Below are positions 1 through 64,000 of a stretch of 64,000 bases of DNA, one piece after another. Below the pieces are notes generated by a model. It did no database searches. It worked only from the letters and a program-made list of their open reading frames with translations, and had not been told where the DNA came from. This DNA comes from Antedon mediterranea (Eukaryota; Echinodermata; Crinoidea; Comatulida; Antedonidae). The position numbers and the translations under genes are program-made. The stretch spans positions 29,660,912 through 29,724,911 of the forward strand of contig NC_092675.1 in the NCBI RefSeq assembly GCF_964355755.1. Direction: 5' to 3'. Numbering within the stretch: the stretch's first letter is position 1; the number at the start of each line of letters is the position of its first letter.

Positions 1-3000
1 CGTCAATTTGCTCACAAACATCTAAGGCAAATATCAAAGTCATCCATCCTGTTGACAACCACGATTTAATTTCTTTCCTTTAAAAAATAATACATTTTCC
101 AAAATAACTAACACTTCTAAAAAGTTTCCCAAACCGATTAACTCAACACTATTTTTAGTTATTTGATTCACTGAAGTTGCATGACCTAACTTCTACAGTT
201 GTCTGTAGTTATTAACCTAAGTCAACACTAGCACAAACTTATGTTGTCAAACTCTGAGTTTGCTCGAGTATGCAAGCTAAATTTTGCTATAGTGTAGTAC
301 ACTCCTAGTTTACACTAACAAACTCGGAGTTTGCTGCTGTTTGCTAGTGTAGTCTTCTGGGTTTCTGCAGTTTGCCCACATTTATCAACTGGTCTCAACA
401 GCAAACTTTGGGAAACTCTTCTTTGGTTTGTTTGAGTTTGCAAACAACAGTTTTTGGTCTAACTTTTGACAACTTCTGCAGTTTGCCGAAGTTTGGAAAA
501 GTTGTGTTGCCAACTATAGGTGTTTGCTAGAGTTGAAACAAGGTTGACAGGTATTAAATGCTTTAAATTATTAATAAATTATTATTATTTAAAAAAAATG
601 TATTGTATACCTGCTTATGCCTGTTTCTTCTTTAAATATCTGCTCAGATATGTTAATTTTGTTCTGACTGAATAAATAGAATTCAACACCTGTGTGATTC
701 CTTGACAAGTTTCTCGCTGTGTTGAAATAATAGTTCTTATCTTCATCTATTTTATCTAAGAATAGCCACGGGATAACAATCATTTTAGGCGGCATAGATC
801 CTCTCTCGATAACCTTAATCTTGTCTATATTTGAATGTCCTACGATTCTGGCAGTAGTTCGGCTACCAACGTCCTTTTCGAAGCCTAGGGTTGGTGCAGC
901 GTTCATCCGGAATACACATTCTGTGCTATCGATAGCAGATCCAGCACTGCTGTTCAGTAACTGACCTGAGTTCGTTACAACTGCGCAATGTCCACAGTTA
1001 AATGACAAGGCCTACAAGAAAGGAAAAAATGTTTTCTTTTTAACAACAATAATTTAAAATAACATATATTCTTTTTTTTTTGTCTTGTGTGAGTTCATCT
1101 CACGTTTATTTAAATTCTCATTGGTGAATATATTATATACAATAAGTACATTTGTGACAATTAAAAGTAAGTTTTCAAAGTAGTTAAAATACAGGTATAT
1201 TTACATAATAAAATGCTTGAATTGAGTATTATTCATGAGTTTGTATGGTGACGTGCATCCTAGGTAGGCATACAATGCATTGTTCAAGTTTCCTTTCGTT
1301 CTTATTACTTACTGCATTATTTCTTAAATTGTAATATTCTGTGTTTAGCTTTTCGATTTGGTCTGGTGTAGAAACGTTGTACGTTGGAGTTGTTGGCCTT
1401 TTATTTGCGTTTACATTTCTGTTTGGTAACGCATTAGTACTTCTTCTTGACGTCTTTTTCTCTAGAATAGCTATTCTCTTGCTGTTGGTTCTATCTTGAT
1501 AGATGTAGCTTAGTACTACGATCGTATTCACTATGAGCAACATTGTAAATAACCTTTTTTCCTGGAAATAGAAGTAGAACATAATATTACATTGTTCATG
1601 TTGAATCGATTGACCGAAAATACTTGACCAACAACCAGCCGACCGACAGACCGACTGGCCGTCTTACTCGATCATCATAGACCTATTAGATCTATTATAT
1701 TGTAGTCTTTATCTATAAATCCATATTCAGTAACATTTTCTACCCATTATCTATTGATAATGTTGATAAGAACATCCGGTAGAGAGACATTATAATCATT
1801 CATTTGAAAATGTTGCAATATCGCGTGATAATGATACTTAATGAGTTACTAATTCAAAATGTAGGAACGTTACTTTTTAATCGTTTTAGGCCTTTTTTCC
1901 TTTTTTGTTGCGTAAATACCACTATTATTCACATTAATATCATGATATAGTCATCTCATCAACATAAAATTATCATGATTACTTTCATTATTATCACATT
2001 TTTTTATTTTCTAATTTTTTTTATCATTACAGTTTTATCAACTTCATCAGTGGTAAGTCTATTATAGCGTTTTTAAATTGTGTACATTAACTTCATACAT
2101 TCCAATAGAGAGGCATTTTAAAAAGCTATGAAAAATAAACGGTGTGGTAAAAAATGTTATCAGATGACTAAATATAGGTAATATAACTTGAATTTTACAT
2201 TTCTGGTATTTTTATTCAACTTCAGAATTTTATTTTCATGCTATAGCAAAAATTATCCACCGTATATCCACCATCTTTTTTCACCTTCTAGGGAGTCACC
2301 AGACATGTTATTACATTATGCTAACTACCTAACTACTGAAAAAAGTCTTTCCTGTGTTTTTGGGCAGAATTTTGCCAAATTTTGTATTTGACCATATTAG
2401 GGGAAATTCATGATTTTTCGTCTTGATTTCTGTTACAAATATTTGATTATGTACAAGTAACCAGATATTATATTTAAAATTCATGCCTGTACCTGAGCTT
2501 TAATGTTCTTGTATTTTTCTATACTACACTTTTAAAAAGCAAATAAAGTTAACACAAAGACGATATGCCTACTGAATCCTAAAGATGGCTTTAGATCAAC
2601 TAGTGTAGTCATTCAATATGAAGTTTATAGGCCTATGAAATAAAACATAAACTTGCATATCTGTACAAGAACAGCGACAACGTTTATAAAATTATTCTTT
2701 CACTTTAAAGTTCGAGGTTACCATAATTACTAACTTAAATATTTGTACCTATTTCACTAATATCGTGAATATGAAATTATGCTCATTTTCTTAGTTACCA
2801 TGACTATATATCAATTTACGATTGGATCTTTTGATGAACGTGAATTTTGTTGAAACTTTAGCTAACAACTTAATATCATTTAAAATAGATTTATTTTTTT
2901 CACTAATAAACTTCAACTTACACAAAATGACAAAAACATAACAAATTCATGTTTATTGTAAATAGAATTACTGAACTTACCGAATAAAATCGTCCAACAA

Positions 3001-3010
3001 ACGTAGCCAT
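1..3010 (-). CDS. ST6GALNAC-type sialyltransferase (GT29), gene 1, 3' end outside the window
   Basis: Minus-strand exons are 2981-3010, 1274-1561, 611-1011 and 1-77 (partial). Exon 1 encodes ten residues from ATG at 3010 (MATFVGRFYS), followed by GTAAGT. Exon 2 gives a type II membrane anchor (residues about 15-31) and a short stem. Exon 3 carries sialyltransferase motif L, starting at Cys115 (CAVVTNSGQLL) and including RMNAAPT, GFEKDVGSRTT and GH. Exon 4 opens motif S (WLSTGWMT). Junction phases 0, 0 and 2 agree throughout. The spacing of RMN.APT.G(F/Y)E.DVG with a following GH resembles the ST6GALNAC3/5/6 branch, so the predicted role is CMP-sialic acid-dependent alpha-2,6-sialylation of GalNAc glycans in the Golgi. 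The acceptor cannot be read from sequence. Motif III and the VS motif lie beyond the left edge. The exon 2 donor (ATT|GTATGC) is weaker than the others and was chosen because it restores phase 0. Confidence 0.85.
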
Positions 3011-3941
3011 TTTAACCTGAGTGTCCGACCGTGTTATCCCGTAAAATAAATTCCTTTTTCTTATCAAGAGCTAGCTGCATTGTTTTGGACTTTGATCTGT
3101 TAGTTTGAGATTAGTAGAATTATTTACGCAAATTCCAGTTTGTGTATTTGTTCGATTTGTAACTTATTAAAAATAAATGTTCTTTATATATTAATTATGG
3201 TTAAGTCGGTATATCATAAATGCATTTTTAAATACATTAATGTAGAGTTATGTGGAATTGTCATAATGTCGGTAAAATCATTATGGACGAGGAAATTCCA
3301 AACAACGATACAGCTCTAAAGCTTGGTTCCCATTATAGGACGCAACGCAAGTACGTAAACGCAACGCAAGCGTGTTAACCAATGACAAGCGAATTTATAG
3401 ACAGTTAGCAATCAATTCACTTGAGTTGCGTTACGTTCTTGTGTTGCGTCGCTAGTGGGAACCAAGCTTTACGTTGCGTCTACGTCCTTGCGTTGCGTCA
3501 TAGTGGGAACCAAGCTTTACGGATAGGAATACAAAATGAATACACAAAGATATCAATAAACCTTCATAACATTTAGTTTTGTTGTAGATCATAATTATAT
3601 GCATTTGGTATGAACTTATCTTCTAACTTTGATTCAGTAACAAGAATAATGGGCTCTTTTATTTGATAAACCATCAATATTTGTATATTGATTGATTGAT
3701 CACTTTATTTCATTACTTCAAAGATTTTTGTTATGTTCTTGGCACTCTCTTACAAGAATCTCGTATTTCTTTTTTATTTCTTTTAAATTATAATTTGATA
3801 GTGTAGACAGAGCTTTATAGTAATAGTATATTAGACCTTATAGAGTTTGTACTATGGCTTGGCTTCTACAGTAAACATAAGCGCTTTGATCATATTTCAG
3901 GTAGGCCTAGTAATAGACCGCGTCCAATATTGTAAATGCTT
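3011..3941. other. Intergenic stretch between sialyltransferase gene 1 and the membrane-protein gene
   Basis: This interval should hold the 5' UTR and promoter of sialyltransferase gene 1, on its right side. It contains one GCTTGGTTCCC-type inverted-repeat element (3318-3519). I see no other coding signal. Confidence 0.5.
3318..3519. repeat. MITE family B copy (GCTTGGTTCCCACTAG termini)
   Basis: The ends are inverted: GCTTGGTTCCCATTATAGG on the left and TAGTGGGAACCAAGC on the right. Inside are GACGCAACGCAAG arms and a CCAATGACAAGCG segment. Similar copies occur near 9264, 15714, 31428 and 59610. The right end is present twice in tandem (about 3452-3475 and 3500-3519), so the copy is compound. 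Confidence 0.75.
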
Positions 3942-5164
3942 TCATTCAATGGCATAATTTTCACATTCCTGTGTAGTAGAATCATAAGTTGTACCAATAG
4001 GGTTCTGTTTTACAGCAGCGTCTGGTGCAAAGTCCACATTACTCATATCAATATATTCAGCTTGTCCTACGTTCGACCCGCCCATATCAACATAAAATAA
4101 TGACGTATGGATTTCTGATGCATGATGGTCATCAAAATGCCACCATTCAAGGTGATCGTGGCCGTCAGGAGGATCACTGACGGAAATGACGTCATCGGAA
4201 ATCGGGACAGGTCCTTCGTTACGTAATCCATGACATTCCTCCTCAATTTTAGGTTCAGATCGACAATAAACGTTTCTACAAATAAAAAGTAACAACAAAG
4301 TTAGTTAGGACTAAAAATTAGGCTAATATACACCGTATCTCTTTATTACACTATAAATAAAATACTTGTTTAGGTTGTGATGATACTTAATTGTGCATAA
4401 TACTGCAGAAGTTAGAACATTAGATTAAATTTAAGCACGTCAATTTACAGAATCTACAAAGTTCTCTTCCGGATTTAACACTGTGATGACAATCTGCAAA
4501 ATTACAATCTTTGATCGACTTCGTCCGGATATCGATAATAGTTCCCTATATAATAAAATGTCAAGTGCCTCACCTCATTCTAAATAGTAATAGTCCTAAG
4601 ACACAGACCATAATACCAATAAGAGCAAACACGACTGCTGATATAGCAACAACAACAATTGAAGTATCTATATAACAAAATAGTATTCATTCATTATTTT
4701 TAGGCCAAGGGAAGAGTGGTGGTAATACTGACAAGTTTATAATGTTAGTTTAAATCTATAAGTGTATACGCTAAATGTAAATTTAAAAAAAAAGGCCAGA
4801 TTATTAATCAGTCAACAATGGAATTGGTATAGTAGTGCAATATATGCATTTTTGGATCTCGAAAAATATGATCTGTCTACACTATCACACTAATTTGAAA
4901 AAAAATGTGATGTGCATTTATGGTAGCGATATGACATCATCATGTCCGTATATAGACACATCACATTTTGTGATCACTTAAAGTGTGATAGTGGACAGAG
5001 CTTTAGTGTTGCTTGCGGTTTACAAAAGAAGAACAGTGAAAGACAAAATGCAAAAAAAAGATAAACATTAATGTATTTTTACCTGAAACAATGCTGGTAT
5101 CAATGGTGCCTGGTGTCACCTCGTTAAGGTTTATAGGATGTAAAAATTCCTCCAATGGATCCAT
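3942..5164 (-). CDS. Small single-pass membrane protein with two YxxM motifs; 5' end uncertain
   Basis: Minus-strand exons are 5083-5164, 4574-4667 and 3942-4275. Phases 1 and 2 match at the two junctions and TGA closes the frame at 3942. From ATG at 5164 the product is about 169 residues: a 30-residue outer part, one membrane helix (about 31-55, from TSIVVVAISAVVF onward), then a 110-residue tail rich in Asp, Glu and His. The tail has YVDM and YIDM about a dozen residues apart and ends NYAIE. YxxM is the consensus bound by PI3-kinase p85 SH2 domains when phosphorylated, so a role as a signalling receptor or adaptor is inferred. The reading frame stays open upstream of the ATG as far as a possible acceptor after GGGCCCAG (near 5201), so a missing ectodomain encoded further upstream is possible. 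I do not recognise the family. Confidence 0.6.
4870..5004. repeat. MITE family A copy (TCTGTCTACACTATCA termini), diverged
   Basis: TCTGTCTACACTATCACAC at the left pairs with GTGTGATAGTGGACAGAG at the right. The interior is an inner inverted repeat around GTGATGTG and CACATCAC. The copy lies in an intron of the YxxM membrane-protein gene. Its CArG-like cores are mutated. Confidence 0.8.
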
Positions 5165-5737
5165 TGTATACCGTCTGATGAAGTACCGGACAAGAGGCAA
5201 CTGGGCCCATACGATCAACACGCGCGCATAAAGTTATTACAAACAAAAGATCAGCATGTGTATGGACCGTTACGCTGTTAGAGACGTGCTTTTTATTGTT
5301 TTGGTTTAAACTTTGTTGTTTTATTATGAGGCATATGCAGTTTAATCAATATTATTAATTTGACATAACAATAGTTTATACGCATGGATTAAACTCAATG
5401 AACGCCACAAGAACAAAGACTTTGAAAAAAGTGAAAAATGTATGAATAATTAATGTGTGATATAAATTTAACATGCGAATGATGATCTTTTGGTTACTTT
5501 AGATATACCCAATAATACTTGATACCGCCAGCTCAATTGGTTATTTTAACGACAGCTTTGAGAACAAAATGTTTAACCTAATTTACTTTTCATAATGTTC
5601 TGGTAATTTTATTTGTTAATGCGCTTTTGCATCTGAAACAATGTTTTAATATTTCGTTTTCAGAAATAGCTTATTACTTATTCGTCCACATCGTAATAAC
5701 CACAGCACCCTCTATAGTTAATAAACTTAGGAAAAAT
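5165..5737. promoter_or_regulatory. Divergent interval between the YxxM gene and ALG14
   Basis: The two start codons face away from each other about 570 bp apart, so the interval may hold two promoters or one bidirectional promoter. I see no convincing TATA box or initiator. If the YxxM gene has further 5' exons, this is intron on that strand. Confidence 0.3.
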
Positions 5738-8249
5738 ATGGCTGCGCCCTATCTGTTGTATATCTTCGTAACTTTGTTTGCCATAATTTTAGTCTTATTT
5801 ACACGTTTACTCGTAGTATTGTTATCATTAGGAAAACAATCAAAATGTACCAATCATAATGGTAAAATCAAGGTATTAGTTATTGCAGGATCAGGTATGA
5901 ACATAAATTGTTTTGCTAGGCTAGTCTCGGAATTATATATCTACACTACTACAGCCTGTTGCCGCGAGTTTAACGAGAGAGCAGGACGATTCGTCCCGGG
6001 ACGTTTCAGTAGTGACACACATGTACCAGAGGCTATAATTAATCATTGCAATTTTAGTCAATTTTGCTAGAAAATTAACACAAACTAAACCTATACATTA
6101 AAAAAAAAATTAATATAATATTGAAAGAATAAAACTCTGCAGTTACAATAGTTAAATACATTTTATTTAAATTAATTAAAATCTTATCTTGTTGTGTGTT
6201 TGATAATCATAGGTGGGCATACATCTGAAGTTATCCGATTACTAAGTGGTCTGTCGGACAGCTATGCACCTCGGATATATGTTGTTGCCGATACAGATAC
6301 GATGAGTCACGAGAAAATAAAAAAGTTTGAAGATTCAAAGAAAAACATTGAATCCTGTAGTAAATCAGTCAGTGAATCTGTAAGTATAGAGTTGAATCCA
6401 GGACAGTGTATGTACTATTGTTTTATTTCAAAAGAAATCAAGACATGAATGACAACCCAAAGTTGTCTAGGTATTGAGAGTATGTTATGTTATTGAATCT
6501 CAATTGAATAAAAACATTTATTTTATCAAAGTAAAACAAATTATGAGGACATATATAAGTTCTTTATTTAGGAAAATTACCAAGGATAACCATAAACGAA
6601 TTCATTCACTATCCTTTAAAGTGGCAATCCTGTTCATAAGACAAACATATACACAAGATGCTCTACATAAACAAAGTCTTATTACAAGTCTTTGGGAGTT
6701 GTAATTTGTCATTAGAAATGACATATTATGACAGGACTTAAACCCAGGACCCTTGGATTGGTAGCCAAGCATCATAACCACCAAACCACAACTCCACGCA
6801 TTTAAGATATTGCAAATTAGATTTATTTGTAATTCAAAGCTAATGTGTTTTTTTTTTCAGTATATAATACACAACATACCAAGAAGTAGAGAAGTGAGAC
6901 AATCATATATAACAAGTGTGTTTTCAACTTTATATTCAACACTGTATGCATTCCCTTTGGTGTTCAAAGTAGCACCAGACTTGGTAAGGATAAACAACCT
7001 CACGTCTACACCTTTCTTGTATTAAGGGCCTTTCACACCTATTCCGGCACGGTTCCGGTTTGGCGAACTGAACGATAATGTTTCTTTTTTCTCGACGCTC
7101 AACACGGCTATGCGCCAATCGATATGCACGTAGCCATGTAAAAACGAAACATTGACGTTTGATTGGATTTACCGGTGCCGCGAAAGACCCTTTAGAGCAA
7201 CTTTGTCTACTAGGATGGGTCTGGATTGGAGAGATTGTGGCCTAGAAAAAATAGAAAACTTGGATCATAATGATAAAAAGAGTTCACAACCTCAACCCCA
7301 CTGGGCTAGATGATGCCCCCATCATTTGGCTTAGAGGTGGAACCAAGGGGAGGAGGAACATGCTGGCATCAATCGTATTCTTTAACAATTATAAAAAATA
7401 TGTATATAAAATATAAAAGCTTATGAAACGGATACTCAGTGAAAACATAAAAATATACAAAATTTAAATAGGCATAAAATATATAAAATATAAAAAGAGA
7501 ATAATAACAATCTTAATATAAAAATAAAATTATATTTGGCAAATGTTTTTGTTTTACAAATACATTTTTCCTCATACCTATTTGAGATCAATCAATTTAC
7601 AATTATGTTTTACTGTTTATAATAAAAGTTGTCATTATTTATTGATTGTTTTAGATTCTTTGCAACGGACCAGGGACATGTATACCTCTATGTTTTGCTG
7701 GTTTTATCATGAGGGTTAGTACACACCATTTATAATAAAAAAAAAACCACAAATAAAAATAAAATGATATAAAACAGATGCCATCATCACCAAACAGTCA
7801 GTTGAAAAAGAGCTTTGATAAAATCGAAATGTACTCTGTTTATAAATTAGCCAGCTTGTTCAGAAAAGAAATGTTATCCATGAAAAGAAATAATTATTGA
7901 CTAAATCTCTGCCTACACTATCAAACTAGTTTGAAAAAAAAAATTGTGATGTGTCCGAATATGGTAGTGATATGCCTAAATATGGTAGTGATATGACATC
8001 CATATATGGGCACATCACTTTTTTTGTCACATAAAGTTTGATAGTGTAGATAAGGCACTGTTTATCTTCCTTTTATAGATACTTGGTTTGAAGAAGGTGA
8101 TACAAGTATATGTAGAGAGTATCTGTAGAGTGCAACATCTTTCCTTATCTGGTAAAATCATGTACCACTTTGCTGATCATATCATTGTTCAATGGGAATC
8201 GCTTCAGAAGATTTATCCAAAATCTAAATATCTTGGTAAAATTTGTTAA
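5738..8249 (+). CDS. ALG14: ALG14, membrane anchor subunit of UDP-GlcNAc transferase
   Basis: Exons are 5738-5894, 6213-6379, 6861-6983, 7655-7714 and 8079-8249. They total 678 nt and give 225 residues; the human protein is about 216. ALG14 anchors the catalytic partner ALG13 at the cytosolic ER face, where the pair adds the second GlcNAc to dolichol-PP-GlcNAc in N-glycan precursor synthesis. The N-terminal 30 residues are a hydrophobic anchor. GSGGHTSE follows at about residue 51, and the exon 1/2 junction splits the glycine codon after GSG. Further family hallmarks are NIPRSREV, LCNGPGTC, VYVESICRV and VQWESLQKIYP, and the protein ends LGKIC. The start codon was chosen at MAAPYLL because the hydrophobic segment follows directly and the upstream sequence looks untranslated. 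Repeats sit in introns 2, 3 and 4. The last acceptor is only about 20 bp from a family A MITE. Confidence 0.93.
6592..6802 (-). mobile_element. tRNA-derived SINE, minus orientation
   Basis: Read on the minus strand it has the same order as the copies at 8417 and 17058: GTGGTTATGATGCTTGGCTA, GGGTCCTGGGTTTAAGTCC (a B-box-like stretch), then AAGACTTGTAATAAGACTTTG and AGAGCATCTTGTG. It lies in ALG14 intron 2. Confidence 0.75.
7024..7195. repeat. MITE family G copy (AAGGGCCTTTCACACC termini)
   Basis: AAGGGCCTTTCACACCT at the left is mirrored by GCGAAAGACCCTTTAG at the right. The interior includes ATGCACGTAGCCATGT. A relative with the same layout lies at 39855-40040. This copy is in ALG14 intron 3. 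Confidence 0.55.
7907..8058. repeat. MITE family A copy beside the ALG14 exon 5 acceptor
   Basis: CTGCCTACACTATCAAACT at the left pairs with AGTTTGATAGTGTAGATAAGG at the right. It holds two tandem ATATGGTAGTGATATG segments and one CCATATATGG. The element ends about 20 bp before the acceptor AG at 8077-8078. Confidence 0.85.
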
Positions 8250-8416
8250 AATTTGGATCATTGCTAACTTTAGAAAAATAAAAAAATAATGAAAAGCATA
8301 ACAAAACAAATCATCATGTTCAGATTAAATTTATTTGATTCAACAAGTCGTATAAATAACAACAGAAGATATTTAGGCATATCACTACCATATTCGGACA
8401 CATCACAATTTTTTGT

Positions 8417-8694
8417 GGAGCTGTGGCTTGGTGGTTATGATGCTTGGCTACCAATCTAAGGGTCCTGGGTTCAAGTCCTGTCATATGTCAGGGTTTTTTT
8501 CTCATGACAATTTACAACTCCACTCCCAAAGACTTAATAATAAGTCTTTGTCTATGTAGAGCATCTTGTGTATATGTTTGTCTTATATGTTCTAGTGCAG
8601 TATATGGAGAGCCATCTCGATAGTGCTTTGCACTCATGGCAATCCTCAGGGTGCTGCACCGCTGTGTTGTCATGTATGTTTGCCTGAAAATTAA

Positions 8695-8734
<40 letters not shown>

Positions 8735-8735
8735 A
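8417..8735 (+). mobile_element. tRNA-derived SINE with long poly(A) tail
   Basis: The tRNA-like head reads GTGGCTTGGTGGTTATGATG (A-box position) and GGGTTCAAGTCC (B box). It is followed by a tRNA-unrelated body and an A run of roughly 35 bases ending near 8732. The tail length suggests a fairly young insertion. The SINE directly follows a truncated family A MITE (8371-8416). Relatives lie at 6592-6802 (minus) and 17058-17220. Confidence 0.85.
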
Positions 8736-8894
8736 AGATACAGAAAACAAAGAACAACAGCAGTATAACCTGTGAAAGTTAAACATTTTCCAACGGGGTC
8801 CAATTAATATCTGGGAGACAAAATTGACCAATATATCTTTAAGATATGTAACAGTACTTATAGTAGCTTTATGTCATTAGGTGTACATTACAGT

Positions 8895-8981
8895 CTTACT
8901 GACAGACAGGTTCAGTGGGCAGTGAAGAAAAAGATTTACCCAAAATCTGAATATCACTGCAACATTTATTACCAAAACTGA
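8895..8981 (+). pseudogene. Degenerate or alternative copy of the ALG14 terminal coding segment
   Basis: The frame reads LTDRQVQWAVKKKIYPKSE and then YHCNIYYQN before TGA at 8979-8981. The genuine ALG14 end has VQWESLQKIYPKSKY. About 11 of 16 aligned residues match, and matched codons differ at third positions (CAA/CAG, TAT/TAC). It lies about 650 bp beyond the ALG14 stop. It could be a decayed partial duplication or an alternative last exon. Possible acceptor AGs are at 8892-8893 and 8908-8909, and neither has a good pyrimidine tract. Confidence 0.5.
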
Positions 8982-9263
8982 AAATATTCTCCAAAACCAC
9001 ATTCAAATCTTCCTTATAAGCCAAGTCAGGTTTTCTCTTTTGATACGCTAAAAAAAAGCTAAACAACTACTATTACAGAAAATGCATTTGAATATACTGT
9101 ACCACCAAGCAGCTTTTGAAGTCGTGTACAACCCCCACGAAAATGGCATCATATTAAACTACGAATGAGATTGTATATCTGGGGTGAAGGCCTCCTACCC
9201 ACCCACTCAGTTGAAACATGTGTACTACTGTATGCAGTTGAATGTAATGCTTGGTTGTCATTA

Positions 9264-9581
9264 GCGTGGTTCCCACTAGCGACGCAACGCAAGGACGTAA
9301 CGCAACGCAAGTGAATTGACCAATCACAAGCGATGGCTTATTCGCTTCTGATTGCTAACTGTCTATAACTTCGCTTTTCATTGGTTAAAACGCTTGCGTT
9401 GCGTTTACGTCCTTGCGTTACGTTCTAGTGGGAACCAAGCTTCGCAACGCAAGGACGTAACGCAACGGAAGTGAGTTGACCAATCACAAGCGCTGGATTA
9501 TTCAAACTGTCGCTTGTCATTGGTCAACACGCCTGCGTTGTGTTTACGTCCTTGCGTTGCGTCCTAGTGGGAACCAAGCTT
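9264..9581. repeat. MITE family B, two units in tandem
   Basis: GTGGTTCCCACTAGCGACGC opens the first unit. AGTGGGAACCAAGC closes it near 9440, and a second unit runs to AGTGGGAACCAAGC near 9580. Both contain GACCAATCACAAGCG on one arm and the complementary CATTGGT on the other, so each unit can fold into a long hairpin. Confidence 0.8.
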
Positions 9582-10659
9582 GAACTGAATTTGATATCAA
9601 TTATCCAATAATTATGTTTTAAAATATATATGTAAGTGTAATTGATAAATACTTTTTCCATAATATTAAATTGGATTATTATATTGAGATATATTTTTGT
9701 ACATAAAACAGTACAGTATTGTGAAGATAAATAAATCGTTTAACAAATTATGTTGTATGTTTGATACTTCTTGTGATTTTATAATTTGCAAGGAAGTTTT
9801 AAAAACGTAGATGGTCGGAGAGACAAACAGCAATTGAAGGTCGTACCAGATTGAAGGTCGTAGTTTTTTAGATACTCTTGTTGTGGCATGTCAGCTAATG
9901 TTCCTCACCGATAATGTAAAACACGCGCAAAAAACGTAAGACCAAATATAATTCGCAAAGGAGACAAACGTGATAATTCATTTATTAAAATAATATAGGC
10001 CTACGTTAGACCTAGATTAAATAGATACCGTACACTACAAACAAGACAAAAGTACAAACAAGTTCGGTAGGGCCGCGCCTGCGTTGCTTTGACGCGGCGG
10101 ATTCACTATGCGCCGCGATTTCCTGCGCTCGCCGCCATTTCCCGCGCCCGCACAAAGTCGAAGCCGCAATACCATGGACAAGTTTATAGTTTAGAATTAA
10201 ACTGCTATCGAATAAGGACCGGCACAAGAAACTTAACAAGTTGTGGCTGTTCCAGAAGTACTCAAACCGACCCTATATTTGAATTTTTTCGAAACAAAAT
10301 ACAGATTATTTGCATTGAACGCTGAAAAGCGGGGAAAAAAAGAAAAAAAATCGATAAAGAAAAACAAAGGACGATACAATCTATGATAACTAAAACTTAA
10401 CTTATAGGAGCCACCACCCGATCTCAGTCTCTGGACCCACTTGCGTTGATAATGAATTCATCGTATTGATTGAGGTTAGTATGCCTACATTTAGGGCATA
10501 TCATTTATTTTCAAATTGCCATCCTTTAATAAGTAGCAGTACAAATGGGGATAACATGGCGACCGTTGCTATTGCCGTTGACATCATCATCATCATCATC
10601 ATTATCATTGTCTCATTCTTTAGGTAGGCCGTCTATCATTACGTGTCAACATCATTAGG

Positions 10660-10853
10660 TCCGTTATTTTCATCATCATAATCATCACCATCGTCGTCAT
10701 CATCATCATAATCATCGTCGTCATTATCATAATCATCGTCGTCGTCATCATCATCACCATGATCATCATATATTATCATAACCATCGTCGTCATCATCTT
10801 CATCGTCGTCATCATCATCATAATCATCGTCGTTATCGTCGTCGTCGTCGTCG

Positions 10854-10896
<43 letters not shown>

Positions 10897-10903
10897 TATC
10901 TTC
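10660..10903. repeat. Trinucleotide microsatellite (ATC/GTC)n
   Basis: About 240 bp of CATCATCGTCGTC-type triplets, with a pure CAT run at the right end (about 10854-10893). It creates spurious open frames of repeated Asp or Met on the minus strand. Confidence 0.95.
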
Positions 10904-12384
10904 AATAATCAACATGATAATCGTATTATTCATGTTTTATTTAGGGCTGCTGCGCCATAAATGGCATGCAGGCTCCTGGAAATTTAGCCTTGCGCGGTCC
11001 TGACATGATATGCGGTGACCTTCTTTGTTCGCTTTACCATGGGTTTCCCCAACTGTTGTCATAGAATGGATTCTCTGTGATTGTAAACCAAAATGATTTA
11101 TTGATTTGTAATCAGGTTTGCGCTGATGTCACGCGTCGACCACCCGCGCTTGGACAGTGAACGTGTGAGTCACTGCGCTTAATTATCATGGTTACGAACC
11201 AAGCACTCGGTACCAAACTACAATAATTTATGATACAAAATGGCCACCATTAAGTTATTTAAAACGTTAAGGATATGGTCCTTGGCTTATCGTTCCGGGT
11301 AGGCCTACAGTTTAGATTACAGATAATAATCCAACATGAGGTCAAATTACATGCCCCCCCCCCACCCCCCACCACACCATGGAGTGTCCGCAATGCCGCC
11401 TCTCCGATGCGTTTTGTTGCGGTCACATCACTTACTAATAATATTCTTGTGTAGGAATTCGTGCTATTAATTGATTTATTTATATTTTATATAATAATAT
11501 GAAGGCCTACAGTGGGTTATTAATGTATGCGACATACAAATCTATACCGCTTTTGATCATGATTCATGGGCCGTGTTTGTTCGACAATGATCGGGTCAAT
11601 ACGCATTTCAGCATTTGTAGGCCTAATTATTATTTTGCGATGTGTAGAGCTGCTGCTTTGTTAAACAATATTCTGTAGGCACTAATTTATAACCCATTTT
11701 TTGTATTAACCACCCACGAAAAAAAACCCCAACAGGAAATGATGTGCTGTAGGCCCTACTCCATCCCAAAACGCATGTGCGCTCTACGCGAACTCGCGGG
11801 GAGTTGTTGGTTGGTCACAGCCTACATGAATTGTATATTAATAATTATGTTAGTTGAATAATATTTTTCTCAAAACAAAGTATCATGGAGGTTCGCGCTA
11901 AAGAACCAGAATTGTTTTACACTCGAACGGAGTGAGCTGTCGTGTTGCGGTATCGGAAAAATAACAATACAGTACATGGTCCATTGTTCTATCTGTGTAT
12001 GATGCTTATTGTGAAGAGTTGAGACATAACATAAAACTACCATAAATTTGTAGCGGATAATCATCAAATCATTAAGAAAATAACTATAATCTGGAAGCAT
12101 TATAAGCATTATCTAATTTGTAATTTGATAATGATTTAAGACAACAATATTGGGGGAGAAGTAGCTGGTGGCCTACGAAAATTTAAGCCAAAACTGAAAC
12201 CATTGTAAGAACAAAAGGCCAGCGCGCATGCGTAGGTTTATATCCTTTCATTCTGAGTTTTTACATGTGAATGAATAGAGCGAGGTGTACGTGTGAGGAG
12301 TTGTGACGCGACAAAGTTATACATACATATTCAGACGGCCATAATTGTAATATATTGTTAAATTTGGAACTGAAATTTCTATAG

Positions 12385-15300
12385 ATGTCTGAAATTAAGT
12401 ATCAAGATGATATCCTGGAAACGATTGATGCTCTCCGTCGCCGCAAGGCGCGGCCAGGCATTGAGCGAATATACCACATGCTACAACGAAAAAATGGCGT
12501 AACGTTAGAAGAAGTAGAGAGTGCGCTTGAACACCTTGTTGAAGCCGAAATTGTTATAAAGGTTGAATATAAAGGTAGTACAAGCTATCGCAATGCTGCA
12601 AAGTGGCGTAAAAGTCATGTAAGTGGTAATGTTTTGAATTCTACAGACGTAACAAGAACTTTAATTGCTGCTATAAAGTCAATTGGGGAAGAAAAAGAAG
12701 GAGCGACACCAGACGGCGCTTCGTTCCCCGACATTGAAAAGTTCCTAAACGCAAAAAGCCCGCAAAGTAAATTGACCAAACGTCGGCTGACTGATGCTCT
12801 CACAAGGGAAGTGGATATTGGACGAGTTGCTTTACACGATAATAAATACAGATTAGTTGCTAGAAATATTACTGAAGCTGGTTCATTTAGGCCACAGAAA
12901 CCAGCCAAACGCAAGGTAAGCGAATTCATGATATGATGACGATTATGAAGAATTCATTCATTGATTGAGACGGCGATAGATTTTTGTGGTTGACCTTGTG
13001 GTCAAAACCCAAAATGACCTACCTATTTCAATGTCCTGTATAACAAATAAGCTTAATTGTTTTATATACCAAGCGCTACCATACTTTTTTTGTTTTTAAG
13101 AACGGTACGAGACTAAAAAGTTTTTATTACTAATTAGAAATATTGTTAGTTAAATTCTATATTCATTTAGGAATCTTCCAAATAATAATATAGTACTCGT
13201 ATTACAAATTATATGTGTTTGAAACACTTACCCTATTTAAAGATATCTGGTATATTAAACAATTAAATATGTTTAACTTTTAACCAGTTTCTTTCTATTT
13301 TATATTAAAAGCGGATCAAGAAAACTCATGGACCGGATTTTCATCATGAACCAATTGGTCGAATGGGCGACCCTAGATGTGATTACTGCACTCTGACAGC
13401 TAGATGTAATCGCTACGGACTGAAAGAAGATTTGTTGATATGTAAAGATTGTAATGCCAAAGGTATATAGCCATGGTCTCTCCCTCATTTACTCACAATT
13501 CACAATAACACAATATTTAATAGTATACTAAAAGAAGAGAGTGTTTGTCAGTTTGGTAACTATTTAAATGTACGGTACCACAACATTCAACAAGAATTGC
13601 GTACAACTCCGGTGGGGCATTCCCTCTATTTTAATAGTGACGCACAAAAGCGTGATCAACAATCAAAGTGACCCCCACAGGTGAGGTATAAAAGGACAAA
13701 AAACAGGATGAACCCTGTTTGTCCCCCCGGAAGCACTATAGGCATCAATTGGTTATTTTAGAAGGTTTTGTTTAATTCTTGGTTGTTAATACTTTTTTTA
13801 GCTCATTAATTACACAACTGTTTATCAATGTTCATTCCGCCGTTAAGTGTTGTTTTTCCATTGAGTACATTTTGTTAATAAAGTTTTTCAAACGTTAAGT
13901 TGGTACTCAATGAACAAGCTTGCGTTGTTTAACGTTTACCAGTTGGGTAAGAAAAAGATTTTCTGTTTTGCACAAAGGCTTCTAAATCAAATACACTAAA
14001 TCTCTATCTACATTTTGATTTTGTCTATAACTTTGTTCCATCCACACAGTTCACAGCGCATCCAGTTCAATTTGTTTTGTGTGTTTGTTGATAGCAAGGT
14101 TACGTTAAATTGACAGAAATTATTGCTCTGTCTACACTATCAAACTTTATGTGACAAATGTGATGTGCCCATATATGGACATGATGATGTCATATCACTA
14201 CCATATTTGGGTACGTCACTCACAATTTGTTTTTCATACAAGCTTGATAGTGTAGACAGAGCTTTACAAAAACTAAAAAGCCAGGAAACGTAGTAGCGAG
14301 TCAGTGAAGGTGACTCAACCAGTGCGCAATCTGACTAAACTAAATTGTGTATTATAGATTTTAATTTTTAAAACAAATATATTTGTTTGTAGCACTGTAT
14401 ACAGTAAGGGAACAATGTCACAAAATTTATTTAAAACCCTTCAAAACAGGCCCCTCTTTTATCCACCCAAAAAAGCTGTCAAGATTTTAGTAAATAGTAT
14501 ACAAATAATGAATGTTTATGAGTTGGATGGTAAGATTATTTCATGAGTTGAAATATGACTGCTCTATTTTTTATCAAATGAAATAAGGTAATGATGCAAC
14601 TTTGTATGATGTTTAGCCATCAACGGGTCTACACATCATAAAGGCCTGTCTACACTTGAAAAAAACGAGATGTTCATCTGGATTCCTTAATCCACTAACA
14701 ATTAGTTGTTGAGATAGACTATACATTGAAAAAAAAAATGTATAACATTTTTATTTTATTATTTTTCAGCGCATCCGTCATGCATGAATTATTCAACAGA
14801 GTTAGCAGAGCGATCACGACGATCACCATGGCAATGCATTGACTGCAAAACATGTACAATGTGTGATGACGCTGGTAACGCGGTATGTGCTGATTTTGAC
14901 GTATTTGTGATAAATTTGCTTTTTTAGAACCAGAGTCAGTGGGGGTTTTACAGGGCTGTAGCCACTAGTACGGTTGGTAAGGTTTCAACCTGACCACATT
15001 TTCACAGAGGCCTTTGACAATCCAGTTGCTTGAACAGAGATTGTTTCCTTTTCGTGCGAAAACCGGACCACTTTATTTCTTGTGGCTGCATCACTATGAT
15101 ACGTCTAGTTACTACTCAATAGTTAAGAAGGCGGGATGTGGTTTGGAGTTGTTCTAGATCTAGGGGATGGGGAAGGGAGATGAGACGAAACCTTGGAATG
15201 TTGTTGGGTGGGACGACTATCTGGATCTTAAAGCACTGCACACACTACCTACCTAACTATACAACGTAGTGAGTTTTAGTAGTACCTTTTAACAGACGTA

Positions 15301-17928
15301 ATGAAAGGTTTGATATATTATCTTAAAGGATTGTTTTATTTAATTGTAAAAAAACTAACATTTCTGATGTTTCATCTTAGGACACTCTGTTATTCTGTGA
15401 TGCTTGTGATAAGGGTTATCATATGGTGTGTCATAGCCCACCAGTTCTCAAGAAACCCCTTGGTAAGCAGTGTTTAAAATCATTTAGATGGTGGTTAGCC
15501 TTGATTAGCTATATTGTTATTAGTTACTGCTATTGGATTTCATGCAGATTTTTTCATATGCAATAAGATTTTTCGTACACAAAAAAATAATACATAGTTT
15601 TGCATGCCATGTAACTCACAATCATCCAATCGGGAATATATTTAGGTGTTATATAAATTGCCTTAGTTATACATATTAGATACTAACAACTTTTGATATT
15701 TTCAAAGCATTAATGCTTTGTTCCTACTAGAGATGCAACACAAGTTAGTTGACCAATCACAAGCGATAAATTATTCAAACTGTTGCTTGTCATTGGTCAA
15801 CATGCTTGCGTTGATGTCCTTGTGTAACATCCTAGGGGGAATCAAGCTTTACATTGTATATACTTTTAGTTTAGGATTGTTCCATTCTCTTTTAGGTAAA
15901 TGGGTTTGTGAAGTTTGCATCCAAGACGATGATCTGATTCTTGACAGAGATTCCAGCAGTAGTGAGAGGATGGATGATGATCTTCATTCTACAGGTAGGT
16001 CATGTGACCTGCACTGTAGGTCATGTGATGCTTACATATAGAGTACACTGTAAACCTTTACGTCTAAAGCCCAGTTTACACTATCAAACTTAATTTGACA
16101 AATGTGATGTCATATCACTACCATATTTGGGCACATCACACTTTTTTTGTCAAACTAATTTGATAGTGTAGACAGCACTAAATCTATATGTCTATCTAAA
16201 CTCTTAGGACACTTTGTAGGGCAACAAAACTCGTAATAAAAAAACGAAGAGTCTAGTGGAGGTCTGTCTATTATGTTATTACCAGCAACTAATAAACATC
16301 CGTGAGGCAAATATAATGTTTATTGTGTTTCAAAGATAAATATTTGTATTGTAAATTATTTGTTGTTTTTATTTACACAGATATGGATTCTGTTGCAACC
16401 TCACCAGAACCAATGCTAACAGATGACTCCATGAATCATATGCAAGATGAAAGGTAACTCATGCATTGTCGTATTTTTAATAGCATGCACGTTTAATGTG
16501 TGTGTTTATATTAAAGTCACAGATTCTGTTGATTGAATAATTTATGTCCTACTATATACAATTGTTTGTGTCAGTCTATGATCAAAGACCACACACTATT
16601 TCTCAAGCCTCCACCCCTCTAAAAAAGCGCATCCCTCTAGGCAATAGTGAGAAAAGATGATTTATTTAAATTTTAAAAAAATCTACCATTGGGAACGATA
16701 TGCTAACGACAGCCTTGTAAAACTCATTAGGAGTAATCTTTTTATATATTGTTATACAGAAAATATTATACTAACTATCCTAACTTATTTTTTATTTATA
16801 TAATGTATTTACTGTAATTATTTATGCCTGAAATAAAAAAATTTAAAAATTCCATTCTTTTTGTAGTACACCAAAAAAGAATGTTGATGCGATATGTGCT
16901 TGCATAGAGACGGGTGTTGAGTTTCCACTAGTTGAGATTCACCCAGAAGAATGGGATATCAACCAAGTTGTCAACTACTTCCATGAAAATGGCTTCATTG
17001 ACCAAGCTCCTGCCTTTCAGGAACAGGTTTGTAGAAATTACTCCGTTGTTACATCACAGTGGAGTGGACTGTGGAGTGGGTTTGTTGGTTATGATGCTCG
17101 GCTACCAATACAAGGGTCCTGGGTTCAAGTCCTGTCATGTCAGGATTTGTTTAACTTCACTCCCAAAGACTTGTAATAAGACTTTGTTTATGTAGAGCAT
17201 CTTGTGAACAGGATTGCCACCTTTAAGAAGTGAATGAATCCTTGGCAATTTGCCTAAATATATACAAAAAACAAACATCAAGCAATAATGTATAACAGAG
17301 GAATGAAAAAAGTAGTTCAGGTTTCTTTACCAAAAGCATATACAATAATACAGAGATTTTGATTTGCTACAACTTCCCATTTGCTGTAATTTGTCTTTTC
17401 CTGGACCAATGATATTGAGGAATCACGTTTCACAGTGTTGCTGCATGCACACAATGAATTAATTAATTTGACATCATTATACCCTAGTTCATGCCTATTG
17501 AAAATTGCTAGTATGTTTCCTGTTCCCAAAGAATATCTCTTTACTATACATACTACCATGTTATAGTTAGGAAGGCCACTTGACCACTTGACTACTTGAC
17601 TGCACAAATCTTCAAAATGAATACCATACTTATAAGTATCTGTTTTTTTCAATTGTTTATTGAAATTGAATACAGAAAAATTGCCTACGATTGTAAACAC
17701 ATTGCAAAGTTCAAGAGTTGATAGTACTGTAGTTTGTTTTGTGGTTGTATGTTAGGTTTGAAAACATTAACTGTTTTTTCCTCTTCTCAGGAGATTGATG
17801 GAAAATCACTTTTGTTGTTGAAACGCAGCGATGTGCTGACTGGTCTTGCTTTGAAACTAGGCCCAGCTTTAAAAATTTATCAACACATTGCAAAGTTACA
17901 AACAGAACCAAATCTACCAGGACAGTAG
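12385..17928 (+). CDS. SAMD1/KAT6-like chromatin reader: winged helix, H15-like, double PHD, SAM
   Basis: Exons are 12385-12915, 13312-13462, 14770-14882, 15381-15462, 15896-15994, 16381-16453, 16867-17026 and 17791-17928. All phases agree, giving 448 residues. Residues about 5-78 form a SAMD1-type winged helix ([26 protein letters not shown]), a fold that in SAMD1 binds unmethylated CpG DNA. Residues about 88-165 look H15-like. Residues about 200-300 form a tandem PHD (double PHD) module with regular Cys/His spacing ([32 protein letters not shown]), closest in layout to the KAT6A/B and DPF family, which reads acylated H3 tails. After an acidic, Ser-rich linker, residues about 377-440 form a SAM domain ([25 protein letters not shown]) like those of SAMD1, PHC and L3MBTL. 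No MYST acetyltransferase domain is present. It is predicted to be a nuclear chromatin reader; its partners are unknown. Confidence 0.88.
14125..14265. repeat. MITE family A copy, near consensus
   Basis: GCTCTGTCTACACTATCAAA at the left mirrors CTTGATAGTGTAGACAGAGC at the right. It contains CCATATATGG and CCATATTTGG about 30 bp apart. It lies in intron 2 of the SAMD1/KAT6-like gene. Confidence 0.9.
15714..15851. repeat. MITE family B copy upstream of exon 5 of the SAMD1/KAT6-like gene
   Basis: GCTTTGTTCCTACTAGAGA and TAGGGGGAATCAAGC are diverged family B ends. GACCAATCACAAGCG is retained inside. It ends about 45 bp before the exon 5 start at 15896. Confidence 0.7.
16067..16177. repeat. MITE family A copy, short form
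   Basis: GTTTACACTATCAAACTTAA pairs with AATTTGATAGTGTAGACAG. One CCATATTTGG is present. The internal segment with the other core is deleted relative to the 14125 copy. It lies in intron 5 of the SAMD1/KAT6-like gene. Confidence 0.8.
17058..17220 (+). mobile_element. tRNA-derived SINE fragment
   Basis: The same head as the 8417 copy is visible (GTTGGTTATGATGCTCGGCT, GGGTTCAAGTCC), followed by the CTCCCAAAGACTTGTAATAA body. The 3' part is lost. It lies in intron 7 of the SAMD1/KAT6-like gene. Confidence 0.75.
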
Positions 17929-18042
17929 AACCAAAGGAAAAGAAAAAAAGTGTTTATTGTTTTATTTAATTTTGTTCAGTGCTGTAACGGTACATGGTAA
18001 AATGAGAGTGAAAATGTAGTAAATAACGAACATGATGTTTAA

Positions 18043-18112
18043 TGGTGCATAACGGTACGTGCATAACGGTACGTGCATAACGGTACGTGCATAACGGTAC
18101 GTGCATAACGGT
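18043..18112. repeat. Minisatellite, 14 bp unit, about five copies
   Basis: The unit GTGCATAACGGTAC is repeated nearly perfectly about five times. It lies about 115 bp after the stop of the SAMD1/KAT6-like gene, so probably in its 3' UTR. Confidence 0.95.
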
Positions 18113-19726
18113 ATAATTCTGAATATTATTTGTTTCTGCAACAATCTATTGATTTTATTTAAATTATTTTCCTCATCAAAATGAGCAGACATAAATTGAA
18201 ATTGATAAATTTGTTATTCTTAGATTTATTTGAAACTAGAAAAATTGGATGAAATGGCATTATGAATGTATTCTATTATGATTTGAAACACTAATAATAC
18301 AATTAAAAACGATAAAATCTCCGAAATGTTCTGTACCAATAAAGCAAGAGTATTCAAGCTGTTTAATACTATACTGTTCTACTAGTTGTTGGAAATATTT
18401 AAGTTGCTTTAGTATAAAATATTTTTATTTTAGAAAATTGTCATACTATGCAAAATTGTGAACTGAATTCTTTTATAATATCAATTATGTCCAACAAAAA
18501 TTGTATATTATGTTATCGTTTCCATAGAAATGTCTTGTAAATGTAAATGTACACGCTGCAGTGTTGTAATAGCTGTCATAATAATACAACATTGTTGTAA
18601 AAGAAAGCAAGCTAAAAAAACGGTTTAAAATGTTTTCATTCACAGCAATCTTGATGGCGTTTTTTTGTGTTTTTCTCGTTTACTGTTTTGTTCAATGTAA
18701 TGCCGCCAAAGGCCGATATGCAATGTATATAGTATCTTAAGTCTTACAGTAACGCCTTTAATTTAAAATGTGTTCAATGCTGTTTTGGAAAATACATTGA
18801 TAATATGTTTTCCAAAGTTGAACTGATCTTTTGTATTATATTATTTAGAGTAAGACTCTAATTGGTAATTACTAGAATGAGATAAAAATAAAATTCATGA
18901 CCATAAATAAGAAATTCAATGATACTCGATTATGGCTGTTTCAAACAATATTTTTCATAATCTATATGAATAGGAACATTTTTTTTCATTAATATAAAAA
19001 ATATTAAATTTATTAATATTTTTATATTCAATTCACTATTTTCATTATTATTTGTAGATAAACTATTTCTGATCAGTAGCCTATAGAGGGCAGTATCCAT
19101 AATATGTATAGTAGTGCAGAATACAATTTTGTCTGCGACAACTTTTGTTAAGAATTTACAGTAGTTTGAAACTAATATGTGTGGTGCACACACGTAGCAA
19201 TATTTAAACTGAAGCCTACAAGAAGCAAACCCTATTTTCCACATAACTTAATGCTGCACTTTATTTCACTCAATATTATCTCAATTTAATTAAATTTCAT
19301 TTTGTCTATTGGTTAAAATATGGATAGCAATTAATATTATGTTGCGATTTTTGTACATATTATAAAGTAGTTTTGTTAAGTAAGATTGAGTGTAAGATAT
19401 TAAAACATGGATGCAATTTGATTTGGTTAAATAAAAGCAACACAAAGCAATGTAAATATTTTTATTTTTATGTATTATATTTTTTTAATTTCATTTTTGT
19501 TTATAATAACAAAACAGACAATCTGAATATGAGTGTATTCTGCGATAATAGATGGAATTTTGACTTAATATTAGCCCAGAATATTACTTAAAAGATAGAT
19601 ATTTTGGCAAATATGGCAACTTGAGCTCATAAAGTCTGTATTTTCAGAAAAAAATTGAAACGCCGACTGATGGACTAACATAAAAAGACAATAGAGACAT
19701 GTCTGCCTGCCAGTAGTTCAGACGTT

Positions 19727-19850
19727 CAGTCTAAATACTGCCTGCCTAAAGTAGTTAGGATGTGGTAAAGTCTAAATACTGCCTGCCTGAAGTAGTTAGG
19801 ATGTGGTCAAGTCTAAATACTGCCTGCCTGAAGTAGTTAGAATGTGATCA
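19727..19850. repeat. Tandem repeat, 41 bp unit, three copies
   Basis: The unit runs from AGTCTAAATACTGCCTGCCT to AGTAGTTAGGATGTGGTCA. The three copies differ at only a few positions. Confidence 0.9.
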
Positions 19851-20197
19851 TAATATTTGCAAATATCTTTTGAATGTGATTTTATTTTACTTATTGGTAA
19901 TTGTAGCTTTTTGATTGGTAATTATTTTTGTCCTGATAAAGTTCTCTTTGTGTACAAACAGGAGCTGTCCTCCTGAATTATATCTGCTGTTTTCTCTCTT
20001 TTGGCAGAACAAAACGACAACAGGATTACAGTTGCAGATTTAAAATCATTTATTGTGATCTTGCAATTAAACACTGGAAATATATGCGTGTGTAAAAAAC
20101 ACCTGTAACTTATCGCGATTAAAAGGTAATGCTATTTATTTATTCTTAAGTAATAAGGGGCTAAATATTTCTATAACAAAAGTCAAACTTATATCTA

Positions 20198-20354
20198 AAG
20201 CCTTGTCTACACTATCAAACCAGTTTGACAAAAAAAATGTGATGTGCCCATATATGAACATTATGTCATCACTACCATATTTAAGCATGGCAATACCATA
20301 TATAGGCACATCACTTTTGTTGACACATAGAGTTTGATAGTGTAGACAGAGCTT
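20198..20354. repeat. MITE family A copy
   Basis: CCTTGTCTACACTATCAAAC pairs with GTTTGATAGTGTAGACAGAG. The internal cores are degraded (CCATATATGA, CCATATTTAA). Confidence 0.85.
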
Positions 20355-23316
20355 CATACAATATCAGCCATCAAATGTCATCATTTTATTATTTTTGATA
20401 TATCTCTTTGAAATTGTACAATTCTATTTGGGCAACATGACAGCATACATGATGCACTATTTCACTTTGGTTCAACATTGCTTTAATAATCGTGTCAAGT
20501 ACAGAACAAAGGATCTTTTCTGTCTCCAGCACTCAACAGCCGTAAAGAACTTCATAACATCATTATCATTTTTAGTAACACTTTTTAGAAATGTTAATTT
20601 CTATATCTGTAAAAAATTGAAACCTTTCTATTGTAGTGAGCCCTCTATAGTCTCTACAGTAGTAAAGAAGTCAAATCTTGTTGTTTCTTACGTAAACTAT
20701 GATTATAGAGAACTATAAATGCAGTCAATTTATATTTACAAATTTTATAATACAGAGTACTATCTAAAATAAATATGCTAGATAGTAAAGACTGAAATTA
20801 AATATAGTTTTAAATTAAAAATAGAACAGCTACGTGTCGCTGTAAAACTTAATTTAGTACTTTATTTTAGACTTGTTTTAGTAAAGTATCTTTCAAATGC
20901 TCTTCCAATGTATTATGGCACATCCTAGACTAAAACGTTAAGCATTGCATGGTATAATCATGGAGTACCTCCATGGTATAATCATAGTAATCATTATGAT
21001 AGAAATGGTAATGGTGATAAATACAAAGATAAAAGGTTGGTTTGACTAATTACTAAAGTAAACTGAATTTCTAAAATACCCTGTTTTATTCAATAAAATC
21101 ATCAATTTCGTTCATCATTTAATGGTCTTTTTTCCAATTAACTTCATAAAAATGTAAACTTAAAAAAAGAATACATATAACTTAAACTATTAATCATAAT
21201 AAATACAAACTAGACGGTGTATCTATCACATCATAATGGAATAGTACAACAAATTCATGAATACAACATAACACGTGAAATTGTTTTTATCTTAATCATA
21301 AAAAATAATTCCTATGATACTGTTGTCACACATCATACATGTGACACGTGCCACATGCGTATCATGGAACTTTCCTAAGATACTTTAAACAAATTAAGAT
21401 TAAATTGCTATTATAAATAATAAATAGCTCATCTAGGAAAAAAAAACTATTTCTGAAATAAATGTCTATCCTCTGTAGCAATATATTATTAGATTGTCCA
21501 GATAAGTGACCTAAAATGACCATCATTAACGGTGGTTATTTTGTCACAATGACTCAATTCATACTGCTATCTATCTGCTGGCTTGGACAAAAACGAACAA
21601 ACGACTAAACATCACAATTGGTGTGTGTTAGTGATTATGGATGGATTGTTGACTATTTACACAAGGAAAACACGGGACGCACTATTACGCCAGAGTTCAA
21701 CGTTTACTTCCCTCATACAGTCAATCACAGCCTTTAAAGTTTATACACTCTTACTAACGTACTGGAATTACAAGCACACATGCGGTATTCAGTTGAGTAA
21801 ATACTGATATATTAGCACCATTCATTTTATAATAAAATATGTTGTTGAAGCTAAAATCTACGATAAAGTTCAACAGTATGATCAAGATTGCCTCATGAAT
21901 TGAATATCTCACACACAATAATATACTAACCAACAACAATTAAAGATCTTCTTCTTCTAGGTAAATTTTGATAATAATAATAACATAACAATTTGTAATA
22001 AGACAATGCTGAAATGTTAAAATAAATGACAATATAAATTAATTGATAGCTACAGTGTGCTCTATACCAGTCTTTAAAAACGTTTTCATAATTTTCCATT
22101 TTTATTGTTTATATTTGTAATTAGTAAGTGTTAACTGGACTTCAAGGAAGAACAATGTACAAATATTGAATGAATATCCAGAATAAAGAAAGATTTCTAT
22201 TTATCTATCTACCAGTAGGCCCACAGTTTTCACATCAGTAGGCCAACTGACAGGCTTTATAGTGTAACATTACAGCTATAATGTACAGTCATTAGTACAC
22301 AGAAGGCAACTTCTCACGCTCTTGTAAAAATACACACCAGTATATTTAGCTATTGTTTGTTTACTCATATTTTCAATGCTTACTCTATTACACATTTGAT
22401 AAAACTTGCTTAATCTACATAAATTGTAAATAGTTCATATGAACTAGTATTCCTGAGTATAAAACATTAACTAAAATAGTTTAAAACAAATTAAAAAATG
22501 ATTTAAAAAATGTCAAATTAACTAATAAATCAATTAAAAATTATATAACTATACCAAATATTAAATTTGATTTTTAATATTAATTTAAAAAGGATTAAAA
22601 GATAAATGATACATTTCAATCAATATTGTAATATTTTACCTTTTTAAATAATATTCAATCAATTAATTAATTAAAACCAACATCTTAACCCTGTAGTTTT
22701 AAAATGATAAAAATCACCTAATATCTAAAATTAGTAACTGTTATTAAAATAAGTGATTTGTCAGGTACGCTGACGGATCTTTTCTATATTTAACATCAAA
22801 CATCCAGCAACAAATTAAATTGTTGTCAATTACATAACAAGAACTAACACTAGTCCTTGTAAAAGTGTTGCGAGGCTTGGGTACTGGCGCTTTGAACCAA
22901 AGAACTTGGGATAGGTAAGCCAGCATGCCACCGTATCAAATTATACAAAATACAGCAAATAATATTAAGTAGAATTTTGAATAAGTAAAGCACCAGACTT
23001 ATAAATGCACCATTAGCTTTAGCTGCACTTAATCTATGGAATGATAAATCACCATTTTTTACTATTAAAATCAGTTGCATTACAACTATAAGGTACCATT
23101 CTTAATTTCTGTAATGCTATAATTAGTGACGGCAAGTTAAACATAACAAAAAAATGCCTCCTATATAAATCCTGCTCATTAGGAATGAATGGCTCATTAC
23201 GAAACAAAAGGTTTATCACGTACGCTCAACAATTGAGATGGCGTCGATTGAGTTTCAAAACATCAATAAGTAGCAGTCGAGTTATAGATCCCATTTTTGT
23301 CTTTAAAAACAGAATA

Positions 23317-26300
23317 TTAAAGATAAAAACAGAGCATTAATAGACTGAGTAACAAAAATAGGAGGAGAAATGCTACCATACTAAGAAAAATAGCCATAAT
23401 CAGCATCATAGCGGATGAAAACTGTGAATATTTACTACCGGTTTTCTTATACTTAACCACGTGTTTACGTAGCACCAAAGGTAGCGGTCCTTTCTTAACG
23501 TCTTTATTTGTATTGTTCAATAACTGCATCAGTGTTTCGTTCAATTTTGCCGCACGGTACATCTTAATAAATGGAGTTTCTAAAGGTTTTGTGATGTCGA
23601 CACCGGTGAGGTTCCACGACGGATAATGAAATTTAATGTTGTGTTTAACTGCCCATCTTGCGAAGACTGCTTTTTCTGTGACAAATAGATGTCCGTATCG
23701 AAGCTGTTCTTCTGAAGTCTTGTAATAATCACACTCGTGAAGTCCGTCAGATTCGTAGTAGTGGTATGGCGTTGTGTCGTTTATGCGACCACTGAAATAT
23801 AAAAATAACAAGATCATTCTTTATTACATCAAACATTACTTCCATTCTGCCATTCGCTGATCATCAAAAATTGGTCCTTTTTTATTTTTTAAAGATATTT
23901 TCCATCCAGAATTTATAATATTTCCATGTATTTAATAATAGGCAGCTGTGTATTAGACCTGCAGTATAAAGTCTTCAATGCACCCTAAATCATATCTTAA
24001 GGAAACCTATCACGTAGCTGGATCCAATGAGGCCCAGTCGGCCAGGCCCCAACTCAATTTTACCATTTACAATTCATCCACTATATTTTTTACACCCCGT
24101 CACCACTAGACTTTTCTAGCTACACCCCCTCACTGATCATTGCACATATTCAGCAATATTTCCAATTATACTCTTTTGAATATTTGACCTTGTTGAATAA
24201 AATATATCAATGTACAAATAAATCATATCTATCTATATCATGTTTACTATAGCAAAGGCAGGTCAGGGAATAATTTCGCCAGTGTAGCATAGCAAAAAGC
24301 TATACAAAACAACCTTATTGCTACACATTTCTAAAATTGTGTAGCAAAAAAGACAATACAAAACTATGTTTCTCGACTAAAAAATCAGTTTGATTAGCAA
24401 TAATTGCTAAACAAAATTTTCAAATGAAATTTTTCCCTGCAGGTTAATGAGTCAGATACAGAGATACATTAATTCAAGATTTGAATATTAAGGAAAATTA
24501 CATGTGACAACGGCGACGATACATTTATTTTATCTCTTTTAGTTTCTACGCTATAAATAGCTACACAGGTGTAAATAATGTGAATGTTGACACCTGGCTA
24601 CAAAGGTTAATATTATTCATAAATAATGCATTTTGTAGAAGTGTTTGAACATACAAATTGTTACAGTTATATCATTATTTTAACGTATCCTTTGCCTGAC
24701 ACATGATGGGAAGGAAATGGAGGGGGGAACAGCATTGGGGATAACCTTAAGGGAGAAAACTTTATAGCCGAGTAATAATCTAAAATAACTTAGATTCTAC
24801 CTCCTCTACATACTTCTGTGCAACCACCTTTTACTACACCTACTGCAGCTGGTGATGATGTACACCTTCTATAACGCCTTAGGTGATTGGACTTCATTTA
24901 TATAATGGACAAAAACAATAATTGTTCACACTTTGTTTCTCATTCTGCATTCAAATTATTTATTTAAAGATGTATTGTCCCCCAAAAAAACATGAGAAAT
25001 GAAGATTACTAAAACCAGAATTGGAATATGACATTTTGCAGTTTTAATAGTTATTCACTTTTGTAGAAAAAAAAACCTATAACTGCAGAGCGAGTTAGGT
25101 TCAATATTATTACTAGGCATATTAACAAATGTACTTACTCGCAATAGTTTTCTGGAACGAGTCCGAAAACATTAATGTTATCACAAATGTCCAAAGCAAG
25201 GAGCATGGTCATCCAACCAGTCGACAGCCAGGTACGAGCTTCTCGTCTTAATAAATACAATTATCAGGTAAAAACAGTTAAAAATAGAAACAATTTATCA
25301 CATGATAACCAAATATGGTAGTGATATGCTTAAATATGGTAGTGATATGACATCATGTCGATATATGGGCACATCACATTTTGTCACATAAAGTTTGATA
25401 GTGTAGACAGAGCTATATGGTTATTTTACAACCTTAGTGACAGTGGATTAAACTCATAAAAACATTAAAAATGGCAGTTTTTTAAATATAGCTTGTTCAC
25501 AATTCATAAACATTTAGCATTCTTCAGTAAAAATGATTATTTTAAACTTATATTTTAACATTTTTCGAACTTTTTCATCAGTTGAACAGCGATTTTGTAT
25601 TTTAAGTTTATTTTAATATTTGCGATTTGCATAAATGATAAAGAGCATTGAGATTTTTAATGTAATGTGCTACAGAAAGAATAAATAAATAAACGTTACA
25701 TCATCTATAATCCGGTTTATTATGTCATTAACATTTAAATGAGATGGATTTTGTAGTCAATATTGTCAAATGTACATGTTATAAATGTTAACAGTGTAGA
25801 ATTCAGCATTTTAAATCCAGGCGGATGAGGAATATGCATGCAAATGAAATCCAGTTGAAACGATTCTTAGATTACAAAGTTTTATTACGACGATCTATCA
25901 CAAACCTCAAGTACAGGTACAGAGTTTCTTATAGTGAACAGAAGGTAGTGAAATAACCATAGAATAATTCTGCTAAGACTGCTAAATGTATAAATATTGT
26001 AGTTGATGATAGTTGTTGGTCGACTCTATCTACCATATTAGCTTAGTATTTTGTGCATTATACTAATCTAGCCAGAGTTCAATTCAAGTTCCAGCAGACA
26101 GCAGACATTCAATATTTGACAGCACAGAGATTTGTCAGTTGCTAGATGATGTATTAAGATCAAATGTTTGATGTCACGATATCAATCTTGTTATTTTAAT
26201 TTTCTGTTTTTTTTTGTGTGGAAACTCATGTTGTTCATTACATTCTTTGTGTGAAATCATGTTTATTACATTCTTTGTGTGAAATCATGTTTATTACATT

Positions 26301-29300
26301 CTTTGTGTGAAATCATATTTATTACATTCTCTGTGTGAAATCATGTTTATTACATTCTTTGTGTGAAATCATGTTTATTACATTCTCTGTGTGAAATCAT
26401 GTTTATTACATTCTTTGTGTGAAATCATGTTTATTACATTCTTTGTGTGAAATCATGTTTATTACATTCTCTGTGTGAAATCAAGTTGTTAAAATGTTTA
26501 CATTGCACAAATTGTCCGGAATTGTTTTCTAAATTGGGAGAATACTGCCATGTAAAAATGTCAACAATATTTTTAAAAATATCATCATCATCATCTTGCC
26601 AAACTGTGCAGAACTTTGTTTGAGGTTAGTCACACATGGGTTGGTCACATTTATGCAGATGGGCTTCCTAATTTCTTCAATATTGTAATTTTTTTCTAAT
26701 TTTATAACTATGCCACATCATACAGTACAGTAGACGCATTTCTTGAATCTCTTTAGTGATGGTGATCTTAGTTCCGGCTTAGAAACCATATACAATATGA
26801 TAGATTGAATGAAATGATACATATTATTCAGTTTCTGTGAAAGCTAGTTCCCTGTGAGGTATGGTCATCGTTAAACTATTCAGAAATAAACAGAACCATT
26901 GTCAAATAACCGACTCACGGAAATTTTCTAAATAAGGTGTTATCGGATTTTCCAACAGCCTGATAATTTTTTTATTATCATAGGTTGTGTGTTTATAATA
27001 CAGTAATATAAAGTTATGGCAAGATTAAAGTGCCAAATTTTAAATAAATATGTGGGTATAGAAGATGATTAGATTATGGCTTCATTGAATGGAAATTATA
27101 TATTTGTTCATACTTTATGAAAATTGAGCAATGATGCAATGGTAAAAGAAATTGGTGTAACTATCGTATGAAGACTATTAGATCTCTTAATGTATGCTAC
27201 AGAAATGCTCTGCGCCGTATACTTAATGTCTCTAGAAGTAGTAGTGCCAGTGCAATGTTTATTGAACATGGTGTCCCCCTTCCTTTAATGAGTACATGCG
27301 AAAATCTACCTATGGTTTCATGCAACATATGTTGAATAGTGGTAACATCCTTGTTGCTTGTGTTTGCAAACATATGCTCAATAACTCCAAAATGTATTGT
27401 AGATGGAGAAGCATTCTATACATATACTTAAGTTTAGAGTTTAAAATTTTTCTTTTTCTGTTTAATATTAATATGGATGATATTTCCGAAATAAAAAGAA
27501 ATTGAATTGAATAGGCACAAGATTAACAGTTGTGCTTTTTCCAAGAAAATGATTTAAATGTTGTGTTTTGGCTTAAATGTTAAGCTGTTGGTTTGTGGCA
27601 ATAATTTCTATGAATGCAGCTTGATAAACTATAGAAAACAGTATACGTGATTCTTTTCTTGTGATTGAGTGCAATGTCTTTTGGTTTTATGATGCAACAT
27701 ATGGCAAGCAGCTATTGAGTCTAACAGTCTGTCATGTTTCTGAGCGTGCACAGATTGACTGTAAAGACTCAAAAGCTGTATAGTCGAGAGGTTGTTTGTA
27801 AAATATTCAAGATCGCTAAAAAGGGTAATGTGTGATAACTTGGGTGTACTTGCCCCGCACCACCAATGTCTCAGAGCTCTTACTGTGCTTACCTTGATAT
27901 TCCGATCTCTGACCTAAATATCTGCTCAGCATTTCTCATCTTACTGCCAGATAACAGATAGAACTCTGTATCATGGAATGTTTTGGAGAAATTTTTAACG
28001 ACTTTGTAAAATTTATCAGTTTTTTTATTCACTCTAACATTGTACAACCATGGGATAATGTTCCTCTTTGCACTTGTCGTCTCATCTACAAACAACTCAT
28101 CCTGCAGACTGGTACTCTCATTGATCTTCAGAAGATTAACATGACCTATGACCCGGACAGTTGTTTTTGAACCAACATCATCTTCAAAGCCTTTAGTCGG
28201 TGAAGTGTTCATGCGAATGACGCATGGAAACTGATCAATTTCTTTGCCAGCACTTTGATTAAGTAGTCGACCTGAACTAGATATTACGGCACACCATTTA
28301 CAGTGCACGTGAAGATTCTGTAAAACAAAAGGAAATAAGTAAAAACTTTCCCAAAAATTTCGGACAGAAAAAAATGTTAAGGATATTTTTGATTTGCTTT
28401 CCATCTGTCGACATTACCATATTTTTTGTGAATGGACAGAATTCTTTGACCTCTCTGCAACCTCAATGTGCGACAATGTACTGTAAGCAAGGCTGAAGGT
28501 GTCCTGGCACAAATGGCGTATCATCCCAACGATAGAGGGCAAAGAGTTCGTCATTATAGTTATAATATACAATTATTAATTTATTGTATATTTACAATTG
28601 TAGTTAAGTTTAATTCAATTCAACGTTAACATTTATTTTCTTTCTTTCAATCAATAACAAAATGAATAAGGAATTAAAAAAGAAAGTACGAGTTTTATAT
28701 AATACATTTCATGAATATAATATATAAACACAACAGGCAAAGAACATTAATTCTAAGCCGCCCGGTGATATACTGAAATTTTAATTAATTAATTTGAAAC
28801 GATAAAGTTGGTGACTTGGTGTGGTGAAATAAAGTAAATCAAATATAAATTGTCTTTACCTTGCTAGTTGCTACCTTAAAGTATCCATCAGCTCGTTTAT
28901 TTGCTGCTTTTGGCGACAATTTCATCAATGCAATCTCCTTCTTTATCATCTCACGTGAAATGTTTCTCTGGCGTTCATTTTCAATTTCTTCTTTTGTTTT
29001 TTCCAACAATTTACGCTTCAATGTCAAATTAGCTACTTTTACAGATTTTATTTTGTTTTTAGTCAAATTTGATTGTTTTACTGAAGCATTCTTTTTTTTG
29101 TATGTTGAATATTTGTTCATTTTCTTTCCTTTGTGTCTTTCAACTTCCGGTATTCTGTATATACCTTTATTTATATTCTTCTTTTTTTCTATTTTGGATA
29201 TTTTCTTTTCTCCTTCAATAGATTTCCCAGAGTCTTTGATAAACAAATGTGATTGGTTAACCGACTGAATTGTCTTTGTGATGTTTTTTCTCCTCTTAAA

Positions 29301-32300
29301 CTTTGTTGCATTCTTTGGTTGTAATAAATTAAATGGCAAAAAAGAATCCTTATCTCTTTTATTAGTAGATAAATTAGTTTCTTTAGATTTTACCTTTTTC
29401 AAAATTATATTGCTAGATTTCTTAAGTAAATAAAGTGGTTTTTCTGTACTTTTTGTTTTATTTAAATGTTGCTGTATCTTATCATATTCTTCTTTCTTCA
29501 ATGCATCCCAGTCAATAGTCTGATCTATTTCATACCAATTAATGCCAACATTCCCGGGCATATTCCGGATGTCCATCATGTTCAAACTGTCAGTAGATAT
29601 TGTTGCAGGACCGCTACCTAATATGGGAAAATATTTGCCATTTGCTGACACATTTTTGGAAATATCTCCTCCAAGATTTTGAGTTTGCCGTTGACTAATA
29701 GAGTTTGCGTTCCGAGAAGGAAATGCACGCCGTGTCAGCTGTACGGAGTTGGAAACTCGTAACAATACATTCTTATCTTTGGTTTGAATGTGTGAATAAT
29801 AAATTCCTACAATTGAGATCACTAGGGAGTACCAAAGTACCGCTAACAACACACGACGTTGACTCTGAAAATAAAAATAAGAACGTGTTCGTTAATGAGC
29901 CCATTGGAATTTAAAAGGATTACTCCTTATAAAAGCAAATGTCACCGGAAATGGGAACGAAAGAAGACAAGTTACTGGAAATGATAGGACGAGACATCAG
30001 AGAGATTCTCAGTGCTTTTTCCACTATGCAACATACTGTACATTTAATCCTAAGGGAAATGTATACTCACAGTATTATCATGACAGCATTATCCAATTAC
30101 TTAGTATAGAAATTCAATTTTAAAAATGGATCACATATTAATTTAATAATATTAATAATATTATAGAATTAAATAGAGCATAACATACTAAGAGCCTGAA
30201 TGTGAAAGATTCACATGAGATTATACTATTGCACTAATTAATGGTCGTCTGATGGATGAACCATAGAGATACTGTACAGTAGTTCTCTTTATATCTATAA
30301 TGAATGAATTCATATTATAAAGCCATTATATACGGTAATTAATATCCACTTTGATTGTGCTGGAGGAGGCAGCCATTTCAAGGTCATCTGACCCAAGAAA
30401 AACTACTGAATATCTCAAAGTACTACATGTAAACATCCATCCTCCCTAGACATTCTTAATAGATACACCGACTGTATTGTATTACCTGATTGCTTTTTAA
30501 TTATTTTTTTTTATAAAAATACCAACATATATTTTAGAAAACAAAACTGAGATGTCAACGTTTACATAACTACATCTTGCATTTTATTTTATTGCAAAAT
30601 ACAACAATGAAATAACAGTATAAAAAAAATGGGTATTTTTTATTGTTAAAGATTATATACTGAAGGTAAACTTTGAACTGTACAACACAATACATTGCTT
30701 GTTATTGTACAAAAGTAATATTCTTCCATTAATGTATAAGGAATAATACTAATAATATAAAGAAGAAATGCATTTCAATGAAATTAAAAATAACCTACTG
30801 TAAGAATACAAAATGAAACAGCTTATTATAAGACTTACAGTATTAATGCAACCATAATCCTTACCCCAAATTTTCAAACAAATTTCAACCCATGCACCCT
30901 GGGACTAAGGTCACAGTATAATTTTTATTTAGGTCGCAAAAATTGTTTCCATCAATGCACAACATTTTTATGTATTTTATTAATGTAATTGCAAAAACAT
31001 TTTAAAACGTTCTAATGAGTTTTAAAAATGTAAAGATTTGCAATAATAACACTTTGAATGCAAGATTAATAAATATATATAAAGACCAAAAACAATATTC
31101 CCAAAGGTCTTAATACTCCAGTCTAATGATCTTACAATATGATTAATGCATACTGTACACTACTTGCATTAACAATAATAACATAGAGCAATGCAGCAAG
31201 TGCGTCTGTTAAGTACTCTTCCAGACATGTGTTATGGAATACAGAAATGTATAACTGTAGTACATATATATATAACTTACTATTGTACACCATGTGACCC
31301 ACAATCATCCAATCAAATGACAGGAATTTATTTAGGTGTTATTATAACAAGTAATAATATATTGCACACAGTATTTTCTAACATAAATTATTTGCAGTTC
31401 AGCAGCAGTGGGAAATCATTGTTATTATGCTTGGTTCTCACTAGAGACGCAACACAAGGATGTAACGCAGCGCAAGTGATTCGACCGTTGCTTGTCATTG
31501 GCCACTCGCTTGCTTTGCATCTACTGTACGTCCTTGTTGTATTGCATCTCTAGTGAGAACCACGCTTTACGATAATAATATTTATTATGTATAAATAACA
31601 CTTTTAACACAACTATTCACAATTTACTCCCACTTCCAAAATAGATACACTTAATCACAGAACGGCGTAACTGGGAGTTTTAATGAATCGCAACCAAATG
31701 ATTTCAAATTGGAATATTAATTGGAATATTCCACTGGGAACGGTAAACTTTGATTATACAGTGTACTTATAATGTAAGATTGATTATGTATTCAATGGCA
31801 AGGAATAGAGAGAGTATAGAGTTAATAACAAACTCTCTTTAGCTTCATGGAAAATTCATCCACATTCTTGGCGCTATAATCAGAAAATCAGAGGCTCTGA
31901 GAAGGGAAAGTTTTTAATTCGTTATCGTCAAATGATAAACACTATCTTCAATAAAGACATTGATTTTATTATTAATTGATGGTACTGTAGTGTCATCTTT
32001 TTAATTAATCATGCGTGACATTAATTTATCATCGCAGTAATTTATTGAAACTAAGAACCATTTTGAGGGCTAATAAATTTAAATATTTGTCAGCGATTCA
32101 AACTTTTTTTTATAGTAAAATACACACTTAAAATTGATACATCTTGCTATGCTCTCCATCCAAATGACAAATAAATCATATCTTTAAAAAATGTATGATT
32201 GACATATTGGCAACAGGATTATCAAAAAGTGACAATGTTAAATATTAGACTAGTACTGTAGTATGTAATTTTTCAAAATAATTATGTATTCTCTATAATT

Positions 32301-35300
32301 TAAAAATATGTAAGAAATGATAAAAGCTAATGCTTAAATTTTGTTTAAAGATTGTTTGACATTTGACCTTTTAATTGCCAAAAGGAGTAAAATGATAAGT
32401 CACGACATCTGAATAATCAGTCTTTGACGTTCACAGCAAGATTTAAACTCTCCTCATGCAGCTACTACATGTCCAGTAGTGTAAACTACAGTTATTCATA
32501 AACCTACTGTACCTACACAGACAACAGTAGTACCGTAATATACATTTTATATTCTTTTTAATAATTAATTTATATTGGTTCTCAACTGTTAACTTTTGCT
32601 ACATTTTCATACTGTATGTGTCATTGTCTGTCTTCTATCTATCTATTCTTTCTGAGTGTCCCTAATATATAATGATAAGCTTCGACAAGATGGACTATCC
32701 AACTAAAAAAAATAAACAATTAGGATGAAATTTTGAAATTAATACATAAAATTAAAAAAACTGTTTAAACAAGTTGCATACTGTCCACAGTGTACGTAAA
32801 TAAGAGCATTTTTTTAGACTGGTCACAAAATATACAGTATCATTGTATCAAAGCATAAAACAATGTTACTGTACAGTATTTCAGTAGTTAATTCTTGATT
32901 TTCACTATGATGACAACAACATCTAGGTGCAACGCAGTTCAGATTATCTACCGTATTCACTATCACATTGTGAACGGTCAAACCACTTTTGGTAGGCTTT
33001 ACATGAACAATTTTCAATCAATATCACATTGATTCATACACTAAGTTCTGTACTATAAGTATGCCAATTGTATTATTTATATGAATTTGAATTATAGCAG
33101 TTTATAGTAAGACCTTAACTGTATATTTTGTTTTCTTTGATAAGTAGATTTTGTATAAATAAATTAAAAATAATAGAAAAATTTATTGTAAAATTTTATT
33201 AACAAATGTTATTGATTCAAATAATCCTGAAGTACCCTTAAGCTAGACTCGTTGACGGTTGGGGCTCAGAAATAAACTGGCAGACAAATCAATTATTAAG
33301 ATGTTGTACTATACTCATCTAAGATACAGACAGGATGGATTTTTTTAATTGATCATCAAAAAATCAACAGGCTAACAAAAATTCATGACTAAAAAAAGAA
33401 TGTCTGTTTTGTTTACGATGTACAGTACAGTACAGTAACAATGTCAAGTGTATTTTTAAATTATAAGGAACTTAAAAATTTTAAGATGTATTGTCCCTTT
33501 GTCAAATAAAAAAAAAATATAAAAAAAAATTAGAAGATTTCGAAAAAAAGTGGGTCATTTTGAAGTATCATAATATTAGTTATTAACTTTCCCCAAAAAT
33601 TAGTCAAACAAAAAAATTCTCTCACTGAAATACAGACGTTTTTTAGTTTAAAAAAAAACTGTGACTTCCAGTCAAAGTTTTCGATCAAAACATATCTCAT
33701 AATGCAACGCGCTTGTTTGGCTACTCTGTATGCATAATCATAAAACTTCCTCGCGATCTGTGTGAAAACACCTTCTCAACCGTGACGAGTTGTAAACAAT
33801 CCTAATTAGAATCATGCATAATGCATACTCTTGGTTTGAAATCTTTGTTTACTTTCGCTGGTGACGATTTTCCAGACGAAATGTAATCAAACTAATTTAC
33901 CTGTTAATTACGTAAACTTGATGTTTTTGGCTCGAATTTTCGACTTAAAGTGAATAACTTTAATATTACTTTGATATGGCCAATTCAAATTTACAATATC
34001 TTGACTTTCAATTCATTTTTTTGTGTTTCAAGGGACAAAACATCTTTAAAAGTAAGGCTATAAATGCGTGTTTGGTATCCATAAATTAACTACCGTATAT
34101 TCCGGTGTATAAGTCGCACCTGTGTATAAGACGCACCCCCTAACTGAGAGTAAAATATCGGTATTTTTTATATCGTCGATGTATAAGACGCACCTTATTT
34201 TTCATCAAAACAATGTTTTTTTAAATTGTAATCAATATTATTGTAATAATATATTTTGTTATATCTACAACGGCGTCCTTTATTTAGGTTTTTTCATACC
34301 TAGGCTCGGCCACGCCCAGCCTCAACAAGTTCTTTCTAACTTGTTATTCATGAGTTTTGCCGCAACATCGAGTGCATGACCGTGTGTGTAACCATGGAGG
34401 TATGGTGTAACACGTACGTGTGTGGGCTAGCTTCGGTCGATCATTTCGAGAGGGCGCACGTTTTCACGGACAATCGTATTCGATTAGTATCTATGTATCC
34501 GAGAAGTGTATACGCTAGGTCCATGCTATAATCAACTGGAGAATATAATATTCGAATACCGTACACCATGTGGCCGCCAAGAAGGGCTTTCGCTAGGCTA
34601 GGGGTACGGCGGTCGTGCGTATAACTATAAATACACTATGTGGCCGCCAAGAAAGGGCTTGCGCTGGGGGTACGGCGATCGTGCGTATAAATACTGTATA
34701 AATAAATACTATTCCAATTGTACATAAACGTTTACAAATGAAATTTTATCGGAGCGCCATAATGAACAAATCTTTTCATCATATTTAGTATAACATCATG
34801 CTAAAATGCCTTGAAAACTAGGCAGAAGCAGGTTGCCGTTACGTTAGTTAGTTACTGTAGCTGCTAGGCCTAGCCTAGCAGTAGCAAACGAGGTGACGAT
34901 AGCCTAGCCTGCCTAGTAGGCCTATATACAATCTGTGTGGTGAGGCATTTATGTTCGGTGTATAAGACGCACCCTTAATTTAGAGGTCAAATTTGCGTGT
35001 CAAAAGTGCGACTTATACACCGAAATATACGGTACTTGTTTCAATATTTTTCACTCCTAGTTGAAAACCGACGGTTTTCCGACGGCATTATTACTGTATG
35101 TGCGACATGTGGTATATTTTTTTTTACTTTACTATACATCTATTTATTGAATATTGTTAATTTGTTATGATATGGACTTTGTTCTGAAAAAAAAAGTGAA
35201 TTGAATTGAATTGAATATGCTGACTATACATTACAGTAGATTATTTTCAATGTTCTCAGAGTTGTTACTATTTCATTATTATATTTACTGTACATACAGA

Positions 35301-36662
35301 TTACATAATCTAATCTAACAATAAATCTCAATAATTTTGTACTATCTTCTACATTTAATAATGATCTGTGTTTTTTCAAATTGTCTACGGTGTTATTTCT
35401 AATGAATTTTCTTGGCAACAGAATATCTATACTTCAACATCTTTTTAAGTGCAGAATCATCCTTTTTAATGAACATGAATACAATTCAATGTCAAGGCCA
35501 ACTGCTCTTCTATAAGCATCTTTAAAAAAAATAATAATAACAACCAAAAAAATCTATCGGAATACCTAAATGAACTACAGAATGTAAAAACCATTGACCG
35601 GTTTCTTGACCAGAACTTGTACAGTACACGGCGGTCACACGCAACTCATTGCTTTTTACAATATTCTGTAACATATTCCATTTTCATTTCTTTTTTGTGA
35701 ATGATTTGGATGATATGATACATAAAAAACATATTGCATTGAAATAACTATAATTTACTTCTAATAGTAAAACTGCATGTAAACATAATATTGTGCACAC
35801 TAATATTATAATATAATAAACATGCCTCTGGACTTTGACGTGTGTTGAATGGAGTAAGAGTAATGGATATATTCTTTTAATACATTATGCTAATGTTTAG
35901 GTCAGTGCAAAAAATATTGCAATGATATTTTATTGCATCGGATATAAATTTGAATAAACTGTAATTGTACAATACAATATCTGAGAGTAAGTTGGGCTCA
36001 TTTTTAAATAAAATGAGCCTACATACAATATCTGAGAGAGAATTTGGTACTTTAATGTGTCCCTCCAAGTTGCTAATTAATCCAAATATGATATTGATGC
36101 TTTTTACAATGAAACCCTCTAAGGTTAAGAGGCCCTTCTAACATGTACCAGCCACTGTTGTTCAGACTAATTTTGTCCTTTTAACTGTACTACTATAAAT
36201 TACTGATTCACAATTAAAGAAAACCTTGCTAGAATTAATTAGTGAAGACACTGATGATTAAAACTTGGCTGATTGCTTTGAAGGAAGGAAGTGATTGACA
36301 TTAATCATGCTGTGGATGAAAACTACTTGTTTGGTATTTTTCGTAAGTTTGTTACTAACAAATATTACATTTCTTTTCTTTGTGATAATTTTGAAAGATG
36401 TACAGTATTGTCCCCCAAAAACACGAAAAATGAAGATTAATTAAATCTGACTTTGAATAGGTTATTTTGTAGTTTTAATACGAGTAAATCTCTTAAATAT
36501 AAAAAAAACACTTATAAAATGACAAAATAAATGGTTAAATTCAAGCATAAACCCAGGTAGCTACTGTATACACTTTCTAAATAATGCTTTCTTATTTTAT
36601 ACAAAAAATTAAAAATATAATAGCGAACTTACCATGCATCGTAATGTTATAAATCTTGTCAT
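23317..36662 (-). CDS. ST6GALNAC-type sialyltransferase (GT29), gene 2, with long stem and hydrophobic C-terminal tail
   Basis: Minus-strand exons are 36633-36662, 28860-29864, 27893-28317, 25139-25246 and 23317-23791, totalling 2043 nt (680 residues). Intron phases are 0, 0, 2 and 2, and the first exon again has ten codons (MTRFITLRCM), as in gene 1. Residues 15-33 form the type II anchor. Residues about 34-345 are a Lys-rich stem with many N-glycosylation sequons. Motif L starts at Cys354 (CAVISSSGRLL, RMNTSPTKGFEDDVGSKTT). Motif S is at about 494-517 (STGWMT, ALDICDNINVFGLV), motif III is PYHYYE (531-536) and the VS motif is His557 to Glu562. The arrangement matches the ST6GALNAC3/5/6 branch, so Golgi alpha-2,6-sialylation of GalNAc glycans is inferred. 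Those relatives end shortly after the segment equivalent to residue 597. This protein continues 83 residues and ends in about 31 hydrophobic residues. Intron 1 is 6.8 kb. Confidence 0.9.
24256..24445 (+). repeat. Repeat family C copy (AGTGTAGCATAGCAAAAAGC)
   Basis: The segment with GCCAGTGTAGCATAGCAAAA, TTGTGTAGCAAAAA and TTGATTAGCAATAATTGCTA is matched in inverted orientation at 37186-37355. It lies in intron 4 of sialyltransferase gene 2. Confidence 0.8.
24964..25070 (-). repeat. MITE family E copy (TTAAAGATGTATTGTCCC end), partial
   Basis: The TTTAAAGATGTATTGTCCCC end is clear. Read on the minus strand, the interior has ATTAAAACTGCAAAATGTCA followed by TATTC, the single-copy form of the motif that is repeated in ORC1 intron 2. 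The far end is not clear. Confidence 0.75.
25308..25414. repeat. MITE family A copy, left end truncated
   Basis: It starts within the inner repeat at CCAAATATGGTAGTGATATG and runs to AGTTTGATAGTGTAGACAGA. It lies about 60 bp upstream (minus strand) of exon 4 of sialyltransferase gene 2. Confidence 0.85.
26241..26492. repeat. Minisatellite, 28 bp unit, nine copies
   Basis: The unit starts CATTCTTTGTGTGAAATCAT and ends GTTTATTA. The nine copies differ mainly by a T/C change at position 7. No spacer sequences are present. It lies in intron 3 of sialyltransferase gene 2. Confidence 0.95.
27165..27510 (+). mobile_element. LINE 3' fragment (reverse transcriptase C-terminal tail)
   Basis: Broken frames read RSLNVCYRNALRRILNVSR, SASAMFIEHGVPLPLM and YGFMQHMLNSGN, a pattern typical of the end of CR1/L2-type retrotransposon polyproteins. 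The fragment ends in AAATAAAAAGAAATTGAATTG, a usual LINE tail. It is antisense to sialyltransferase gene 2, in intron 3. Confidence 0.7.
31428..31569. repeat. MITE family B copy
   Basis: GCTTGGTTCTCACTAGAGAC pairs with CTCTAGTGAGAACCACGC. Arms with GACGCAACACAAGGATG and TACGTCCTTGTTG are kept. Confidence 0.8.
33478..34052. repeat. MITE family E, full-length copy (about 575 bp)
   Basis: The left end TTTTAAGATGTATTGTCCCT is mirrored by AGGGACAAAACATCTTTAAA at the right. The interior contains ATGGCCAATTCAAA, a single-copy relative of the ORC1 intron 2 repeat unit. Confidence 0.7.
34091..35034. mobile_element. Non-autonomous DNA transposon with TACCGTATATT(T/C)CGGTG termini
   Basis: The left end CCGTATATTCCGGTGTATAA and the right end TTATACACCGAAATATACGG are inverted repeats of about 27 bp, and each is followed inward by GTCGCAC or its relative. 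TA flanks both sides, consistent with a TA target duplication. The interior has an imperfect tandem pair starting ATGTGGCCGCCAAGAA (about 34568 and 34639). No transposase is visible. Confidence 0.75.
35060..35216 (+). mobile_element. LINE 3' tail
   Basis: A T-rich 3' UTR-like stretch ends with AAAAAAGTGAATTGAATTGA, matching the tail type at 27500. Only the 3' end is recognisable. Confidence 0.45.
36397..36500 (-). repeat. MITE family E copy, partial
   Basis: GAAAGATGTACAGTATTGTC and CCCCCAAAAACACG mark one end. Read on the minus strand it contains ATTAAAACTACAAAATAACC and then TATTCAAAG, single-copy and without repetition. It lies about 130 bp downstream of exon 1 of sialyltransferase gene 2. 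Confidence 0.7.
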
Positions 36663-37185
36663 TCTTGCCTCACAGTACGGCTGGTTATGTGTTTCCACGC
36701 ATTTTTTCTGTGCTTACTAACTGTACTCAAATGTACGTAGTGTCAGCTAAGAAAATAAAGAACAAACGTTTTTACCAGCAGCAATACAAATAGCAATTAA
36801 ATTGAAATCTACAAAGAACACTTTTAAATACAACATTTATGCATCATCCATCTCACGAGGGCGTGGTTGTCAGACTAGTCAATTATTACAGAGGGTGCTC
36901 AGTTGAACATCCTATATAAGAAGACACTAGTATTCAAAAAAGTATCCCCTTTAATAGAAGTCTCTCCTGAATAGGGTTGGTTGTATTGTTATATCATTGG
37001 AAAGCATGCCCTTATAGGGGTGTCCTAGAAAAAGGGGCGGAGACTGTCAGGTTGTCCAGGTAAGCCAGGTACAAAATAAAGTAATTAGGTTCAGTAAAAT
37101 CTGCAAACGAAATCTAATTAAACAATGATTGTTACAGTAGACATTAATGAACAAACAAAACTATCTGTTACATACAGTCACAGCA

Positions 37186-37355
37186 AAATTTCATTTTAAA
37201 ATTTTGTTTAGCAATATTGCTAATCAAACTGATTTTTGAGTCGAGAAATATAGTTTTGTATTGTATTTTTTGCTACACAAATTTAAAAATCTGTAGCAAA
37301 AATGTTGTTTTGTATAGCTTTTTGCTATGCTACACTGGCAAGATTATTCCTGGAC
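37186..37355 (-). repeat. Repeat family C copy, inverted relative to 24256
   Basis: It contains TTTTGCTATGCTACACTGGC and TTAGCAATATTGCTAATCAA, matching the 24256 copy in reverse orientation along nearly its whole length. Confidence 0.8.
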
Positions 37356-38725
37356 AGTTGTACATTAAACTAATTAAAACATTCACCACCGGTTAAAAGA
37401 CAACAGCACCATGAATGATGAAAGTAAACAAACAAAAACACTGTATTCTGATATTACATACAGCAAATGAATAGTAAATGTACAGTATATTAATAACAGA
37501 GAAATACCAGACATGAAAGCTTGCAAATGTTGATTTAACAAATTTGTTTTGCTGTTTCATTAATGAGTCGGTCTCCATGGTAAATAAAATATAGTTTTTT
37601 CATAAAGTAATAATGAAGATTTAATGAATGAGAAAGTTGAAATAGTATGAAATAATGAGATGACGCCGTGTAGACAGCTGAAAGTTGGTATTATTAATAC
37701 AATTGTAATGTAAGATATCGTTTAATTAAAAATTGAAAAATAATCTACTCTCTGTTTCATGATTACTGCATTACACTATTTGTTGTACAATACTACAAAA
37801 TACATCCTGTCATACATTAGAAGGGCCCTCAAGCAATCTATATTAAATATTAAAGTACCATAATTATCGTAACATTATCTTAAGATTTACACTTCTGTTT
37901 CTGACCTTGTTACGTAGGATGTGGTATCGTTGACAATTATTAAAAAGGAAATGATGTAATCATTTTAAAACAAAGACATAACTACTGTGGTTTGTAGAGG
38001 GAAGACGTAACTATGCAGTCTTTTTCATTGGCATATGTCTGGAGCTACAGTATAGTAAATGGCTTATTATACTGTAGTTTTATTGGTAAGAACTAACCAA
38101 TTTACCAATTAGTGCAGTGTACTGATAACATTTTTGAATTTATTTTTGATTATAACATTTTTCTTTTCTTTAATAAGAAATTTATAAATCAAAATATTAA
38201 TGAATGTTTATGAGTTGAATGGTGAAAAAATTCATGTCCGACTCCCAGATTGTGTCATTTACGAGGTGCGTTTCACATAAAAATGACACACAACTGAGAG
38301 TGAGGTTAGAACTATGTCTGAAAACATGGTGCGCAAAATGTCTACACCTTGCGAGTGTGATGATATTAACTTAAAATATATATATGAGCAAATCCCTGAA
38401 TGAGGAGTTAAAACCCGAGATGATCCCTTATCTGCCTGCAGGAAATTAATCAAAATTTTGCACTCCTTAAGAAAGAATTAGACTATTATTTACTTAGATG
38501 GACCAGTGTGATTAAAAAAGTAATCTAAAGACAAGTTGTATTAGGGTTAATTAAGTTTGTTGATATAAAATATAGCAAGTGAACATTAGATTTCCTAAGA
38601 AGGTTATAATCTTGACATTCCAGAAGGGGTACTGTGTGTATATCATGATTTCACATTTATGCTGATATACCTGGATGATCATACAAGCAGGGAGTAATGC
38701 TTCAGTCTATTTTACTGTGTAATCT

Positions 38726-38917
38726 TTAAGGCCAATTTACACAGACGAGCGGTAATACAAATATGGAATCTATTTTATTCTATTTGACCATTTACACACA
38801 ACGCAGAGTGAACAGGCGGTTTAAACTCCTCAGGATAGATACAGATTCTACATGGCACAAGCTACACAGTTTTCAGCTTACTGTTACCTTAACTGTCTGT
38901 GTAAATTGGCCTTTAAT
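38726..38917. repeat. MITE family F copy (GGCCAATTTACACAGACGAG termini)
   Basis: AAGGCCAATTTACACAGACG at the left pairs with CTGTCTGTGTAAATTGGCCTT at the right. A related copy starts at 50457. Confidence 0.85.
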
Positions 38918-39707
38918 ACAAAGCTAATGGCTTAATACAATTTTGACAATGTCACATTGTTACGAATTGTTTATAAACAAAACAATTCGTAGCATTGTTC
39001 TTACAATAATTTGTAAGAACAGGGTTCACAGGGTCAAGTTGGTCGGCGTCCCATTACCTAAAGTATCATCAATATACAGTATCACTATCAAGTAACTTTC
39101 AAATGGCCAACATTCTCTTTAAAAGTTTGTTAAACCTCAATAAACAAATTACCATATAAACAATGTTCTTTTTTAACCAAAAACTACAGTCAGTAAAATA
39201 TTTAACTATTCAAAATAAAACAAATTAGTACTGTAGCATAATATTATATGCGAATGTTTTTAATTTTTTAATTTTGCAGTGTTAATGTTTATTGACAGCA
39301 AAATAGAGAGTATAGAATTTTACCTTAATTTAGCGAAAGAAGAAAAATATTCTTGCGGTTAAAAAGGGACAAAATTATTTTCTACTTTAATTATATGTAT
39401 TTTTGGCCATTCTAGAGCTTACACAGTTTTCAGTACATTACATGGGACAAAGTTCACTTCACGATTTTGCTATAAAGCTAATGCAAACTACATTCAAGTA
39501 TGACGACTAGACTTACTGACCCTGATTGACCTAGAAACAAGGGAATTACTTGCTTCTTTATTCTCAGTACACCCACAATTCTCACACTTCCTCAAGTTTC
39601 CTACTGTTGGATTATTTATTTATCAGTATTATATATTTGGAAGCAAAAAATAATATTGTATTAGATTAGTGTAGATAGTACTAACAGAAGAAAACAGATT
39701 TTTATAA

Positions 39708-39849
39708 AAGCTCTGTTTACACTATCAAACTTTATGTGATGTTCCCATATATCGACATAATGATATCATATCACTACCATATTTGGACCTATCACCACCA
39801 TATTTGGGCACATCACACTTTTTTTGTCAAACTAGTGTAGACAGAGCTT
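39708..39849. repeat. MITE family A copy
   Basis: AAGCTCTGTTTACACTATCA pairs with TAGTGTAGACAGAGCTT. CCATATTTGG occurs twice inside. Confidence 0.9.
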
Positions 39850-39854
39850 GAGAT

Positions 39855-40040
39855 AAAAGGGTCTTTCATATCCTCTCCGCCTGCAGTTCAGGTCCACATC
39901 ACATTGCGTGTAGAAGCATTAGTGAATTTTGTTTTCACGACATGCCACATGGCTACGCACTGAGCAAAAAGATTGGCGCGAGATAAACGATAAGTGAGAC
40001 ACATTTGCTATGCCAGAATCAGATCAGGTGTGAAAGAAAA
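39855..40040. repeat. MITE family G copy, diverged
   Basis: AAAGGGTCTTTCATATCC and CAGGTGTGAAAG mark the ends. ACATGCCACATGGCTACGCA inside corresponds to ACGTAGCCATGT in the 7024 copy. It begins immediately after a family A MITE. Confidence 0.45.
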
Positions 40041-40623
40041 ATAATTAATATATTGTAGAAAGGGTGTGTATTAAAATAAGATTCAGAATTGTACAGTAAT
40101 ATAGAATGGCAACGTTTTTGAACAACTACTGAAAAAACATGAAAAACATGTACTGTACAGTAAGCAGCATACAGTGAGTATATTATATAAATAGTAATAA
40201 ATAATCACATTGTAAATAATAATCATTATCAATCATATGTGCTTATTTCACAATGTATGTTTGCTCTTGAGTATGAACTTCATCTTTGTTTGGTTTAATG
40301 CTGATTGCAAATGATTATTTTTCATTCAAACCAAAATTTAAAATCCTGAAAGATTTTTTTTTATTGTTATTCCAGTATAGTATAATTATACTTAATACTA
40401 CCGAGATGAATAAGAATATTCATATCTGTATTATATTATATTATTGTTTTATAGTATTGTAAATCCTTGAAAAGATTTATTCGGTTGGTCATCTGGGGGT
40501 CAAAGGTGGAATATTCGTCACTAGACTCTGAAAAAGCCAACTGATACTACTAGTTGGCGAAACTGAAACATCAGGTAAAAAAAATATTTGTATTTACTAT
40601 TAAAACCCACGGTTCAGAGATAA

Positions 40624-41129
40624 TTAAAGCCCCATTCCCTACGTTTTTTAGATCTAATTTAAGATCACAAACTATATTTAATGTAAAAATAATACTATAT
40701 GGTCCTATTGCGATAACTTTTTTTGTCTTTAAACGGTTAAAAATGTGAAAAATAAATCGATTCTAATAATTATAGCGGGTTTTCCCCAATTTGTATCAAC
40801 GGAGTCTGGCAAAAATAGAAAGACAATTAATGCAGCAACTATACAACGTCAGGCTAGGTATATAGCTAGCGTACGATGTTCGTACGTTATCGATGTTTAC
40901 CAGCTAGGCCTACAAAACTAAGCCTAGCTAGGCTAGGCCTAAGACCGTCCACGAGAGGTCGATCGCCGCGAGCTACTTAGGTAGTGCATTGTTTCTCACT
41001 TTTTATCATAATTTACCATAAAACGTACATTTAAGGTAAGGAATGACATGGTTTAATGTTTTTAAAGTGATATATATGTATTATTTTCCAAAAAACGTCC
41101 AAAATTGCAGGGAAGGGGTCTTTAACTAT
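40624..41129. repeat. Element L1 with TTAAAG..CCCC..TTCCCT termini
   Basis: The left end TTAAAGCCCCATTCCCTACG and, read inward from the right, TTAAAGACCCCTTCCCTGCA form terminal inverted repeats flanked by TTAA. About 350 bp of it (40780-41129) recur nearly identically, in reverse, at 60474-60828 in ORC1 intron 12. TTAA flanks with CCC-type ends recall piggyBac-type elements, but that assignment is tentative. Confidence 0.7.
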
Positions 41130-41733
41130 TATATTTTATAGTATATTGTTGTAGTTTATCTATAATTGTAAAATGATAATACTTAAGATATTTTAAGGTA
41201 TTATTATTATGATGGATGTTGGTTTTCAATATACAGTAAAGTTATCAAAATTTACTGTATGTAAATTAATTAATTTCTCTAGGCTATATAGAGGAAATGT
41301 GGATGGAACAATAGGGAGAGGGTTTGATAGTAAAATGAGTTTAAAATAGCAATTTTTAGTTTTTAAGATACATTCATTTTAAAAGTTTTCTCCAAAAATA
41401 AATATCTATTCTATTTTTGGATAGGCCTACTAGTAGGCCTATCCTAGCCTAGCTGGGCCTAGGGGGTATTCGCCTAGTTCTAGGGCCTTAGGTAGGTCCA
41501 AAACTTTTCTTATAATTAATAATTTGATAACTTTATTTCGTCCACATAGGAAAATATTTTGAGTGCTTTTCACAAAATTGTACAAAAATATATAAAAACG
41601 TTTCATATAAAAAAAAATTAATTACAATATTTAAAAACACTATATATTATTTAACAATGTACAAGTATGAACATAAGACTACAATTAACTAAATAAAAAA
41701 TAAAAAGCTGCAATACATCAAAAATTTCAAAAA

Positions 41734-41945
41734 TTATGCAAAATCATTTAACAGTCTAATAGAATACGGAACAAAAGAATTAAAATATCGCATAACCCTA
41801 CTATTGCACGATCTCAGCACATTTAGTCTTTTTGATCTCATTTTAACATAATGTTTATTTAAAGGGTGGTTTGAGTCGTCGCATATTTTCATAGCCTTAT
41901 TTCTAATAAGCATTCCATACGATCTTCCAGATAAAATTATCAGCG
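41734..41945 (-). mobile_element. LINE fragment, minus orientation
   Basis: The minus-strand frame reads RSYGMLIRNKAMKICDDSNH and then RSCNSRVMRYFNSFVPYSIR with LLND, the usual C-terminal signature of CR1/L2-like polyproteins. It abuts a plus-oriented LINE fragment head to head near 41945. Confidence 0.65.
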
Positions 41946-41949
41946 CAGA

Positions 41950-42800
41950 CTTTAACATGTTTGCAGATGATGCAAAGATTATAAAGACCATCAAAGAAAA
42001 ATCGGATTCAAGAAAACTTCAAATTGATCTTGATAGGGCTCAGGAATGGTCAGAGGACTGGCTGCTAAAATTCAATACCAAGAAATGCAAAGTGCTCCAT
42101 GTTGGTAGAAAGACAGAGAAATCAGAATATTGTCTAAATGGAGAAACGTTATTGGCAGTAAACGAAGAAAAAGACCTTGGTGTTATCTTCACTAGCGACT
42201 GCAAGCCAAGCCGACAGTGTGCTGCAGCAGCAGCTAGAGCGACGAATAGTATGAGAACTGTCAAAAGAACATTCAAAAATATTGACAAAGAAAGTTTTCA
42301 GGTCATGTACAAGGCATACATCCGTCCACATATGGAATACTGTATACAGTCCTGGTCTCCTTACTATAACAAAGACAAAGAAATCTTGGAGAAGGTGCAG
42401 AGAAGAGCTACAAAGATGGTCAAGTCAATAAGTGATCTACCATATGAAAAAAGGTTAGAATATCTTGATCTTCAACCATTAGAGACGAGAAGACTACGAG
42501 GAGATTTGATTGAAGCTTTCAAAATTTTGAAAGGCTTTGAGGATATTGACCCAAAAGATTTATTTAAATTGTCTCACAACATCAGAACCAGGGGACACAG
42601 CTTAAAACTATATCGTCCAAAACTTAGAGGAAATCTTATGTGCAGGGCCAACTTTTTTACCATCAGAGTCATACATCACTGGAATTCTCTGCCTGAATAT
42701 GTAATACAAGCCTCTTCAGTGAACATCTTTAAGTCTAGACTTGACAACTATTTTCGGCTAGAAATGGAATCTAATAGGCACTAGCCTAAACTATTTCCAT
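41950..42800 (+). mobile_element. LINE fragment, C-terminal half of a reverse transcriptase
   Basis: An open frame of about 275 codons starts at the reverse transcriptase catalytic box (MFADDAKI). It continues through WLLKFNTKKCKVLHVG, MVKSISDLPYEKRLEYL and HHWNSLPEYV, as in non-LTR retrotransposons of the CR1/Rex1/Jockey group. The polymerase N-terminus and the endonuclease are missing, so it is a 5'-truncated copy. It is unusually intact for a dead fragment. Confidence 0.88.
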
Positions 42801-43443
42801 CAAACATTAAGTGTAAGTGTAAGTGTAGCCTAGACACATATATAAATCAAATAGTTGACTGTCTCTTGGCAATACAACAAGGGTATAATTAACAAAAATA
42901 CATACACTCTACTGTATAGTAGGCCTACCTAAAACAACCAGCCCACAACTTTTAACATAACAGTGCACCGGAACGGGATTTTCCTGCCTCTCGCCCCCAT
43001 CATACACACAATTTTCAACTCACTGCCATCGGTCGGGCCGGGTACGGTAAATATTTTTACTTTCTCTAAAATTAAATGACTATAGAATTACATATATACA
43101 CAACCCTAGACCTACTTATAATGATTTAAAGTGTTTTGTGTACTTACCGCTCTAATTACATCAATTATCTTTCTTTTTAAACTGACTAAATAACTTTTTA
43201 TTTAGGCCTGACTGCTGATAAAGTCAAAGCGTGTCGATGCTGCGGCCAAACTATTTCTGCACAAAAAACAACCAAAAATAAAACCAGGCTAGGATGTGAC
43301 GTGCGACCTCTCTTGTTCGTCGTCGTCGCGCGCCGCCGCCGATTGTATATCGAAGAGGGCGTAACAGTTTTTTTATTCCACGTTAATTTTTCACATGTTC
43401 ATTTTGTTTTCGTGTGTGAATCGTAAATTAATACAGATTTAGG

Positions 43444-46400
43444 ATGAATTATTCATATATACCAATTGCAATATTAGCTGTACTAGCTATATTTGTTCAC
43501 GAGATAAATGGATCATCTAATTTAGGCAGAGGTAAGATCACAGGTGATGCATTCAAAAGCGCAGGCTGCAGCGCCGTCAGCCCCTCCTACCCCCTTTCTC
43601 ATCCATCATGAAATGATGTGCAGCACCAACCATGACAGCAGGCCAACTAACTGATAGGCTAGCCCGCGGACTCTAGGCCTACCACTACAGTACCTGCCGT
43701 CCTAAACTAGACCTAAACTAGCTATCTCGGTCGGTGTAGGCCCACCTAGCTAGCCAGATAATTATTTTCATCTCGTAATCCGTATGATGATAATTGATTA
43801 AATTGATACAATCCACTTTTCAGGAGATAACAAACATGTTCAAGAAGAACACCCTTTTTCATTGTTTTTGGCTCATTGCCTTCAATTGTGTATAGAATAT
43901 TTCCAGGCATGTTGTATGTCCACAATATACCATTTTAAGTCTAAGGTCTATGAGAGTATAATTATTAAACAACAATGTGATTACTCAAATTGTTTATTTT
44001 AAATATTTGCATGGCGAAATCAAATGTTGATTGATATAGTTTGCGGTACACCATATGTATATTTAGTCCTGAAAAGTACTTTTAAGTTTTCCTTTCTGAA
44101 TTTTACATTAATATAATTTGTGTATTTAGCTTTGTCTTGGTGCATACAATGTTTTCCAAGAATTATCAACTAAAACTATATTTTCAGGTTTTGGTGATAA
44201 CATAGATTGGAAAACAATGGATGAGGGATTGCAATTGGCAAAAGAAAGGTACAATACAGTTTTGAACTCATGATTCTTAAATGATACTGTATTTGTAAGC
44301 AAAATGAAGGGGGAAAGGAGTGGTGAGGTGTAGTGGGTGAGGAGTGGTGAGGTGTAGTGGGTGAGGTGTAGTGGGTGAGGAGTGGTGAGGTGTAGTGGGT
44401 GAGGAGTGGTGAGGTGTAGTGGGTGAGGAGTGGTGAGGTGTAGTGGGTGAGGAGTGGTGAGGTGTAGTGGGTGAGGAGTGGTGAGGTGTAGTGGGTGAGG
44501 AGTGGTGAGGTGTAGTGGGTGAGGAGTGGTGAGGTGTAGTGGGTGAGGAGTGGTGAGGTGTAGTGGGTGAGGAGTGGTGAGGTGTAGTGGGTGAGGAGTG
44601 GTGAGGTGTAGTGGGTGAGGAGTGGTGAGGTGTAGTGGGTGAGGAGTGGTGAGGTGTAGTGGGTGTTTTGCATTGCAATGATACATTCTAAAGCCTTGTC
44701 TACACTATCAAACTTTACTGTGACAAAAAAATGTGATGTGCCCATATATGGACATGATGATGTCACATCACTACCATATTTGAGTACATCACACTTTTTG
44801 TTGTTGTAGAAAGAGCTTATAAGCCTTTAAACAATGTTTGTATCAGAATTTGTTAGCTTATCATCATAAAGCTATAAAGTCTGGGATATATAGGTCCACC
44901 AACCATCTAAATTTGTAAGAGCTCTTTGAAAAATTAAATGTTTATTTTCTTTAATAGTGATACACCAATGATGTTACTTATTCATAAGACTTGGTGTGGA
45001 GCATGTAAAGGTAAGACTCTTGCGTTTTCATTGACTAATTATAAAAAATAAAATGAACAAAATATCTAGTAGGTTGAAGGATATACACAAGTTATAATTA
45101 TTACAAGCTATTCAAATTGTAGATGTTTTCCCTGTGTTTATTTTATGTCAGCTTGTTTTGTCTATTTCATGCCTAGCTTATTACCCCGCCTCCCCCCCCC
45201 CCAACTTTTTTTTTAAAACTCTTCTACACTAGAAGCAGAGTACACTTTATAGTGATGTCATCACTTTTCTACAATCCGCCAGACTGTTGTCTACGTCTTT
45301 TATTTGTTTTCACAATGGGCCCGTTTCTGCTGCCAACCCAAAATATACCGTATAAATATACCGTATAAATATACCGTATATATACCGTATATGAAATTCG
45401 TGCACCGTTTCCGCTGCACATACTTCGTGGGTGGGTTGTAAAAAGTTGGCTTTCATTACCCAAAATGCATTTCGTGAGACGGAAGTATGGATTGACCTCG
45501 TGTAGTGAGGTTTTTACCTATATCGGTACATGCTGACAAAAACAAAACAATGATGGTTTCTCAAAACGTCGTAGCATTGCTTTCTATTTTAAATCTAATG
45601 AGCAGAAGTGGCAACGAATTTACACCGCACATACAAGCACAATCTAGAAATGTCACTATTTATAAATAAACTCTGTTAATTATTCAAATTGAGTTTATAT
45701 TATGCTATATTATCCTATATTGCCGTTTTAATTTCCATTTTCTATTATACAGTATTTTACCATGATTTTACATCACGTTGTTGTCGTGTAAGAACATTCG
45801 ATTTATTGTAATTAAAATCTCGGTATCTCTTCTGTTGCCATGCAGTCTCCCCCCAACCTTCGCTTCCCCCACAATTGAATTGCAAAAATAGTGATTTGTT
45901 CGGTCCACAGTGACATTTTGATCTGTTGCTTGCTTTTACACGTGTGTTTCAACTTTCAATGCAGCAGAAAAACCAAAACAAACGCGTCGCGCTCTGTTAG
46001 TTTTTGACCTCGTGTCATGAGTCGGGTCACATTTACGGTATATTTTGAGTGCAGCAGAAACGGGGAACGAAATATACGGTATATTTTGGAATATACCGTA
46101 TAATATCCACAAACGATGGGGATATTTATGCAGTATATATACCGCAAATATATACGGTATATTTTTTATGAGACCCATTTCTGCTGCCAAAAAATATACC
46201 GTATATAAAATATACCGTATATATACGGTATATTTTTGGCAGCAGAAACGGGGCCAATGTATATTTTGTATCATCTACATCTGGAAAATAATTGAATTTA
46301 AGCGTGAAATATATCAAATTACCTAAATGTTGCATTTTCAGCATTAAAACCAAAATTTGCAGCTTCATCAGATATTCAACAACTCAGTGAAAATTTTGTT

Positions 46401-49400
46401 ATGGTTAATGTTGAGGTAAGTTACAAGTTGTTTTGTGTTTTTTAGTTTTTTTTTAAAGTTTGCTCTTTAGATTTATCCACTCCATAGGGACTTTGATTGT
46501 CAAAGTTGACCCTTTAACCTCAATTAAAGGTAAAAGCCCGCTACTGGTACCACCTTTCAATGTCATTCCATCTTCATTAAAGTGCTTTATATTGCTTTGT
46601 TTTAGGATGATGAGGAACCAAAAGATTCCAAATACACCCCTGACGGAGGATACATTCCAAGAATTCTATTTTTAGAACCAAATGGTAACGTTAGAGACGA
46701 TATTGTTAACACTGTTGGCAACGAACGATATAAATATTATTATCCAAGTGCAGATCACGGTAAGATAATTTAGTATGATCCATTTTATTAAGCTCCGTCT
46801 ACACTATCAAACTAGTTTGACAAAAAGGTATGATTTGTCCAAATATGGTAGTGATATGACATCATCATGTCCATATATGGGCACATCACATTTTTTTGTC
46901 CCATAAAGTTTAATAGTGTAGACAGAGCTTTACTAATATGATATATAATACACATTTTGAATAAAGTGAGACATGCCGATTTTATTGGGTTTTTCAAATA
47001 GCATAGAGTGAAAAAAGAAATTTAATAGTTTATTATTATTATTACTTCAATATCATTTTTAGTCATAATATTCAGTAATAGTACAGTAGAACCTCTATTA
47101 AAAGGGACACTCAAAAAGTGTCGCCTCAAGTGTCCCTCAGGCACTTCACCTCGGGACTAAAATAAAAATAATAATGTGACCTCACCTCAATGTTAAAATA
47201 TTTACTTCCTTTGTTTCATGGGAAAGTGTCCCCTTAAAGAGGCATGTCCCTATAGAGGCATGTCTCCTTTAGAGGCGTGTCCCCCTAAGAGGCGTGTCCC
47301 CTTAGAGGCATGTCCCCTTAAGAGGCGTGTCCCCTTAAGAGGCATGTTGTGTAGAAAGGTTCTACTCTACTTTAGTAAAGTTAAAATGAAGTAATTTTTA
47401 AAAGAAGATTAAAAAAAATTAAATTTGCTTATTGTATATATAGAAATATTTTTTAATTTGGTGTAAGTCTATTCATTCTTTAGAGTTTTTAAAAAACATA
47501 TTTGAACACTAGGCAACCTCATCTTAACAACTTTAATGAGAGGATTTTGTATTTAGTGACTTGTGGATTTCAATTTCATCCATATAATACTTACACAAAA
47601 CAGTGTTCAGTTACAACCAGGATGTTACGCTTGAGTAAGCTTTCAACAATCAATGAGTGCATGTTTCCCATTGATGAATTTAAGCTACCCAGGTGTTACC
47701 GACACATCAATAAACTTGTTCCTGATTGGCTGAAAGCTGTCAAAGGTATTAAAGCCTTTGACTGAGTGCCACCTCATCACTTTGAACAGTTTGTTTGTAA
47801 AGCATTGATTTTAACTTTAGTGCAAATTGTGTTTTAATTTGCCATTAAATGACATCTGGTTAAAAATCTATTCAGAATATTCGGCTTCAAATACTGCATA
47901 GCAAATAATGCATCATAACATTATAATTGCATAACCAGAAGAAATTATTAATAAAATATTTAGTCATAATAAATATTTAGAGCAGCCTGACTTAGATTAG
48001 GTAGATGTGTTCACTGAACAGCCATTTTTTTGTGTTATATTCCAATATTTTAGTTGGGAATATTTTATGTCAATCCAATGAATGCTCAGTATAATGAACT
48101 AAGGGTGTTGAATGAACTCAGTCTAATGTATCATCTGTTATATCAATGCTTAATGGACCATAGCCAAATGTTCACTATAAAAGCTTAAATGCAGTTGTTT
48201 AAATCAGTTGGGGATATAGCTCAGTGGTAGAGCATTCGACTGCAGATCGAGAGGTCCCTGGTTCAAGTCCGGGTGTCCCCTACTGATTTTTTTTTTAAAC
48301 TTAAAAAATTGTGACTGTTGGCAATTTTCCCTGTTTTCTACTATTTATATCTAAATAATATAGATGCTCTACTTTCTTTAAAAATATGATATTAAAATTG
48401 TGTATCCCATACTTGTATTGTTATTGTACATACAGCACTAAACTAAGACAATTCCAAACATTAAGTTAAATAATGATAAAATAGTTTATGAAAAAAAGGC
48501 TAAAATTGGTAAAATGGCAAAAATAAAGCATTCTTCGACCAAAATGTTTCTTTTTCTAGTATTATGAATATTATAATTATATGAAAATGGTTTATTATAA
48601 TTATGGAATTTTTTTTTCAAATTTCGTTTTTGGTTTTTATGCAATTTATTATATTTATTATATTATGCAATGATATGACTCTACGAGCATTTATATAGTG
48701 ATTGTATAATTTATTAATAAATAATGTTACTTTGAATGTTTAATGTTATGCCTGCCAGGCATCCAGACCTAGAATACAAATAGCATATTATTATGTGACA
48801 AGTATTTGCTTGCAATTACATTGTTCGAAATGAATAGCCAGTATTTGGCAAACAATGTTATTAAGCAATGATTTTCTAAAGTATGTTAAAATATTTGAAT
48901 TTTTTAAATTTTTGGTGAACCATAAAAAATAGACTAACTATTTTTGCTACATTTCGGCTACTACCATCACGAGTGACGTGTTTATTTTGATTGTTTGTCA
49001 TCAATCAAAAAATACAAACAACTTATTCGATACAATATTATTTTTTTTCGAGAACATGTTAATATAGAAATTAATTGATTTAGTGTTGTTTGTTTGTTTG
49101 TTGTTTGTTTTCCTATTTAATTATAAATACTTAAACAAACAAATTCTTATATAAATATATTTTGAATATATATTGGACTCATTTAACCAATATAATCAAG
49201 TAACAGATGGGGATATAGCTCAGTGGTAAACATACAGATATTATAGTGATATAATATCTCTATGGTGGTAGAGCATTCGTCTGCAGAGGGAGCGAAAGAG
49301 AGGTGCCCGGCCTGGTTCAAATCGTGGTCGCCTCTCTGAATGTTTCCCTCTGCAAGTATTCGCAAATGAAATTAATGTCCAACATCTGACCTTTTAGATT

Positions 49401-50147
49401 AGCTCTGTTTGTGCTGACCATGTAAGGGTTTATTGTAAACTAAAACAAGTGATATGACAAGTATCAGAGTATCAAAGGGGATATAGCTCAGTGGTAGAGC
49501 ATTCGACTGCAGATCGAGAGGTCCCTGGTTCAAATCCGGGTGTCCCCTCCAATTTTTTTTTTTATTCTTTCTTTTGCTGAGAAATAAATATTTTGACAGG
49601 TTTTTTTAAAATTTTAATATTAACAGATTTTCTATAAAGCAGAACTTTGCAAATGGATACATGTCCATTGTTTGTGTTGCTAACCACATATGGTTGCTAT
49701 TGTTATTTAAAACTAAAATAAGTGATATGGCCTTATTTAACCGTTTATTAGTATCAAAGGGGATATAGCTCAGTGGTAGAGCATTCGACTGCAGATCGAG
49801 AGGTCCCTGGTTCAAATCCGGGTGTCCCCTCCAATTTTTTAAAGACTTTATTATTTATAGAATATCAGTATTGTATTTCAGTGTATTTTTATATGACTGT
49901 TTGGATGTATTTCTAGGGTTTCAAAATATTCTTATGGTAACAATTTAAATTGTTATAATTTTCGTTTTTACTTGCCGCAAGTGTTTTTAACTTCATTGAA
50001 TTTAATCATGGATATTTTTGTATTTTTGTCACAATGCACTTATTATTTTTAAGCACTGATAAACATTACTAATTTTGTTTGTTTTTTTTAGTTGTGCTGG
50101 CAATGAGGAATGCCCTGAAGAAAATCAAGTCCAATGATGAACTTTAA
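43444..50147 (+). CDS. TXNDC12: TXNDC12 (ERp18/ERp19/AGR1), ER thioredoxin-fold protein
   Basis: Exons are 43444-43531, 44188-44248, 44958-45010, 46342-46415, 46606-46759 and 50092-50147, totalling 486 nt (161 residues; human 172). An N-terminal signal peptide ([20 protein letters not shown]) precedes a single thioredoxin domain with active site WCGAC (residues 62-66), the same CGAC motif as in vertebrate TXNDC12. [13 protein letters not shown] holds the cis-proline region. The C-terminus NDEL is a KDEL-type ER retrieval signal. The role is thiol-disulfide exchange on folding secretory proteins in the ER lumen. All splice phases agree. Intron 2 carries a 24 bp minisatellite, intron 3 a 0.94 kb transposon and intron 5 (3.3 kb) the tRNA-Cys genes. 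Confidence 0.95.
44316..44664. repeat. Minisatellite, 24 bp unit, about 14 copies
   Basis: The unit starts AGTGGTGAGGTGTAGTGGGT and ends GAGG. It is nearly perfect, with one shortened unit near 44350. It is G-rich on the plus strand and lies in TXNDC12 intron 2. Because 24 is a multiple of three, it yields long spurious minus-strand frames (TTPHPLHL repeats). Confidence 0.97.
44690..44818. repeat. MITE family A copy, right end decayed
   Basis: AAGCCTTGTCTACACTATCA is clear. The right side ends TTGTTGTAGAAAGAGCTT. One CCATATATGG is intact. It follows the 24 bp minisatellite by about 25 bp. Confidence 0.8.
45316..46255. mobile_element. Non-autonomous DNA transposon with GGGCCCGTTTCTGCTGCCAA termini
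   Basis: The right end TTGGCAGCAGAAACGGGGCC is the inverted form of the left. AAT flanks both ends, consistent with a 3 bp target duplication. GGGCCC-type ends with a 3 bp duplication fit PIF/Harbinger elements (inference). Subterminal regions are packed with ATACCGTATA repeats. No transposase is present. It lies in TXNDC12 intron 3. Confidence 0.7.
46790..46931. repeat. MITE family A copy just after the TXNDC12 exon 5 donor
   Basis: AGCTCCGTCTACACTATCAA pairs with TTTAATAGTGTAGACAGAGC. CCAAATATGG and CCATATATGG are both intact. It begins about 30 bp after the splice donor. Confidence 0.9.
47081..47373. repeat. Inverted-repeat element K (CAGTAGAACCTCTATTA) with an internal tandem array
   Basis: ACAGTAGAACCTCTATTA at the left pairs with AGAAAGGTTCTACTCTAC at the right. 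Inside, about 47226-47345, are about seven units of a 17-19 bp repeat of the type AGAGGCATGTCCCCTTA. It lies in TXNDC12 intron 5. Confidence 0.65.
47502..47765 (+). other. Orphan open frame in TXNDC12 intron 5
   Basis: The open frame runs about 85 codons to TGA at 47763-47765, with a Cys-containing, well-mixed composition and a C-terminal [20 protein letters not shown]. The plausible upstream acceptor (ATTCATTCTTTAG, near 47483) is followed by an in-frame stop, so it is not an obvious TXNDC12 exon. The tail faintly recalls the end of glutathione S-transferase C-terminal domains. A retrocopy fragment or chance frame is possible. Confidence 0.25.
48210..48281 (+). tRNA. tRNA-Cys-GCA: tRNA-Cys (GCA)
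   Basis: 72 nt with a complete cloverleaf. The acceptor stem pairs GGGGATA with TGTCCCC apart from minor mismatches. The D arm is GCTCAGTGGTAGAGC (A box), the anticodon loop is CTGCAGA (anticodon GCA), and the T arm contains GGTTCAAGTCC (B box). A T-run terminator follows within 10 bp. There is no intron. It lies in sense orientation inside TXNDC12 intron 5. Confidence 0.97.
49209..49337 (+). pseudogene. tRNA-Cys pseudogene split by a hairpin insertion
   Basis: It starts exactly like the intact genes (GGGGATATAGCTCAGTGGTA). A 36 bp insert (49229-49264), flanked by the 6 bp repeat GTGGTA, then interrupts the D loop. The copy resumes with GAGCATTCGTCTGCAGA but has an extra purine-rich insert before GCCTGGTTCAAATCG. 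The insert contains a perfect 10 bp stem, AGATATTATA and TATAATATCT, around GTGA. No T-run terminator follows. Confidence 0.9.
49477..49548 (+). tRNA. tRNA-Cys-GCA: tRNA-Cys (GCA)
   Basis: 72 nt, identical to the 48210 gene except for one base in the T arm (TTCAAATCC). Anticodon loop CTGCAGA. A long T run (CCAATTTTTTTTT) provides the pol III terminator. Confidence 0.97.
49759..49830 (+). tRNA. tRNA-Cys-GCA: tRNA-Cys (GCA)
   Basis: 72 nt, identical to the 49477 gene. The 5' flank (AGTATCAAA) and 3' flank (CCAATTTTTT) also match that copy, as does an upstream segment of the type AAAACTAAAATAAGTGATATG. The last two genes therefore came from a recent segmental duplication. Confidence 0.97.
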
Positions 50148-50456
50148 AATATCAGATATCACTATTATTTCTTTTTTTTTTTTGTGTTTGATTTGAAGTT
50201 TATAATTTATATTGATAATTGTGTTATTTTTATTATTGATCTAAAGTTATCTTGTTTTCCCCATCAAGCCCTATTTTTATCATTAGATTTATTTGTACTG
50301 AAGCTATTTAAATGTTCAATTATTTGATTATTTATCTGAAGATTTGTATGTAACAGTAAAGTTTTAAATTATTTATTTTTCAGAACTGTAAGTACTGACT
50401 CAAATATAAGCCCATATTCCACAATGATTATTCACAGTATAAGCACATTAAGAGTA

Positions 50457-50640
50457 TAAAGGCCAATTTACACAGACGAACGGTAACGGTAATAACAAAT
50501 ATATATTTATGTTATTCCTTATGATATTACACACAACACAGAGCAAACGGTTTCCGTTTAGGAAATTTACATATTCTATGATGTTTTCCGCTTACCGGTA
50601 CCACTCGAGCGTGCTTGTCTGTACATCGGTCGCAAGTCCA
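50457..50640. repeat. MITE family F copy, right end diverged
   Basis: AAAGGCCAATTTACACAGAC followed by GAACGGTAACGG matches the 38726 copy. The right side retains only GCTTACCGGTACC and GTGCTTGTCTGT. Confidence 0.65.
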
Positions 50641-52175
50641 ACCTGGAGTATAACATCTTTCAAATTTATATCCATTTGCAAACTGCTCCATGTATTACCT
50701 CAAACCATTAAATGTTGGTTTCCTTATACAAACTTCATCCCAAAAAAACAATTAAAACCCCAAATCATGTTCATTGTGTGTTAGGCTTATATCAGAGTCC
50801 AGTATCTATATTATAATTTGTTTGATTTTATTGGTGAAGGGCTGATTATTTTGCAACGTAGTATTAAAAACGCTTCTCTATTTAGTTTTATTAATATTCT
50901 GATGTGACGGAAAATATTAATAAAATGTAATGTGTCTGGATGAAAAGTAGCTTTGCATCACAGAACCAAGTTGGTCAGATGTTGTCCAAGTTGGTCAGAT
51001 GTTTGCCTCACGTAAATTGTATTATATACGGAAGTATTCTCAATATATAAAGTACAATTTGGAATTTATCTATTAATAACTTTTGTATGTAAAAAAATGT
51101 TTAAAATTCACATCAAAATATCTATATTTTAATAGTGAAATAATCTATAGCATCATGCTGAGCAATAATACTTTAGTTAATGTTTAAGTTCATATTGGTG
51201 ATGGTTTTTGTAAAGAGCAATAATATATATTACAAGTCCCTTTTCTGAGACAAGCACACAGTTTTTTATGATATAGTTGTTTATTTTTTTCTATTGCAAC
51301 AATACTTAATAATTAATTAGTATATCATTTAGTACCGACATACTTTAAATTATTTTTTTTTTATGGTGATGGGATAAATAAACAGCAATAATTTCATGGT
51401 GGTCCTTTATCTGTGACAAGCAACTTTTAAATATTGTTTTTTTAGTTGTCAAATAATCTAACAACATTGCAGGCCTAATTTAATAGCGTATTTCCCCACA
51501 TATTTCGGTACTTAAAATATTTGATTTGGTCCGTTATCGTTCTGAGACATATTTGTAAAGTTTATTTTATAACGTTAGGCCTATCTATATTTATATAGTT
51601 GTACAAATCTGGAGTATGTAAAAATAAAATCATGGAATTGTTTATAAATTTGAACAAAACTTAGATTATGAAGCCTTGTGATATCATGGTGATATATATT
51701 TTATTTGTATTTATTTCATTCAGTAGAGCAATAAAAAATTAATTAAAGTTTCAGTATGGTAATCGCTTTATTTGCGACCTTATTATCCTGTCTGCATCTG
51801 AATTATTTTGTACATACGTGTTATTATCTCGTGTGTACGACTTATTATATCATACGTATGACTCCTGTTGTCCTATATGTGTGTACATAATAGGTTGTAT
51901 GTATTGTATAAGATAGTGGCTGTGTAACCACAATGGGTGTAACCCTTTGATGGTGGCTACATTTTTTCTTCTTTAAATATTATTAGCAGCAGAATATTTG
52001 ATTAAATTTGCTTTCCGCAATAAATGAATAAAGTAAAATATTTTATTTTTTGATCATTCAGTGAAAGGGAGGTGATGAAATGTAACAAATGAAAACTATA
52101 CTGGCAGTAGTAACCTACTTTACACCACACAAAAACGTCAAACTTTTACATAAATAGCGCCATCTATAGTTTAAC

Positions 52176-52195
52176 TATAAAAACCCCGCGAAATT
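52176..52195 (+). promoter_or_regulatory. Candidate ORC1 core promoter: TATA-like box next to an E2F-like site
   Basis: TATAAAAA (52176-52183) is directly followed by CCCCGCGAAATT, whose reverse complement AATTTCGCGGGG differs by one base from the E2F consensus TTTCGCGC. The pair lies about 70-90 bp before the ORC1 start codon. Vertebrate ORC1 is a known E2F target; the use of this site is inferred. Confidence 0.3.
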
Positions 52196-52262
52196 CTGTA
52201 ACACAACTTCAATGTCCCTTTAAATTTGTTTCGGTAGGTAGGCCTAAAGTAAACTTTGTATA

Positions 52263-55200
52263 ATGAAGTATTTTGAAGTTAATAGGCAGTTTAAGTGGCT
52301 TGGAGACGGTGTCAAACAAAAGAGATGTTTACACTACAAGTGAGTATTACCAATAATAACATGAAAAATGAATATATCTTACCAACAATTACTACGATAC
52401 GACACCTCTTCTCTTCCGTGAACGAGCCTAACTAGGCCTAGTAGCCCAGCCTTACTACTATAACTAGGCCTAGCTGAGGCCTAACTAGCCTCTCTAGTTA
52501 GGCCTCATCAGAGGTAGAGTTCGACAGTTATGCCTAGGGTAGAAGGCGAAGTATACTAATAGTCGTGAATTGCTGGTATTATATAATGGAACTCACTACT
52601 TAATTTAATTTAAACCCTATACTAATCCCAATGAATATTGATTTAATAATATAATATATATAATAATATATTATTATAAATTGTTCAAAAGTTTTTAACC
52701 GGCTGGATGCTTTAAGGCCTAGTCTAGTTAAAAATTTAATACTAGGCTAACTAAAGCTACGACAGTAGTAGGGCATATGGTTTTGTTATGCGCAATTTCG
52801 TTTTGCAAAATTTGAAAATGCTCAAGGATTTCTTTGCGCAATTTGAATCAAATACTCAATTAAAATTGCTGAGGAAATTTCAAACTGCACAAAGTATTTT
52901 TCAGAATTATTTGAAAAAACCAAAACTTAATAATGCAAGTAATAATAATTATTTATTAATAACTTTAACATGCTAAATGTTATAAATGTTAAATCTCGTA
53001 GTTTTAGCCTCTAAAATTAAAAGGCATATTGTGATTTTCAGAGCATTTCAACTTGGTAATGGTAAAGCGGCAAAGACATTTACTGTAGGTGACACAGTCC
53101 TTATTGATACGGAGGAATCAGCTGACAATTATGTTGCAACAATACTCAATTTATTTGACAAAGGTATTTATTATTACAATTATTAGGCTACAAACGTGGA
53201 GTAAAGAATAATTCTTTACTCCATGCTACAAGTACAAATAAGTAAAAGTTAGGGCAAAAGGAAAAGTACTTGAGCATACAGGAACAATTTTATTGCATTT
53301 ATGATTTAATTGTTTTCTTGAAAGAAAGTTTAAAATGTAGTATACTTTAAAGATATATTTTCCCCCTAAAAAATAATTAATTAATTAATATGCCATTTTA
53401 ATCTCACATAGAAGTTATTCATTGGGTTGGAAAAAAAAATTATTTTTTCTGAAAAAATGTAATTTAAAGCAAAAAATACCTAAATTGTCTTTCAGGTTCT
53501 TTTGTCTTTTTATAAGTAAAATAATTCTTTTTGTGGATTTTTTTCTACAGAACTGAATAACTTGATTAAAACTGCAAAATGGCCTATTCAAAATGGCCTA
53601 TTTAAAATGGCCTATTCAAAATGGCCTATTCAAAATGGCCTATTCAAAATGACCTATTCAAAATGGCCTATTCAAAATGGCCTATTCAAAATGGCCTATT
53701 CAAAATGGCCTATTCAAAATCTGATTTTATTAATCTTTAATTTTCATTTTTTGGGGGAACAATACATTTTTTTAATGATTCCTTTCTTGTTTCAAAGACA
53801 TAAAATATATCTTTTTGGCTTTTAATGTGTCTTTCTCACACAACATTTTACTTTGGATAATACCTTATATACCTGTATTCATTTCCAAATTGTGTCAATA
53901 AATAAACTGGAATGTATGTTCAATTGAAATGTTGCTACTCATTTTGTTAAATAGGAACTGAGTGTGGTGATCCATTTCAAGCCACTGTCCAGTGGTACAT
54001 GAGATGGTCAGAGTTATCAGCTGGCGCTAAAAAGCGTTACAATACAAAGCCTCATAAGAACGAGATCTTTGACTATCGGCCTGAGACGTCTACCGGCAGT
54101 ACTGATACGATTGACGCAGAAACAATCATTGAAAAATGTAAAGTAAGTAATAACCAACAAATCTTAAGATAAAGTGCTGCTCTGGGTCTAGATGAAATAA
54201 TGTTATGTGGTTGCCAAGCATAGCACAACTGTATGATGTCATTATCATTATCATTATCATTATCCCAATACATTGAAAGCTCTTTCTACACTATCAAACT
54301 TTATGTGACAACAAAATGTAATGTGCCCATATATGGACATGATGATGTCATATCACTACCATATTTGGGAATATCACTACCATATTTGGGCATATCACAC
54401 TAGTTTGATAGTGTAGTGCTTTGACACAGCTGTAGGCCTGTGAAAACTCTAAATGTTGCGAAGTCCAGATGTGCATTAACAACTAGATAGTTCTCATCAG
54501 CACTTCTAAAAAATTTCAGTAAACTTTCATCACCAAAATCTCAAGGTGAACAATCGTGGCAGCTCAGGTTTAGGTACCATAGTCCTAAGTTTACAATTTT
54601 ACATTACCGAATGTTGTGCTTTGTGATTCACTGACACAGCTGACAAAATAAAAGTTTTAACCCTTACAATTTTACCAACCTTTATCATTTCAGGTGATTG
54701 AGTTGCAAGTGGATAAAGCATTCCCATCAGCTCCTCAAAACTGCCTGAAGGAATTCTATGTGAAATATCAATATAACGGGTTAAAGTTCACACCCTTGTT
54801 GGAACCACCTAAAAACTTTGATTTCTCTACACCTGCTCGGAAAGCAAATACATTAAAAACTCCAAAATCTGTGAGAATGAACGGAAGGTTAACAGAAAAA
54901 AAGAAACCATTGAGTCCTGTAAAAGAAGAAACAAAGAAGAAAGCAAACATGAGGCTGTTAGAAGCGTTCAAGTCACCTGGTAATGTTTTATATTTATATG
55001 TAGCTTTAATATGAGTATACATCATTAATGGTTTAAGCAGTGGAGTTTGATTAACTAGATCCTTGGGTTCAAATCCAGTCAGAGTTAAAATAACTACACC
55101 CCACTAACAAAGAGTAATTTGCAAAATCTGTTTGTGACAAATAAATTAAGCTCTCAAAAACTGAGCAAATTAGAGAGGGCAATTTTTTGATAAAAATATA

Positions 55201-58200
55201 TCTCAAGATTTTGATATATTTCTGACGTCACCAATATATAAGTATATACCTATAAATGACCAAAATTCAGGATGACAACTTAAAAACGCTATTGTGAAAA
55301 AATCAAAGAAACAAAGCAAAAACTATACTTAGCAAAATTGTATTTTTCCAAGTAGTAACTACTACAATTGTTTGAATTTTGTTTTAAAATGATTTTGCTT
55401 TACTATCTGTTTGGTGATTGACCAATGTGTACTGATTTTAGATAGTTGCATTGTGTGCTTACCAAAACCATCTCTTTATAAACTTTTGTTGATTTCTTTA
55501 TAAACTTAGGTAAGAAAATAGCAGAGAAAGAGGCCATTGAGTGTCTACTAGAGGATTTAGATTTTGATAGTGATGATAGTGACAGTGATTTAGAACTTAA
55601 AAAATATACAATGCAAGGAAACAGAGCTGTACTCGTATCTAAAAATGACGAGGTTTGTGGAGTGTCTGAACTGATCACTATAAACCATGATGAGGCGACT
55701 GGTAAACGTAAGAAGTCTTACCATCAACTGAAAACATCAAAGCGAAGGAAAATAGACGTTGAATACGAAAATAAATGCCTTACTGTTAAAAAACCTGTGA
55801 AAACTCCAAATGTTGCACAGTCCAAACGCGCAGTGACAACTAGTAAAAAAGCTGCATTAGCAAAACGTTCACGCAGAGAGAGGGTAACATCATCAAAAGT
55901 TGAACTGTTTCTCCAAGAAGAAGATAGTAGCAAAGTTAAAAACAAAAGTAAATTAACAAGAAGAAAAAAATATACCTCTGAAGGGAGCAGTGAAGAAAGC
56001 AGTGATGATGATGATGTGTTTGTTGCGAAAAAGAGCAGAAGGAAATCAACAGTCACTCCGCGGAATGCAAAGAAAAAGAAAGTAGCAACCCCAGGCATGG
56101 TGTCAAGAGAAAGACCAGTGCAAGTTGCAAAGACTGTCTTAGAACAAGCTAGAGCAAGGTATTTTGAAATGTTGGCAATCTGCCAGATCATTTACATAGT
56201 ATCATCATTTAACATATAACATTTATAGCAGTCATATTGTATGTGTCTATCGATCCTTTCTTTTGTGTATTTTTACAATACAATAATAGTTCTGCTTTTT
56301 AATAATAATTTACATGTTTATACATTTGTTTAAGCAAATGAATTTATCTTTTAAGAGATCAATACATTTTTAATGATTCCATGGATTTGCATACTTTTTA
56401 TTTATTAAACAAGTAAATACCACAAATATTTATATAAAATTAATGATATTAACTCAGAATTGTGTTATTTCAGGTTACATGTGTCAGCCGTACCAGACAC
56501 GTTACCATGTAGAGAGGCTGAGTTTATGGACGTCTACTCATTTGTAGAAGGAAAACTCTTAGATGGAACTGGAGGGTAAACAAATATTGACTATATACAG
56601 AAAGATGTATAGTACATGCTACATTTCATTTGTACATAGAGAGCTGCTAAAAAATTTAAATAAATAAAAGTAATGTTAAAAAAGGGGTTAATGTCCTTAA
56701 AACCCATGAGATTCTAGAGCTTTCACCCCATGGTCCCGGTAACCTTTGACACAGCGCTCCACTCTATATCTGGCTATTTTCTATATTCATGTACTGGTAC
56801 TGCAAATTAGTAATTGTTTGTTTCTTTATTGTAGATGCATGTACATATCAGGAGTTCCAGGGACGGGTAAGACGGCAACGGTGCATGAGGTAATTCGCTG
56901 TCTTAATCAGGAGGTAGAGCAGGGCCAGGTACCTGCATTTCATTGTATTGAAATCAACGGAATGCGTATGACGGATCCCCACCAAGCCCCTGTACAAATA
57001 TTAAAGGTAAGTTAGCAACTTCATGTCAAAAAGCGATGAACTAGTATCTGTATTTTGTGGTTTCAATGGAAGGCGCACACCTACTAGTCACAAATGCCGG
57101 GAATTAACAAAGCAGTAACACTTTATGTGACAAAAAAAATGTGATGTGCCTATATATGGACATGATTATGTCATATTACTAACCATATTTAAGCATATCA
57201 CTACCATATTTGTGCACATCACACTTTTTTTGTCAAACTAGTTTGATGTGTAGAAAGCTTAAAGTGCCAGCGTTGGCTGTTTTGAATACATGCTGTTGGC
57301 TACAGGCTTTTTGGTGGTGGGGTACGTCTCCTTCCAGATATTAAGGTTGCAATTATTACATTATATTCAGTCTTCAAAAAATTTTAATCGATAATCTATT
57401 ATTGTATTTTATATTTTAACCAAGTGTCGAAATCAATACGAGCTCTTTCTAAAACCTATTTTAATATAAAATGCCTTCTTTTTCTAGGCTTTGACTGGTC
57501 AAAAAGCAACGCCAGAACACGCCTCGTCATTACTTGAGAAACGGTTCAGTAATGCCTCAAAGAAACGAGAACCTGTCGTACTGATTGTGGATGAGGTAAG
57601 TGGAGATATAGCATTTGGTTACAGACACACATACCAGAACATTCACTGATTTAAACAGTGTGGGTAGCTTTGCTTGTTTTTTAAATACTTTGCTATTCAC
57701 ATTTATATGTAGAAAAAAAAAATATTTGAAAAACAAGATGTCTACTATCAGAATGGAGCTTCAATATTTGTTGTATGTTTGAATACAAAATTATGTAAAA
57801 AAATATCATTATTATAATGCATTATGATAATAATCTTGATATTAATCTTTACTCTAGGAAGCAAATTATTGTAATTGGCATCACCAAACTCGGCTTTCCA
57901 ATTAAATTAATCATGTGACCAAATCAGAATATTTTTAATTCATTAGTTTTCTTCTAGCAAGTTGCTGCAGAGAGACTGTATAATAAGCCGATTGTAATTT
58001 TAAGCACTTAAATAATTAGACACATGACCTAATAAGAAAGTTTGATCTACTGAAGAAACCTATCTTTCAATACTTACTTAATACTGGTGGCAATGCCATA
58101 TGGCTCTTGAGTAATTAAACGCCGTCAGTTTGTGTTAATGTTTTCACTACTCACTACTACAAAGGACATTCAATGATGCCTGTCATAAGATAACAGTTGA

Positions 58201-61200
58201 AAGCACCAATTAGACACAAACAAGAATATTTAGTTACAATTAGTTTTCTTTTATTACTAGCTACACAGTGTGAGCAACAGACATACAGACAGACAGACAG
58301 TATATCTACGTAATTAACTAATTTCAACTTTCATTACTACACTGGAGTACATTGTACATTTTTTATACTACATGAGTGCATCACCATAATCAGAATACAC
58401 TAACATTATTATTCCAAGAACTATTTGATTTCCAATTATCTTGATTACAGTTAGACCTGTTATGGACAAGGCGTCAGAATGTGCTATACAACATATTTGA
58501 TTGGCCGACCCGTCGTCATGCAAAGTTGGTTGTCATAGCAATTGCTAACACAATGGATCTTCCTGAACGTATTATGATGAACCGCGTTGCTAGTCGTCTG
58601 GTAATTATTTTAATTATGCATTAACGTATCTTGTTCATTATACTTTATGTAATTATGTTGGCTTACATACTAACCAGTTATCTATTCCTGTTTCCCGAGA
58701 TGTAATCTTCCAGTGTCAAAATCTATTCACACAATAAACGAAAGAAAACCCTTTTATCCTTCATTGTCATTGCCTTTTATCCTGTTTTGATATTGAATAA
58801 TTTCCTGTATTGGTTAAAGGTTTGCATCATGGCAAATAAATATTAGTGAAGGCAGGTTTTCACAATGGAATTTTGATTATGACGCTATGACGGTTGTAGC
58901 GTCACCAGCTGACGGTCTAGCATCACCAGCTGACGGTCTAGCATCACCAGCTGACGGTCTAGCATCACCAGCTGACGGTCTAGCATCACCAGCTGACGGT
59001 TGTAGCACCGCCAGCTGACGGTTGTAGCATCACCAGCTGACGGTTGTAGCGCCAGACGTTTGAAATTGAAACTTTCTCAACCATACTTTAATTCTTTTTG
59101 GAATCACATGGTGTACCACAAACCAGGACTTATAACCTAATTTCCTCATTTCAATATTCAACCTGTTTCATTTTTACTTTTACTTATCGTAGGGTTTGAC
59201 ACGTATGACCTTTCAACCCTACACATTTAAACAACTTCATAGTATAGTGATGTCAAGAATGAAGAATTTAAAAGCTTTCGATGAAGATGCAATTCAATTA
59301 GCAGCCAGAAAGGTACTTAACCAAGAGCTCTTCAATTTATAACCCCATTATTTCATGGATTGTTATATAATAATTTATTATAGATGCGAAGCAAGCGAGT
59401 TGACCAATGACAAGCGACAGTTTGAATAATCAAACGCTTGTGGTTTGTCAAATCATGGAGTAACCATGGTCAAATAACTTACTATATGCATAATTAAAAC
59501 AATCGGTATAAAAAATACAGATTATACAATATTTACAAACTATTACTAATATATATTTAATTTATTCTGCAATGAACTATTCCATGGCATCTCTCATAAT
59601 GATGAGTTAAGCTTGCTTTCCACTAGGACGCAACGCGAGCACGTATACGCAAAGACTGTGGGAACAATCCATCACAGTGTTACGTTGTTGAGTCGGTTGC
59701 GTCTCTAGTGGGAAGCTTAAATAGTATTTATCATTTTGAAGACTATCACCAAACAGATAAGTATCCTAGTATTATAATTTATACTGCATTTATCTGTAAT
59801 AGGTTGCTGCTTTGTCTGGTGATGCAAGAAGGGCGTTAGACATATGCAGACGAGCAACCGAAATAGCAGAGTTCTCACAGGAATCGGGCAAAAAAGCCCC
59901 GTTGGTCGGCATGACTCACATAGAGACCGCCCTCGGTGAAATGTTTTCTTCTCCAAAGATGGTGGCTATCAGGTAACTACTACTAATAAAAATATTCGTT
60001 CTTTATTATTACCCCGTTTTTTTGTTATTTTTTGGATCAAACATGTATGTAAACATACTCCCATAATGCAGCTAGTAATCAGCGCAAAGTTGTTACAGTC
60101 CTTTTAAATGCGTACAAGATATTAATTAATTTATGATAATTTATGTAATGAGCATTTCATGTTTTTTACAGACAAGCATCTGAACAGGAAAAGATTTTAC
60201 TAAGAGCTGTTGTGAACGAGTTCCGAGCTAGCGGACTTGAAGAATCGGTTTTCCATAGAGTGAGTTTGTTTAACAAAATACAATATTATAGCTATATTTA
60301 TTGTCGTTCTCCCTGGGGTACTGTATGTATTGTTAAAAAGGTTTGAAAAGGTTTTTATCTGAAAAAAGGTTTTGGATTTCCACTTTTGGGATTGTAAAAT
60401 TCTATTTACCATTTTCGTCAAATGTTTATGTACTTTTTGTGTATGCTATAGATGTAAAGGTGTAATTATAAATAAATTAAAGACCCCTTCCCTGCAATTT
60501 TGGACGTTTTTTGGAAAATAATACATATATATCACTTTAAAAACATTAAACCATGTCATTCCTTGTCTTAAATGTACGTTTTATGGTAAATTATGATAAA
60601 AAGTGAGAAACAATGCACTACCTAAGTAGCTCGCGGCGATCGACCTCTCGTGGACGGTCTTAGGACTAGCCTAGCTAGGCTTAGTTTTGTAGGCCTAGCT
60701 GGTAAACATCGGTAACGTACGAACATCGTACGCTACCTATATACCTAGCCTGACGTTGTATAGTTGCTGCATTAATTGTCTTTCTATTTTTGCCAGACTC
60801 CGTTGATACAAATTGGGGAAAACCCGGTATTTTCGCTGAAAAGTTAGGAGTCTTTAGACCAGTCGGATCTGGAGGCAGGTGTCACTTTTCTGCAGAATTT
60901 TCCAAACCAACTTTTTCTAGTGCATTTTTTGACGTAGATTACGAATCTGGTTGTTGATCGGACTAACGTGGGGGCTTTTTAAAGATATAAACGTTTAAAA
61001 TCTTGATTTTTGAGAGCCGAAATTAATCAAAATAAAACAAATTTAGACAATAGAGGGCGCACTTTCTACATAATTATGAGTAAATTGGATTAAAAAAGAC
61101 TTCGTTGCTGTTAATTTTATTCACGTAAATGTGAAAATAATTTATAAATCTGATCGGTTTTATATGCTGCAATTGTTTTAGTAATACACTGTGTAGTATA

Positions 61201-64000
61201 AAGTTAGTTAGAACTTTTCATTTTCGCGTTTTCAGTGATCAAAAATGATATTGTCTAGGCCCGAATATGAATGCTTCCAGCGTACGACGTATGTAAACAA
61301 AGGACGTTTAAACCGCGATGACCGCATATAAAGTTCGCTCAAGTGAATAGTGGGTAGGCTTTTACTAGCCTAGCGTATTGTGACCGTATGCATGAAACAT
61401 CTTTCTCTAGCTTATCTTGCATGCAGCGCTAGCTTTACATAAACATGTGTACTACTGTTTTTAAATTTTTTCCCCCGATTTTTAGGTGGTGTAAGGGCCT
61501 AGAACTTATATTATTATTACTGACAGGCTTCTAGAGTAGGCTACTACTACTAGGCCTAGTACTGGTGTAGTAACTAGCTGGCATAATAATAGCGTAGGTG
61601 TAGATGTATTATGGTGTCGTGTGTGTAGTCTTACAGCTAAAACATTTATTTTTGTATACATAAATCTAATAAATGCTGTGTACTACTACCCGTATATTCA
61701 GCTGATTATAACAATACATCCAGCAACCCTATCAACCAACGATTTCTCACAGGTGACATCATTGTTCAGGTGGAAACATTGTGAAAATACTACAACGATA
61801 TTGAATGTATTATTTATTACGAAAGCTGCATCTAGCATGAACATAATATTTCCTCTCTGACTGAGATCATGTTTTAAACAATAAAAGAAAATAAGGTTGC
61901 CCTAAAGAACTAGCTGTAGAAGATCACATAAAACAATGTTTCTCTGTCCCTGAACCAACATAATTCCAATAAACATGGCTATATCATACCAAATGTATTC
62001 TACAAAATAAACAGCCAGCATCATATAATAATTATGGTTTAAAATGTCAAAGACCAACTGATAAATGTGGAATTTGCGTGTATGGTGGTTTGATTCCATA
62101 ATAATAATACTGTATTTTGATGATGAACTATTGCATTTTCTATGTATATGTACAGGCGCGTAGCCAGAGGGGTTTTTATGGTTCGGGCGAACCCCCATTC
62201 CCGACATGCCCAATACCTCACCCTCATCTCTGAAAATCCTCCAAATACGTGCCCCACACAGTACAAAAGGTTAATTTGAAAAATTCGTTCGTGAATGGAA
62301 TAACTCGATACCTTCTTCACTGTATGAGCGTATGTCGAGCGATACGTGTCTGTAAATTTACGAGTTGCAAATGGATTGCCGATTTTCACCTGAAATCCCT
62401 GGATGTAACATGATATTGATGCGTGTATCGTACTCATAAAGTGAGCTGGGGCACGAACGGTTCGTACAAAGGACACCGCCAGACAATAGCGTACGTACCT
62501 ATATTGTTTAGATCACGGCAGTCAGCATGCATAAAGTATACCGTAAATCTTCTAATTGTAACACTGGGTTATTATATTATTCTTTGATTGTTTTTTAGGG
62601 TGGGTTACTACTAGAAGGGGATTACTATTAGAGTAGTGGGTTACTATTACTTGAAAATAGTAACCCACCCCAACTATTCCGGTCAGCAGCTCATAGCAAA
62701 ATAATAAACAGTACGGATAAACACATTTGTTTGAACAGAACTAACTAACTAACTAACTTATAAACTCAAAAACACTCAATCCTTCCCCACACCCGAGATC
62801 AACATGCATTATCTCCTTATTACTATTAGAGTAGTGGGTTGTTATTATTATAGATTGACTATTGACTGGGTTACACTATCTATTAAAAAGAGGGTTACTA
62901 TTATTAGAGTGTGGGTTACTATTAGAAGATTGATTAATATTTAATTTCTTCAAATTGCTGTAAATAAATATAGGTAGAGCTATAATAAGCATTGAATTTG
63001 CCTTCTCACACAAAGTGCTTTTTTGGGGGATTCCCCTAGACGTACGTACGTTCACATTGACCTTGAACGCAAGTGAATGATCAAAAAAGGTACGAATACG
63101 ATCGTTTTGCTCATTGGTAGCATGCTGCATGAGAGTGTCTTTTCCGACTAATTAGAGGTGCTATTTATCATGAATGTTATGTGCGAGAGTATACCATTTC
63201 CGGCCATCTAGAGGTGTCATTTAACCAAATTTGCTTCGCCCCTCCAGATTTAGGATGGCTTTTAGGTAAGGGTGGAATTAAACGACATTAAACTCATTAC
63301 AAACGTATCAGATTAACATAATTCGTTTTTGCTGTAGCATACGTCGATACACAGTACATAACGTAACCGTCAGTAAACTTCGCCTGGAAAGTAATACTAC
63401 GACACATTTTGGTCCCTGGATGGAATATGATATCACGCGTTTGGACACAACGTTGAACGATTCGTACAAAGGGATACCGCCAGACAAGTGCGTACCTATT
63501 GTTTAATAGTTGGATAGCTGGCAATAATGAATGCATAATAGCCCTCCGACGTACTCGCGGTCAATGGAACGTCGCGGTTTTCTAGGCGCTGAGGCTACGA
63601 AGTGAACGCCAACGATTTTTACAGTATTCCCCGACTCGACAAAAAGTACCTGTGTTCCCAGATATGGGATAGGCTCCCCGACGAGGGGATAGAGCCCATG
63701 CGGATACACAGTTGATGATCTTAACCTGGATGTTTTACTATTTTCATGAGATTTAAAACATATTTTTTCTTAGAATATGCCAATTGCGCATTCTTTTGAC
63801 ATCATACTTTACTAACTTATGACGTCATAGGTACGTTATATGGTAATTTAAATATTAATTGGAAAGTTTAATACCACATTTATATAGCGGCTATTCTGAA
63901 TTTATGCTAATTAACCTTTTTGATGTCTGACCGTATCATGTTCATTTCAACAGGAAAATGTTAGAAAATTGTTTTCCTGCGGTTTCTACATTTTTTTTAG
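52263..64000 (+). CDS. ORC1: ORC1, largest subunit of the origin recognition complex, 3' end outside the window
   Basis: Exons are 52263-52339, 53042-53163, 53955-54142, 54694-54979, 55510-56158, 56474-56575, 56835-57006, 57488-57595, 58451-58600, 59193-59312, 59803-59972 and 60172-60259: 744 codons with every phase consistent. ORC1 binds replication origins and, as an AAA+ ATPase, helps load MCM with CDC6. Residues 1 to about 165 form the BAH domain ([17 protein letters not shown]). Residues about 170-430 are a disordered Lys/Ser/Asp-rich linker. The AAA+ core begins [17 protein letters not shown] and contains Walker A GVPGTGKT (481-488), Walker B VVLIVDELDLL (across the exon 8/9 junction), sensor 1 [13 protein letters not shown] and sensor 2 [14 protein letters not shown]. 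The winged-helix C-terminus lies beyond the window. The last 18 bases (TTCTACATTTTTTTTAG) look like the acceptor of the next exon. Confidence 0.96.
53344..53778 (+). repeat. MITE family E copy containing an expanded internal repeat
   Basis: CTTTAAAGATATATTTTCCC at the left and TTTGGGGGAACAATACATTT at the right are inverted ends. The interior aligns with the 24964 and 36397 copies (ATTAAAACTGCAAAATGGCC, then GATTTTATTAATCTTTAATT). It lies in ORC1 intron 2. Confidence 0.8.
53581..53720. repeat. Minisatellite, 14 bp unit, ten copies
   Basis: The unit GGCCTATTCAAAAT is repeated ten times with two single-base variants. It sits inside the family E MITE of ORC1 intron 2. Since 14 is not a multiple of three, it yields a spurious frame cycling through [14 protein letters not shown]. 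Confidence 0.98.
54276..54421. repeat. MITE family A copy with three CArG boxes
   Basis: AAGCTCTTTCTACACTATCA pairs with AGTTTGATAGTGTAG. CCATATATGG is at 54327-54336, and CCATATTTGG is at 54359-54368 and 54380-54389. It lies in ORC1 intron 3. Confidence 0.9.
57112..57260. repeat. MITE family A copy, left end truncated
   Basis: It begins at CACTTTATGTGACAAAAAAA, without the TCTGTCTA end, and finishes AGTTTGATGTGTAGAAAGC. The CArG-like cores are mutated. It lies in ORC1 intron 7. Confidence 0.8.
58888..59050. repeat. Minisatellite, 21-22 bp unit, about 7.5 copies
   Basis: The unit GACGGTCTAGCATCACCAGCT is repeated in ORC1 intron 9. Later units carry TTGTAG in place of TCTAG. Each unit contains the palindrome CAGCTG (an E-box). 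Confidence 0.95.
59383..59452. repeat. MITE family B internal fragment
   Basis: GCAAGCGAGTTGACCAATGA and AATAATCAAACGCTTGTGG match the centre of family B copies. No termini are preserved. It lies in ORC1 intron 10. Confidence 0.55.
59610..59718. repeat. MITE family B copy, short
   Basis: AAGCTTGCTTTCCACTAGGA pairs with GTCTCTAGTGGGAAGCTT. It lies about 85 bp before ORC1 exon 11. Confidence 0.75.
60474..60828 (-). repeat. Element L2, inverted partial copy of the 40624 element
   Basis: It begins TTAAAGACCCCTTCCCTGCA and follows the reverse complement of 41129-40780 almost base for base as far as ACAAATTGGGGAAAACCCG, then diverges. The shared part includes TCGCGGCGATCGACCTCTCG. The second terminus was not identified with certainty. 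Confidence 0.85.
62538..62935. repeat. Inverted-repeat element J (ACCGTAAATCTTCTAAT / ATTAGAAGAT)
   Basis: The left side ACCGTAAATCTTCTAATTGT and the right side GTTACTATTAGAAGATTGAT are inverted. GGGTTACTATTAGA-type motifs recur several times inside, in both orientations, so it can form several nested hairpins. Confidence 0.6.

Follow-up and report, generated by a model that had tools for sequence, protein, structure and literature searches.

The crinoid Antedon mediterranea carries, on the minus strand of the 64,000-nucleotide stretch analyzed here (the window), a GT29 sialyltransferase gene with a continuous reading frame and a hydrophobic segment at each end of its product, and this two-segment layout recurs in a clade of its paralogues. 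We favor, at somewhat better than even confidence, the view that the enzyme is a two-anchor variant of the family, in which the type II anchor is joined by a C-terminal transmembrane helix, so that both ends would be fixed and the catalytic domain would form a loop at the lumenal leaflet. The wider proposal, on which we are evenly balanced, is of a crinoid clade of doubly anchored sialyltransferases having N- and C-terminal helices with both ends in the cytosol, the active site being kept at the membrane for lipid-linked acceptors and L015, one of the paralogues, possibly bearing a regulated tail.

Gene structure and family assignment

The exons of the gene span window positions 29864 to 23317 (Table 1) and, when joined, encode 665 or 670 residues in one continuous frame, depending on which of two candidate donors closes the first. 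Because no ATG precedes the anchor in the exon at 29864-28860, our model must lack a short coding exon upstream of it; this start-codon exon was not located and the total length of the protein is therefore uncertain, with the 680 residues given by the first-pass annotation being approximate. Its coordinates for the last exon (23791-23317) and its placing of motifs III and VS there agree with our reading: the minus-strand frame 23820-23317 is open, the exon starts with GRINDTTPYHYYE after an acceptor at 23791 (ttatatttcag, phase 2), and the stop is a TAA at 23319-23317.

Table 1. Coordinates of the sialyltransferase gene and its parts within the window.
Feature	Position	Strand	Basis
Exon with anchor and long Lys-rich stem	28860..29864	-	Continuous frame, acceptor ttttattttcag; donor 28860 or 28875
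N-terminal transmembrane anchor VLLAVLWYSLVISIVGIYY	29796..29852	-	Biological-scale sum -0.4
Sialylmotif L exon	27893..28317	-	ORF vs. Pfam Glyco_transf_29, E=5e-22; splice sites identified
Sialylmotif S exon (STGWMTMLLALDICDNINVFGLV)	25139..25246	-	97-100% self match
Last exon (exon 4): motif III, motif VS, tail, stop	23317..23791	-	Open frame and acceptor
Motif III (YHYYE)	23752-23766	-	Read directly in last exon
Motif VS (HLFVTE; context HLFVTEKAVF)	23674-23691	-	Read directly in last exon
83-residue tail after Thr-Pro-Phe	23320..23568	-	First ~28 residues align with L010
C-terminal 31-residue hydrophobic segment	23320..23412	-	Codon-position T bias, shuffle test, hydrophobicity, AlphaFold helix

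The joined exons match PF00777 (Glyco_transf_29) with E=1e-34 and a score of 120.6 against a cut-off of 23 bits. Sialylmotifs L, S, III and VS, by which the GT29 family is recognized, are all present, as is the type II N-terminal anchor VLLAVLWYSLVISIVGIYY in the exon at 29864-28860, and CMP-sialic acid transferase activity is predicted from the intact motifs. Judged from sequence, the gene departs from the single-transmembrane-domain layout typical of human GT29 enzymes, and the second segment appears to be a variant feature, not a defining trait of the family as the motifs are. The sialylmotif S exon shares 43-75% identity with the corresponding exon in 15 paralogues. The enzyme is probably of the ST6GalNAc III-VI type (ST6GALNAC3/5-like), a subfamily call which we presume from the motif pattern, and with which the ranking of solved structures is consistent. 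Among structures in the PDB, the closest are ST6GAL1 and ST8SIA3, with ST6GAL1 best and far ahead of ST6GALNAC2; this order fits the published division of ST6Gal and ST6GalNAc III-VI from the remaining families (PMC10225777).

The window holds several other features. A second sialyltransferase gene (L019) lies in tandem on the minus strand, with a motif L exon and an anchor exon inside the window (589-1011 and 1229-1663) and its last exon, coding for a very basic tail, just beyond it. A tandem repeat with a unit of ~28 bases occupies ~26240-26500, in the intron before the exon 3 region of the sialyltransferase gene, and an array of short TTACACTCACC-like tandem repeats, open in several frames, is found at 44126-44826. 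On the plus strand there are a SAMD1-type winged-helix domain (PF21524, E=3.5e-27; 12385-12936), which probably opens a chromatin gene as its exon 1, with further exons to ~17200; a 310-residue open frame (41852-42784) with a weak RVT_1 (reverse transcriptase) match below cut-off, likely a retroelement piece; and three clustered tRNA-Cys (GCA) genes (48210-48281, 49477-49548 and 49759-49830). Elsewhere in the genome, the A. mediterranea neuropeptide GLFPTGGMDPLGASYFT (PMC9793003) is present letter for letter; the neuropeptide precursor at C3:159128-159250 (L045) reads GLFPTGGMDPLGASYFT-GKR followed by ~16 tandem copies of the related AFPGSGGMDTLGNGYFT-GKR, and the A. mediterranea precursor was reported as holding a single peptide.

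The C-terminal tail and its hydrophobic segment

Exactly 83 residues follow the conserved Thr-Pro-Phe, in agreement with the count of about 83 made earlier from Pro-Phe, and the last 31 of these, AMMLIMAIFLSMVAFLLLFLLLSLLMLCFYL, are hydrophobic with zero charged residues up to the TAA, again as had been described. Over its first ~28 residues the tail can be aligned with that of the closest paralogue, L010 (z 7.0), and hence the frame is coding at least through this part. Within the 93 bases of the segment itself, the fraction of T at codon positions 1/2/3 is 0.29/0.77/0.45, neither alternative frame is both open and hydrophobic, and only 1 of 4,000 dinucleotide-preserving shuffles (0.025%) was open and at least equally hydrophobic; the segment is thus more than a T-rich accident. 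Since its leucines use many different codons, it is not a simple repeat either. By the biological-scale sum over the best 19 residues, the segment (-6.0) is more hydrophobic than the N-terminal anchor of the same protein (-0.4). AlphaFold, given the last exon alone as a single sequence, predicted a continuous helix (126-156) over the segment with a block pLDDT of ~98, and nothing reliable outside that helix. A Pfam match of the tail to SRTM1 (E=0.033, below the cut-off) was treated as chance.

Paralogues and the history of the segment

The genome searched comprises 18 contigs totalling 354 Mb, and matches came from C1 to C11. The Pfam GT29 profile gave 150 exon-level matches, located on C1, C3, C5, C6, C7, C9 and C11, which probably represent several dozen genes, many of them in tandem arrays. 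With the last exon as query, 18 further last exons were found, making at least 19 in all; 16 genes including the focal one were modelled or pieced together, 13 of these as clean splice models with identical intron phases and three (L019, L020 and L022) by joining tblastn pieces. Tails after TPF in this family range from 8 to 108 residues, are mostly basic and evolve fast. The hydrophobic C-terminal segment is not unique to the focal gene, recurring in at least four paralogues, with best 19-residue sums of 0.8 in L011 and 1.7 in L012, both borderline, -0.25 in L015 and -3.9 in L017; every other scored paralogue has a sum of +11 or higher. Anchor exons equivalent to the focal one were found in L010, L011, L012, L014, L015 and L017, and, as all four segment-bearing paralogues keep theirs, the C-terminal segment is not a substitute for the usual anchor. 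It runs to the very end of the protein in the focal gene and L017, and in L011, L012 and L015 polar residues follow it. The clearest putative transmembrane case among the paralogues is L015 (C6:683118-683372), where the segment CAVILSLMPVLALYVFSFAIWIAI is followed by ~35 residues (FYEDDSSSSDSDED) that are polar, acidic and rich in Ser and may form a regulatory tail in the cytosol. As a control, we inspected the last-exon stretches of other GT29 hits: the segment was absent from 55 of 55, most of which end 26-35 residues past the VS-motif His, with the VS motif mis-assigned in a few (e.g. L082, L099 and L100).

The history of the segment was examined on a tree built from the catalytic part alone. 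In exon structure, N-terminal anchor and C-terminal segment the focal gene resembles L011, L012, L015 and L017, but these four form one clade (91/94) and the focal gene lies outside it, pairing with L010 (85/83), which has no segment and ends in an unrelated basic tail; no in-frame relic of a segment was detected in the ~130 bases after the L010 stop. A single clade of all five segment-bearing genes was not rejected (p-AU 0.32). The tree requires two changes of segment state, counted with L016 left out in view of possible different splicing beyond its TPF. The segment accordingly either arose early and was lost in L010 or was acquired on two occasions; with its nearest relative devoid of it, the focal segment may be a separate gain. 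Tails of L011 and L012 are recognizably similar across the segment (z 4.7). We did not count the similarity between the focal and L017 tails (z 4.1) towards homology: both tails are hydrophobic, and stretches of this kind are disrupted by shuffling.

Membrane arrangement, alternatives and known systems

The first-pass annotation had proposed that the enzyme may be tethered at both ends, or else carry a GPI-type signal. For the former, the two hydrophobic segments are present and the layout is repeated in four paralogues; membrane insertion of the C-terminal segment, and with it the topology, are what we infer. Inserted by its N-terminal anchor in type II orientation, the enzyme would have its stem and catalytic domain in the Golgi lumen; the chain would then re-enter the membrane through the C-terminal helix, placing the C-terminus in the cytosol and keeping the catalytic domain looped against the lumenal leaflet. 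In support of two anchors are the continuous frame with all sialylmotifs, the T bias and shuffle result for the segment, the hydrophobicity of the C-terminal segment, exceeding that of the N-terminal anchor, its repetition in L011, L012, L015 and L017, and its absence from the 55 control stretches. Against this, basic residues precede the segment and would be lumenal, contrary to the positive-inside rule, which is a real objection to the proposed topology; in addition, the segment is absent from L010, the nearest relative, the sums for L011 and L012 are borderline, and a helix of 31 residues is long for the Golgi membrane, where a span of ~20 residues is usual.

In the GPI alternative, the segment would be an attachment signal cut off in the ER, leaving the enzyme attached through the N-terminal helix at one end and a GPI lipid at the other. 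GPI signals combine a small omega site, a polar spacer and a moderately hydrophobic end. A hydrophobic stretch does run to the last residue in the focal gene and L017, and the former has one rule-legal omega site, Ser-Ser-Ala; that site, however, is separated from the hydrophobic core by zero spacer, and the core, at -6.0, is far more hydrophobic than five human GPI signals, at +1.2 to +7.3. Given the missing spacer and the very hydrophobic core, a transmembrane helix is likelier than a GPI signal in the focal gene. The polar residues after the segment in L011, L012 and L015 likewise argue against such a signal, and the ~35 polar, acidic residues that end L015 mean that its segment is not one. 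In L017, with Ser-Gly-Ala and a short spacer, GPI attachment may be more possible than in the focal gene. For the focal enzyme we consider it unlikely.

Similarly improbable, in our estimation, is a recent and non-adaptive origin of the tail, in which loss of a stop codon or displacement of the exon end led to the reading of T-rich sequence and thereby to a hydrophobic end with no selected role. The unrelated basic tail of L010, the variable length and fast evolution of tails in the family and the two state changes on the tree would suit such an origin, but the codon-position T bias and the shuffle test speak against it, as do the recurrence of the two-segment layout within a clade and the finding that frames downstream of paralogue stops usually close quickly. 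We give still less credence to splicing inside the last exon to a further 3' exon, by which the hydrophobic tail would not be made or would be isoform-specific. Weak GT sites exist at 23439 and 23377, and no AATAAA occurs within 1 kb past the stop, where the only signal is an AGTAAA at ~+254. The first-pass annotation had named splicing away from the tail as what would count against its reading; a scan of exon 4 revealed no donor matching at least 6 of 9 consensus positions, whereas the flanking introns have good donors, and the segment has a coding-like codon pattern while paralogues likewise end in the corresponding exon.

Many Golgi glycosyltransferases are released through cleavage of the stem. 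With anchors at both ends, the enzyme would not be set free by cutting of the stem alone; the most likely benefits would be resistance to shedding and an active site kept near membrane-bound acceptors such as glycolipids, and L015 would add an acidic, Ser-rich cytosolic tail that could be open to regulation. Glycolipids are acceptors of vertebrate ST6GalNAc III, V and VI (PMC10225777), and inositolphosphoceramide-type gangliosides have been reported from feather stars, according to titles cited in PMC4393008.

The published description of GT29 enzymes, human members included, is of type II proteins that have one transmembrane domain only (PMC10225777), and no GT29 enzyme with a C-terminal membrane segment was recognized in the part of the literature that our search covered. 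If the two-anchor arrangement is true, a clade fixed at both ends, in a crinoid whose set of GT29 genes is very large (150 exon-level matches), would offer a natural way of testing if the choice of substrate is governed by shedding and by how far the enzyme lies from the membrane. To our knowledge, the sialyltransferases described so far all have the same topology, in which the C-terminus is free in the lumen. The ST6GalNAc III-VI group is like the focal enzyme in having sialylmotifs L, S, III and VS, an N-terminal type II anchor, a stem and a catalytic domain; the focal enzyme differs from the human members in its 83-residue C-terminal extension and second hydrophobic segment. BST-2/tetherin is a type II protein that is attached to the membrane a second time through its C-terminus, in that case by a GPI lipid; this protein is unrelated and the comparison is one of working principle, with the C-terminal attachment of the focal enzyme being more likely a helix.
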